This document shows, in pieces, positions 1 to 46,009 of a stretch of DNA of 46,009 bases. Position 1 is the first letter of the stretch. Each line of letters starts with the position of its first letter. The stretch is from an uncultured Opitutia bacterium (GTDB lineage: Bacteria; Verrucomicrobiota; Verrucomicrobiia; Opitutales; Opitutaceae). Position numbers and translations under genes: made by a program. The DNA lies in assembly GCA_903919985.1 (NCBI GenBank), contig CAIXKG010000030.1, positions 1 to 46,009 of the forward strand, read 5' to 3'. The notes beneath the pieces were generated by a model. The model saw only the letters and a list, made by a program, of their open reading frames with translations, did no database searches and was not told the origin of the DNA.

Positions 1-174
1 AACAAAGTTTTCCGGCCGGCGAGCGCCAAGATCGACCGCGACGCCTTGCTCGTTTCGGCGCCGGACGTGAAGGAGCCCGTGGCCGTGCGCTACGCGTGGA
101 AAAATTCGCCGGAGGCAAATTTATACAACGGGGCGGGGCTACCCGCCGTGCCGTTTCGCTCGGATAATTGGTGA
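1..174 (+). CDS. Sialate O-acetylesterase, C-terminal end (partial)
   Basis: The first reading frame is open from base 1 to a TGA at 172-174 and gives the last 57 residues of a larger protein. The stretch VRYAWKNSPEANLYNG followed by GLPAVPFRSDNW is the usual ending of the SASA-family sialate O-acetylesterases, which remove O-acetyl groups from sialic acids and related sugars and are normally exported. The catalytic Ser-Asp-His residues lie upstream of the window, so activity cannot be judged. The gene converges on the delta-60 gene, with a strong inverted repeat between the two stops. The family call rests on this short tail only. Confidence 0.75.
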   Translation, partial: NKVFRPASAKIDRDALLVSAPDVKEPVAVRYAWKNSPEANLYNGAGLPAVPFRSDNW

Positions 175-189
175 GCGTGCGCTTAATTA

Positions 190-220
190 GGTAGAGCGCG
201 TTGGATCAACACGCTCTACC
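190..220. repeat. Strong inverted repeat between convergent genes, probable bidirectional terminator
   Basis: GGTAGAGCG at 190-198 pairs with CGCTCTACC at 212-220. After one mismatch, GTTG pairs with CAAC around a GAT loop, giving a 13-pair stem with a single mismatch. It lies exactly between two convergent stop codons (174 and 228). It has no long T-run on either side. The outer arm resembles the palindromic repeats at 10350, 13211 and 29418, so it may be a diverged member of that family recruited as a transcript end. Confidence 0.6.
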
Positions 221-227
221 TGCCGCG

Positions 228-3200
228 TTACGGCGCAGCGTAGATGTCGGCGAGCGCTTCACCGCCGGCACTGTTCGGAGCCGCGGTGATTTCAAACGTG
301 TAGCCGCCCGGAGCGAGGGTGAGCAACAGCGCCGCATCCTTGCTACCGGCCTCAAGCGCAAATGCTCCCGTGGCCACAGCGGCCGCGGCGACGTCGGTGC
401 CACTCCAGTCGTTGCTCGTCGCGATCAAGCGGCCGGATGCATCGTAAACTTTGAGGACCGGATCCGCGAGGGCGTTCGCCACGTTGAATTTCGTGAGACC
501 GGGACCGACACCGCGGACCAAGACCTTTTGTGTGCCGGAGGCATCGGTGGCGGTGATGACAAAGCCGCCGACCAACGGGCTGCCGGGCGCCACGGGAGCG
601 CGCGCGGAGAGATTGCGGAAACGCGGCGTCAATGTTGTGCCGTTCGCATCGTAGATTTCCGTGAGCAGGGCGCCGCCGCGAGCATCGGCGTTGGTGACGA
701 GTGCCGTATAACCACCGGGGGCGAGGTTGAGCAGCAGCGCTGCATCCTTGCTGTTTGCGGCGAGGGGGAATGCTCCCGTGGCGACGCTGGCCGACGAAAT
801 ATCGGAGCCGCTCCAGTCGTTGTTGGACGTTACGAGCGCTCCGGCGGCATCATAAATCCGCAGCACCGGATCGGTTAGTACACCACTGACGCCGAAGGCG
901 CTTAGACCGGGGCCGATGGCGCGGATGAGTACCGTGCCACCTGTGCTGACGAAGCCGGTGATTGCCGTTCCATTTGTGCCCACTTGGGCGAGGGCTGAAA
1001 GATTGATGAGTCGGATCGACTGGCCGCTGGCTGCACTGCCGGTGCCGCCGATGTTCAAGAGCAACGCGGCGCTCACGTTGCCGCCGGCGTTGGTCGCAGT
1101 AACCACGACATTGTAGGTTCCGGTTTCAGTTGGCGTACCCGTGATGACACCGGTTGCCGCATCGATCTTAAGGCCGGCTGGCAGGCCGGCGGCGGTGTAG
1201 GCGGCGGCTTTTCCGTTGGATGCCGCGTAACGAAAAGCCTGATCGGCAACAGCGCCCACGACTACATCGGTGCCAAATATCGGAGTTTGCGCGAAGTTAA
1301 AGATCTGCTCGCTGCGGACGAGTCCCGCCGAGGTATTTTTCGAGGTCGGCGCTGAGCCCAGAGCGCGAACATAAAACGTGCTGTCGGCCGCCAAGCTGAG
1401 CCCCGTGAGTTGCCAATTTGAAGTAACACCGACGCGCGTCGCGGCGCCGAGCAGAGTCCAGGTAATCGCATCCGTGGAAATTTCAAAACGGGCCGCGGAA
1501 AGTTCCGCCCCTCCACCGGTGCGCGTCCACGTGAGCGTCGTCCGATTCGAGGATGCGCTGATGAGTTGAGCTGCAGCGGCGTTGCCCACCGCGAGGCGAG
1601 CAAGGCGGAAACGGGACTGGCCGGTAACCGCGTTAAAAGCACCGCCGAGCACCACCCCGCCTTCAGGCTGCAAGGCGACGGCGAATACAGATCCGTCGGC
1701 GTTGGGATCGAACGACGCATCGAGACTGCCGTCGGCGTTTAAACGCGCGACGTTGTTACGACCAACGCCCGAAACGCTGGTGAACGTGCCGCCGAGAATG
1801 ATCTTCCCGTCGACCGACGCGACGATCGAGAAGACCGTGCCGTTCACATTCGGGTTGAAACTCGCGTCCACCGAACCGTCGGCATTGAGCCGGGCGAGCC
1901 GGTTACGGGTCTGCCCGCCGAGTGAAGTGAATGAACCAGCCACGACGATCTGCCCGTTGGGACGGAGCAAAAGGGCGTTGATCTGGCCGTTCGCCTGCGG
2001 ATTGAAGCTGGCCTCGATCGAACCGTCGGCGTTGACGCGGGCGAGATTGGAGCGCGCCGTGCCGGTGATCGCAGTAAAGGCGCCGCCGACGACGAGCCTG
2101 CCGTCGGATTGGAGCGCGAGGGCGTTAACGGTGCCGGTGACGTCCGCGTTGAATGTCGCATCCAACACGCCATCGGTCGTGACGCGCGCCAGACGGTTTC
2201 GCGGCAGACCGGCGATGGCCGTGAAGCTGCCGCCGACAATGAGTTTGGTGTCGGGCTGCTGCACAATGGCGTTCACCGCACCGTTGGGATTGGGCGCAAA
2301 TCCGGGCACGGCACTACCGGCTCCGTCCAGCTGAGCCAGATACGCGAGGCTGGTGCCGCCAATGTTTTTGAAATTTCCGCCTACGATCAGATTGGCATCC
2401 GAGGTCAAGCTGGTGAACGAACCGCCCGCCAGCACGCTGCCATCCGCCAGCGAGGCGATGGCGAGAACATCGCCAGCGGGACTCGGATTAAAACCGGTGT
2501 TAAGGGCGCCATCGCTTCCGACCAGGGCGATATGACTGCGCGCTACCGGATAAAAACTACTCCCGGGCTGGAGAGCCGTGAACGTGCCGCCGAGCAGGAT
2601 GGAGCCGTCGGACGAGACGGCGACCGCGCGTACGGCGTTGTTCGGAGACGGATTGAAATTGGAATCGACGCTACCGTTCGTGTTCAAGCGGGCGATGTAA
2701 CTCCGGACGAAGGCGCCGCCGTTGGCCGGTTGAAGGAGGCCAAATGCTCCGCCGATCACGGGCTTATTATCGTAGGACTGCAGCGCGATCGCATAGACCG
2801 CCGCATTGGCATTCGGGTCGAACTCGGTGTCGAGCGTCGCATCGGTATTCAACCGCGCGATGAAATTACGGGTCGTCGCCGTAGTCGCAGAGTTGGGCTG
2901 AAACGAATTAAAGTCGCCACCGACGATCAGTTTTCCATCGGCCGGCTGGATGACTAGGGCGCGAACCAAGGCGCTTGGGGTGGGATTGTAAGCGGTGTCT
3001 AGCGTGCCATCGGTGTTAAGGCGGGCGAGAAAGCTGCGGGCGGTCGTGGTGCTCGCGCCATTGGGTTGAAAGGTGGTGAAGGCGCCACCGACGATGACTT
3101 TTCCGTCGGACTGGATGGCGAGGGCGTAGACCACATCGCCCGCGTAAGGATTATAGCCCGTGTCGACGGACCCATCGGTGTTCAACCGCGCGATCCGGTA

Positions 3201-6110
3201 ACGCGTCGCGCCGCCGACGGAATCGAAACTGCCGCCGATGACGAGTTTACCGTCGGACTGGAGCGCGATGGCGTTGACCTCTCCCGCGGGGCTGGGATTG
3301 AACGTCGGATCGAAGGTACCATCGGTCTTCAGTCGCAGGAGATAATTTCCCGTCGTACCGGCCTTGTTGGTGAAATTACCCGCGACGATTATCTTGCCGT
3401 CAGCCTGCGCCAACACGGCATTGATCTGGCCCGAAAGCTGAGCGACAGCGGAATTCTTGAAGCTCGCGCGCAAGGTGCTGTCGGGGTTGAACCAGGCGAA
3501 AACGTTCGCCGTCGGCACCGATGTCCGCGAGGGCTGCACCAGCACGGTGGAGACCGGTCCGTCGGCGTTCGGCAGGAATGTCGCGTCGGCATCGCCGCCA
3601 GTCCCAAAGCGCGCTAGATTCGAGCTCCTCGATCCAGAAAAATTATTGAAACCGCCCGCCACGATCAGTTTGCCGTCGGACTGGGTCGCCACGACTTCGA
3701 TCGATCCGGCACTTTGCGTGGTCACGCTCGGATCAAAACTCGCGTCGACCGTGCCGTCGCTGTTGAGCCGAACGATGCGGTTGCGAGCCAAGACCAAATC
3801 TTTCCCGGCGGGCTTCAGCGAAGTGAAACCGCCGCCCATGATAATTTTCCCCGATGCAAGATAGACTACGGTCGCCACCTGCCCACCGGCGTTGGGATCG
3901 AAACCAGTATCGACCGTGCCATCAACATTGAGGCGGGCGATGCGATTGCGGATCGCATTTTTGGCGACGTCATCGCCCGGCCGCAGGAACGAGAAAAGTC
4001 CACCGACCAACACCTTGCCGTCGGCTTGCAGTGCCAGTGATGCGACCGTATCACTGGCCCGGGGATTATAGCCCGTGTCGAGTGTGCCGTCCGCATTAAG
4101 CCGGGCAATATAGTAACGAATTACGCCCGCGCCGCCCTTTGGATTAAGCACGACGAAGGATCCGCCGATCACGATTTTGCCGTCCGCCTGTACCACTTGG
4201 GTCAGCACCGCTCCGTTAGGCTGGGGATCGAACGTGGTATCAACCGTACCGTCGGTGTTCAACCGGGCCATATTGGTCCGCGCGACGCCGGTGCCGCCGT
4301 TTGGCGTGAAGCCGTTGAAGCTACCGCCGACCAGAATTTTTTGGTCGCTTTGCAGCGTGATCACGTTCGGCGCGGAGTCCGAGTTGGGATCGAAGGTCGT
4401 GTCGACTGCCCCAGCCGCGGTGAGGCGTGCGAGGTGATTTCGCACGACTGAAGACCCGCCTTCGGGGGATAGCGACGTGAAGGCTCCAGCAAGAAGAATT
4501 TTGCCGTCCGTCTGGATGGCCAGCGAGTTCACCTGGTTGGTGGGTGACGGGTTGAAGGTATTGTCGAGCGATCCATCCGCGTTGAGGCGCGCGAGATAAT
4601 TGCGCGTCACACCGCCAATATTCGTGAACGTGCCGCCGATCAGGATTTTTTGGTCGGACTGGATCCCAATCGTCTGGACCGGGGCGTTGAGCGCGGGACT
4701 AAAGGAACCGTCGACGGTTCCGTCCGTGTTCAGCCGGGCAATATAGTTGCGCGTCAATCCGCCCATGAGCGTGAAAGTGCCGCCGACGACGACCTTCCCG
4801 TCACTTTGCACCGCCTGAACGAGCACCAAGCCGCTGGCGGCCGGATCGAGCGCCGTGTCAGGCGAACCATCAATGTTGAGCCGCGCGACGCGATTGCGGT
4901 TTACCGGCACCGTACCGACGGCGGCCGCTCGCAACTGCGTAAACGCACCACCCACGACCACGCGGCCGTCGGTTTGAAGCGCGATCGCGTTGACGGCGGC
5001 GTTAGACAAAGTCTGAAAGCTGAGGTCCACGGTGCCGTCCGCATTGAGTCGCGCCACGAAGGAACGGCTCACGGTCGCTCCACCATTCGGAACCAGCTGC
5101 GTGAAATTTCCGCCGACGAGCAACCGGCCGTCTGGTTGCAAGGCAAACGCCGAGACTTGGGCGTTCGCATTCGGCGAGTAAAAAGCGTCGAGCGAACCGT
5201 CGGGATTGAGCCGGGCGATGCGGCTGCGCGAAATCGCGGCATCGCTGCCGGTCGGCTGAAGACCGCCGAAATTTCCGCCAAGCAAGATCGCTCCGTCGAC
5301 CTGGACTGCGATGGCCCTAACCGTGTTGTCTGGCTTGGGATCGAACTCCGTATCAACGGTGCCGCTGGGATTCAACCGCGCAAGGTAACGACGCGTAGTC
5401 GCCGAGGAGTCTCCGGCTGGTTGAAACGACGTGAAGCTGCCACCGAGAATGATTTTGCCGTCGCGTTGAACCGCCAGACTCAACACCGCCGCGCTCGCGT
5501 TAGGATCATAAGTAGTATCCAGCGCCCCATTGGCGGAGAGCCGCGCAATACGATTGCGGGTCACGCCGCCGACCGTCGTGAAGGCACCGCCGATCACGAT
5601 CCGGTCATCCGGCAACACGATCAAAGCATACACCTCGGGCGCGAGCCCGCCGGCGAGATCGACGTTGAAAGAGGAATCGACCGTGCCGTCCGTGTTGAGG
5701 CGGGCGATGCGATTGCGCGTCACGCCACCGACACTCGTAAATGCCCCTGCAACGATGATCTTACCCGCATTAGCGCCCGCGGATTGGAGCGCCATGGCGT
5801 AGACCTGACCGTTGGCGTTCGGATTAAAATCGAAATCCAGCGAGCCGTCGGTGTTCACGCGAGCGAGGGCGTTGCGGTCCACATTGTCCGATGCGCCGTT
5901 CGGCCGCAGCGTCGTGAATGAGCCCCCGAGCACAATCTTCCCGTCGCGTTGCGCCAAGGCCACGTTGACCACGCCATTGGCGTTGGGGTCAAAGCCGTCG
6001 CCCGCCGAGGGCTGGTTGAGCTGCCCCAAAAGCGCAGAGCCCAGCGAGGCGAAAATCGTGACGGCGAACAGGCGGACTTGCCAGAGACGGGAAGACAATG
6101 AGAACAACAT
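228..6110 (-). CDS. Giant secreted delta-60 repeat (DUF5122 beta-propeller) protein
   Basis: About 1960 residues. The chosen ATG at 6110 gives a normal signal peptide: Arg-containing n-region, LFAVTIFASLGSALLG core, cleavage near Gln-30. A GTG at 6173 would add 21 residues ahead of it and is less likely. From about residue 15 after cleavage onward there are some 28 delta-60 units, each carrying variants of DGKIVLGGSFT followed by RNRIARLNTDGTVD. Then come a fibronectin-like segment, a putative-Ig (He_PIG) domain with the GLPAGLKIDAATGVITGTP signature, and two ~125-residue copies of a domain containing TDPVLRIYDAAG and SNNDWSG. The delta-60 units are predicted to build beta-propellers. One unit is collapsed near 2370-2440. 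Ligand and function are unknown; no sortase or membrane anchor is visible. No Shine-Dalgarno motif precedes either start. Confidence 0.9.
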   Translation of the reverse strand: MLFSLSSRLWQVRLFAVTIFASLGSALLGQLNQPSAGDGFDPNANGVVNVALAQRDGKIVLGGSFTTLRPNGASDNVDRNALARVNTDGSLDFDFNPNANGQVYAMALQSAGANAGKIIVAGAFTSVGGVTRNRIARLNTDGTVDSSFNVDLAGGLAPEVYALIVLPDDRIVIGGAFTTVGGVTRNRIARLSANGALDTTYDPNASAAVLSLAVQRDGKIILGGSFTSFQPAGDSSATTRRYLARLNPSGTVDTEFDPKPDNTVRAIAVQVDGAILLGGNFGGLQPTGSDAAISRSRIARLNPDGSLDAFYSPNANAQVSAFALQPDGRLLVGGNFTQLVPNGGATVSRSFVARLNADGTVDLSFQTLSNAAVNAIALQTDGRVVVGGAFTQLRAAAVGTVPVNRNRVARLNIDGSPDTALDPAASGLVLVQAVQSDGKVVVGGTFTLMGGLTRNYIARLNTDGTVDGSFSPALNAPVQTIGIQSDQKILIGGTFTNIGGVTRNYLARLNADGSLDNTFNPSPTNQVNSLAIQTDGKILLAGAFTSLSPEGGSSVVRNHLARLTAAGAVDTTFDPNSDSAPNVITLQSDQKILVGGSFNGFTPNGGTGVARTNMARLNTDGTVDTTFDPQPNGAVLTQVVQADGKIVIGGSFVVLNPKGGAGVIRYYIARLNADGTLDTGYNPRASDTVASLALQADGKVLVGGLFSFLRPGDDVAKNAIRNRIARLNVDGTVDTGFDPNAGGQVATVVYLASGKIIMGGGFTSLKPAGKDLVLARNRIVRLNSDGTVDASFDPSVTTQSAGSIEVVATQSDGKLIVAGGFNNFSGSRSSNLARFGTGGDADATFLPNADGPVSTVLVQPSRTSVPTANVFAWFNPDSTLRASFKNSAVAQLSGQINAVLAQADGKIIVAGNFTNKAGTTGNYLLRLKTDGTFDPTFNPSPAGEVNAIALQSDGKLVIGGSFDSVGGATRYRIARLNTDGSVDTGYNPYAGDVVYALAIQSDGKVIVGGAFTTFQPNGASTTTARSFLARLNTDGTLDTAYNPTPSALVRALVIQPADGKLIVGGDFNSFQPNSATTATTRNFIARLNTDATLDTEFDPNANAAVYAIALQSYDNKPVIGGAFGLLQPANGGAFVRSYIARLNTNGSVDSNFNPSPNNAVRAVAVSSDGSILLGGTFTALQPGSSFYPVARSHIALVGSDGALNTGFNPSPAGDVLAIASLADGSVLAGGSFTSLTSDANLIVGGNFKNIGGTSLAYLAQLDGAGSAVPGFAPNPNGAVNAIVQQPDTKLIVGGSFTAIAGLPRNRLARVTTDGVLDATFNADVTGTVNALALQSDGRLVVGGAFTAITGTARSNLARVNADGSIEASFNPQANGQINALLLRPNGQIVVAGSFTSLGGQTRNRLARLNADGSVDASFNPNVNGTVFSIVASVDGKIILGGTFTSVSGVGRNNVARLNADGSLDASFDPNADGSVFAVALQPEGGVVLGGAFNAVTGQSRFRLARLAVGNAAAAQLISASSNRTTLTWTRTGGGAELSAARFEISTDAITWTLLGAATRVGVTSNWQLTGLSLAADSTFYVRALGSAPTSKNTSAGLVRSEQIFNFAQTPIFGTDVVVGAVADQAFRYAASNGKAAAYTAAGLPAGLKIDAATGVITGTPTETGTYNVVVTATNAGGNVSAALLLNIGGTGSAASGQSIRLINLSALAQVGTNGTAITGFVSTGGTVLIRAIGPGLSAFGVSGVLTDPVLRIYDAAGALVTSNNDWSGSDISSASVATGAFPLAANSKDAALLLNLAPGGYTALVTNADARGGALLTEIYDANGTTLTPRFRNLSARAPVAPGSPLVGGFVITATDASGTQKVLVRGVGPGLTKFNVANALADPVLKVYDASGRLIATSNDWSGTDVAAAAVATGAFALEAGSKDAALLLTLAPGGYTFEITAAPNSAGGEALADIYAAP
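1585..6010 (-). repeat. Tandem array of about 28 coding repeats (~150-170 bp unit)
   Basis: This is the DNA that encodes the delta-60 units. Each unit restarts with a codon series for (A)RLNxDGxxD and a GG-S/A-F-T turn. Units vary by short linker insertions such as LQPNGAS, so unit length changes from about 50 to 57 codons. Sequence identity between neighbours is high enough to permit recombination, and the long open frames on the opposite strand here are by-products of the repeat composition rather than genes. Confidence 0.85.
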
Positions 6111-6173
6111 GAGAAAGGTCAGCGGTGGGCGAAAACGGAAAATGGGTCGAAGCCAAGCGACAGCCGCACGCAC

Positions 6174-6937
6174 GAAAGGGCTTGGAACCCACCCGGCGAG
6201 ACGACCGTTGCAACAGCAAGGACGGACACATTTTAGTCCCCGCGGCCTCGGCGCAAGTTCCGAAAATCTCCCTTCACGCGGCTCAGCTGGCCGTTGCCCG
6301 CCTCGCCATTCCGCTAAAACCGACGCGCGGCGCCGGCGCTACGCACGTTAACCCGCGCCGCAACGATCGATTCGCGGTTCAGCTGAGTAACGTTATATAT
6401 TGATTAATATAATTTTATAAACGTCGCGGCCCTCGATCTCGCCGCCGGCATTCTCAACGTGAACTTTAAAAACTTTCCTTATCGCTGATCGATCAATCGC
6501 TCCCAGTCGCCGGCCTGAGTACCGCCGCTGCCAACATCCTTCGAAGCGACCGACCGCACCTCTGTCATAAATTTCACCGCCCACGATCGGGTGAAAGCCT
6601 TGGAGGATGAACTCACTGCCCTCGGCCAACAGCCGGCGCGGCCTCAAGGACCGCGTCAAACTGCTTTAGACCCAACGCGCCGCCATTGAGCCCGTTGAAG
6701 CCAGCCTTGTTCCAAATCCCTTCGAGGATTCGCCGCGGCCCACGCTGAACGAACTTTCCCCTCGCCTTCGTGAACGAGCAACGCGCGAAAATCGCTGCCC
6801 AATCGCAGCGCAACCAGCTCCGCGATTCCGGCGGGCTACAAACCACCCGTCGCACCCGAGAACGATTTAAACTTATTGATCCGAAAGCACTGCCCGGCTT
6901 GCGCCTTGCTGATTAGCTGTCCAACGTCCGCTCCACC
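6174..6937. other. Gene-poor spacer with an AT-rich patch
   Basis: I find no convincing gene here. Short frames exist on both strands, but none matches a known family or has consistent codon use. The bases at 6385-6423 are strikingly AT-rich (TTATATATTGATTAATATAA and flanks) in otherwise GC-rich DNA. They lie about 290 bases upstream of the delta-60 start and could hold its promoter, but no clear -10/-35 pair with standard spacing stands out. GGAGG abuts an ATG at 6607 for a 20-codon frame; the spacing of zero makes it unlikely to be a real start. Confidence 0.5.
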
Positions 6938-7447
6938 ATGAAACTTCGCCCCCTGCTCGTTTTGTCTTCATTCCTCACCATGTTTTCCTTCGCCTCCGCC
7001 GATCCTTTGAAGGTCGGCGACACCGCTCCGGTTGTATCCAGTATCACTGACGCTGGCACGACGCTCAACCTCGGTGACGTCTACAAAAAAAACAAATATA
7101 CGCTGGTGTGGTTTTACCCCGCAGCACTCACCGGCGGCTGCACGAAGCAGGGCTGCTCCCTGCGCGACGCCGCGGCCGACCTCGCCAAACAAGGCGTTAC
7201 CATCGTTGGCGTAAGCGTCGATCCGGTCGAAAAACAAAAAGAGTTTAAGGATCTCAATCATTTCCCGTATCCGCTCCTCGCCGACACCGAGAAGAAAGTT
7301 ATTCAAGCCTTCGGCCAAGGCGACCGAGCACGAGCGAGCCGCGAAGCCTATCTCATCAAGGACGGCAAGATCGTCTACAAGGATGTCGGCGTCACCGACA
7401 AGCAGGCCGAGAACATCCTCGCCTACCTCGCCACGGTGAAGAGCTAA
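6938..7447 (+). CDS. Secreted PrxQ/BCP-type peroxiredoxin
   Basis: 169 residues. Residues 1-21 are a signal peptide ending ASA before Asp-22, so the enzyme works outside the cytoplasm. The active site reads PAALTGGCTKQGC: peroxidatic Cys-68 in the PxxxTxxC motif and a second Cys-73 five residues later, the arrangement of the atypical 2-Cys BCP/PrxQ group, where the two form an intramolecular disulfide. It reduces hydroperoxides using a thioredoxin-like donor. The gene stands alone between the 6.2-6.9 kb spacer and a strong terminator at 7478. The family call is secure; the electron donor is not visible. Confidence 0.93.
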   Translation: MKLRPLLVLSSFLTMFSFASADPLKVGDTAPVVSSITDAGTTLNLGDVYKKNKYTLVWFYPAALTGGCTKQGCSLRDAAADLAKQGVTIVGVSVDPVEKQKEFKDLNHFPYPLLADTEKKVIQAFGQGDRARASREAYLIKDGKIVYKDVGVTDKQAENILAYLATVKS

Positions 7448-7477
7448 AGTCCCCGCTCCTCACGCCGCCTAATTTCA

Positions 7478-7505
7478 GCCGGACGTTTCACGCGTCCGGC
7501 TTTTT
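7478..7505 (+). terminator. Rho-independent terminator of the peroxiredoxin gene
   Basis: GCCGGACG (7478-7485) pairs perfectly with CGTCCGGC (7493-7500) across a seven-base loop and is followed by TTTTT (7501-7505). It starts 30 bases after the peroxiredoxin stop. Confidence 0.9.
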
Positions 7506-7593
7506 CATATCTGCAGCAAAACCATGGATGGATGGCTGAAAGCCATCCATGGCCTTCCCGAACAGGCCAACTACGGTTAGAGCAAACCAGCGG

Positions 7594-8571
7594 CTATAGC
7601 TCGTCGTCGAGCGCGCCAGGCAACGCGGTTGCCGCCGGGTCGCGCCGCACGCGTTCGAGCCAGTCGCGGACCAACGGCTCACGCGCCGCGCCGCCCGCCG
7701 GCCAGGGTGCCGCGACGAGATCGATGACGTGCAACGCGCCGTCCACGCCACGCACGAAATTCCGCGCGTGCAAATCCGCCACGAGATAAGGCTGGGGCTC
7801 GCCGGCGGCGCCAGTCGCCAAGAAAAACAACCTGGGATGATCGCGGTTTGCGCGCAAAAATCTCGAAGGAATCTCGATCAGTCCCGCTGGCAGCACGCGC
7901 GACACGTCGTCGCCCTGCGGGAGCGTTTCACCGATCGTCTGCTTCGCCACCAGAATTCCTTCCGGCGTCACCGCGACGACCTCCGTCGCCATACCGCCGA
8001 GTGCATGCACCAGTAAAAGTTTTTCCATAAGGGCCCGATAATCCCCTAGTCCGGCCTCGGCGCGCAGGATCGTTTCGTCGCCGGGACGAAAAATAAATTC
8101 GCTGCCGATGCGCGAGCCTTCGCGCGGGAGATAAAATTTATACGCCGAGCCGTCCGCCACGGCCGCAAACGCCCATGCCTCGACGCCGCCGCCGATCCGG
8201 CGCAGTCGCGGATTTGTTTCCTCCAGGGGATTTTGATTTTCCGCATCGTCCACCGCAACCGAAGGAAATCCAAAATCCTCCAAGGTCCGCACCGGCAGGA
8301 GAGCGCGCAGTGCGCGAATCGCATCGCCCAGCCTGGCCCACTCGGGGCCCGAGGCTTCCAGCAAACTTACTTCGTCTTCGGCGAGGAGGACGAGATCGCG
8401 GTCCGTTTCTCCCTGATCCGGGCGGAGACCGCATTCGGCTGCCGTCGCGCCGAGGCGAGCGAGCGCCGCCAGTCTTCGCTCGTGATCGTGTTGAAGAGCG
8501 CGTCTTTCTTGAGGCCCCGGGAGGAGGCTTCCGCAGATGAAGGTGGGCTGGCCGGTGAAGTGGTCTTGCAT
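7594..8571 (-). CDS. Protein-kinase-like protein of the polyvalent-protein type
   Basis: 325 residues from ATG 8571; a TTG 15 codons upstream (8616) is less likely. The C-terminal two thirds look like a degenerate kinase fold: AYKFYLP with Lys-145 as a possible ATP-binding lysine, an acidic helix LMEKLLLVH (Glu-183), a hinge-like stretch GILVAKQTIGE, a catalytic-loop-like DLHARN (Asp-266, Asn-271), and HVIDLV with Asp-284 in the DFG place. This pattern is what I know from the kinase domains attached to phage and plasmid polyvalent proteins. Here it stands alone with an N-terminal region of about 120 residues that I do not recognise. GGCGGA just before the ATG is one of the few SD-like motifs in the window. 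Substrate unknown. Confidence 0.6.
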   Translation of the reverse strand: MQDHFTGQPTFICGSLLPGPQERRALQHDHERRLAALARLGATAAECGLRPDQGETDRDLVLLAEDEVSLLEASGPEWARLGDAIRALRALLPVRTLEDFGFPSVAVDDAENQNPLEETNPRLRRIGGGVEAWAFAAVADGSAYKFYLPREGSRIGSEFIFRPGDETILRAEAGLGDYRALMEKLLLVHALGGMATEVVAVTPEGILVAKQTIGETLPQGDDVSRVLPAGLIEIPSRFLRANRDHPRLFFLATGAAGEPQPYLVADLHARNFVRGVDGALHVIDLVAAPWPAGGAAREPLVRDWLERVRRDPAATALPGALDDEL

Positions 8572-8851
8572 GATTCCGCCATACCTCACCGTCCGCCGCA
8601 CGCGCGGGATTGGCAAAGGGTTTTTGCCGACAAGTTGTTCGCAACGGACGGAGGGAGTAACCGCTCATCGGACTTTACCAACGCGCGAATCCTTAAAATT
8701 CCTCTCCAGCTCATCACCCTCAGAACTCACCTTCAGGAGGTTGGTTAGCCCAGCCATTTTCAAAACAACCGCCCGTGATCAGCGGGCCCATTCCTAACGC
8801 GCAGGCCATTAGCCGCCGCCTCTCGAAGATTTCACCGTCGGGAAAATCCGA
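8572..8851. other. Intergenic region framed by an inverted pair of REP-like repeats
   Basis: No gene is supported here. The stretch contains two REP-like copies facing each other (8659-8691 and 8828-8860) plus degenerate pieces of the same repeat between them, such as GATCAGCGGGCC near 8778. It separates two genes on the same strand. Confidence 0.55.
8659..8691 (-). repeat. REP-like repeat, family 1, copy B
   Basis: 33 bases beginning AACCGCTCATCGGA on the plus strand and ending ACGCGCGAATC. Read on the minus strand it is an imperfect hairpin (GATTCGC/..AAGTC) followed by CCGATGAGCGGTT. It aligns without gaps to copy A at 8828 in opposite orientation. Confidence 0.65.
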
Positions 8852-8860
8852 CTAGCGGTT
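8828..8860 (+). repeat. REP-like repeat, family 1, copy A
   Basis: 33 bases: GATTTCACCG, then TCGGGAAAATC as the second arm, then the CCGACTAGCGGTT tail. Its last nine bases are the final two codons and the stop codon of the CorC-type gene (Asn-Arg-stop on the minus strand), so the repeat has become the 3' end of that gene. Confidence 0.65.
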
Positions 8861-10195
8861 TCCTGCTGCCGATTCGACCGCTCGGCTCGTTGGCGCACGC
8901 GCCACGAGCACTTTATCGACGCGACGCCGATCCATGTCCACGACTTCAAAACGCCACCCGTGCCATTCAAAGAAATCGCCCGCGGCGGGAATCCGTCCCA
9001 GCTGCGTCACGATAAAGCCGCCCACGGTTTGGTATTCGGCCTGGCCCTCGTGCGGCAGCGAGGCATCGAGGGCGAGCAAGGTCTTCAACTCACCCGTCGG
9101 CAGCGTGGCGTCGATCAGCCACGAGCCATCCTCCCGCTGCGTGGCCGCGGGCTGCAATCGATCGCCCGGCGACGGCAGATCGCCCACGATCGCTTCAAGG
9201 ACATCGATCAATGTCACGAGCCCCTGGACCGCACCAAATTCGTCGGTCACAATCGCGATGTGCTTGCCCGTTTTTTTGAACTGCTCGAGCAGCTGGATCG
9301 TGTTCAGCGTCTCCGGCACCAGCAACGGCGGCAGTAACAGATTCTTCAACGTCGTGGGCAGGCCGATGGCCGAGTGCGCCCAGAGCGCTTTCACCGCCAC
9401 CATGCCGACGATCTGGTCGCGATTACCCTGATAGACGGGAAAATAAGAGTGGCCGCTCGTGACGATCCGCCGCCAGTTCGCCTCCTCCGGATCGTCGACG
9501 TTGAGGAACACGATTTTGGGCCGCGGCGTCATCACCCGCGTCACGGACAATTGGTCCAGTGCGAGCACGCCCTCGACCATTTCTTTTTCCGCGCGTTGAA
9601 AAACCCCGGCGTGCAAACCCTGTTCCACCAGCGCGCGAACTTCGTCCTCGCTCACGCTATCGGCTGCGCGCGGACTTTTCAGACCGATCAGGCCGACGAG
9701 CGCGCCCGTGCAAAATTCGAAAAGCTTGATCAACGGCGCCGCCAGCCAGGCGAGCGCAATCATCGCGCCCGCGAGCCTTGCCGCGACTTTCTCCGGATGG
9801 GCCAGCCCCACCCGCTTTGGCACAAGCTCGCCGAAAAGTAGCATGAACGATGTCAACCCCAGCGTCACCGCCACTAGCGCAATGCCGTCGGCCCACAACG
9901 CCAGGCCAGGCCAAGCCACCACGAACCACGCGGCAAGCTGCGAGGCCAGTTTCGCGCCCGCCAGCACACCCGCGATCATGCCGGAAAGCGTGAGCCAAAA
10001 TTCCACCAAGGCCAGGAATCGCGCCGGCTGCTCAGCCAGTGCCAAGGCTTTGCCTGCCCCCAAGTCACCTTTATGCGCTAGCTTCCGGAGTTTGGTCTTC
10101 TTCGCTGAAACGATCGCCGTCTCGGCCATGGCGAGGAGCCCGTTGGCCCCCACCAGCAGACCCAAAATCAAAAGCTCCAGCGGTAAATTCAGCAT
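8852..10195 (-). CDS. CNNM/CBS/CorC-HlyC family membrane protein
   Basis: 447 residues from ATG 10195. Order of parts: a DUF21/CNNM transmembrane domain (about 1-190, with four hydrophobic segments, the first being LELLILGLLVGANGLLAMAE), a pair of CBS domains (about 205-345, including RVMTPRPKIVFLNV and IVTDEFGAVQGLVTLIDVLE), and a C-terminal CorC_HlyC domain (about 360-440, with QTVGGFIVTQLGRIP). Members are linked to magnesium or cobalt efflux and metal homeostasis; the old name 'hemolysin' is not a functional claim. Full length for the family. The stop lies inside a REP-like repeat. It has no obvious operon partner. Confidence 0.92.
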   Translation of the reverse strand: MLNLPLELLILGLLVGANGLLAMAETAIVSAKKTKLRKLAHKGDLGAGKALALAEQPARFLALVEFWLTLSGMIAGVLAGAKLASQLAAWFVVAWPGLALWADGIALVAVTLGLTSFMLLFGELVPKRVGLAHPEKVAARLAGAMIALAWLAAPLIKLFEFCTGALVGLIGLKSPRAADSVSEDEVRALVEQGLHAGVFQRAEKEMVEGVLALDQLSVTRVMTPRPKIVFLNVDDPEEANWRRIVTSGHSYFPVYQGNRDQIVGMVAVKALWAHSAIGLPTTLKNLLLPPLLVPETLNTIQLLEQFKKTGKHIAIVTDEFGAVQGLVTLIDVLEAIVGDLPSPGDRLQPAATQREDGSWLIDATLPTGELKTLLALDASLPHEGQAEYQTVGGFIVTQLGRIPAAGDFFEWHGWRFEVVDMDRRRVDKVLVARAPTSRAVESAAGNR

Positions 10196-10279
10196 CGCGA
10201 TCAGGCGACGTTACGAACTGCGGCGTGCGAATCAACGTCGGCGTAAGGTGACGATTTAAGTAAAAAATCCCATCGGAAC

Positions 10280-10308
10280 GTAGGTCGGGCTGATGGTCCT
10301 TAATCCGA
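10280..10308 (+). repeat. Palindromic repeat, family 3
   Basis: GTAGGTCGGG at 10280 and TTAATCCGAC ending at 10308 can pair through GTCGG/CCGAC. The minus strand of 36009-36040 carries a related unit (GGTGGGTCGGGTTGAGGATAA). Confidence 0.4.
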
Positions 10309-10349
10309 CGCGTCGTGTGCGGCCCAGAATCTTGCAACGGTCTGAGCCC

Positions 10350-10380
10350 AACCGGCGCGATAAGGATAACGCGCCCTCCC
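10350..10380 (+). repeat. Palindromic repeat, family 2 (GGATAACGCGC), copy 1
   Basis: AACCGGCGCG, a short AT-containing centre, then GGATAACGCGCC. The arms GGCGCG and CGCGCC pair. Related units lie at 13211-13243 and 29418-29450, always outside or at the very end of genes. Confidence 0.6.
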
Positions 10381-10438
10381 TCGGGCACACCATAGGTTCA
10401 GACCTCCGGACTCGCGTTACCCTCACTCCAAATGCACT

Positions 10439-11206
10439 TCAAATCGCCGCGAGCAATCCGCCGTCGACGTAGATGATCTGCCCGTTGACAAAATCTGACG
10501 CCGTCGAAGCGAGAAACACCACGGTACCCACCAACTCAGCCGGCTTCCCCCAACGTCCCGCCGGCGTGCGGCCGCAAATCCATTTATTAAAGTCCGGATT
10601 TTCGACCAAGGGCTTGTTCAGCTCGGTTTCAAAGTACCCCGGTGCGATTCCATTGACCTGCAGATTGTGCTTCGCCCACTCCGTCGCCATCGCCCGCGTG
10701 AGCATCTTCAACCCGCCTTTGGCGGCGGCGTAATTTCCCGTCGTGGGCCGGCACACTTCACTCATGACGGAGCATGTGTTGATGATTTTTCCCGACCGGC
10801 GCGCGATCATGCGCGGACCCACCTGTCGGCCGACGAGAAACGCGCTGGTGAGATTCGTGTCGAGCACCTCGCGCCATTGCGCCTCGGTCATTTCCGCGAG
10901 CAGCGCGCGCCGGTGAATCCCCGCGTTGTTCACCAAAATGTCGATCGGCGCCACCTCCGCCTCGATGCGGGCGATCGCGCGCTCGATCCCAGCCCCATCC
11001 GTAACGTCGAACGCCGCGGTCGCCACCTTAAGCCCTGCCGCCGTCAACTCCGCCGACGCCAGTGCGAGTTTCTTTTCATCGCGCCCGTTGAGTACAACCG
11101 TTGCGCCCGCCTCGGCCAGCCCACGCGCAAACGCGAAGCCAAGACCCTGACTCGAGCCCGTGATGAGAGCGGTGCGGCCGGTGAGATCGAAAAGTTTTGA
11201 GTTCAT
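10439..11206 (-). CDS. Short-chain dehydrogenase, gluconate 5-dehydrogenase-like
   Basis: 255 residues from ATG 11206. It is a classical SDR: cofactor motif TGSSQGLG near residue 16, NNAG near 92, catalytic Ser in NTCSVMS, YAAAK active-site Tyr-Lys, and a C-terminal GQIIYVDGG. The N-terminus (LFDLTGRTALITGSSQGLG) and the ETELNKPLVENPDFNKWI region resemble gluconate 5-dehydrogenase (idnO/gno) and 2-deoxy-gluconate 3-dehydrogenase, which interconvert keto- and hydroxy-acid sugars with NAD(P)H. It probably acts in the cytoplasm on a sugar acid. It is downstream of, and on the same strand as, the PIG-L gene, but 167 bases containing a MITE-like repeat separate them. SDR assignment is secure, substrate is inferred. 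Confidence 0.88.
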   Translation of the reverse strand: MNSKLFDLTGRTALITGSSQGLGFAFARGLAEAGATVVLNGRDEKKLALASAELTAAGLKVATAAFDVTDGAGIERAIARIEAEVAPIDILVNNAGIHRRALLAEMTEAQWREVLDTNLTSAFLVGRQVGPRMIARRSGKIINTCSVMSEVCRPTTGNYAAAKGGLKMLTRAMATEWAKHNLQVNGIAPGYFETELNKPLVENPDFNKWICGRTPAGRWGKPAELVGTVVFLASTASDFVNGQIIYVDGGLLAAI

Positions 11207-11250
11207 AAAAATTCTCGGAGCCGAGGGGTGTTCAAAACCAATTTTCCGTC

Positions 11251-11350
11251 TTTGTCATGCTGAACGCCGTGAAAAATCCATTTGGTTTTACGCCGCGGTT
11301 TTAAAGGTGCATCCGACCGCTGGATTCTGCGCTGCGCCTAGCATAACAAA
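11251..11350. repeat. MITE-like element with 29-bp terminal inverted repeats
   Basis: The left arm (11251-11279, TTTGTCATGCTGAACGCCGT...) and the reverse complement of the right arm (11322-11350) match at 21 of 29 positions with no gap. The 42 bases between them are AT-richer. The arm resembles the widely dispersed GTCATGCTGA repeats of many bacteria. It sits between the PIG-L and SDR genes. Confidence 0.6.
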
Positions 11351-11373
11351 CAAGAAAACGTTTTCGAAGCCCT

Positions 11374-12222
11374 CTAGCTAAGAGCCGCGATTCGCTGCAC
11401 CACATCGCTCCGCAGCCGGTCGATGTGGGCGGCGACAAATTCCTGTACGTCGAGCGTCTCGTCCGCCACGAGCGGCGTAAGATCCATCGCCCACGTCATG
11501 GCGCCGGCCACATCCGTCGCGTGCGAGGTATGAAAGGTGGCATTCGCCGCGCGGCGGCCCAGCGCACCAAGATCGTAGCGTTTGCCGCCGCTGATTTGGG
11601 AATCGAAGACTTTTAGCAAATCGACCGCCAGCTGCGGCTCCGCACTGGTGTCCAACGCCACTTTGTCGGCCTCGACCAGCCAGTCGAGGTCACGCCACAC
11701 TTCGCAGCCGAGCACGCGCCGCGGACGCCGCTCACGCGGCATCGCGCGCAGGGCCTTTAGAACGCGGAGGAAGACCGCGACATGGGTGTCGTGTTTGTCG
11801 GCGGGATTATGGAGATAAACGACCTCCGGCGCGCAGCCGTTAAAAATTGCCGCGAAATCGTCCATGAGGCCCGCGTGATCCGGCGTTTTCACCTCGGAGC
11901 TGGGATGCGCGAGCTGGAGTTGGAGATTGTAACGGCCGAGCGCGGCAGCCCGACGTTGCTCATCCCGGCGCACGGCGAGCATGTCGGCATCAGTCAACGC
12001 GGCATAGCGACCCGAGCGCGGGGAACCAGCACCGTTGGTGACCACTACGCCCGTGAAAAACTTATCCGTACGCCCAAAACACGCGGCGATCCCGTCGTGG
12101 GCCATGATCTCAATATCGTCCTGATGCGCACCGATGCAGAGGTGCGTGGTCCGCGCGAGCGCTCGCACCGGGTCGGTGCCGTCAGGCGTGAAAATATCGG
12201 CATCCGATCGGGCAAGTTTCAT
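11374..12222 (-). CDS. PIG-L (LmbE-like) family deacetylase
   Basis: 282 residues from ATG 12222. The N-terminal zinc motif is AHQDDIEI (His-33, Asp-35/36 region), and a second metal-binding pair appears in NPADKHDTH. PIG-L enzymes hydrolyse N-acetyl groups from GlcNAc-type sugars or related glycoconjugates using zinc. The start overlaps the stop of the upstream nucleotidyltransferase in an ATGA, so the two are translationally coupled and probably act in one pathway. No signal peptide, so cytoplasmic. Which acetylated sugar is used cannot be read from the sequence. Confidence 0.87.
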   Translation of the reverse strand: MKLARSDADIFTPDGTDPVRALARTTHLCIGAHQDDIEIMAHDGIAACFGRTDKFFTGVVVTNGAGSPRSGRYAALTDADMLAVRRDEQRRAAALGRYNLQLQLAHPSSEVKTPDHAGLMDDFAAIFNGCAPEVVYLHNPADKHDTHVAVFLRVLKALRAMPRERRPRRVLGCEVWRDLDWLVEADKVALDTSAEPQLAVDLLKVFDSQISGGKRYDLGALGRRAANATFHTSHATDVAGAMTWAMDLTPLVADETLDVQEFVAAHIDRLRSDVVQRIAALS

Positions 12223-13160
12223 GACGGAAAAAGTTTAGCCGGATACGCGCCGCTTCGCACCAGTTCAGCCACGGCCGCCTGCACTCGCGGCTTGTCCTCC
12301 CGATAAGTGACTCCGAACCACGTGCCGACCGTGGGCAACACGCGGACGACAGCCTCGCCTTTGCCCATCATCGCCGCCACCGCCGCCGGCAAATAAAACT
12401 CCCCTTTCAAAGGATCGACGGCCGCTGCCGCCGGTACCGCCCCGCCCTGCGCTGGAAAATCCAGAAACGCCTGAAGTTGTTCATCGAGTGCGGGAAAGAT
12501 TTCGGGCGTGAAACCCCAGCAGTTCATGGAAACCGTTTCGTCGCCGCCGAATTTTTGTCCGGGTCCGACATCGGTCGCATGCAGGCCGGTTTGTTCAACA
12601 ATCGCGCGCAAATGGCCGGATGCGACGGTGCAAACCCCACGCGCCACCGCGCCGTTTTCGGAGAGGGTGCGATCGAGACGGAAACCCACCATCGCGAACT
12701 CTACCGGTGCCACGGCGCCGCGAGCCGGTGCCGTACCGCGCCCGGCTCCACCGAGAAAATTCGCGAGCTGAACAAAGGAGTTAGCCCCGTAGAAATCGTC
12801 GGCATTGATCACCGCGAAATTTTCCCGGATTACGCCGCGGGCGCACCACACCGCGTGCCCAGTACCCCATGGTTTTTCGCGGCCAAGCGGCGGTCGGCGG
12901 CCCGACGGCAGGGCGTCGAGCGATTGAAAAACGTAGTCAACGGCGATGCGACCGGCGTACTTCGCGCCAACCTGCTCGCGAAAGATGGCCTCAAAGTCGC
13001 GACGAATTACAAACACGACGCGCCCGAAGCCTGCGCGGACCGCGTCGAACACCGCATAATCGAGCACGGTTTCACCGCCGGGTCCGACCGGATCAATCTG
13101 CTTGAGCCCGCCATAACGCGAGCCCATGCCGGCCGCGAGTACGAGAAGCGTGGGTTGCAT
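12219..13160 (-). CDS. Sugar-phosphate nucleotidyltransferase-like protein
   Basis: 313 residues from ATG 13160; a TTG at 13202 would add 14 residues ahead of the conserved N-terminus and is rejected. It begins with the nucleotide-binding signature LAAGMGSRYGGLKQ of NTP-transferases, and FAVINADDFYG supplies the metal-binding aspartates. Such enzymes join a sugar phosphate to an NTP to give an NDP-sugar. The protein lacks the left-handed beta-helix of GlmU-type proteins and ends in an alpha/beta tail. It overlaps the PIG-L deacetylase gene by ATGA. Donor nucleotide and sugar are unknown. Confidence 0.82.
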   Translation of the reverse strand: MQPTLLVLAAGMGSRYGGLKQIDPVGPGGETVLDYAVFDAVRAGFGRVVFVIRRDFEAIFREQVGAKYAGRIAVDYVFQSLDALPSGRRPPLGREKPWGTGHAVWCARGVIRENFAVINADDFYGANSFVQLANFLGGAGRGTAPARGAVAPVEFAMVGFRLDRTLSENGAVARGVCTVASGHLRAIVEQTGLHATDVGPGQKFGGDETVSMNCWGFTPEIFPALDEQLQAFLDFPAQGGAVPAAAAVDPLKGEFYLPAAVAAMMGKGEAVVRVLPTVGTWFGVTYREDKPRVQAAVAELVRSGAYPAKLFPS

Positions 13161-13210
13161 CAGAGCGAACAAAGTCGGCCCGATCCTCGGTCGGCGAGCC
13201 AAACTTGGCG

Positions 13211-13243
13211 AACCGGCGCGCGAGGGATAACGCGCGCTACCCC
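13211..13243 (+). repeat. Palindromic repeat, family 2, copy 2
   Basis: AACCGGCGCG-CGAGGGATAACGCGCGCTACCCC; the arms GCGCGCG and CGCGCGC pair. It lies between moaA and the nucleotidyltransferase gene. Confidence 0.65.
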
Positions 13244-13260
13244 CTGGAGGGTTTTCGGCG

Positions 13261-14277
13261 TTACCCGCCGATGTAGCTCATCTCGATCTTCGGACGCGAT
13301 TCGCCGGCGGCGAGCACGGAGGAACGCTCCTCGCTATACCGATCTTCGCGGCCGCGCCAGATGCGGCTGAGATAATTGGCGAGTTCCTCATCGCTAGCTC
13401 CGGCGCGCAGGCAGCCCAACACATCCCAGCCGAGCGTGGCGAAAAGACAGGTGAAGAGTTTCCCGTCAGCCGAGAGACGCGCGCGATGACAGTCGCGGCA
13501 AAACGGTTCCGTGACCGAGCTGATCAGGCCGATTTCTCCGCGCCCGTCAGCGTAACGGTAGCGCGCGGCTACTTCGCCGCGATACGCGGGACCGATGGGC
13601 TCAAGCGGCCAGCGGGCTTGGATGCGAGCGACGATTTCCCGGGCAGGCACGACGTGGTCGGCCTTCCAATGGTTCGTGTTGCCGACATCCATGAACTCGA
13701 TGAACCGCAGCGCATGACCGCGCTCGCGAAAATAATCACACAGCGCGAGCAGCTCGCCATCGTTCACACCGCGCTGGACCACACAGTTGATTTTCACGGG
13801 CAGGCCGAGCGCGGCGGCCGCGTCGATCCCGCGCAGCACACGCGCAACGCTGAAGCCGAGACCGTTCATTTTTCCGGCGATGGCGTCGTCGAGGGAATCG
13901 ACCGAAACGTTGACGCGATTAAGTCCGGCGTCGCGCAGAGCAGGTGCGAGTTTTTCGAGTAACCAGCCGTTGGTCGTGAGGGCAACATCGGGAATCGCGA
14001 GATCCTGTTTCAGCACGCGCACGAGGTCGGGTACGTCGGGTCGCAGGAGTGGTTCACCGCCGGTCAGCCGGATTTTTTCCACTCCGAGCGCTTTAAAAGC
14101 CCGCGCGATGCGGGTGAGTTCGCCGAGGGTCATCAGCTGCGGATCGCGCAGGAAAGCATGGCCGGGGCCGAACACTTCCTTCGGCATGCAATAGGGGCAG
14201 CGAAAATTGCAACGATCCGTCACCGAGATGCGAAGATCCCGGAGGGGACGCTGGAATTGATCGCGGGGACCGGACAT
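13261..14277 (-). CDS. moaA: GTP 3',8-cyclase MoaA
   Basis: 338 residues from ATG 14277 (a TTG at 14316 adds 13 unneeded residues). This radical-SAM enzyme starts molybdopterin synthesis by rearranging GTP to 3',8-cyclo-GTP. The N-terminal iron-sulfur motif is Cys-23, Cys-27, Cys-30 (CNFRCPYC), and the C-terminal cluster cysteines are in CRDCHRARL and LFTC. The GGEP motif near residue 73 binds SAM, and the protein ends in the conserved Gly-Gly (YIGG). It is divergent from moeA-moaC-moaD-moaE across a 308-bp gap. Assignment is firm. Confidence 0.97.
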   Translation of the reverse strand: MSGPRDQFQRPLRDLRISVTDRCNFRCPYCMPKEVFGPGHAFLRDPQLMTLGELTRIARAFKALGVEKIRLTGGEPLLRPDVPDLVRVLKQDLAIPDVALTTNGWLLEKLAPALRDAGLNRVNVSVDSLDDAIAGKMNGLGFSVARVLRGIDAAAALGLPVKINCVVQRGVNDGELLALCDYFRERGHALRFIEFMDVGNTNHWKADHVVPAREIVARIQARWPLEPIGPAYRGEVAARYRYADGRGEIGLISSVTEPFCRDCHRARLSADGKLFTCLFATLGWDVLGCLRAGASDEELANYLSRIWRGREDRYSEERSSVLAAGESRPKIEMSYIGG

Positions 14278-14585
14278 GGGAAACGAAGAGGAGAAGCGCC
14301 CGGCACGACCGCGCAAGCGTCAAGATTTAAGCCGTTGCGGGCCGCCGGATATTTTCGAGCAGCGTCCCATGGCTTCGGACCAGACGGCGACGGCCCTTCC
14401 AAATTGGATCGAAAGAAGCTGGATTATTTCCCCCACCCAGGAGAACCGATCAGCGCCGTGATTTCGCTGACGAAAGATTGATGACCGGGATCGAGATCGG
14501 AGGTTCGCGATCAACCCGTGACGGCCTGAGCCCGGGGTTGCACCGCGGATGACGGCTGGTTTGCTGACGCGTTGGGAAAACCTTT
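14278..14585. other. Divergent control region between moaA and moeA
   Basis: This 308-bp stretch has no gene and must hold the promoters of both Moco transcripts. I looked for a Moco riboswitch and could not assemble its conserved stems by eye. A degenerate family 1 repeat may lie at 14423-14459 (ATTTCCCCCACCC followed by CCGATCAGCG). Confidence 0.45.
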
Positions 14586-15821
14586 ATGCTCATCACGCCG
14601 GCCGAGGCCGAAAAACTTATTCGCGAAAACACCCGGTTGCTGCACCGCGAGGATTGTCCTCTGACGTCAGCGCACGGACGGGTTTTGCGCGCCGATTTGC
14701 GAGCCGACCGCGATCTGCCGCCGTTTGATCGCGTGACGATGGATGGATACGCGTTGCGGTCATCTTCGCTCGCGGCGGGGGTGCAGATGTTTCGCGTGGA
14801 AGGCGTGCAGGCGGCGGGCATGTTGCCGCGGGTATTGGGACTGGAGCCGGACACCTGTGTTGAAATCATGACTGGGTCCGCTTTGCCGACCGGCGCAGAT
14901 TGCGTGGTGCCGTACGAGGAAACGACGCGGGCCGAGGGCGCCAATGGGGGAAATTCGCCCACCCTGATGAACGTCGGAAAAGCCGCGGGAAAATTTCAGC
15001 CGGGTCACGCCGTCCACCTGCGAGGGAGTGATCATCCGGCCGGCGCGTTAATCGTGCGCGGCGGCGTGCGACTCACGGGCCGTGAACTCGCGGTGGCGGC
15101 CGCCTGCGGTTACTCTTTCTTGACCGTCGCGCATTCCCCGAAAATCGCCATCGTGACGACCGGCGACGAACTGGTCGAAGTGGAAGCGGGCGTGGCGCCG
15201 CACCAGATCCGGCGCAGCAACGATCTCGCGTTGCGCGCGACGCTCGCCCTGGCCGGCTATCCGCGCGTGGACCGATTTCATGTGCGGGACGTGCGAGAGG
15301 AGATCGAACACCGGCTCTGGCACGTGCTCGCAGAATATGACGTGATGTTGGTCACCGGCGGAGTTTCGAAAGGAAAATTCGATTTCCTGCCCGACGAGCT
15401 TGCCCGCCAGGGCGTGCGGAAAATTTTCCACGGCGTGGCCCAGCGTCCAGGCAAGCCGTTTTGGTTTGGCATGAGCGCGCGTTCGACTCCCGTCTTTGCG
15501 CTGCCGGGGAATCCGGTGGCAGCGTATACCTGTCTCCATCGCTATGTGCTGCCAGCCCTTGCCCAGGCCAGCGGGATGACGCCGCCGCCGGCCCGGACCG
15601 CCGCACTGGCGACCGCCGTGAAGTTCGAGCCGAAACTGGCGGGCCTGCTGCCGGTGAAAATCCACAGCGGACCGCAGGCCGAAACGCTCGCGACGCCCGA
15701 GCTGGTCAATACTTCGGGGGATTTCGCCGGTTTGGTTGGCACCGATGGCTTCGTCGAACTGCCGGCCGAGCGGAACGAATTTCCCGCGGGCGAGGTGGTG
15801 CGATTCTGGCCGTGGGTGTGA
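14586..15821 (+). CDS. moeA: Molybdopterin molybdenumtransferase MoeA
   Basis: 411 residues from ATG 14586. MoeA inserts molybdenum into adenylylated molybdopterin. Family motifs are DRVTMDGYA near residue 50, TGSALPTGADCVVPYEET near 98, the MoCF-biosynthesis fold with TTGDELVEV near 190, and PGNPVAAYTC near 315. Full length. It opens the plus-strand Moco operon, with moaC 62 bases downstream. The spacer contains a small hairpin at 15835-15852. No mogA/moaB, which would adenylate the substrate, is present in the window. Confidence 0.96.
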   Translation: MLITPAEAEKLIRENTRLLHREDCPLTSAHGRVLRADLRADRDLPPFDRVTMDGYALRSSSLAAGVQMFRVEGVQAAGMLPRVLGLEPDTCVEIMTGSALPTGADCVVPYEETTRAEGANGGNSPTLMNVGKAAGKFQPGHAVHLRGSDHPAGALIVRGGVRLTGRELAVAAACGYSFLTVAHSPKIAIVTTGDELVEVEAGVAPHQIRRSNDLALRATLALAGYPRVDRFHVRDVREEIEHRLWHVLAEYDVMLVTGGVSKGKFDFLPDELARQGVRKIFHGVAQRPGKPFWFGMSARSTPVFALPGNPVAAYTCLHRYVLPALAQASGMTPPPARTAALATAVKFEPKLAGLLPVKIHSGPQAETLATPELVNTSGDFAGLVGTDGFVELPAERNEFPAGEVVRFWPWV

Positions 15822-15834
15822 CGACTTTCCTTTA

Positions 15835-15852
15835 GCGGCGGCTTTACGCCGC
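15835..15852 (+). repeat. Small GC hairpin between moeA and moaC
   Basis: GCGGCG (15835-15840) pairs with CGCCGC (15847-15852) around GCTTTA and is followed by CATTTT. It could attenuate the operon or be another short palindromic repeat; the T-run is weak. A compositionally similar hairpin region lies near 19545-19605. Confidence 0.4.
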
Positions 15853-15883
15853 CATTTTCGCGCGCCAGCTTTTCTCTTTCTGT

Positions 15884-16369
15884 ATGCTCTCCCACCTCGA
15901 TGCCAAAGGTCAGCCGGCGATGGTCAACGTCGGTCCAAAAACCGCCACGCGGCGCATCGCGACGGCGGGCGCGGTCGTGGTGTTGCCGCCCGCACTGGCC
16001 GCGTTGCTGCACGACGGCGATATCGCGACCAAGAAAGGCCCGGTTTTCCAAACGGCGATTCTAGCGGGGATCATGGGCGCGAAACGCACCAGCGAACTCA
16101 TTCCCCTCTGCCATCCGCTGCCACTCGACGACTGCAAGATTGACTTGGAGTCGCGCGCCGCGGCCGCCGACGGCTCGGTCGAAGTGGCGATCCGCTGCCG
16201 CGCCGAAACGCACGCAAAGACCGGCGTTGAAATGGAAGCACTCACTGGAGCCACCATCGCGGCGCTGACGCTTTACGACATGGGGAAGGCGATTTCGCAC
16301 GACATCGTGATCAAGGACATCCGCCTGCTGGAAAAAACCGGCGGCAAGAGCGACTATCACGCGCCGTAA
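15884..16369 (+). CDS. moaC: Cyclic pyranopterin monophosphate synthase MoaC
   Basis: 161 residues from ATG 15884. MoaC converts 3',8-cyclo-GTP into cyclic pyranopterin monophosphate, following MoaA. The family pattern is complete: N-terminal MVNVGPKTATRRIATAGA, AGIMGAKRTSELIPLCHPLPL with the active-site His, VEMEALTGA, and LTLYDMGKA with the catalytic Asp-Lys, ending in KTGGKSDY. Full length, cytoplasmic. The next gene, moaD, is unusually far away (389 bases). Confidence 0.97.
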   Translation: MLSHLDAKGQPAMVNVGPKTATRRIATAGAVVVLPPALAALLHDGDIATKKGPVFQTAILAGIMGAKRTSELIPLCHPLPLDDCKIDLESRAAAADGSVEVAIRCRAETHAKTGVEMEALTGATIAALTLYDMGKAISHDIVIKDIRLLEKTGGKSDYHAP

Positions 16370-16399
16370 CGTGGGTCGTTGAAATAACCGGGGCGATTG

Positions 16400-16431
16400 A
16401 ACCGCTAATGGGATTCGCCAACGGGCGAATC
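16400..16431 (-). repeat. REP-like repeat, family 1, copy D
   Basis: 32 bases: AACCGCTAATG followed by GGATTCGCCAACGGGCGAATC, in which GATTCGCC and GGGCGAATC pair around AAC. It differs from copy B mainly by a one-base gap. Confidence 0.7.
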
Positions 16432-16576
16432 TACGAACACCCCTTCGGCTAATCGCCTACGGCCTTTGTGATTGGGGCTGGTGATCCCAGCCTGTTTTCT
16501 CCGTGGAGAAATCGTCCGCGATCAACGGATGCCACCCGCTCCCTGCGCCGGCGATCAGCCGTAGCCGCCGATCATA

Positions 16577-16610
16577 GATTTTCCCCATTGGGAAAATCCG
16601 ATCAGCGGTT
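16577..16610 (+). repeat. REP-like repeat, family 1, copy C
   Basis: 34 bases: GATTTTCCCC, ATT, GGGAAAATC form a near-perfect hairpin, followed by CGATCAGCGGTT. It faces away from copy D, as copy A faces away from copy B. Confidence 0.7.
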
Positions 16611-16758
16611 CCCCTCCCGTTTTTGGTTTTGCTTCGAGGACGCGCCCTTAACCAGTCCCGCGCGGGCTTTTTTCTTCGAAGCTTCAGCACGCACGAGTGA
16701 GCTGGCCTATCGCGAAATCCCCGGCATGAATGCCACAGGATTTTTACCCGCCGACCCG

Positions 16759-17001
16759 ATGCCAACGATCACGATCCAGTACTTCGCCATTCTCCGCGAG
16801 CAACGCGGGATTGCGCAGGAAAAACTCACCACGCCGGCCACCACCCCAGGCGCGCTTTACGAGGAACTCCGCGCACGCCACGGTTTCACGCTGCCAGGCG
16901 ATCGCGTCCGGGCGGCGGTGAATGATGAATTCGTGACTGCCACCGCCACGCTGCACGAAGGCGACCGCGTGGTGTTCATCCCCCCGGTCGCAGGCGGTTG
17001 A
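16759..17001 (+). CDS. moaD: Molybdopterin synthase small subunit MoaD
   Basis: 80 residues from ATG 16759. This ubiquitin-like sulfur carrier starts MPTITIQYFAILREQRG and ends in the required Gly-Gly (PPVAGG), whose C-terminus is thiocarboxylated and donates sulfur to cyclic pyranopterin. Longer in-frame starts (16726, 16468) give extensions foreign to the family. It is followed 115 bases later by its partner moaE. Assignment is firm despite the short length because of the terminal VVFIPPVAGG. Confidence 0.94.
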   Translation: MPTITIQYFAILREQRGIAQEKLTTPATTPGALYEELRARHGFTLPGDRVRAAVNDEFVTATATLHEGDRVVFIPPVAGG

Positions 17002-17049
17002 GTTTTCCCATCGATGGCGTCGACCTCCCCCAATTCCCCCAGTTTAAAC

Positions 17050-17068
17050 GTCACCTATTAAGTGACAT
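17050..17068 (+). repeat. 19-bp palindromic repeat, spacer copy
   Basis: GTCACCTATTAAGTGACAT lies between moaD and moaE. GTCAC and GTGAC are inverted around CTATTAA. The identical 19 bases occur at 27970-27988 inside rlmN. Confidence 0.75.
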
Positions 17069-17116
17069 TCACTCTGACGAGCTCTCCAGTTTTCAAAAAA
17101 TAGCCCCCACCATCCC

Positions 17117-17575
17117 GTGAGTTTTAGTTTTCTCCTTTCAACCACCGCACTCGATCCTGGGGCCTTGGCGCGGGGCTTGCCCGACGTGCGGGCGGGCGCG
17201 GGCGTGACGTTCGAGGGCTGGGTGCGCAATCATAACGACGGCCACCTCGTGCAGTCGCTCGACTATGAAGCCTACCCGCCGCTCGCGGAGAAGGAAGGCG
17301 CGCGCATTCTGGCCGAAGCGCGGGAGAAGTTTCCCGTTTTCGGCGCGGTCTGCGTGCACCGGGTGGGCGCACTCGCGTTGGGCGATCTCGCGGTGTGGGT
17401 CGGCGTCACGGCGGCGCATCGCGGTGCCGCCTTCGATGCGTGCCGCTACATTATCGACGAGGCCAAAGCCCGCGTGCCGATCTGGAAAAAAGAGCACTAC
17501 GCCGACGGCGCCACCGTCTGGATCAACTGCGCCACACGCGGCGACCACGCGGGAGCCACGAACCCGCCGGCTTAG
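17117..17575 (+). CDS. moaE: Molybdopterin synthase large subunit MoaE
   Basis: 152 residues from GTG 17117; no ATG is available before the conserved region. MoaE forms the synthase with MoaD and adds two sulfurs to cyclic pyranopterin monophosphate. Motifs: FEGWVRNHNDG near residue 32, LDYEAYPPLAEKE, HRVGALALGDLAVWVGV, and AKARVPIWKKEHYADG carrying the active-site lysines. Full length. It closes the plus-strand Moco operon; no terminator is obvious behind it. Confidence 0.95.
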   Translation: MSFSFLLSTTALDPGALARGLPDVRAGAGVTFEGWVRNHNDGHLVQSLDYEAYPPLAEKEGARILAEAREKFPVFGAVCVHRVGALALGDLAVWVGVTAAHRGAAFDACRYIIDEAKARVPIWKKEHYADGATVWINCATRGDHAGATNPPA

Positions 17576-17913
17576 CGACCCGGCGGAAATTCATTTTTAC
17601 CGCAGGAAACGGAGCCCATGACGCCGATCATGAGCCAGATCGCGCCGTTTTTTCCGCGCAAAGGCGCTCACGCGGACAAGCAGGCGCAGGAACCCAAGGG
17701 CGCGCCGTAGCCTGCAGTTTTAGGTTTGGAGTTCGGATAATGGAGTCGGAAATTGGGCTGACACCGGACTGAAACGGGTCCTTCAGACTAGGCCGAATGG
17801 TTTGCTAGCCCATCATGATCGATGGCGTGAGGATCGGCCCGCCGTTGATTTCTGACCTCGGCTAAAAACAGATTGGTTTTCCGGGGGGATGCTGCGTACC
17901 TTCCGTCACTTTT
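17576..17913. other. Spacer between moaE and gnd
   Basis: Apart from the doubtful 30-residue frame at 17618-17710 I see no gene. The last 100 bases must hold the gnd promoter; no clean sigma-70 pair is visible, and gnd has no Shine-Dalgarno motif. Confidence 0.45.
17618..17710 (+). CDS. Possible 30-residue small protein, unrecognised
   Basis: ATG 17618 to TAG 17710 encodes a short basic peptide starting MTPIMSQIAPFFPRKG and rich in Lys, Gln and Pro. GGAG at 17611-17614 precedes the ATG by three bases, close for a Shine-Dalgarno but notable because most genes here have none. Third positions are GC-rich, as in real genes. It could be a chance frame or the tail of a decayed gene. I do not recognise it. 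Confidence 0.25.
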   Translation: MTPIMSQIAPFFPRKGAHADKQAQEPKGAP

Positions 17914-19419
17914 ATGGCCAAAACGCACTCTGACATCGGACTCATCGGGCTCGCCGTGATGGGTCAAAACCTCGCGCTCAACATCGCCGATCACGGGTTC
18001 CGAATCTCGGTTTACAACCGCACTACGGAAAAAACCGACAAGTTCGTCGCCGAAAATCCTTCCACGCCGGGCGGCCTTTTTGGCGCGAAGACACTGCCCG
18101 AGTTCGTCCAGTCCCTGGCCAAGCCGCGCAAAATGGTGATCCTCGTGCAGGCCGGCAAGGCCACCGATGCGGTGATCGACGGCCTCGTGCCACTTCTAGA
18201 AAAGGGCGACATCATCATCGATGGCGGCAATGCCCTCTGGACCGATACCATTCGCCGCGAAAAAGTTCTCCGCGAAAAAGGCCTGCGCTTCATCGGCTCC
18301 GGCGTTTCCGGTGGCGAAGAAGGCGCGCGCTTTGGCCCGTCGCTCATGCCCGGCGGCGAGTTCGCCGCGTGGCTTCAGTTGAAGCCAATCTGGGAAGCGA
18401 TTGCCGCGAAGGTCGATGCGAAGACCGGTAAACCCATCATGGGCGCCACGCCTGGCCATCCCGTCAGCGGCGGCGTGCCCTGCACCACTTACATCGGCGA
18501 AAATGGCGCCGGCCATTATGTGAAGATGGTTCACAACGGCATCGAATACGGCGACATGCAGATGATCTGTGAGGCCTACGCCTTGATGCAGGGTCTCCTC
18601 GGTCTAAAACCGGCGGAAATGGGCGCGATTTTCTCCGATTGGAACACCGGCATTCTCGATAGTTTCCTGATCGAGATCACAGCCGACATCCTCAAGCAGA
18701 AGGATCCGATGACGAAGAAAAAGGCGTTCGTGGACGTCGTGCTCGACACCGCCGGCCAGAAAGGCACGGGCAAATGGACCTCGACCAACGCGCTCGACAT
18801 GGGCGTGCCGGCGCCAACCGTCGCCGAAGCGGTGTTCGCGCGTTGCATCAGTGCGATCAAGGACGAGCGCGTAGCCGCCTCAAAAATTCTCAAGGGCCCG
18901 AAGCGCAAATACCGCGGTTCAAAGAAAGCCCTCATCGCGGCGATCCACGACGCGTTGTACTGCTCAAAAATCTGTTCCTATGCGCAGGGTTTCCAGCTCA
19001 TGCGCGCCGCGCAGACCGAGTTCAACTGGAAGCTTAATTTCGGCGAGATCGCACAAATTTTCCGCGGTGGCTGCATCATCCGCGCCGCATTCTTGCAAAA
19101 AATCACCGAGGCCTACGCGCGGAACCCGAACCTCGCAAATCTGCTGCTCGATCCTTACTTCAACAAGACCGTGAAGCAGGCGCAGGAAAACTGGCGTCAT
19201 GTCGTGTCGCTCGCCGCCGAGTGTGGCGTGGCGTCCCCCACGTTTAGTTCGGCGCTCGCCTACTACGACAGCTACCGCTCGGCCCGTTTGCCCGCTAATC
19301 TGCTCCAGGCGCAGCGCGATTATTTCGGCGCCCACACGTACGAGCGCGTCGACCAGCCGCGCGGAAAATTCTTCCACATCGACTGGCCCGAAGCGTCACG
19401 CCCACAGATCGAAGCTTAA
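17914..19419 (+). CDS. gnd: 6-phosphogluconate dehydrogenase, decarboxylating
   Basis: 501 residues from ATG 17914. The enzyme oxidises 6-phosphogluconate to ribulose 5-phosphate and CO2 in the pentose phosphate pathway, usually making NADPH. The N-terminal Rossmann motif is [20 protein letters not shown], followed by the substrate signature with DGGNALW near residue 108, [21 protein letters not shown] near 128, [16 protein letters not shown] near 195, and the long C-terminal domain with KGTGKWTS near 286. This is the long (E. coli-type) form. It stands alone and ends in a perfect palindromic terminator. Confidence 0.97.
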
Positions 19420-19450
19420 GCTAGCTTAAACCTCGCAGTCCGACTCGATC

Positions 19451-19483
19451 AAAATCCCCGGGAAATTTCCCGGGGATTTTTTT
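19451..19483. terminator. Perfect 30-bp palindromic terminator after gnd
   Basis: Bases 19451-19480 are exactly their own reverse complement: AAAATCCCCGGGAAA followed by TTTCCCGGGGATTTT, then TTT. It works as an A-tract/hairpin/T-tract in both directions, ending gnd and able to stop read-through from gmk, which converges on it. Confidence 0.9.
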
Positions 19484-19642
19484 GCTTCTGTGCAATCGAG
19501 GCGAGCTGAAACGGATTCATCAAATGCGGTGTCGCTAACGCAGGAGCGGCGGCGTCTCCGCCCGCCGAAATGAGGACGCCAAACCCGGCTGGCAGGGTCG
19601 CCTGCCGCTACGCAAAACCGGCAGGGAAAAACTTAACCCGCT

Positions 19643-20272
19643 CTAATCCGCCGCCGCCTTCACCCGCGCTTTGGCCAAAATCCCGAGCAGCGCGGCAAAA
19701 TCTTCATCGCGCGAACGGCTGTGAATGATGAAGTCGAACTTCTCGGCCTCGCGCAATTCGGCTTCCGCCGTCGCCATCCGCCGCGCAATCTCCTCCTCGC
19801 TGTCCTGACCGCGGCTACGGATACGTTCCACGAGTTGCGCGTGATCGAGCACGATGAAAACCGTGGACATCGTCCGCCGCAGCGCGGGTCGTGCGACGGC
19901 CGCCCGTCGCAGGCTCGCCACGCCCTGCACATCGAGATTGATCGCGAGACTTTGGCCCGCGGCGAGCGGCGCCAGCACGCTCGACGCCAGCGTGCCGTAA
20001 CGCCGGTCGCCGTGGACCCACGCCCATTCTAAAAATTCTCCGGCCGCAATCTTCGCATCGAACTGGGCCGGCGTCAGAAAATGGTAATGACAGCCATCCA
20101 CTTCGCCCGGCCGCGGCGCCCTCGTCGTGCTCGTGATCACCCGCGAAAATCCCGGCGCCTCGCCCACCAGCCGCTCGCACAACGTGCTCTTCCCCGAGCC
20201 CGCGGGCCCAGCGATTACCATCAACACCGCTGCGGGAGTTCCCTGATCCGGCTGTGACACGTGCTCGGTCAT
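19643..20272 (-). CDS. gmk: Guanylate kinase
   Basis: 209 residues from ATG 20272; a TTG four codons upstream overlaps the preceding gene. It phosphorylates GMP to GDP. The P-loop is GPAGSGKST near residue 22, the GMP-binding region includes STTRAPRPGEVDGCHYHF and EFLEWAWVHGDRRYGT, and the lid region follows with the usual basic residues (RIRSRG). Normal length, cytoplasmic. It starts eight bases after the stop of an unknown membrane protein and belongs to the miaB-membrane protein-gmk transcript. Confidence 0.95.
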   Translation of the reverse strand: MTEHVSQPDQGTPAAVLMVIAGPAGSGKSTLCERLVGEAPGFSRVITSTTRAPRPGEVDGCHYHFLTPAQFDAKIAAGEFLEWAWVHGDRRYGTLASSVLAPLAAGQSLAINLDVQGVASLRRAAVARPALRRTMSTVFIVLDHAQLVERIRSRGQDSEEEIARRMATAEAELREAEKFDFIIHSRSRDEDFAALLGILAKARVKAAAD

Positions 20273-20280
20273 GACACCGC

Positions 20281-20820
20281 TCAATAAGTGAACGCCGTGC
20301 CGCAGAGTAGCAGACCGTACGCCGCCAGGATGCCGCCGGCGATTCGTGCACGACCCGGCCGAACCAACAGCCAGCCGATAAAATCGCGCAGACGGTACGG
20401 TTGCGCTCCAAGCCAGATCGCACCGGCGATCGCAATGTACACCAGTGCGACCATCAGCAGCCGCTGCGGCTTATCGTATTCCATGTACGCCGCATCGAGC
20501 AACGGCATCGCACCCAACAACACCAAAGCACACAGCCCGCGCACCGAGAGAAAATCCGGCACGCACTTGAAAGCCAGCACGGCGACCATCGCAAAACCGA
20601 TGAACAAATACGTCCGATACTCTCCAAAGTCCGCCATGGAAAGGTGCCAGATGTTATAAAGGAACCACGCCGCGCCGGCCCCGAAAAAAACGCCGGCCGC
20701 CGGCATCGAGCGCGGAAAAGCCTTCAGGGCCGAGCTCACCATCGAGCCCCCGAGTGCGAGCGGCACGCCGAGCGCGAGCAGAATCAGGCCGGGGATGAGC
20801 GTGGCGAGCGTGAGGGTCAT
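20281..20820 (-). CDS. Unrecognised multi-pass membrane protein between miaB and gmk
   Basis: 179 residues from ATG 20820. I see about six hydrophobic segments: LATLIPGLILLALGVPLALG (3-24), AAGVFFGAGAAWFLYNIW, TYLFIGFAMVAVLAFKCV, LCALVLLGAMPLLDAAYM, LLMVALVYIAIAGAIWLGA, and a last one near GGILAAYGLLLCGTAF. No motif of a known transporter or enzyme is visible. The tight packing between miaB (27 bases upstream) and gmk (8 bases downstream) shows that it is a real, expressed gene. It may be a conserved family limited to this lineage. Confidence 0.85.
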   Translation of the reverse strand: MTLTLATLIPGLILLALGVPLALGGSMVSSALKAFPRSMPAAGVFFGAGAAWFLYNIWHLSMADFGEYRTYLFIGFAMVAVLAFKCVPDFLSVRGLCALVLLGAMPLLDAAYMEYDKPQRLLMVALVYIAIAGAIWLGAQPYRLRDFIGWLLVRPGRARIAGGILAAYGLLLCGTAFTY

Positions 20821-20847
20821 GTTTGAAAATCGTCGCGGTGCTCCCGA

Positions 20848-22257
20848 TCAAACCTCCACGCCGCTGAGCGCCAGCTCGCCGTACAGCGTGCTCACGGTCG
20901 CCCGGTCGATCTTCAACGGCACGAGCTGACCGATCAGCCGCGGGCTCGCGTCGAACACGCAAACGCGGTTGCCCCGCGTGCGGCCGGTAAAGCGGCGGCC
21001 GGTTTTATCCGGTCCTTCGACCAACACTTCTTCGACCGTGCCAATCAGCGTCGCCGTGCGGCGCAGTGAGTTTTGCTGCAACACGCCGAGCAGCGTCGCG
21101 TTGCGCGCTTCTTTTACTTCGTCCGGAATTTGATCGCCCAGTATCGCCGCCGGCGTGCCCGTCCGAATCGAATATTTGAAAATATAGGCCATGTCGTAGT
21201 CCGCCCGCTCGAAAAGATCACGCGTCTCGGCGAAATCCTCCTCGGTTTCACCCGGGAATCCCACAATCACATCCGTCGAAAAATACATATCGGGGCGCAC
21301 CGCCCGCAACGATTCGACAATCTCGAAGTAACGCTCGCGCGTGTACGGCCGGTTCATCGCGCGCAGCATCCGGTTGCTGCCCGACTGCATCGGCAGATGC
21401 ACGTAACCGCAAAGCTTGGGGAGCCGGCCATACGCCTCGACCAGATCCTGTTTAAAACCGCGCGGATGCGGTGACGTGAAACGGATCCGCTCAATCCCGT
21501 CGATCGCATGAACGCGCTCCAGGAGCTGCACAAACGGCGAAATCCCGCCCGTGTGCGTGTAGTCGCGCCGCCCATAACTCGTCACGATTTGCCCGAGCAA
21601 GGTCACCTCGCGTACGCCACGGGCCGCGAGCGACCGGCACTCCGCCACGATGTCGTCCATCGGACGCGAGCGTTCGTCGCCCCGCGTTTTCGGCACGATG
21701 CAGAACGAGCAGTCCATGTTGCAGCCCTGCTGAATGGAAACGAAGGCGCTCACTTGCGGCGGGATGTCCACGCCCTCGACCCCATCAGCCGTCAAATTTT
21801 CTACGTCCTGCGCTAGCACGTGATCGCGAATCGTATTTTGCGAACCCGCTTCCTCCGCAATGTCCACAATGCTTGTCGCCAATGGCACGCCCGCCGCCCG
21901 CGCCGCCCGGATGTTTTCCAAATACTCCGGCACCTGGTGAAATTTCTGCGTGCCGACAATCAGGTCGAGATCAGGCAGTTTATCCAGAAGTTCGGCCCCA
22001 CGGTTTTGCGCCATGCAGCCGAGAATCCCGATGACGAACTCCGGCTGCCGTTTTTTTCGGTGCAACAGGTACGAAGCCTTGCCGATCGCTTTCTGTTCCG
22101 CCGCGTCGCGCACGCTGCAGGTGTTAAGCAGCAGGACATCGCAATCGTCCTCGCTCGCCACGATCCGGTAGCCCCGCGCGCGCAGCATCGCCGCGACCGC
22201 CTCGCTGTCGCGCTCGTTCATCTGGCACCCGTAGGTTTTGATATGGACCCGGTTCAT
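20848..22257 (-). CDS. miaB: tRNA-2-methylthio-N6-dimethylallyladenosine synthase MiaB
   Basis: 469 residues from ATG 22257 (the TTG at 22299 is not needed). It adds a methylthio group to i6A37 of tRNAs. Domains in order: UPF0004 with cysteines in IKTYGCQMN, LLLNTCSVR and GILGCMAQ; radical SAM with CNMDCSFCIVP near residue 180; C-terminal TRAM. The usual LLGQNVNSYG appears as LLGQIVTSYG, a small departure, but the other motifs (MQSGSNRMLRAMNRPYTRE, DVIVGFPGETEEDF) point to MiaB rather than RimO or MtaB. First gene of a three-gene transcript. Confidence 0.95.
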   Translation of the reverse strand: MNRVHIKTYGCQMNERDSEAVAAMLRARGYRIVASEDDCDVLLLNTCSVRDAAEQKAIGKASYLLHRKKRQPEFVIGILGCMAQNRGAELLDKLPDLDLIVGTQKFHQVPEYLENIRAARAAGVPLATSIVDIAEEAGSQNTIRDHVLAQDVENLTADGVEGVDIPPQVSAFVSIQQGCNMDCSFCIVPKTRGDERSRPMDDIVAECRSLAARGVREVTLLGQIVTSYGRRDYTHTGGISPFVQLLERVHAIDGIERIRFTSPHPRGFKQDLVEAYGRLPKLCGYVHLPMQSGSNRMLRAMNRPYTRERYFEIVESLRAVRPDMYFSTDVIVGFPGETEEDFAETRDLFERADYDMAYIFKYSIRTGTPAAILGDQIPDEVKEARNATLLGVLQQNSLRRTATLIGTVEEVLVEGPDKTGRRFTGRTRGNRVCVFDASPRLIGQLVPLKIDRATVSTLYGELALSGVEV

Positions 22258-22422
22258 CCGCAGAACCGGTTTAAGTAAACGCCCCGTCCGGAGGGTCAAA
22301 CGGGAAACGGCTCGGAAGGGTGGCCGGAGTAAAGCGAGGCTCTGCCCGGCGGACCGGATTTCTTCCTATGCAACGGCGCCTGCGAGCTTGCCGCCACGAA
22401 AAGGGGTTCTGACGTTTGTCGC

Positions 22423-23775
22423 ATGCGGCTCTGTTTCCTTCAATGGTTAGGCCTAATTTGGTTTCAAATGCTGGCGCTCTCGGCGGTCGAACCCGATGCG
22501 ATCGTCGTCATCGTCGGCGATCAACACTCCGCCTACGAGCGCACGGCCCAATTCGTCGCGCACGTCGACCGGCTCCACGCCGCGCACCCGGGTGTGCCAC
22601 TCGCGGTGCTCATCGACGGGGACTCTTTGGAATATGGCAACGTCGTCGCCCGCCGCAGCGCCGGCGCGATCGATTTTGCGATGTTCGCCGCGCTCGCCCA
22701 ACGCGCGCCCACCATTCTCAACCTCGGCAATCACGAGCCTGAATTCTACGCCGTAGACGACACCGTCGCGCGCATCCAGGCCACCGGCGTCACCGTCATC
22801 AGCAACCTCGTCGATCGCGCCACGCAGGCGCCGTTCGCACCCGCCTCGACCCGGCTGCTTCTGGGCGCGCGCGAAGCGGTGGTCGTGGGACTCGCAACCG
22901 ATCACCTCAACACCTACCGGGCCGCTGTTCGTCCCTCGCTCGATGTGAGCGATCCCCTCGCTTGGGCACAGAAAAATTTTCCTGCACTGCTCAAGACTGC
23001 GCCCCTGGCCATCGTTCTGACTCACACCGGCGTGCAAACCGACCGCGCACTGCTCCCGCTGATTCCCGACGGAACGCTCTTCGCGGGCGCGCACAATCAC
23101 CTCCGCTTTGTCCATCACACGGGCCGCACCGTTTACTTCCAGTCTGGCTCGTGGAACGAATCTTTTTCCCTCGCTATGCTCCACGCCACCGATGCCGGGC
23201 CGCGCTGGGAGGTTGAACAAATTCCGATCGCGCTCACCGATCCCGCCGATCCCGCACTCGCCGCGCTGATCCGGGAAACCAACGCAAAATATCTCACCGC
23301 CGACGACCTGGTAGTTGTCGGCCATACCGCCAAAGCGCTTTCACCGATCGAAGCGGCGCGCTGGGTCGCCGCCCAAGTCCGTACGGGCGCGGGTGTCGAC
23401 GCCGCGGCCATCGGCAATACCACCTTCGGCGCCGGCTTGCCCGAGGGGGAAGTCACGCGCGTCGCGTTCGATGCCTGCGTGCGTTTTGAAGGCACGATCT
23501 GTATCGCGGAAGTCACCGGAGCCCAACTCGCCGCCATCCTCGCAACGGCCAATCAAGGTCCCGAGACCCCATTCGCCGAACGCCACGGCGAATATCTGGC
23601 CGCTGCCGGTCCGGCCACCATCGATCCGGCGCGCACCTACCGCCTCGCCACAACCGACTTCGTGGCCAACAACCCCAAGAGTTACGACCTCTCGCCGCAG
23701 ATTATTTTTCAGACGCAGCCCGCGCTGAAGCTCAAGGCGCTCGTCGCTGCGGCCCTCTCCACTCCACCTCGCTGA
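22423..23775 (+). CDS. Secreted metallophosphoesterase / 5'-nucleotidase-like protein
   Basis: 450 residues from ATG 22423 with a hydrophobic leader (residues 1-22). The N-terminal calcineurin-like domain carries the metal ligands in order: VGDQHS (Asp-33, His-35), IDGDSLEYGN (Asp-67), LGNHE (Asn-103, His-104), LTHTG and GAHNHL. A C-terminal domain from about residue 290 resembles the 5'-nucleotidase substrate-binding domain (IGNTTFGAGLPEGEVT, ITGxQL-like EVTGAQLAAIL). Such enzymes hydrolyse nucleotides or related phosphoesters in the periplasm. It diverges from miaB. The first motif has Gln between Asp and His, as in other family members. Confidence 0.88.
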   Translation: MRLCFLQWLGLIWFQMLALSAVEPDAIVVIVGDQHSAYERTAQFVAHVDRLHAAHPGVPLAVLIDGDSLEYGNVVARRSAGAIDFAMFAALAQRAPTILNLGNHEPEFYAVDDTVARIQATGVTVISNLVDRATQAPFAPASTRLLLGAREAVVVGLATDHLNTYRAAVRPSLDVSDPLAWAQKNFPALLKTAPLAIVLTHTGVQTDRALLPLIPDGTLFAGAHNHLRFVHHTGRTVYFQSGSWNESFSLAMLHATDAGPRWEVEQIPIALTDPADPALAALIRETNAKYLTADDLVVVGHTAKALSPIEAARWVAAQVRTGAGVDAAAIGNTTFGAGLPEGEVTRVAFDACVRFEGTICIAEVTGAQLAAILATANQGPETPFAERHGEYLAAAGPATIDPARTYRLATTDFVANNPKSYDLSPQIIFQTQPALKLKALVAAALSTPPR

Positions 23776-23827
23776 CGCACCCGCGACGCGTCTGGCGCTG
23801 GCCGAAAATTGTGCCAACGTTTCGTCC

Positions 23828-24835
23828 ATGTTCGCCGCCTCGCGATTTTACGTCCGCGCCCTCGCCGGCTTGAGCGCGCTGATGACCTTCTCGTTCGCCG
23901 CGGACTCAACGCCGGGCCCCGCACCTGCTTCGGCCACGCCCTCCGCGCCCTCGACCGACGACCTTTTCGCCCTCGGCCAGCAACTCTTCGAGCAATTCGC
24001 CCCGGCGGAAATCAAGGCGCAGTACGAGTTTCCGTCGAAGTCGCACTGGGACGAATTCGCCACGCGGCTCCAACGCGCCCTCGAAGGCGACGACCTGCGC
24101 GCTCTCACCGCGTATGCGCCCGAAGGTCGCGCCGCACTGACGGCACTTCGTCTTTTTCCTGAGTACGACGACTATGCCGACTGGCTCGCCGCGCGCCTCG
24201 ACGAAATCGAAGCCGCTGGACCGCTGACCACGCCTTCGACCACCCCGCTACCGCCCCGCGCGCTACCGCGGCCACCCATCGAAAACCAAAAATCGGAAAT
24301 CGGAAATTCTCCCGCCGTTCCCTATTACGATCTCTGGCTCGCTCGAGCCCGCGGTCGTCCATCGCCCGCGGCCGCGGCTGCGTTGATGCCCCGCCTGCGC
24401 GCCGCGTTCACCGCGGAACGCGTGCCCGCCGAACTCGCCTGGCTCGCCGAGGCCGAGTCGATGATGAATCCCTCTGCTCGCAGTCCGACCGGCGCGCGCG
24501 GACTTTTTCAACTCATGCCGGACACCGCCAAGGAACAGGGCCTCGGCACGTTTCTGCCGGACGAACGCACCGATCCCGATAAGTCCGCCCGTGCCGCCGC
24601 TCGTTTACTCCGCGGCCACTACGAAAAATTCGGCAGCTGGCCCCTCGCCCTCGCGGCCTACAATGCCGGTTCCGGCCGCGTGGCGCGTCTCCTTGAAAAA
24701 TCTCCGACGAAAACCTACGCCAGCATCGCGTCTTCGCTCCCCGCGGAAACCCGCTTGTACGTTCCCAAGGTTTGCGCGCTCATCGCGACCCGCGCCGGCG
24801 TCGCCCCCGAAGCCATTCTCCCGCCGCGATCGTAG
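23828..24835 (+). CDS. Secreted lytic transglycosylase (SLT domain)
   Basis: 335 residues from ATG 23828. A signal peptide ends near Ala-25. The C-terminal goose-lysozyme-like SLT domain starts near residue 195: ELAWLAEAESMMNPSARS with catalytic Glu-210, TGARGLFQLMPDTA, and LAAYNAGSGRVARLL. It cleaves peptidoglycan with formation of 1,6-anhydro-MurNAc. No LysM domain is present, which separates it from classical MltD. A Pro-rich linker (132-150) runs into an AT-rich coding patch (residues 151-161, bases 24278-24310) unlike its neighbours. It follows the phosphoesterase by 52 bases. Confidence 0.9.
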   Translation: MFAASRFYVRALAGLSALMTFSFAADSTPGPAPASATPSAPSTDDLFALGQQLFEQFAPAEIKAQYEFPSKSHWDEFATRLQRALEGDDLRALTAYAPEGRAALTALRLFPEYDDYADWLAARLDEIEAAGPLTTPSTTPLPPRALPRPPIENQKSEIGNSPAVPYYDLWLARARGRPSPAAAAALMPRLRAAFTAERVPAELAWLAEAESMMNPSARSPTGARGLFQLMPDTAKEQGLGTFLPDERTDPDKSARAAARLLRGHYEKFGSWPLALAAYNAGSGRVARLLEKSPTKTYASIASSLPAETRLYVPKVCALIATRAGVAPEAILPPRS

Positions 24836-24841
24836 CTGATT

Positions 24842-24872
24842 TTTTCGCCACCCACCCACCGCGGGGCGAAAA
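24842..24872 (+). terminator. Possible weak terminator after the lytic transglycosylase
   Basis: TTTTCGCC (24842-24849) pairs with GGCGAAAA (24865-24872) across a 15-base loop, seven bases after the stop. Only a short ATATTT follows, so termination efficiency is doubtful. Confidence 0.4.
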
Positions 24873-25118
24873 TATTTACCGTCACGATGGACGTTGTCAT
24901 CGTCGCCTTTGGCCAGAAATCTCGCCACGCGATGCACGTTCCACCACCTCGTCCGACGTTTCGTTTTCGCTTTGATTACCTGCTCGCGCTCAGCCGGTGT
25001 TTTTTCAATCCGCTCACGGGGTCCCTGCTCCCAACTATGCCGGGCGTTAACCGGCGACGGCCAAAGGGGAGCGAAATTGGAGGCGATGGGCTTTTCCCCA
25101 ACCTTTAATTCCATCTCC

Positions 25119-25730
25119 ATGACTGCTTCGTCCCCTCACGCTGCCGTTGGCGCCCGCGCTGCCTTTCCTTGGGTCACGCTCGTGGTCGCGCTGTTCGCCG
25201 TTGGCGTCGCCGTCTGGCCCGGTAACACGAGCGCTCTGGAGTATGAGCGGGATGCTGTTCGCCACGGCGAGTGGTGGCGCCTCTGGACCAGCCATTTCGT
25301 TCATTTTGGGGCGAGCCACCTCATTTGGAATCTGGCCGTTCTCATTCCCGCCGCCGCGTGGTCCGAACGTCTCTCCCCGCAACGCGCCCGGCTGCTGTTG
25401 TTACTCGGGCCCGGTTTCATCGGCGGGGCTTTATACATCCTCGATCCTGCGCTGCAGCGTTACGCGGGCCTTTCCGGCGTCGCTGCCGCGCTGCTGGCTT
25501 TTCTGGCGCTGACCCAGCTTTCCCGCGGGACGTCAGACCGCTGGTTCTGGGCCGCCGTGTTGCTGTTGCTCGCCGTGAAAGTGATCGCCGAATTCCTGGC
25601 GGAGCGGCCGCTCTTCGCTCGCTTCGTTGAACCCGGGGCCTATCCGGTGCCGCTGGCGCACCTCGTTGGAATTATGGCTGCGGGCGCCGCGCACACCTTC
25701 GGCCGCCGAATTCAGAACCGGGCCCGATAA
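25119..25730 (+). CDS. Rhombosortase (rhomboid-family intramembrane serine protease)
   Basis: 203 residues from ATG 25119; longer frames upstream give unrelated N-terminal sequence. Family features are complete: WRLWTSHFVHFGASHLIWNL with His-67 and Asn-71, the catalytic serine in YAGLSGV (Ser-119), and the partner histidine in LAHLVG (His-181), within five or six hydrophobic helices. The short size and motif spacing match the rhombosortase subgroup, which cleaves GlyGly-CTERM tails of exported proteins, rather than larger GlpG-type rhomboids. No GlyGly-CTERM protein is visible in this window, so the substrate must be elsewhere. Confidence 0.85.
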   Translation: MTASSPHAAVGARAAFPWVTLVVALFAVGVAVWPGNTSALEYERDAVRHGEWWRLWTSHFVHFGASHLIWNLAVLIPAAAWSERLSPQRARLLLLLGPGFIGGALYILDPALQRYAGLSGVAAALLAFLALTQLSRGTSDRWFWAAVLLLLAVKVIAEFLAERPLFARFVEPGAYPVPLAHLVGIMAAGAAHTFGRRIQNRAR

Positions 25731-25795
25731 ACCGGACCCGTCGCTCACGACGAAAAAAATTCCCATGGGCGGTCTGAAACCGTTTGCTCGATCCC

Positions 25796-27157
25796 ATGGG
25801 ATTTTTCGACCGTCTTGCCGCCAAAAAAAATTCGCCTTCCTCCGTCCCCCAGCCGGTCGCGACTGAAACGTCCGCGACTAATCCGATCCGGCCGCGCCTC
25901 GACGCGGCTCGCGCCCACCTCGACGTCAAGGATCTGCCCGCGGCACTCACGATCTACGAAGAAGTACTCGCCCACTCGGGCGATCGCGCGGATGTGCTTG
26001 TCACGATTTCGGGCGACCTCGGTTCCACCGGCCACCTCGCACCGATCATAGATTTAATCGCGCCGCGCTACGATGGGCAGCGCCACGGACCCGCGACCGG
26101 TCTTAATCTCCTTCAAGCGTACTTGGCCCTGCGCAACCCCGACTCCGCGCAGCACGTGCTGGATATTTTGTTTTCCCTCAACCGGCCCGAACTGGAGGAA
26201 CGCCTCCACGGATTTTCCAACGCCATCGCCGATCTCATCGTGCAGGGCGCCGAGCCACTGCCCCAGGCGGGCGATCCCGCGAACGAGGGCACAACCGCCG
26301 CGGTGCCGAAAATCTCCCTCGCGAGCATTACAAAGCCGATTTGGTTCTACGGGCTGGAGCCACTGGCAGACCAAATCTTGCCGTTGAAGAGCGAGCGCTT
26401 ACGTCGCGTCGCGTTCGCCCAACTCGCGCTGCCAGGCGCGTATCCCGATCTCATCGCCGCGATGGCCAAGCCCGAGGACGAACTCGGACGTCTGTCCCGC
26501 GCAATTCCGATGTGGTTGTCCGAGACGTTTTATTTCTCGCCGCACTATGAGCCCGCCGCGGCCGTTGGCCTGCTGACCCCACCGGGCGGCGGTGCGAGCC
26601 AACCGGTGATTTTTTCGGCGGAGTGGACCATGGAAAATCTCCGTCAACTGGTCGACACCAGCACGGGCGGTTTGGATTATATTTTTACGGGGGCGCTGCG
26701 CCAAAAAGGCGGAGACTACGAGCTTTTGATCCGCGTCTGGGAGGTGAAGAAATTCCGCGAGCGCAAACAGTTCCTCGTGCGGTGGAACCCCGTGACCATG
26801 GACGCCGAGCTCAAGGGACTGCATCAGCAGCTCCGCAAGTTCATGGAGTGGTCGCCCGAAAAATCTGGGCTGGCTTATGCCGAGCCGGCCTCGCCTCGCG
26901 TCTGGCTCGACGCTCTCGGCGCTTCGCTGGGCCTGTTCCTCGCCGATAAAAAACTGATCGCCGCTGCCGTACTTCCGCCGCTGGCGCCGAGCTTCGATCA
27001 ACTAGCCCTGCAGACAGAAAATTCTGTCTCGGCCTCGCTGGCCTGGCTCACGCTGCAATCTCGCGCCGCAAGTCTCGGCCTCGCGGGGGCGTCGAGAGAA
27101 CCCACGCTATCGGCGGATCCGCTGGTGGCATCCGGCCGGGAAACGCTTGCGCTGTAG
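25796..27157 (+). CDS. Unrecognised protein with a TPR-like N-terminus
   Basis: 453 residues from ATG 25796 (MGFFDRLAAKK); a TTG 12 bases upstream is rejected. The first 150 residues look like helical repeats (RLDAARAHLDVKDLPAALTIYEEVL resembles a tetratricopeptide unit). The middle contains a mixed alpha/beta region with IFTGALRQKGGDYELLIRVWEV, the last part is helical and Ala/Leu-rich. No signal peptide or membrane segment. It follows the rhombosortase by 65 bases on the same strand and may share its transcript. The bases CCCATGGG occur twice just upstream (25763 and 25794). I cannot name a function. Confidence 0.85.
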   Translation: MGFFDRLAAKKNSPSSVPQPVATETSATNPIRPRLDAARAHLDVKDLPAALTIYEEVLAHSGDRADVLVTISGDLGSTGHLAPIIDLIAPRYDGQRHGPATGLNLLQAYLALRNPDSAQHVLDILFSLNRPELEERLHGFSNAIADLIVQGAEPLPQAGDPANEGTTAAVPKISLASITKPIWFYGLEPLADQILPLKSERLRRVAFAQLALPGAYPDLIAAMAKPEDELGRLSRAIPMWLSETFYFSPHYEPAAAVGLLTPPGGGASQPVIFSAEWTMENLRQLVDTSTGGLDYIFTGALRQKGGDYELLIRVWEVKKFRERKQFLVRWNPVTMDAELKGLHQQLRKFMEWSPEKSGLAYAEPASPRVWLDALGASLGLFLADKKLIAAAVLPPLAPSFDQLALQTENSVSASLAWLTLQSRAASLGLAGASREPTLSADPLVASGRETLAL

Positions 27158-27198
27158 ACCCGACCGCCGCCGATTTCCGAATTAGCGCGGCCGCGGCT

Positions 27199-27348
27199 TT
27201 GATCAATCCAGCGGCGCTGGAAGCAGAAATCCCTCTCGACCATACGAGCGGCCGCTTTCGCCGGCTGCGCGCCTATCGGCGCAATGCCGTGGCCGTCAGA
27301 GGAGACAAAATTTTGTGCCTCTTCGTGGCCAAAAATCCAACGATTTGA
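27199..27348 (+). CDS. Possible small or decayed coding frame, unrecognised
   Basis: A frame that is open through the end of the previous gene continues to TGA at 27346-27348. From TTG 27199 it encodes about 49 residues beginning LINPAALEAEIPLDHTSGRF and rich in Arg. About two thirds of third positions are G or C, lower than neighbouring genes but not random. It may be the remnant of a larger gene. No family is recognised, and no ATG or GTG start fits. Confidence 0.2.
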   Translation: MINPAALEAEIPLDHTSGRFRRLRAYRRNAVAVRGDKILCLFVAKNPTI

Positions 27349-27354
27349 TTCCTT

Positions 27355-28449
27355 TCAGCGGGACTCCGCTACGGCCAGCTGCCCACAACCTGCGGCAATA
27401 TCGATGCCCCGGCGTTGTCGCACGGTGCTCGGGATCTTGAATTCTTCGGCGAGAATTTTCTGAAACCGTTTCGCCGCTTCACTCCGCGCGGGTTCGCCGT
27501 CGTAGCCCGTGGTGGGATTCAGCGGGATCAAATTCACCTGCGCCGGCAAGCCACGCAAAAGCTGTCCGACCGACCGCGCCTGATCGACGGAATCGTTTTT
27601 TCCTTCGATCAGCGTCCACTCGTAGAAAATCCGGCGGCGCATCGTTTCGCTATACGTTCGACAAGCCGCCATCAGTTCGTCGAGCGGCCATTTCTTTGCG
27701 GCCGGCACCAGCGCGGCGCGTTCGGCTTGCGTCGCCGCGTGCAGTGAAACCGCGAGAAAGATCGGACGTTTCTCCGCGGCCAGACGCAAAATCCCCGGCA
27801 CCACGCCCACGGTGCTGAGCGTGATGCGCTCCGCCCCGAGCGCGAGGCCAGCCCCATCGCGCATGATATCCACCGCCTGCATCACGGCCTCATAATTGTG
27901 CAACGGCTCGCCCATCCCCATCAGCACAAGATTGCGCAGGCGTTCCGGCGGCGCTTTCTTCGAGGGAATGTCACCTATTAAGTGACATGTGGGCCGGGCG
28001 CGTAGCGCGCGGGCTACGTGCACCGCCTGCGCAACGATTTCACCGGGCGTGAGGTGCCGGGTGTAGCCCATCTGGCCGGTGGCGCAAAAAACGCAGCCCA
28101 TTGCACAGCCGACCTGACTCGATACGCATGCGGTCACGCGGCCGGTATAGCGCATGAGTACGGTCTCGATCCTTTCGGCGTCGGCGAGACCGAGCAGATA
28201 TTTGCGCGTGAACCCGTCAGCTGAATCGGTCGCAAGCGCCGTCGTCAAAACGCCGATACTCGCCTCCGCTTTGAGCCGGTCGCGAACCTTGGCCGGCAAC
28301 TCCGGCATGACGTCGAACGACTCGGCCAACTCCAGGTAGAGATAATTCCACAACCGGCCCGCGTGCACGGGCGAAAATTCCCAGCGCACCAATTGCGCCC
28401 GCAGTTGTTCGCGGGTGAGATCGTAGAGGTTGATCAGGCGGGCAGACAT
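27355..28449 (-). CDS. rlmN: Dual-specificity 23S rRNA/tRNA methyltransferase RlmN
   Basis: 364 residues from ATG 28449 (TTG 28485 rejected). It methylates C2 of A2503 in 23S rRNA and of A37 in some tRNAs by a radical-SAM mechanism. Motifs: CVSSQVGCAMGCVFCATG with the CxxxCxxC cluster, MGMGEPLHNY, ITLSTVGVVPGI, LAVSLHA, LIPLNP, and a C-terminal GIDIAAGCGQL with the catalytic cysteine. Between the cluster and MGMGEP there is an insertion of about ten residues, TCHLIGDIPS, encoded exactly by the 19-bp palindromic repeat. The gene remains in frame. Confidence 0.95.
   Translation of the reverse strand: MSARLINLYDLTREQLRAQLVRWEFSPVHAGRLWNYLYLELAESFDVMPELPAKVRDRLKAEASIGVLTTALATDSADGFTRKYLLGLADAERIETVLMRYTGRVTACVSSQVGCAMGCVFCATGQMGYTRHLTPGEIVAQAVHVARALRARPTCHLIGDIPSKKAPPERLRNLVLMGMGEPLHNYEAVMQAVDIMRDGAGLALGAERITLSTVGVVPGILRLAAEKRPIFLAVSLHAATQAERAALVPAAKKWPLDELMAACRTYSETMRRRIFYEWTLIEGKNDSVDQARSVGQLLRGLPAQVNLIPLNPTTGYDGEPARSEAAKRFQKILAEEFKIPSTVRQRRGIDIAAGCGQLAVAESR
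27970..27988 (+). repeat. 19-bp palindromic repeat, copy inside rlmN
   Basis: Identical to 17050-17068 and extended by one base to TGTCAC...GTGACA (27969-27987). On the coding strand it is translated as part of TCHLIGDI, in a surface loop region of variable length in RlmN proteins. Confidence 0.8.
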
Positions 28450-28514
28450 CGCACCTGAAGGAATCCATCGAGCGCGTCGGAGCAAGCTCCCGGGATGACC
28501 GCCGCGGCGGGGAG

Positions 28515-29339
28515 TTACGAAATTGGGAGCGACGCCAAAGCCGCCGCGATCGGCGTGATCTGCCGTTTCCGGTCCAGGAAATGACTGACCTCGGTGAAGC
28601 CAATTTCTTGCAGCGTCCGCAGCGCGTTCACGTACCCGTCGGCGACTCGCGTCGGCCGGTGGGCGTCGGCGCCGATCACGATGGGAATGCCACGGGCTTG
28701 GATCATCGCGAGCATCGCGCGACCTGGATTCAATTCGGGCAGCGCCTTGTTCACCCCGGAAGTATTAAGTTCCATCGCTACGCCGGTCGCCGCAATTCGG
28801 TCGAGCGCTCGCTCGATGTAAGGCCGGACGCGCGCGAAATTCCAATCGGCCGGCGCCTCGTTTTTCACGAGGTCGGGATGGGCAATTGTATCGTAAAGTT
28901 TCGTTTCCGCCGATCGCGCAAGATGCTCGAAATACAATTGCTGATAGGCCACAGCGTCGCCGGTGAAATAACGCGCGCGATAATCGGAAATCTGCGGATG
29001 CACGGAGCCCAGCACATGATGCAGCGGCACCCGGGCGTGCAGTTGCTCCAGCCACGATTCCACGCCCGGATAATAATCGCTCTCCAGTCCGAGTCGCACA
29101 TCGAGCCGCCCGGCAAAATCAGCGCGCGTCTGCGCGATCATGGCGACGTAGTGGTCGTATTCCCCGGGCGCCATCCGCACGCCGGAGGAAAATCCGTCGG
29201 GGAGCGGACAATGATCCGTGAAAATAATCCCCTTCAACCCGCGAGCGATGGCTTCGGCCGCGTACTCCGCCGGTTCACCGCGCGCATGTTTGCACAGCGG
29301 GGTGTGGCAGTGGGATTCGTAGAGGAGTGGCGTGGGCAC
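28515..29339 (-). CDS. PHP-domain histidinol-phosphatase-like enzyme
   Basis: 274 residues from GTG 29339. The PHP metal motifs are ESHCHTPLCKHA at the N-terminus, FTDHCPLP near residue 41, LGLESDYYPG, LGSVHPQ, IAHPD, and IGADAHRP near the end. The length and the DFSSG-like GFSSGVRM segment match the HisK (HisJ) type histidinol-phosphatase, which removes phosphate in histidine synthesis. No other his gene is present, so another phosphoester could be the substrate. It lies 65 bases upstream of rlmN on the same strand. Confidence 0.85.
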   Translation of the reverse strand: MPTPLLYESHCHTPLCKHARGEPAEYAAEAIARGLKGIIFTDHCPLPDGFSSGVRMAPGEYDHYVAMIAQTRADFAGRLDVRLGLESDYYPGVESWLEQLHARVPLHHVLGSVHPQISDYRARYFTGDAVAYQQLYFEHLARSAETKLYDTIAHPDLVKNEAPADWNFARVRPYIERALDRIAATGVAMELNTSGVNKALPELNPGRAMLAMIQARGIPIVIGADAHRPTRVADGYVNALRTLQEIGFTEVSHFLDRKRQITPIAAALASLPIS

Positions 29340-29417
29340 GGACGTTTGAATTTAAAAATTGGAGTGGATTTTGATTAACCCACCCGTGCGAGTCGGCTCC
29401 CAGAGAAAGCGACGCCG

Positions 29418-29450
29418 AACCGGCGTGTTAGGGATACGCGCTCCACCCCT
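29418..29450 (+). repeat. Palindromic repeat, family 2, copy 3
   Basis: AACCGGCGTGTTAGGGATACGCGCTCCACCCCT. The arms GGCGTG and the CGCGC region pair less well than in copies 1 and 2. It ends at the first base of the GH88 stop codon. Confidence 0.55.
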
Positions 29451-30862
29451 CAAAAGAACGTGTAGTACTTTCCTTCACCGAGCCGGCGGATCAGCAGCGC
29501 GAGTTCCATCGCGTGGTAATCGCCCCACATCGACGACTCGCCGCACGGCACTTTCCGGCCTTTCGGGATGTGGTCCCAGCCGTTCGGGCGGTGGTAGACG
29601 CTGTGTAACAAAAGGCCCTGGTGCTTTTTGTCGGTCGATAAATACGGCTCATCGAAGAGCGTGTCGGCAATCGTCAGGCCCGCCTGAAAATATTTTTTGC
29701 CCGCGGCCTTTTCTCCGTTCGTCTCGAGCCAGCGGCCGAGACGCAGGAAACCTTGCGCGGCGATCGCGGCGGCGGAGCTATCAACCGGCTCATGCGCGTT
29801 GAAAGGATCGGCCGCGCGTTTCGTGAAATCGCCCAGCCGGTGGGTGTTCAACGCGGTGCTGTCCCAGTACGGCACACCGTCTTTGGCCGAGTAGCCGTCG
29901 ATGTAATAGTCGCTGGTCGCGCGCGCGGTTTCGAGGAAGAGATCCGTGACCGCGCGACGGCCGCCGACGGCGTCGAGGTCTGAGCCTTTGACCGTATCGA
30001 GAAACTCCAGCTGCTCGGCGTAGCCACAGATGATCCAAGCGGCGCCCCGGGTCCAGGTGGTGAACGGCGAGTAGCCCTGCTGCGAACTCGGGCAGCGGAA
30101 CTGGCCGTCGTTGCGGTTGAAAACACTCTCATGGGCCACCCGACCGCGCACATCGTAGCTGTCGCGGCCCTGGCCGAAGAACACGTTGAAGCGGGCCGTG
30201 GTCGCCGCGTGTTCGATCGCGCGGTGCAGGAGATTCGTCGGCTTGTCGCCCTCACCCATCAGCGCGTGCCCGAGCTGATGCGCCACCACGAGCGAACGCA
30301 TCGAACGAATCGTGTCGGCGAAAAGCGACTGCGGCCCATTGAACGAATAAACGTAACCGGACGGGGCGACGCCCGCGGCACCGGGAATGGGCGACCATGC
30401 CTTTTTGTAGGCGGTGGGCACATAGCGGGCGGCCTGCACCGCGCCGGAGGCTTTGAGTGCGATTTCGGTGTAATTGAGTTCAGCCTGGTTGAAGCGCGTC
30501 TTGCCCTCGAGCATCAGCCGGCGCTGGTTGCCGTAGGTCGAAACGTTGTTGAAGCCGTGATCATGGACTCCGACGTGCGAGACATGCGAAGCCATATGCC
30601 GCACTGTTTTCACGCGGCCGCGCTCGAGCATCGCGGTGTCGCCGGTGGCGTCGAAGTGCAGAAACGCCATGCCGAACTGGAAGCCCTGGGTCCACTCGGT
30701 CCAGCCGCGCGAGGTGTATTTCCCCTGCACCGTAAACACCGGGGTGCCTTTGACCGGATCCCACGCGGCGTCGATGGCGCGAATTTTTTCGCCGGCGAGC
30801 TCGAACACGCGGGCAGTTTTCCGGGCCAGTTTGGCGGGAGTGAGAGCGACGTTGATCTTCAT
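29450..30862 (-). CDS. GH88/GH105-like unsaturated glucuronyl hydrolase
   Basis: 470 residues from ATG 30862. The (alpha/alpha)6-barrel pattern of GH88 is visible: GWTEWTQGFQFGMAFLHFD near residue 52, VHDHGFNNVSTYGN (Asp in the position of the acid/base of unsaturated uronyl hydrolases), SPFTTWTRGAAWIICGYAEQLEF, YWDSTALNTHR, DSSAAAIAAQGFLRLGRWL and LLLHSVYHRPNG. These enzymes remove the 4,5-unsaturated uronic acid left by polysaccharide lyases. There is no signal peptide, so it acts on imported oligosaccharides in the cytoplasm. No lyase is adjacent. It is longer than the ~380-residue family norm. Confidence 0.85.
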   Translation of the reverse strand: MKINVALTPAKLARKTARVFELAGEKIRAIDAAWDPVKGTPVFTVQGKYTSRGWTEWTQGFQFGMAFLHFDATGDTAMLERGRVKTVRHMASHVSHVGVHDHGFNNVSTYGNQRRLMLEGKTRFNQAELNYTEIALKASGAVQAARYVPTAYKKAWSPIPGAAGVAPSGYVYSFNGPQSLFADTIRSMRSLVVAHQLGHALMGEGDKPTNLLHRAIEHAATTARFNVFFGQGRDSYDVRGRVAHESVFNRNDGQFRCPSSQQGYSPFTTWTRGAAWIICGYAEQLEFLDTVKGSDLDAVGGRRAVTDLFLETARATSDYYIDGYSAKDGVPYWDSTALNTHRLGDFTKRAADPFNAHEPVDSSAAAIAAQGFLRLGRWLETNGEKAAGKKYFQAGLTIADTLFDEPYLSTDKKHQGLLLHSVYHRPNGWDHIPKGRKVPCGESSMWGDYHAMELALLIRRLGEGKYYTFF

Positions 30863-31068
30863 GGTGAGTTAAGAGCGCGAGCGGTCACGTTGCCGCGTCG
30901 AACAAGGCGAAACAAGGGCGAAAACCCGGTGCCCCGCGCGGGCCGATTCGCCACGCTTGCGACATCCGCTCGGTCGCGATGTGGGTGCGATGCCTTCACC
31001 CCGCAAAACATTATATGGGAGCACCGCCGCCCCTGGTTTTCTTTTCCGACGCCGGCGAAAGCGCCGCA

Positions 31069-31998
31069 TTACGCGGAAAAATACCATGAGCGCGCCGCGG
31101 GTGGCACTTGCAGCTCCGCAAGCTGGGCGGCCACGGTTTGCGGGCGCGTTTTCAGCTTTCCCATGAGAGGTGCGAGATCGAGCGCGAGACACGCCTGACG
31201 TCCGCGCGCGATCTCCGGGCGTTCGGCGCGACTAACCGAGATGATGGGTGCGCGTTCAGGCGGAAGTTTGAAATGCTCGCGTACCGCGAGACCGAGGGCA
31301 AAGCGCGACACCAATTCTGAGCCAGCCCAATGAAACACGCCACAAAGGTCGCGTCGTTCACACAGTTCGAGCAGCACCTCCGCCAGATTTTCACCCGTGC
31401 ACGGCTGGCGAAACTCGTCCGCGTAAAGTTGGACCGCCTTGCCCGCGCCCCAGTCGTTGAACAGGCGCTCGTGCATGCTGCGACGTCCGCCGGGGCTGTT
31501 GCCCATGAGTAACGGCGCCCGCACCGTCGCCGCGAACTCCGGCGCGGCCGCGTGCACCGCTTGCTCGCTCTCCAATTTCTGGCGGCCATAGAGATTGATC
31601 GGCCCGGTCGCGCTGTCGGTGCGATACGGTGCGATGAGCGCTCCATCGAACACCTGCTCCGAGGAAATATGCACGCAGCGGGCACTCACGTGATGCGCCA
31701 GGCGCGCAAGAGTTGCCGGCAGCGCGACGTTGAGGGCTTGCGCCCGCGCCGGATCGGCGTCGACCGCGGCAGGTTCTGAAATCGCGGCACAATTGACGAT
31801 CGCCTCGGGAAACGCGTCGAGCACCGCGCTGGTCAGCGCTGTTTCATCGGCGAGATCAAAGGTCCGCCGTTCCGCCACGCCCGGCAAATCGCCGGTAAAA
31901 CGGCCCACAATTCCCACCACGCGATGGCCCCGCCGCTCGGCCGCGCGAGCAAAGGCCGCGCCGACGAGACCCGAGGCGCCGGTCAGGAAAATCTTCAT
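31069..31998 (-). CDS. RmlD-like NAD-dependent reductase (dTDP-4-dehydrorhamnose reductase family)
   Basis: 309 residues from ATG 31998. Extended-SDR features: cofactor motif TGASGLVGAAF at residue 6, NCAAIS near 70, SSEQVFDG near 112, and the active-site YGRQK near 137. It resembles RmlD, which reduces dTDP-4-keto-rhamnose, and equally the MAT2B-type proteins. No other rml gene is next to it. It follows sixA by 27 bases and may share its transcript. The extended-SDR call is strong, the substrate is not. Confidence 0.85.
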   Translation of the reverse strand: MKIFLTGASGLVGAAFARAAERRGHRVVGIVGRFTGDLPGVAERRTFDLADETALTSAVLDAFPEAIVNCAAISEPAAVDADPARAQALNVALPATLARLAHHVSARCVHISSEQVFDGALIAPYRTDSATGPINLYGRQKLESEQAVHAAAPEFAATVRAPLLMGNSPGGRRSMHERLFNDWGAGKAVQLYADEFRQPCTGENLAEVLLELCERRDLCGVFHWAGSELVSRFALGLAVREHFKLPPERAPIISVSRAERPEIARGRQACLALDLAPLMGKLKTRPQTVAAQLAELQVPPAARSWYFSA

Positions 31999-32025
31999 GC
32001 CACGGGGCGAAGGGGTGGCAGCATC

Positions 32026-32493
32026 TCAGGCGCCGAACAGTTCCGGTGCGAGTTGCCAGCGAACCGTCCACTGCGTGCCACGCAACTCTAGCGCGAGCAG
32101 CGAACATTTCTTCAACTTGAAAATCACCCGACCCGGCACGCCGGTGACCAGCAGCGAGGCAAGGGCGCTCAAGTGCGGCTCGTGCCCAACGATGGCAATG
32201 GCGTGGCGCGCGCCGCGCAGCCGGGTCGCGGTGGGCCGCGGGTTGGCCTCGGGTACGAGCCCGGCGATTTCGTGAATGGACGCGGAAAGCGAAAGTTGTT
32301 TCGCCAGCAAGCGCGCGGTCTGACGCGAGCGGGTCAGCGGGCTATGCCAGATTTCATCCGGCTGAAAGGCGGTGGTCGCGGACAAGCCTTTGACCAAGCG
32401 CCGGATTTGATCACGACCTTTTGGGCTGAGCGGCCGCTCCGCATCTTCTGCCGCGGCGTGGGCGTGGGCGTGACGAATCAAATAGAGATACAT
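32026..32493 (-). CDS. sixA: Phosphohistidine phosphatase SixA-like
   Basis: 155 residues from ATG 32493 (TTG 32502 not used). It begins MYLYLIRHAHA, the RHG-type catalytic motif of the histidine phosphatase fold (nucleophile His in RHAHA), with the conserved SPLTRSRQTARLL and VGHEPHLSALAS carrying the second active-site histidine. SixA removes phosphate from phosphohistidine in signalling and PTS proteins. Size is right for the family. Upstream on the same strand is the frameshifted small gene and then pdxH. Confidence 0.88.
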   Translation of the reverse strand: MYLYLIRHAHAHAAAEDAERPLSPKGRDQIRRLVKGLSATTAFQPDEIWHSPLTRSRQTARLLAKQLSLSASIHEIAGLVPEANPRPTATRLRGARHAIAIVGHEPHLSALASLLVTGVPGRVIFKLKKCSLLALELRGTQWTVRWQLAPELFGA

Positions 32494-32512
32494 AGTCCGC
32501 AACGCAGAGTTT

Positions 32513-32672
32513 TCACGTGACGAGGCGCTTGCGGGCGGTTTTCAGCTGAGCGCCGAGCGCGAAAGGATTCGGCAAACACCGCATGTGATGCGACTGCAGC
32601 CGCTCGAAGGGGTGCGTGGTTTCTTCCTGGCCGATGTCGAGCAAGCGGAGCTTGGGTTGCTTTTTTCTTCAC
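32513..32672 (-). pseudogene. Small gene broken by one extra base in an A6 run, between pdxH and sixA
   Basis: From GTG 32672 the frame reads Met-Lys-Lys-Lys and then loses sense. If one of the six bases 32661-32666 (A on the coding strand) is removed, a 52-residue protein results: MKKKQPKLRLLDIGQEET, then HPFERLQSHHMRCLPNPF, ending ARKRLVT-stop at 32513. In this corrected frame about four fifths of third positions are G or C, like real genes here. In the uncorrected frame they are not. Explanations are a sequencing or assembly error in the homopolymer, a true frameshift mutation, or slippage during expression. The protein family is not recognised. It lies 20 bases after the pdxH stop. Confidence 0.55.
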
Positions 32673-32691
32673 GCGGCGAAGTTGGCCGAAA

Positions 32692-33330
32692 TCAAGGAGC
32701 GAGGCGCTCGACCGACCAGCCGCCATCTTTTTCGCGGCGATAACGGAGGCGATCATGCAGCCGGCTTCGCCGGCCTTGCCAGAACTCGATCGTTTCGGGA
32801 GCCACGCGATAGCCACCCCAATTCGACGGCAACGGGACTTCCGCACCCGCATATTTTTTCTCCAACACCTGCAGGCTGTCCTCGAGCACTTTGCGCCCAG
32901 AGATGATCGAGCTCTGTTGCGAAACCCACGCGCCCAACTGACTCGCGCGCGGCCGTGAGTGAAAATACGTCTCGCTTTCCTCCCGCGTGACACGCGTCAC
33001 CGGGCCTTCGACGATCACCTGCCTCTCCATCGCGAGCCAGGGAAACAACAACGCGGCGCGGCCATTGGCGGCGAGTTCGCGGCCTTTCCGGCTCTCATAA
33101 TTCGAGAAGAACGTAAATCCGCGGCCATCCAAACCCTTGAGCAACACGATCCGGACCGACGGCTGGCCCCGGTTATCCGCCGTCGAAAGCGTCATGGCGT
33201 TGGGTTCAACCAGCTTGGCTGCTTCCGCTTCCTGAAACCATTTTTCAAATTGGCGGAAGGGATCTTTCGCGAGGTCTTTTTCGGTGAGACCCGCGAGGGA
33301 ATAATCTTTGCGAAGGTCGGCCAAGCTCAT
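32692..33330 (-). CDS. pdxH: Pyridoxamine/pyridoxine 5'-phosphate oxidase
   Basis: 212 residues from ATG 33330. This FMN enzyme oxidises PNP or PMP to pyridoxal 5'-phosphate. Family landmarks: N-terminal LRKDYSLAGLTEKDLAKDPFRQFEKWF, PNAMTLSTADNRGQPSVRIVLLKG, FTFFSNYESRKGRELAANG, ARAS-type RASQLGAWVSQQSS, and a C-terminal PETIEFWQGRRSRLHDRLRY. Full length. The DUF985 cupin gene ends 43 bases upstream and sixA and the broken small gene follow. Confidence 0.96.
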   Translation of the reverse strand: MSLADLRKDYSLAGLTEKDLAKDPFRQFEKWFQEAEAAKLVEPNAMTLSTADNRGQPSVRIVLLKGLDGRGFTFFSNYESRKGRELAANGRAALLFPWLAMERQVIVEGPVTRVTREESETYFHSRPRASQLGAWVSQQSSIISGRKVLEDSLQVLEKKYAGAEVPLPSNWGGYRVAPETIEFWQGRRSRLHDRLRYRREKDGGWSVERLAP

Positions 33331-33373
33331 CGTTAGTCGCGACGTTGGGAAGCGGCGGGGCAGCTGTCAAAAA

Positions 33374-33862
33374 TCATCGCGTCAGGGCTGCGATCGATGC
33401 GCTGTGCACCCCAAATTCGCGCTGAAGATCGACCCGACTGCCAAGTTCGAAATCGTCCGTGGTCCAAGCCGGGCACGTCGTTGTGCCCATGAGCGACCAG
33501 CCGCGAAACCCATTCGGAACCAACCGTGCACCTTGCCAGACGCCGGCGGGTACCAGCAGTTGCGGCGTATGTCCGGCCAAAAGATCCGATCCCATCACGG
33601 TCGAAATTCCGACGCGGCGCGCGGGGTCGAGCTGGAGGTGCTCGACGGGATCGCCCGCGTAGAAATGCCAGACTTCGGCCATCCGCAGCCGATGCAGCGC
33701 GGAAAAATCCGCCGGCGTCATCAGAAAATAAATCGCGCCACCGGCGGCCCGGCCGTCGGGCAACACGTCGGCACTGCGCCACGTTTGACGGAAGAATCCG
33801 CCTTCCTGGGCCAGGGGTGTAAGTTGGAGTCGGGCAATAATAGCGGCGGCCTCTGGATTCAC
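33374..33862 (-). CDS. DUF985 cupin-fold protein
   Basis: 162 residues from GTG 33862, which matches the family start. The pattern LTPLAQEGGFFRQTWRS, AIYFLMTPADFSALHRL, EVWHFYAGDPVEHLQL and VPAGVWQGARL is the DUF985/cupin_5 family, a small single-domain cupin whose biological role is not settled. Conserved His and Glu residues (HRL, EVWHFY) could bind a metal or ligand. It stands first in the pdxH-sixA strand group and diverges from the TSUP gene across a spacer with a 12-bp inverted repeat. Confidence 0.9.
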   Translation of the reverse strand: MNPEAAAIIARLQLTPLAQEGGFFRQTWRSADVLPDGRAAGGAIYFLMTPADFSALHRLRMAEVWHFYAGDPVEHLQLDPARRVGISTVMGSDLLAGHTPQLLVPAGVWQGARLVPNGFRGWSLMGTTTCPAWTTDDFELGSRVDLQREFGVHSASIAALTR

Positions 33863-33892
33863 GCCGCGGAGACTTGCTCACAGAACCCGCGA

Positions 33893-33937
33893 AATACACG
33901 GAAAAACCAGAAATCCTCCGGAAAATTTCCGTGTATT
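33893..33937. repeat. 12-bp inverted repeat upstream of the TSUP gene
   Basis: AATACACGGAAA (33893-33904) is the exact reverse complement of TTTCCGTGTATT (33926-33937), with 21 bases between. The wording CCGTGTATTCCGTG is typical of dispersed repeats in several bacterial genomes. It lies in the divergent spacer and might be an operator or simply another repeat. Confidence 0.55.
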
Positions 33938-33964
33938 CCGTGAGTTCCATGAGCAAATAGTCCG

Positions 33965-34732
33965 ATGCTTTTGGAATGGTGGAGCTACCCTTTGCTGTTC
34001 GCGGTCGCGCTGGTGGCAGGCCTGGTCGACGCCGTGGCAGGCGGAGGGGGCTTGATCACACTGCCCGCGTTGCTGACCGTAGGATTCCCACCGCCGCTAG
34101 CGCTGGGCACCAATAAGCTGCAGTCGGTTTTCGGCAGCAGCATGGCGACGTGGCACTACTCGCGCAGTGGGGTGATCGATTGGCGGGCTTGCCGTTTTGG
34201 CATCGCGATGACCTTCATCGGGGCGCTGGCGGGGGCGTGGACGGTGCAGCGCATCGATGCGGGCATCCTCACCTGGTTTATCCCCTGGCTGCTCGGGGCG
34301 ATTTTGATTTATACCATCGTGCGGCCGGAACTTGGACGGGATAAACATCCAGCCCGTCTCGCGCCCGGAGTTTTTTTCGTCGCCGCCGGATTAGGCCTCG
34401 GCTTCTACGATGGTTTTTTTGGGCCGGGCACCGGCTCGTTTTGGACGATCGCACTCGTGCTGCTGCTCGGGCAGGATTTCCTAGCCGCGACTGGCCACAC
34501 CAAAGTGCTGAACGTCACCAGCAATTTCGCCTCGCTGCTTATTTTCATCTCGGCCGATCACGTTGCATGGCGGGTCGGGGGCGTAATGGCGGTCGGGCAA
34601 ATCGCCGGTGCGCGCATCGGAGCTGGGCTGGTGGTCAAAAAAGGCGCTCGCTTCATTCGCCCGGTATTTCTGACCATGGTCGCGCTGACGATCGCGCGGC
34701 TAGCCTATGTGGCCCTGACGCGTTCGCATTGA
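33965..34732 (+). CDS. TSUP (TauE/SafE) family membrane transporter
   Basis: 255 residues from ATG 33965 with about eight hydrophobic segments. The family hallmark GLVDAVAGGGGLITLPALL near residue 20 and the repeat GTNKLQSVFGSSMATW, and GFYDGFFGPGTGSFW in the second half, are clear. TSUP proteins move sulfite, sulfoacetate or other anions across the inner membrane. Substrate cannot be told. It ends 13 bases before the M20 peptidase gene and probably shares a transcript with it. Confidence 0.92.
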   Translation: MLLEWWSYPLLFAVALVAGLVDAVAGGGGLITLPALLTVGFPPPLALGTNKLQSVFGSSMATWHYSRSGVIDWRACRFGIAMTFIGALAGAWTVQRIDAGILTWFIPWLLGAILIYTIVRPELGRDKHPARLAPGVFFVAAGLGLGFYDGFFGPGTGSFWTIALVLLLGQDFLAATGHTKVLNVTSNFASLLIFISADHVAWRVGGVMAVGQIAGARIGAGLVVKKGARFIRPVFLTMVALTIARLAYVALTRSH

Positions 34733-34745
34733 GGCTCCGTTCACC

Positions 34746-35993
34746 ATGCCATTGTCTCCCGCTGATTTTATCGACCGTCATGCCGGCGTACTGCTGGGCG
34801 ACCTCACCCAGCTCGTGAACATATCGACGGTGAATCCGCCGGGCGAAAATTACGACGCAATCACGGGGTTGCTGACGGCAAAACTGACCGCGCTCGGCCT
34901 CACCGCGAAGCGCTACGCGATTCCGCCGGCCTTGCTCAAGAAAAGCCTGCCGCCCGCACAGTACCGTTTCCCCCGGTACAACGTCCTCGGCAAACTCGCT
35001 TCGCCCGGCGCCAAGAAAACCCTCCATTTCAACGCCCACTACGATGTGGTGCCGGTTTCGGGCCGTTGGCGTCACGGCAGTCCCTTCAGTGGCATCGTTG
35101 ATCGCGGCTGGATTTATGGCCGCGGGACGGCCGACATGAAGGGCTCCATCGCGTGCCTGTTGATGGCTTTGCGGGCGTTGCAGGCCACGGGCACCGCGCG
35201 GCCGATGAATGTCGAAGTCTCTTTCACGGCCGACGAGGAAACCGACTCGGTGCTCGGCACTGGGTGGCTGGTCGATCACGCACCGATTCGACCCGACTAC
35301 GCGGTCGTGATGGAAGGCGGCGAAGGCCCGGCGGTGTGTTGCGGACACAACGGCGTCGTGTGGCTGGAAGTTACTGTGCAGGGTCGCGCGGCGCATGGCT
35401 CGATACCCGAAAAGGGCATTAACGCCCTCGAGAAAATGTCGGCGCTCGTGCTGGCGTTGGACGACTACAAACGGCAGCTCGCGCGGCGGAAGTTCAAGAC
35501 GCCGGAAGGCCGGGTCATGGTCCCCACGATGAATATAGGTGGCGTTTTCGGCTGCGGCGAAGGCGCGAAGATCAACACCGTCCCCGGCACGGCGACCTTC
35601 ACGATTGATCGTCGTGTGCTGGCGGTGGAAAACCACGCAACAGCCGAACGCGAACTCCGCGCCGCGCTCGCCGCGGCGGCGAAAAAGATTCCGCAATGCC
35701 GGATCAGTATCGCAAAAATTTCGGAAAACTTCGCGTGTTTTTCTCCACCCACACAGCCATTTTTCAAGGCGATGGGCGCGATCGTCGCCCGCGTGCGCCG
35801 GGCTCCCTCGGTCTTCAATGTCTCGAGCGGCTTCAACGACATGCATTTTTTCGCGAGCCACTTGAAAATTCCGACGCTCGGTTACGGACCCGTGGGTGAG
35901 GATTATCACGCAATCGACGAACGCGCTTCAGTGAAAGAGCTGGCTGCCACCGCCAAAATTTACGCGGAATTGATGACGAGCTTTTCGGGCTAA
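34746..35993 (+). CDS. M20-family metallopeptidase (ArgE/DapE-like)
   Basis: 415 residues from ATG 34746. Two-zinc site residues are visible in order: FNAHYDVVP (His, Asp), YGRGTADMKG (bridging Asp), TADEETD (catalytic and ligand Glu), VVMEGGEG (Glu) and GEDYHAIDE (C-terminal His). The dimerisation lid carries the GRAAHGSIPEKGINAL motif. Relatives remove acyl groups from amino acids (ArgE, DapE) or act as di/tripeptidases; nothing in the sequence selects among these. Cytoplasmic. Repeats occupy the spacer behind it. Confidence 0.9.
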   Translation: MPLSPADFIDRHAGVLLGDLTQLVNISTVNPPGENYDAITGLLTAKLTALGLTAKRYAIPPALLKKSLPPAQYRFPRYNVLGKLASPGAKKTLHFNAHYDVVPVSGRWRHGSPFSGIVDRGWIYGRGTADMKGSIACLLMALRALQATGTARPMNVEVSFTADEETDSVLGTGWLVDHAPIRPDYAVVMEGGEGPAVCCGHNGVVWLEVTVQGRAAHGSIPEKGINALEKMSALVLALDDYKRQLARRKFKTPEGRVMVPTMNIGGVFGCGEGAKINTVPGTATFTIDRRVLAVENHATAERELRAALAAAAKKIPQCRISIAKISENFACFSPPTQPFFKAMGAIVARVRRAPSVFNVSSGFNDMHFFASHLKIPTLGYGPVGEDYHAIDERASVKELAATAKIYAELMTSFSG

Positions 35994-36008
35994 TAAGGCG
36001 TTGGAAAA

Positions 36009-36040
36009 GGTCTGATGGGTTATCCTCAACCCGACCCACC
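36009..36040 (-). repeat. Palindromic repeat, family 3, second copy
   Basis: GGGTT (36017-36021) pairs with AACCC (36028-36032) around ATCCTC. On the minus strand it reads GGTGGGTCGGGTTGAGGATAA, related to 10280-10308. It sits just behind the M20 gene and could contribute to 3'-end formation. Confidence 0.45.
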
Positions 36041-36189
36041 TTAAGATCGAAATCACCTACTCCATCACCGTGCACAGATTCTCCATTTTGATCGATTTTT
36101 TCCCCGCGACGTCGAACCAGGAGACCAAAAAATCCGTCATCGCGGGATCATTCTCGCAACGGCTCGCCGCCTAGATCCTTGATCTTCGC

Positions 36190-36972
36190 ATGAGACTCGC
36201 CGTTTTGCCCAGCCGTCGCGCCAGCGCCGCCGAAAACATGGCGATCGATTTTTTGATGCTGCAACGTTACCCGGATTCCGGCGTCGCCCGGTTTCGCCAC
36301 TACGGCTGGCACCGACCGGCGTGGACCTTTGGTTACAGCCAGAAAATCGCCTTCGTGCGCGAGCAACTTTCCACCGCCGAGCCCGGCGAACAGTGCCGGC
36401 GGCCGACCGGCGGCGGCATCGTCGACCATCGAGAGGATTGGACGTATGCGCTGGTGATTCCTCGCGGGCATGCGCTGGAAGAACAGCGCGCGACGGAAAG
36501 TTATCGCGCGATCCATGAATGTCTCGCCGCCGCCTTACAGGCCCAAGGCGTGAATGCCGCCATCAAACCATGCGCGTCGGCTAAATGTGCCACCACCGAT
36601 GCTGTTTCCTTTTCGTCCCGGCCGCAGAAAAAAAATCCCGGCCGCTCGGCCGGCGCAGAAGCGGCGGTCGAGGGCGTATGTTTTCAACGAGCGGAAGTCT
36701 TCGATGTCGTTCACGCGGGCACCGGTGAAAAAATCGCCGGCGCAGCGCAGAAGAGAAACAAGCACGGTCTGCTGTTTCAGGGTTCGATCTGGCGGCCGGC
36801 GATCGACGCGACTGACTTTGATTGGGAATCTTTTGAACAAGCGTTTTCCCAACGGCTGGCCGCAGCGTTACAAACCGAAGCCGTCGCGACCCCCTGGCCG
36901 GAATTTAACGAAGACGAAGTGAGCGCGTTGGTGGAGCAATACTCCACGCCGGATTGGATCGAACTGCGCTAG
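36190..36972 (+). CDS. Lipoate-protein ligase / octanoyltransferase-like protein
   Basis: 260 residues from ATG 36190. The cofactor-transferase fold of the BPL/LplA/LipB group is indicated by ENMAIDFLML, RRPTGGGIVDH (the lipoyl-adenylate RRxxGGG loop) and EKIAGAAQKRNKHGLLFQGSI with the conserved catalytic lysine. It transfers lipoyl or octanoyl groups to carrier domains of dehydrogenases or the glycine-cleavage H protein. Between CATTDAVSF and GVCFQRAEV lies an extra basic loop (about residues 143-165) containing an A8 run (36628-36635) and a GC palindrome. The frame stays open. LplA versus LipM cannot be decided. Confidence 0.85.
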   Translation: MRLAVLPSRRASAAENMAIDFLMLQRYPDSGVARFRHYGWHRPAWTFGYSQKIAFVREQLSTAEPGEQCRRPTGGGIVDHREDWTYALVIPRGHALEEQRATESYRAIHECLAAALQAQGVNAAIKPCASAKCATTDAVSFSSRPQKKNPGRSAGAEAAVEGVCFQRAEVFDVVHAGTGEKIAGAAQKRNKHGLLFQGSIWRPAIDATDFDWESFEQAFSQRLAAALQTEAVATPWPEFNEDEVSALVEQYSTPDWIELR

Positions 36973-37030
36973 CGTCTATTTCAGAAAATTGTAAACTAGC
37001 CGCCGACAAATACGGACACGGTTCTCAAAT

Positions 37031-37909
37031 CTATTGATACCGCGCGGCGCGGCCGAGGTAGTTAAGCATCCAGATCTCTTTCCAGACGCGATAGCGGCCC
37101 TCGTGAGTGATCTTGCCGAAATCTTCGCGTTCGGGATGCGGATGCAAGAAACCGAGTTCGGTGTTGAGCCGGTCCAGTTCGCTTTGAGCCAGATTGAGAT
37201 CCGGCAACGGCTCGATGGTGAAAGGCACCGGCGTTACCCCTGCGGCCGCGAGTCGTGCCCGGTGTCGGCCCAGCAAATGCGACAACGAACGACTCCAAGG
37301 CCGGCGCTCAACGCACCAATTCTCCGGATAAAAACCCGCGAACGGCGTCGTAAGATTATCGGTGACGTAACGCAGCCCGGTGGCCGTGACACTCGTCAGT
37401 GTAAAACAAAGTCCGATGGCGCCGTTGGCCTGCGGCAGAAACGTCACCTCGACGCGCAAGGACGCCGTGGCGTCCTGGTAAACCGATACGCGAAGATAAA
37501 CGCCTCCCCCGACCTCAACCTTAAGTGCCTGGGTCTGGCGGAAGCCCTGCGCCCGGAGCCATTCGCGAATTTTCAGGAGGCGTGGCTGCACCGGCCATTC
37601 TTCGCCGCTGGAGTTGATGGTATAGCGAGGAAACAACGGTAGCGGACTCACGCTGAGGGCGGAGATAGCAAGCCAGTTGTAAAGCGTTTCGCCGAGAAAC
37701 CAAAAAAGGAAAAACGCCGCGACGAGCACGGGATATTGCCGATCGATCAAATCAAAATCGCGACATAGCTGCGCCGCACCGAAAGCGAAGACCACCCAAC
37801 GCAACCATCGGTCAGCGATCGCCAGCAACGGCGATGCCAGCCGCTGATTGAGCTGAACCAACACCAAGGAAACGATGATCCCACCGAGAATCAGATACTG
37901 CGTATCCAT
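37031..37909 (-). CDS. Unrecognised membrane-anchored protein downstream of dnaN
   Basis: 292 residues from ATG 37909. Three hydrophobic segments occupy the first 90 residues (LILGGIIVSLVLVQL, WVVFAFGAAQL, YPVLVAAFFLFWFLGETLYNWLAI). The remaining 200 residues form a soluble domain with the segments VGGGVYLRVSVYQDATASLRVEV and GFYPENWCVERRPWS. The end is basic. I know no family for it. It follows dnaN by 41 bases and is probably cotranscribed. The opposite-strand frame in the same stretch is a by-product. Confidence 0.85.
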   Translation of the reverse strand: MDTQYLILGGIIVSLVLVQLNQRLASPLLAIADRWLRWVVFAFGAAQLCRDFDLIDRQYPVLVAAFFLFWFLGETLYNWLAISALSVSPLPLFPRYTINSSGEEWPVQPRLLKIREWLRAQGFRQTQALKVEVGGGVYLRVSVYQDATASLRVEVTFLPQANGAIGLCFTLTSVTATGLRYVTDNLTTPFAGFYPENWCVERRPWSRSLSHLLGRHRARLAAAGVTPVPFTIEPLPDLNLAQSELDRLNTELGFLHPHPEREDFGKITHEGRYRVWKEIWMLNYLGRAARYQ

Positions 37910-37950
37910 CGAAAAAAAGGACTTACTTCAGCCAAAGTCCAACCGTGCGA

Positions 37951-39075
37951 TCAGCTCAACCGCACCGGCATGATCACGCAGATAAAGCTGTCGAGGGTTT
38001 TGAAAACACCTGGGCTGACTTCGTCTTTCACTTCGAAATAAACCTCGTCCTTGGTCAGCGCTTTAAGCGGATCCATGATAAACGCAGGATTGAATGCCAC
38101 CTGGAGGTCAGGACCGCTGTAACCGATGGCCATTGATTCGTGCGCTTCGCCGAAATCCGAACTCTGCGCGAAAATTTCGAGGAGATTGCTCGTGATCTTG
38201 ATTTTGACGGAGTTCGCCTTTTCCGAACACACCAGCGCTGCGCGATGCACACACTGGAGAAAAAATTCCCGCTCCAGTTTAATGCGCTGATGCGTTTCCT
38301 TCGGAATAACCTGCTGATAATTCGGGTAATTGCCTTCGACGACTTTGGAGTAGAGGTAAACGTGATCGATCAGGCCGCTCGTGTCCTTGTCTGTCGCAAT
38401 CTGAAACGCCGCCCGGCGTTCGTTGAAGTTGATTTTCACCTTCGTGCCCTTGTCGAGCAACCGGTTGAGTTCCGAAACCGTTTTGGCCGGTAGAATGATC
38501 GCACCGGCACTCGCCTCGGGTACTTCCATGTCTTTTGAAATATGCGCGAGGCGACGGCCATCCGTCGCCACCAGCGTAAGTTTCCCATCGCGGAAGTTGA
38601 AATAAACGCCGTTGAGGATGTAACGAGTTTCGTCGGTGGATTGTGCGTACGAAACGCTCTTCAGCATCCCAATCAACTCGCTCTGCTCCAGGGTATAGGC
38701 TTTTTCATCGCCGAATTCCGGCAACGGCGGGAATTCTTCTTTGCCGATACCCATGATGCGAAACGTCGATCCGCCAGAAGCGAGTTTGACCTGATGATTT
38801 GGGGCACCGTCGAAGGAAACGTCCACACTAGGCAATTCCCGGACAATTGTGGCCAAACGTTTGACCGGGAGGGTCACGGCACCCGTCTCCTTCACCTCGG
38901 CCTTAATTTTACAGCGAATCCCCAAGTCCAGATTCGTGGTGGAAAGTGAAATCTGATCCTTTTCGGCCTCGATCAACACATTGCTGAGGATCGGCATGGT
39001 TGCTTTAGACCCAACGACGTTAAGCACTTGGGCAAGGCCGTTGGCAAAATGGTCGCGGTTGATTTTGAATTTCAT
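37951..39075 (-). CDS. dnaN: DNA polymerase III beta sliding clamp
   Basis: 374 residues from ATG 39075. It encircles DNA and tethers polymerase III. Three repeated clamp domains fill the length. Landmarks are the N-terminal [52 protein letters not shown] and the C-terminal VIMPVRLS that forms part of the protein-binding pocket. No dnaA or recF is next to it: the neighbours are pssA upstream and an unknown membrane protein downstream. A good promoter lies at 39145-39173. The start has no Shine-Dalgarno motif. Confidence 0.98.
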
Positions 39076-39144
39076 GAAAGAGGTGGCGGCGAAGGTCCGA
39101 CGAAGAAACTAACAAAGTCTAAAAGAATACATCTTCAATAAGGA

Positions 39145-39173
39145 ATTATATCCCTATCCATATGGGCTGCGAA
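39145..39173 (-). promoter_or_regulatory. Sigma-70-type promoter of dnaN
   Basis: On the minus strand TTCGCA (39173-39168) is followed by a 17-base spacer and a perfect TATAAT (39150-39145). The -10 is 70 bases upstream of the dnaN ATG. The surrounding AT-rich patch (39105-39155) stands out against the GC-rich background. Confidence 0.65.
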
Positions 39174-39304
39174 CAACTCTAGTAACTGGCGGTTTTCATT
39201 CGGGAAAAGCGGGGTTTGACGCCGTGAAAAACATTCCGTTTGGGACCCTAAAATCAGCGGTTATTCGCAACGCTGAAATTGCTCTCACGTGGTGCACCGT
39301 TTGT

Positions 39305-40231
39305 TCACACGCTATTGGACGGCGGAGAATTGATCCGGGGGCCCCCCCGGCCCCGTCGCACGTGACGGATCAGCCCGAAGAAAATATAACCCAGCCATGC
39401 GACCAGCAGCGCCTCTTCTTTGAAAAACACCATCAACCCGGCAAACGCCAGAAACAGGACAAACGGTAGTAATGAAGTGGTGGTCTGGAGATCTATGACT
39501 TTTCCACTGGGATAACGTACGGTGCTCATCATCAAGACGGCGATCAGCAGCATGAGTGGCGGGAGCACGAGGGCGAATTTGTTCAACGACTTGTCTGCAT
39601 CGGCGAGTTTGAGCAGAAAGAGCATGACGGCAGCCACCGTCCCAGCGGCGGCGGGAACCGGCAGCCCGATAAAATCCTTGTTGGAATCTTTTTTCCCGCG
39701 GTGGAGCAATGGGTTGGTGATGACGTTGAAACGCGCTAGACGCATCGCGGCGCACAGCAAATAGACAAACCCGACGAACCCGCCGATGTTTCTAAACCAT
39801 GGTGGGCGGCCTTGCGTGGGCGACAGGATGAAAAACAACATCATCAGTGCCGGGGCCATGCCGAAGGAAACGACATCGGCGAGCGAATCGAACTCCGCGC
39901 CGAACAACGACTCGCGTCCCCCCATCCGGGCCAGCCGCCCGTCGAAAGCATCGCAGGCGGCGGCGCCAAAAATGAACCACACAGCGTACCGGTAGTGCTC
40001 GGCCGGCGTGGAGCCCAGATATTCGCCGGTAAGCGAGGTTTCGGCGAGACGAGCCTGAATGCAGTTCACCACCGCCATGAAACCGCAGAAGAGATTCCCC
40101 GCCGTCATCAGGTTTGGCAGGAAATAGATCCGGCTCGCCCGCGTGACGTTGTAGGGATCTTCCCGCTGCGCGATGTCGTCCTCGACGGCGGCGCGCTCGG
40201 CCGGAGATGGGCGACGACGACGAAGGTTCAT
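39305..40231 (-). CDS. pssA: CDP-diacylglycerol-serine O-phosphatidyltransferase
   Basis: 308 residues from ATG 40231. The CDP-alcohol phosphatidyltransferase signature is complete: ACDAFDGRLARMGG then GAEFDSLADVVSFG, supplying the DGxxAR...GxxxDxxxD residues. About eight membrane helices follow. The long N-terminal basic stretch and the placement fit PssA, which makes phosphatidylserine, the precursor of phosphatidylethanolamine, rather than PgsA. The ATG overlaps the TGA of the RelE-like gene, so translation is coupled. dnaN is 229 bases downstream with its own promoter. Confidence 0.92.
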   Translation of the reverse strand: MNLRRRRPSPAERAAVEDDIAQREDPYNVTRASRIYFLPNLMTAGNLFCGFMAVVNCIQARLAETSLTGEYLGSTPAEHYRYAVWFIFGAAACDAFDGRLARMGGRESLFGAEFDSLADVVSFGMAPALMMLFFILSPTQGRPPWFRNIGGFVGFVYLLCAAMRLARFNVITNPLLHRGKKDSNKDFIGLPVPAAAGTVAAVMLFLLKLADADKSLNKFALVLPPLMLLIAVLMMSTVRYPSGKVIDLQTTTSLLPFVLFLAFAGLMVFFKEEALLVAWLGYIFFGLIRHVRRGRGGPRINSPPSNSV

Positions 40232-40578
40232 TTGGTGAGGCTCTCGAGATATTTCCAGAATTTCGAGTGTTGCTCGACGAGTTGCTGTTCAGAAACAGGT
40301 AACTTGTTGCGCAACAGAAAGTCCTCTAGGGAATTTTTGTGGAGGATGTAGTGGACGTGCAGGGCCTCGCCGAACGCGTCGAAATAGAAACGAAAATCCC
40401 CCGCGCGTAGCCGGTAAAATTCTTTTCCCGCCCGATGAAACCGCCCCAGCGGCTCACGCGGCTGCGCCAGATCCGATGGTTTTAGCGCGCTGATCGGTTC
40501 GACCAGGTCGAGTTGTAGCAGCTGGTCGAGCCGGTTGAGCTCGTGCATCGCTTGGGAAGAAAAAGTGACTTGAAACAT
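40228..40578 (-). CDS. RelE/ParE-superfamily protein overlapping pssA
   Basis: 116 residues from ATG 40578; longer frames upstream are not family-like. The order FQVTFSSQAMHELNRLD, GRFHRAGKEFYRLRAGDFRFYFD and LHVHYILHKNSLEDFLLR matches the RelE/ParE fold: N-terminal strand, two helices, then a basic sheet with the Arg-Xaa-Gly-Asp-Phe-Arg turn common to RelE toxins. Known members are mRNA interferases or gyrase inhibitors. No antitoxin gene flanks it: upstream is a divergent EF-hand gene, downstream is pssA with an ATGA overlap. The C-terminal extension (residues 92-116) is longer than in typical RelE. It may be a domesticated regulator rather than a toxin. Confidence 0.7.
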   Translation of the reverse strand: MFQVTFSSQAMHELNRLDQLLQLDLVEPISALKPSDLAQPREPLGRFHRAGKEFYRLRAGDFRFYFDAFGEALHVHYILHKNSLEDFLLRNKLPVSEQQLVEQHSKFWKYLESLTK

Positions 40579-40673
40579 CGCAGTCGTATTAGGCGGTTTG
40601 ACTGCGACCTTGGAAGAGGGTCGGCGTCTTGCCGGCGGACGCTGCGCGTCGCAATGTTTCAGTCTTATTACCC

Positions 40674-41162
40674 ATGAAAAACCTTGGTCTATTCCCCCCT
40701 TACTTTGCGGCAACGCTTTTTCTGGCTCTCGCCCTACGGGCCGCAGAGCCGTCGTCGGCCATGGCTCCGCCCGCGGCGGATGCACCCCGGGCGAATCTTT
40801 CCGCGCGTGACGCGGATCTGTTGAAACGCTTCGATAAAAACGGGGACGGGAAACTCGATGAGGACGAACTCGCCGACGCTCACGAAATCATGCGGGACGA
40901 ACAGATGGCGCGGATGGAAGGCACAGCGCCCGAGGCCCGAGAAAAAATTCTTGAGCGGTTCGACACTAATCGCGACGGCCGTCTGGACGAGGAAGAGCGA
41001 GCCGCGATGCGGAAAGCGCTGGCTGAGGGGCAGGCGGCGTTTCGGGCACGGCTGATGGAACGCTTCGACCTCAACCACGACGGCAAACTCGATCCCGCCG
41101 AGCGTGTGGCGGCGCGGCAGGTGTTCGATGATTTTCTGAATAGCTTTGACCAGAAAAAATGA
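40674..41162 (+). CDS. Secreted EF-hand protein
   Basis: 162 residues from ATG 40674 (an in-frame TTG at 40629 is rejected). The N-terminus is a signal peptide ending near Ala-24. Three calcium loops are present at about 54-65 (DKNGDGKLDEDE), 97-108 (DTNRDGRLDEEE) and 132-143 (DLNHDGKLDPAE), each with the Dx[ND]xDG pattern and a final Glu. It probably binds calcium outside the cytoplasm. It diverges from the RelE-like gene and lies 121 bases before the ABC importer; any functional link is unproven. Confidence 0.9.
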   Translation: MKNLGLFPPYFAATLFLALALRAAEPSSAMAPPAADAPRANLSARDADLLKRFDKNGDGKLDEDELADAHEIMRDEQMARMEGTAPEAREKILERFDTNRDGRLDEEERAAMRKALAEGQAAFRARLMERFDLNHDGKLDPAERVAARQVFDDFLNSFDQKK

Positions 41163-41283
41163 GGCGGAGCAATCGCCGCGCGCAAAGGAAGCGGGCGCAA
41201 CGGATGAGTTGCGACCGCGGTTGAATGCCCATGGATTCTTCGGGCGTGCAGTTTCCAATTCCCACGAATGAAAGGGTCGGGCG

Positions 41284-43620
41284 ATGAGGCCACATCTCCG
41301 TCTCTATCTTTCAATCGTGGGTCTGATGCTCGGATTGACCTTTGCCCGCGCGACCGAAATCGACATCCCCGTCGTTTTTGGTGGCTACGGAATCGCTTTT
41401 TACGAGGAAACCGCGCGCCAGTTCGAAGCCCTCCGGCCCGGCGTGACGGTGAAACTCTATGGTGACCCGCGCATCACGGATAAACTTCGGGTCCGGATCA
41501 TCGATGGCGATTTGCCCGACGCCACTTTGCCCCGCGATCTGCTCGTCCCGGCCCTGGTGCATGCCGGAAAACTTCGCGATCTAACGCCCTGGCTCGATGG
41601 GCCCAATTGGGAGGGCGACGCCCGTTGGCGGGATACTTTTCTCCCGGGTGCGCTCGAATCCTGGGTGGTCGATGGCAAACCCTACGGGCTGCCGTTCACC
41701 TACGCGTGCTGGAGTATTTTCTACAACCGCGGGCTTTTTCAGGCGCACGGCTGGAAGGAGCCGCGCACGTGGGATGAATTTTTTGCGCTCTGCGAAAAAA
41801 TCAAAGTGACGGGCGTCGCGCCTCTCAGTCTCACCGGAATTTATTGGAAATATCCGAACGCGTTCTTGCGCTCGGCCTTCTTCAACTTGGGGGGCCCCGC
41901 GGCGTGGAACGCGGTCGGCGAGCTCGCGCCGGGAGCTTACGCGGATCCACGTTATGCGCGTGCGGCCGACGTGTTGCAGCGCATCGCGCAGAACTACACG
42001 CTGCGCGGTTGGGAAGGCGCCACGCACACGACGGCGCAGCTGGCGTTCCTCGAAGGGCGCTCGGCCATGACCGTCTCGGGTTCGTGGATGATTCACGAGA
42101 TGGAAGGAAAAATCCCGGCCGATTTTGACGTCGGTGTGATGAATTTCCCGGTATTTCCGGAGGGCGCAGCCGCCGCGGCTACGATCCAGGCGAGCGCCGA
42201 TTGTTTTTTTCTTTTTTCGACCGGCGATCCGGCGCGGGAAAAACTCACGGTCGATTTTCTGCGCTTCCTGACTTCACGCAGCCGGGCGGCAGCTTTTGTG
42301 CGGGCGGTGGATTCGCCGGTGGCCATGCGCGGCGTGCCAGTGGAGGCGTTTTCGCCGCGCATGCGTTCAACGGCCGAACTCATCGCGGGGGCGAGCGCCG
42401 CGTTCAACATGCCGCAGGTCATGTTGCAGACCCCGACCGTGCGACAGACGCAGATCGACGCGCATATGGAATTGATGACGGGTCAAATTACGCCGACGCA
42501 GTACGGGGCCCGGCTCGAATCGGCCGCCGCGACCGATCGCGCGCACGCGGACCGACCCGACGACATCGACTACCGGCATCCACTTGCCGGGACGGTGTTG
42601 TTGCTCGCGTTGGCGGGATTTGGAGGGTGGCTGCTTTGGCAAAAAATCGGTCAGTTTAGAAAGAACGTGCGTCATCAGGCTGAAAGGAAGTCCGTCGTGG
42701 CCGAGATGAGAGCCGGTTTTTTCGGACGGCTCCGTGGGCCGGTGGCGGTGGGATTCGTCGGGCCCGCGTTTTTGCTCTACGCTGCGCTGGTACTCGCGCC
42801 CGGGATCGCGGCATTCGCCTGGGCGTTTACGCGGTGGGATGGACTCGGTCCGCGGACGTGGTCCGGCGCCTTCAATTTCAAATGGCTCCTCTTCGAGAGC
42901 GATCTGTTCTGGTTCGCGCTGAAAAATAACCTCTATCTGATGGTTGTGCCTGCGCTCGTCGTGTTGCCGCTTGCGCTGCTGTTCGCGTATTTGCTGCATC
43001 GCGGCGTGTGGGGCGCGCGGGTGTTTCGCGCGGTGTTTTTGTTTCCCAATCTCATCGGTGGGATCGCGGCGACCTTGCTATGGATGAGTGCCTATGAACC
43101 GCATGGCGGTTTGGTTAATGCGGGCTTGGTGGCGCTCGGCAATGTGCTCGGCAGCGACTGGCTGCGCGGTTTCGACGGCTATCCCTGGCTCGCGCAACGC
43201 CACCTCTATGGTGCACTTATTCCCATCTATGTCTGGATGGCGTGTGGCTTTAATTTGATTCTCTATCTCGCGGCGATGGAGGGCATCGACTCGCAGTTGT
43301 ACGAGGCGGCTGATCTCGACGGAGCGTCGGCGGGACGGCAGTTTTTCATGATCACGCTGCCCTTGATTTGGGAGGTCGTGGTGATTTCCGCGGTGTTCAT
43401 CGTGATCGGTGGACTCAATGCATTTGAGATGATCTGGCTGCTCACGTCGCAGGACCCCGACAGCAGCACGCACACGCTCGGCACGCTGATGGTGACCTCG
43501 ATGTTCAAGGAATTCCAAGTCGGCCGGGCGACCGCGATCGCGGTCGCGCTGTTTGGGCTCGTGCTAGCCGGCAGCGCCGCGGTGATGCGCGGACTCAAAC
43601 GGGAAAACGTCGAACACTGA
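41284..43620 (+). CDS. Fused sugar ABC importer: solute-binding protein plus MalF-type permease
   Basis: 778 residues from ATG 41284. Residues 1-23 are a signal sequence. Residues 25-420 form a family 1 extracellular solute-binding protein (FGGYGIAFYEETARQFEAL, GLPFTYACWSIFYNRGLFQ, FLEGRSAMTVSGSWMIHEM). A single membrane segment (435-453) and a charged stretch follow, then a MalF/UgpA-type permease (485-775) with the ABC coupling motif EAADLDGASAGRQFFMITLP at 674-693. In most importers these are two proteins. The next gene is the partner MalG-type permease. No ATPase gene is nearby, so a shared ATPase probably serves it. No frameshift or stop separates the parts. Confidence 0.92.
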   Translation: MRPHLRLYLSIVGLMLGLTFARATEIDIPVVFGGYGIAFYEETARQFEALRPGVTVKLYGDPRITDKLRVRIIDGDLPDATLPRDLLVPALVHAGKLRDLTPWLDGPNWEGDARWRDTFLPGALESWVVDGKPYGLPFTYACWSIFYNRGLFQAHGWKEPRTWDEFFALCEKIKVTGVAPLSLTGIYWKYPNAFLRSAFFNLGGPAAWNAVGELAPGAYADPRYARAADVLQRIAQNYTLRGWEGATHTTAQLAFLEGRSAMTVSGSWMIHEMEGKIPADFDVGVMNFPVFPEGAAAAATIQASADCFFLFSTGDPAREKLTVDFLRFLTSRSRAAAFVRAVDSPVAMRGVPVEAFSPRMRSTAELIAGASAAFNMPQVMLQTPTVRQTQIDAHMELMTGQITPTQYGARLESAAATDRAHADRPDDIDYRHPLAGTVLLLALAGFGGWLLWQKIGQFRKNVRHQAERKSVVAEMRAGFFGRLRGPVAVGFVGPAFLLYAALVLAPGIAAFAWAFTRWDGLGPRTWSGAFNFKWLLFESDLFWFALKNNLYLMVVPALVVLPLALLFAYLLHRGVWGARVFRAVFLFPNLIGGIAATLLWMSAYEPHGGLVNAGLVALGNVLGSDWLRGFDGYPWLAQRHLYGALIPIYVWMACGFNLILYLAAMEGIDSQLYEAADLDGASAGRQFFMITLPLIWEVVVISAVFIVIGGLNAFEMIWLLTSQDPDSSTHTLGTLMVTSMFKEFQVGRATAIAVALFGLVLAGSAAVMRGLKRENVEH

Positions 43621-43643
43621 GCTTGAATTTTGCGCGTCTGCGA

Positions 43644-44543
43644 ATGCCCCTCAATCATCCACACTCCGAAGGTCGCAGCGCCGAAGCTCGGTCGGGCTTT
43701 CGTGTTCCGCTTTCACGAACGCTCATTTTCACGGGGTTGATGGGATATGCCGCGTGGGTCGTGTTGCCGATGGTGTGGGTGGCCTACTCCTCGCTCAAAG
43801 CGGATGCGGCGATCTTTCGGGATGCGTTCGCTTTGCCGCGGCCCGGAGAGATGCATCCGGAAAACTATCTGCGGGCCTGGCGCGAGGCCCATTTCAGCGA
43901 CTATTTTTTGAACAGCGTGATCGTTACGACGGCATCCGTGGCGCTCATCGTAATGCTCGGCGCGATGGCTGCCTATGCGCTGGCCCGGTTTTATCATCCG
44001 CTCGGGAAATTTGTCTTTTGGCTTTTTCTCGCCGGATTGATGGTTCCGGCCCAGCTCGCGGTGGTGCCGTTGTTTTTCGAGTTACGAGCCGCGGGCTTGC
44101 TCAACTCCAAGGCGGGATTGGTTCTGGTCTACACGGCCAATGGCCTCCCGTTTGCGATTTTTATTCTCGCCGGTTTTTTTCGTTCGTTGCCGCGTTCGCT
44201 CTATGAAGCGGCGGTCATCGACGGATGTACGGAATGGACGGCCTTTTTCCGCGTGCTGTTGCCGCTGGCGAAACCCGGACTCATGACGGTCGCAATTTTC
44301 CAGTTCATCGGGGTGTGGAAGGAATATTTTTTTGCGTTCATGCTGACGGGCGGCGACCTCGATGGATCCGCTCGCACGCTGCCGCTCGGCCTCGCGAATC
44401 TTTCGATCACCGCCCAATACAAAACGGACTACGGCATGCTGTTCGCGGGAATCATGCTGGTGACGATTCCGCTCCTGCTCGTTTATGTGGCGCTGCAACG
44501 GCACATCGTGAAAGGCGTGGCGGCCGGCGCCCTCAAAGGCTGA
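43644..44543 (+). CDS. Sugar ABC importer permease, MalG/UgpE type
   Basis: 299 residues from ATG 43644; a TTG 21 bases upstream is possible but unneeded. Six hydrophobic segments and the coupling motif EAAVIDGCTEWTAFFRVLLP are typical of MalG-type permeases. It starts 23 bases after the stop of the fused binding-protein/permease and completes the inner membrane channel. A substrate cannot be named; the family mainly carries oligosaccharides or glycerol phosphate. No terminator is visible in the 300 bases behind it. Confidence 0.93.
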   Translation: MPLNHPHSEGRSAEARSGFRVPLSRTLIFTGLMGYAAWVVLPMVWVAYSSLKADAAIFRDAFALPRPGEMHPENYLRAWREAHFSDYFLNSVIVTTASVALIVMLGAMAAYALARFYHPLGKFVFWLFLAGLMVPAQLAVVPLFFELRAAGLLNSKAGLVLVYTANGLPFAIFILAGFFRSLPRSLYEAAVIDGCTEWTAFFRVLLPLAKPGLMTVAIFQFIGVWKEYFFAFMLTGGDLDGSARTLPLGLANLSITAQYKTDYGMLFAGIMLVTIPLLLVYVALQRHIVKGVAAGALKG

Positions 44544-44844
44544 ACCGGATCATTCCCGCGTTGAGCGTCATGAAACGGCCGGTGACGGAGAGGAGGTCGG
44601 GCGTTTCCGCCATGCTGCGCAGGACGGCTAACTTAATCTAGGCAAGAGCGACGACGTTCAAAAATGGAGATTGCTCAGATGCAGCTCGTGCTGAGGTGGA
44701 CCGCGCCAAAACCGGCGGCCAGAGGCGCGACCGGCTGGCGAATTTAAGCCAATTAGGATCGATCCGCCGGGCATAAACGAGATCGGCCCGGGCCATTTCT
44801 TTACTGGCGGCTAAGAGAAACCGGCCTCGCGTGATTATGAGTAA
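44544..44844. other. Spacer after the ABC importer without a gene
   Basis: Nothing here is convincing. Two frames of fewer than 30 codons (starting 44570 and 44664) lack any start signal or recognisable sequence. No strong hairpin with a T-run ends the importer transcript. Confidence 0.45.
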
Positions 44845-45069
44845 TCAATCGGAAATCTCGGCTGGCCGCGGAGTGGCGAGAATTTCTCGCGCGCGGGTCA
44901 CATCCTCCTCGGCCACCTGCACCCGAACCCCACCGATAAGGAGCGCCAGATGCGGCGCCGTTTCCACCGTGAACTCGTCCGGAATAAACGCCGTGATGCC
45001 GCTGGATTCCAGCGTAGCGCGAATCACTTGGGCTGCGACGAGCAGCGTGCAGTTGGCGACGGTGATCAC
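44845..45069 (-). CDS. DUF2007 putative signal-transducing protein
   Basis: 74 residues from GTG 45069. The pattern ITVANCTLLVAAQVIRATLESSGITAFIPDE, and the C-terminal GGVRVQVAEEDVTRAREIL, is that of the small DUF2007 family (glnB-like fold), where a nucleotide-binding or regulatory role has been suggested but not established. Cytoplasmic. It follows the acetyltransferase gene by 44 bases on the same strand. Confidence 0.85.
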   Translation of the reverse strand: MITVANCTLLVAAQVIRATLESSGITAFIPDEFTVETAPHLALLIGGVRVQVAEEDVTRAREILATPRPAEISD

Positions 45070-45113
45070 GTCGGAAACAGTGTCTGCCGCGCCTCACCCG
45101 GCAAGGATGACGG

Positions 45114-45656
45114 TCATTTAACCTTGGAGCAAACCACGCAGTCCCTGAGTCCGGGCCCGATGGTGGGGCTCGCGTGCCAGCGCCGCAGCACACCCTCCTG
45201 CACCAGGCCGGCTTTTTCCATTACGCGCAAAGAGGCGGGATTCTCGCTGTCGCAATAGGCCCAGACGCGGTCGACGTCGGGTTGGGCGACGGCCCATTCG
45301 ACAACGTGACGCAGCGCTTCGGTCATCATGCCGCGGCCCCAGAATTTTTTCGCGAGCACGTAGCCGCACATCACTTTGCGGCCGTCTGGCATTACGCCAA
45401 TGGAGCCGATCGGCGTATCGGTTCCCCGCAGACAAAGCATCCACGCATAATGGGCCGCGGCTGGGCGCTCCCAATCGGAGATCCTTTCCCGGAGAAAATC
45501 CACCAGCGGCTCCACCCGTTTGTAGGGTGGCCAGGCGAGGTAGCGGGTGACGTCTGCATCGGTCGCATACGCCGCAAAAACGGCCGCAGCGTCATCGACA
45601 CGTGGCCTTCGGGCGGAGAGACGTGAAGTGGCAAAGGTTTCAGGCGGTCGAATCAT
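45114..45656 (-). CDS. GNAT acetyltransferase, RimJ/RimL type
   Basis: 180 residues from ATG 45656. N-terminal TSRLSARRPRVDDAAAVFAAY, PIGSIGV, the acetyl-CoA loop GYVLAKKFWGRGMMTEALR (Gly-Arg-Gly-Met motif A) and SENPASLRVMEKAGL (motif B) are typical of ribosomal-protein N-acetyltransferase-like GNATs. The target could be a protein N-terminus or a small amine. It diverges from the NDH-2-like gene across about 100 bases. Confidence 0.9.
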   Translation of the reverse strand: MIRPPETFATSRLSARRPRVDDAAAVFAAYATDADVTRYLAWPPYKRVEPLVDFLRERISDWERPAAAHYAWMLCLRGTDTPIGSIGVMPDGRKVMCGYVLAKKFWGRGMMTEALRHVVEWAVAQPDVDRVWAYCDSENPASLRVMEKAGLVQEGVLRRWHASPTIGPGLRDCVVCSKVK

Positions 45657-45758
45657 GGTGGGGTAACTAGACCAATAACGTGCTTAGAATTCCGATGGGG
45701 GGCGTCAAGCGCAGTGCGGGTTTGCGCTTGGGCTGGGGTCTCGCACGGTCGCAGTTGC

Positions 45759-46009
45759 ATGCACTTCGACGTTGTGATCGCGGGCGGTGGGTTCGCGGGC
45801 GCTTATTGCGCGCGGGCGTTGGGAAAAGCTCTCGGCGCGGCGGAGGGCGAGAAACGGGTCGCGCTGATCGCGGAGCGCAATGTGCTTGTTTTCCAACCCA
45901 TGCTGGCCGAGGTCGTGGGCTCGGCGCTCAACGCCTCCGACGTCGTAAATCCCCTGCGGCAATTTTGCCGCGGCGTGAATGTCCTGCAGGGGACGATTCA
46001 AAGCGTCGA
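45759..46009 (+). CDS. NDH-2-like NAD(P)/FAD-dependent oxidoreductase, N-terminal part
   Basis: 83 residues from ATG 45759 to the end of the window; the gene continues beyond it. The start MHFDVVIAGGGFAGAYCAR is a dinucleotide-binding GxGxxG fold, followed by IAERNVLVFQPMLAEVVGS, the signature of type II NADH dehydrogenases and related quinone oxidoreductases, and VNPLRQFCRGVNVLQGTI. Such flavoproteins pass electrons from NADH to quinones at the membrane. Only the FAD-binding part can be seen. Confidence 0.88.
   Translation, partial: MHFDVVIAGGGFAGAYCARALGKALGAAEGEKRVALIAERNVLVFQPMLAEVVGSALNASDVVNPLRQFCRGVNVLQGTIQSV

Follow-up and report, generated by a model that had tools for sequence, protein, structure and literature searches.

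A substrate-binding protein fused to a MalF-type permease in a putative CUT1-type sugar importer of Opitutaceae-like Verrucomicrobiota

Sugar importers of the CUT1 type normally keep their binding protein and permease as separate chains, and tethered binding domains have been best studied in homodimeric importers. MMSYN1_0195 (NCBIfam NF043073), which we liken by its NCBIfam name alone, also holds a permease and a binding protein in one chain, and differs in taking up spermidine/putrescine rather than sugar. In OpuA of Lactococcus lactis, an importer of glycine betaine, the binding domains are attached through an anchoring helix in the membrane and a linker of 11 residues, which restrict each domain to a small volume over the permease, and the complex has two such tethered domains (PMC11065425). 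In GlnPQ, the linker to the permease is 19 residues long (PMC8025302). Tethering itself is known from OpuA and GlnPQ; here it is seen in a probable sugar importer.

The window that we analyzed is a stretch of 46,009 nucleotides from an uncultured Opitutia bacterium (GCA_903919985.1, contig CAIXKG010000030.1). Positions 41284..43620 (+) form one uninterrupted open reading frame (ORF) of 778 codons with an ATG start, encoding a CUT1 substrate-binding protein fused to a MalF-type permease. Pfam places SBP_bac_1 at residues 39-331 (E 6.6e-26; 92.4 bits, cut-off 26) and BPD_transp_1 at residues 561-761 (E 2.5e-8); each match exceeds its curated cut-off. The nearest NCBIfam models are NgcE for the binding half and UgpA for the permease half, and the leading models are identical across all 40 aligned orthologs. 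Like OpuA, the protein has a binding domain covalently tethered by an anchor helix and a short linker (nine residues, compared with 11 in OpuA), as seen in the ORF, the alignment, and the structure model; unlike OpuA, it belongs to a MalF and MalG pair, carries the domain on MalF only and N-terminal to the permease core, and probably falls into a different substrate class. It shares with the amino-acid importer GlnPQ the fusion of binding domain and permease, whereas GlnPQ is a homodimer with two tandem domains per chain and four sites per complex. The homodimeric permease of both those systems is replaced here by the fused chain and a distinct, conserved malG downstream. The permease fold, the SBP_bac_1 domain, and the candidate MsiK/UgpC-like ATPase instead resemble those of the CUT1 importers LpqY-SugABC, NgcEFG-MsiK, and MalEFGK2, whose binding protein is a separate chain rather than part of MalF. 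Specifically, we found an SBP_bac_1-class binding protein and two distinct permeases, of the MalF and MalG types, both with EAA motifs, and judged by sequence, the system matches the CUT1 class in all but the separate binding-protein chain.

The fused gene occurs in 83 of the 252 genomes of the window's family (Opitutaceae-like), 69 of which, including the single-contig genomes G105, G160, and G042, hold it as one full-length, uninterrupted frame; four more listed family genomes match the permease half only. In a sample of 388 Verrucomicrobiota genomes, all 13 carriers belonged to this family, and none was found in the rest of the sample. A peptide-pattern scan of 84,980 species' genomes, which detects close relatives only, returned the fusion from records named Opitutaceae or Verrucomicrobia and from Eremiobacterota, along with a two-ORF relative in Cohnella. 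The Eremiobacterota orthologs, which share ~37% identity with the window protein, came from a phylum in which 6 of 149 genomes carry the fusion, all of them 7.7-8.4 Mb in size. Among 249 genomes of Bacillota, the phylum of Cohnella, there were separate binding-protein and permease genes only and no fused gene; one long match (G858) was discarded because it crosses stops. Likewise, the best plasmid matches seemed to be in one piece, and those examined proved to be two separate ORFs. The preliminary description of this locus had raised the prospect of a missed stop or frameshift between the parts, which the continuous frame in the 69 same-family genomes rules out, and of a common occurrence, which holds only in part: the architecture is common inside the Opitutaceae-like family and present in one Eremiobacterota clade, but absent from the remaining Verrucomicrobiota sample and from the Bacillota genomes. 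Its view that sugar-importer fusions are rarely described agrees with the literature, in which a search that missed most subscription papers found no binding-protein/MalF fusion in a sugar importer. In one complete genome (G106:C1:3721667-3725313; loci L092 and L093), an insert of ~1.3 kb splits the fused gene near codon 644; it bears an IS3-like transposase, named by eye from sequence, on the opposite strand.

The fusion is old. Trees of the two halves, which are quick and have long branches, each contain a branch with every one of the 25 fused rows on the same side (SH-aLRT 95 for the binding half and 99 for the MalF half). Since both trees group all of the fused rows, a single fusion event fits, and a single origin is favored, although not proven, by these phylogenies. 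Further, that the fusion occurs in two distant phyla yet is missing from all other Verrucomicrobiota sampled suggests that it may have been transferred between lineages.

The two halves are connected by a joint whose parts can be delimited in several ways. The chain opens with a predicted signal peptide (41284..41355, +; residues 1-24) that ends in an A-R-A type site, and 39 of the 40 aligned proteins have an AxA-like signal-peptidase motif, defined by a loose pattern, before the start of the mature chain. After the binding domain comes a linker of nine residues (42553..42579, +; residues 424-432), a coil between helices 404-423 and 433-471 of the AlphaFold2 model, which is followed by an extra transmembrane anchor (42580..42642, +; residues 433-453) at a hydropathy peak and by a positively charged loop of variable length (42643..42729, +; residues 454-482) that is presumably cytoplasmic. 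The binding-protein match of separate-gene relatives stops near query residue 411-424 and their MalF match begins near residue 459-513, mostly 475-490, so that the added joint comprises roughly residues 425-482. A hydrophobic stretch is found at the joint in all 40 aligned fused proteins (15-residue hydropathy ≥1.79), and the loop after the anchor has a net charge of +2 to +8 in all 40. Mean identity to other Verrucomicrobiota orthologs, by contrast, is 62% for the binding domain, 49% for the linker, 44% for the anchor, 16% for the loop, and 75% for the permease; the joint conserves its character, not its sequence. Given a hydrophobic anchor and a net positive loop, the positive-inside rule would place the binding domain on the outer and the loop on the inner side of the membrane, which points to a topology with a periplasmic binding domain and an anchor helix running from out to in.

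The permease core, with six helices (42730..43617, +; residues 483-778), is of the MalF/SugA type and aligns with SugA (8ja7_A) at Z 20.6 over 274 residues. When folded alone, the C-terminal part aligns from residue 481 on with SugA and Escherichia coli MalF (Z 17-19), and the anchor helix is not part of the alignment to solved SugA chains. The EAA loop (YEAADLDGASAGRQFFMITLPL; 43300..43365, +), the presumed docking site of the ATPase, contains residues A675, A676, G680, Q686, F687, and P693, which are invariant in the alignment. AlphaFold2, run on the fused chain as a single chain with a 40-row alignment, gave a mean pLDDT of 87.8 and a pTM of 0.84, with the lowest pLDDT at residues 474-480, within the charged loop. 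These results uphold the main structural statements of the preliminary description, namely that one 778-residue chain holds both parts (the ORF and its two Pfam domains), that an extra membrane segment lies between them (a hydropathy peak at residues 434-452 and a single modeled helix at 433-471), and that the permease half is of the MalF type (the SugA and MalF fold matches).

A partner permease of the MalG type (43623..44543, +; 306 aa with a TTG start, with an in-frame ATG at 43644; Pfam BPD_transp_1, E 1.8e-20) begins a few bases at most from the stop codon of the window's fused gene. The malG beside the fusion is retained at 62-88% identity in Opitutaceae-like loci and at ~46% in Eremiobacterota, and it adjoins the fusion in every locus with enough sequence except in four genomes of genus g49. 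In that genus, a Mur-ligase (Mpl-like) gene directly follows the fusion (L034, L035, L047, and L077-L080), and malG has been relocated yet kept, at 74-75% identity. That malG was retained although it had become separated argues for a functional pair, with the fused chain and MalG as its two members. The relocated malG lies near an apparent MlaE/MlaD-type lipid-transport cluster, named by eye from sequence. Other neighbors of the fusion, namely dnaN, a CDP-alcohol phosphatidyltransferase gene, and a gene for an EF-hand protein, are unrelated to sugars. The EF-hand protein, small, secreted-looking, and with several EF hands, is encoded just upstream of the fusion in the window (40629-41162, +), and related ORFs occupy the same place in three other loci (L041, L043, and L045). 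The window also contains a very long frame (228-6173, -), open for 1981 codons.

The fusion has no adjacent ATPase gene. The window's genome encodes a stand-alone ATPase (G000:C41:15861-16967) that reaches 475 bits with the UgpC model, above the cut-off of 432, and relatives of it, counted at E up to 1e-120, are present in 77 of the 83 fusion carriers versus 56 of the 169 other family genomes (Fisher p 5e-21, with shared ancestry ignored), a co-occurrence that is inflated by common ancestry and by other importers possibly sharing the same ATPase. The six carriers without a match at this threshold are drafts, with a completeness of ≤92% where listed. In the window's genus, the only two fusion carriers are also the only two genomes with the ATPase, and ten or more have neither, and a 90-residue piece of the ATPase found a close relative in two of the three Eremiobacterota carriers queried. 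Based on this score and co-occurrence, an orphan MsiK/UgpC-like ATPase likely energizes the fused importer. Directly upstream of the orphan ATPase in locus L075 (4583-7600, +) is a 1005-aa ORF that appears by eye to be TonB-dependent-receptor-like and whose signal peptide is followed by an EF-hand-like stretch.

The sugar-binding domain (41356..42552, +; residues 25-423) matches the fold of BxlE with a Z of 42.3 and an rmsd of 2.4 across 381 residues and that of NagB2 with a Z of 40.3, in structural alignments that span residues 24-421. Since proteins that bind xylobiose, chitobiose, lacto-N-biose, and raffinose have a similar fold, the substrate is probably a di- or oligosaccharide. The model for NgcE, the N-acetylglucosamine/chitobiose-binding protein (TIGR03851), scores 206.8 bits, below its cut-off of 399.65. 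NagB2 contacts its sugar through W217, Y276, W296, and D408 (PMC8233162). In an alignment at 20-25% identity, W217 maps to W188, which is variable, Y276 to H248, and D408 to Q377, with W296, mapped to W268, the sole invariant residue among the four. Because most of these contacts differ, chitobiose should not be assumed, and the mapping lends no support to it as the specificity. We found no sugar genes that might serve as a clue to the substrate among the neighbors in the Opitutaceae-like loci or among the scanned Eremiobacterota neighbors. The nearest separate-gene relative, that in Cohnella, is too distant for its substrate to be transferred; it adjoins an apparent alpha-mannosidase and a ROK kinase, both named by eye from sequence. 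The window's genome yielded just two SBP_bac_1 proteins, of which only the fused one is a strong match.

We propose, with a probability of about 0.8, that this locus encodes a CUT1-type importer, akin to MalFGK2 and SugABC, whose MalF subunit has permanently acquired the sugar-binding protein as a tethered domain. The fused chain would be exported with a cleavable signal peptide, and its binding domain would fold in the periplasm, held by the nine-residue linker on the extra out-to-in helix, after which the chain would pass through the usual six permease helices and pair with the MalG encoded just downstream. The EAA loops of the two permeases would dock two copies of the orphan ATPase encoded elsewhere, and the tethered domain, at a high local concentration above the pore, would replace the diffusion of a free periplasmic binding protein. 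Signal-peptide cleavage, complex formation, the identity of the ATPase, and sugar transport are steps that we infer. With MalF and MalG as distinct chains, a single tethered binding domain would be expected per complex.

Other readings of the fused chain have to be weighed against this proposal. The window's source genome is a fragmented draft (213 contigs, 79% complete), as would suit an assembly error, missed stop, or frameshift that joins two genes, but the same unbroken frame recurs in the 69 same-family genomes, single-contig ones among them, and independently in Eremiobacterota; given so many continuous orthologs, we reject this reading, and the fusion of binding protein and permease is genuine. 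One chain might also be made and then cut in the periplasm, leaving the binding protein free to function in the ordinary way and the anchor as a mere substitute for the permease's start signal. Proteolysis is compatible with the sequence, and the linker (49%) and anchor (44%) are less conserved than the domains (62% and 75%). Nevertheless, separate-gene relatives manage without such a device, the fusion persists in two phyla with a linker that is short in both, and the anchor retains its hydrophobicity in 40 of 40 proteins, and we regard such a cut as unlikely.

A chain that stays whole might still keep its signal peptide, with the binding domain fixed between an N-terminal anchor at one end and helix 433-453 at the other. 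The hydrophobic N-terminal helix at residues 2-20 of the AlphaFold2 model would suit this arrangement, but the AxA-like motif, under the loose pattern used, recurs in 39 of 40 orthologs and makes it improbable. It is very unlikely, in turn, that the fused protein no longer imports sugar and has become a sensor or is degenerate: the permease core and the EAA loop are highly conserved, and malG and the ATPase have been retained, even if there is no linked catabolic gene, the neighbors of the locus are unrelated to sugars, and the gene is broken by the IS3-like-transposase insert in G106.

For the tethered CUT1-type importer that we prefer, the consequences concern stoichiometry. The two or four domains per complex of homodimeric importers confuse docking and cooperativity, whereas a heteromeric importer with one tethered domain would fix a 1:1 stoichiometry, so that docking, turnover, and transport could be measured without free binding protein. 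If true, it would be a naturally occurring 1:1 system with which to examine the contribution of a free binding protein. We lean toward the view that this is a lineage of heteromeric sugar importers in which a free, excess binding protein was given up for exactly one permanently tethered domain per transporter. An environmental bacterial family may thus take up sugar via a design that automatic annotation can easily name by one half only.
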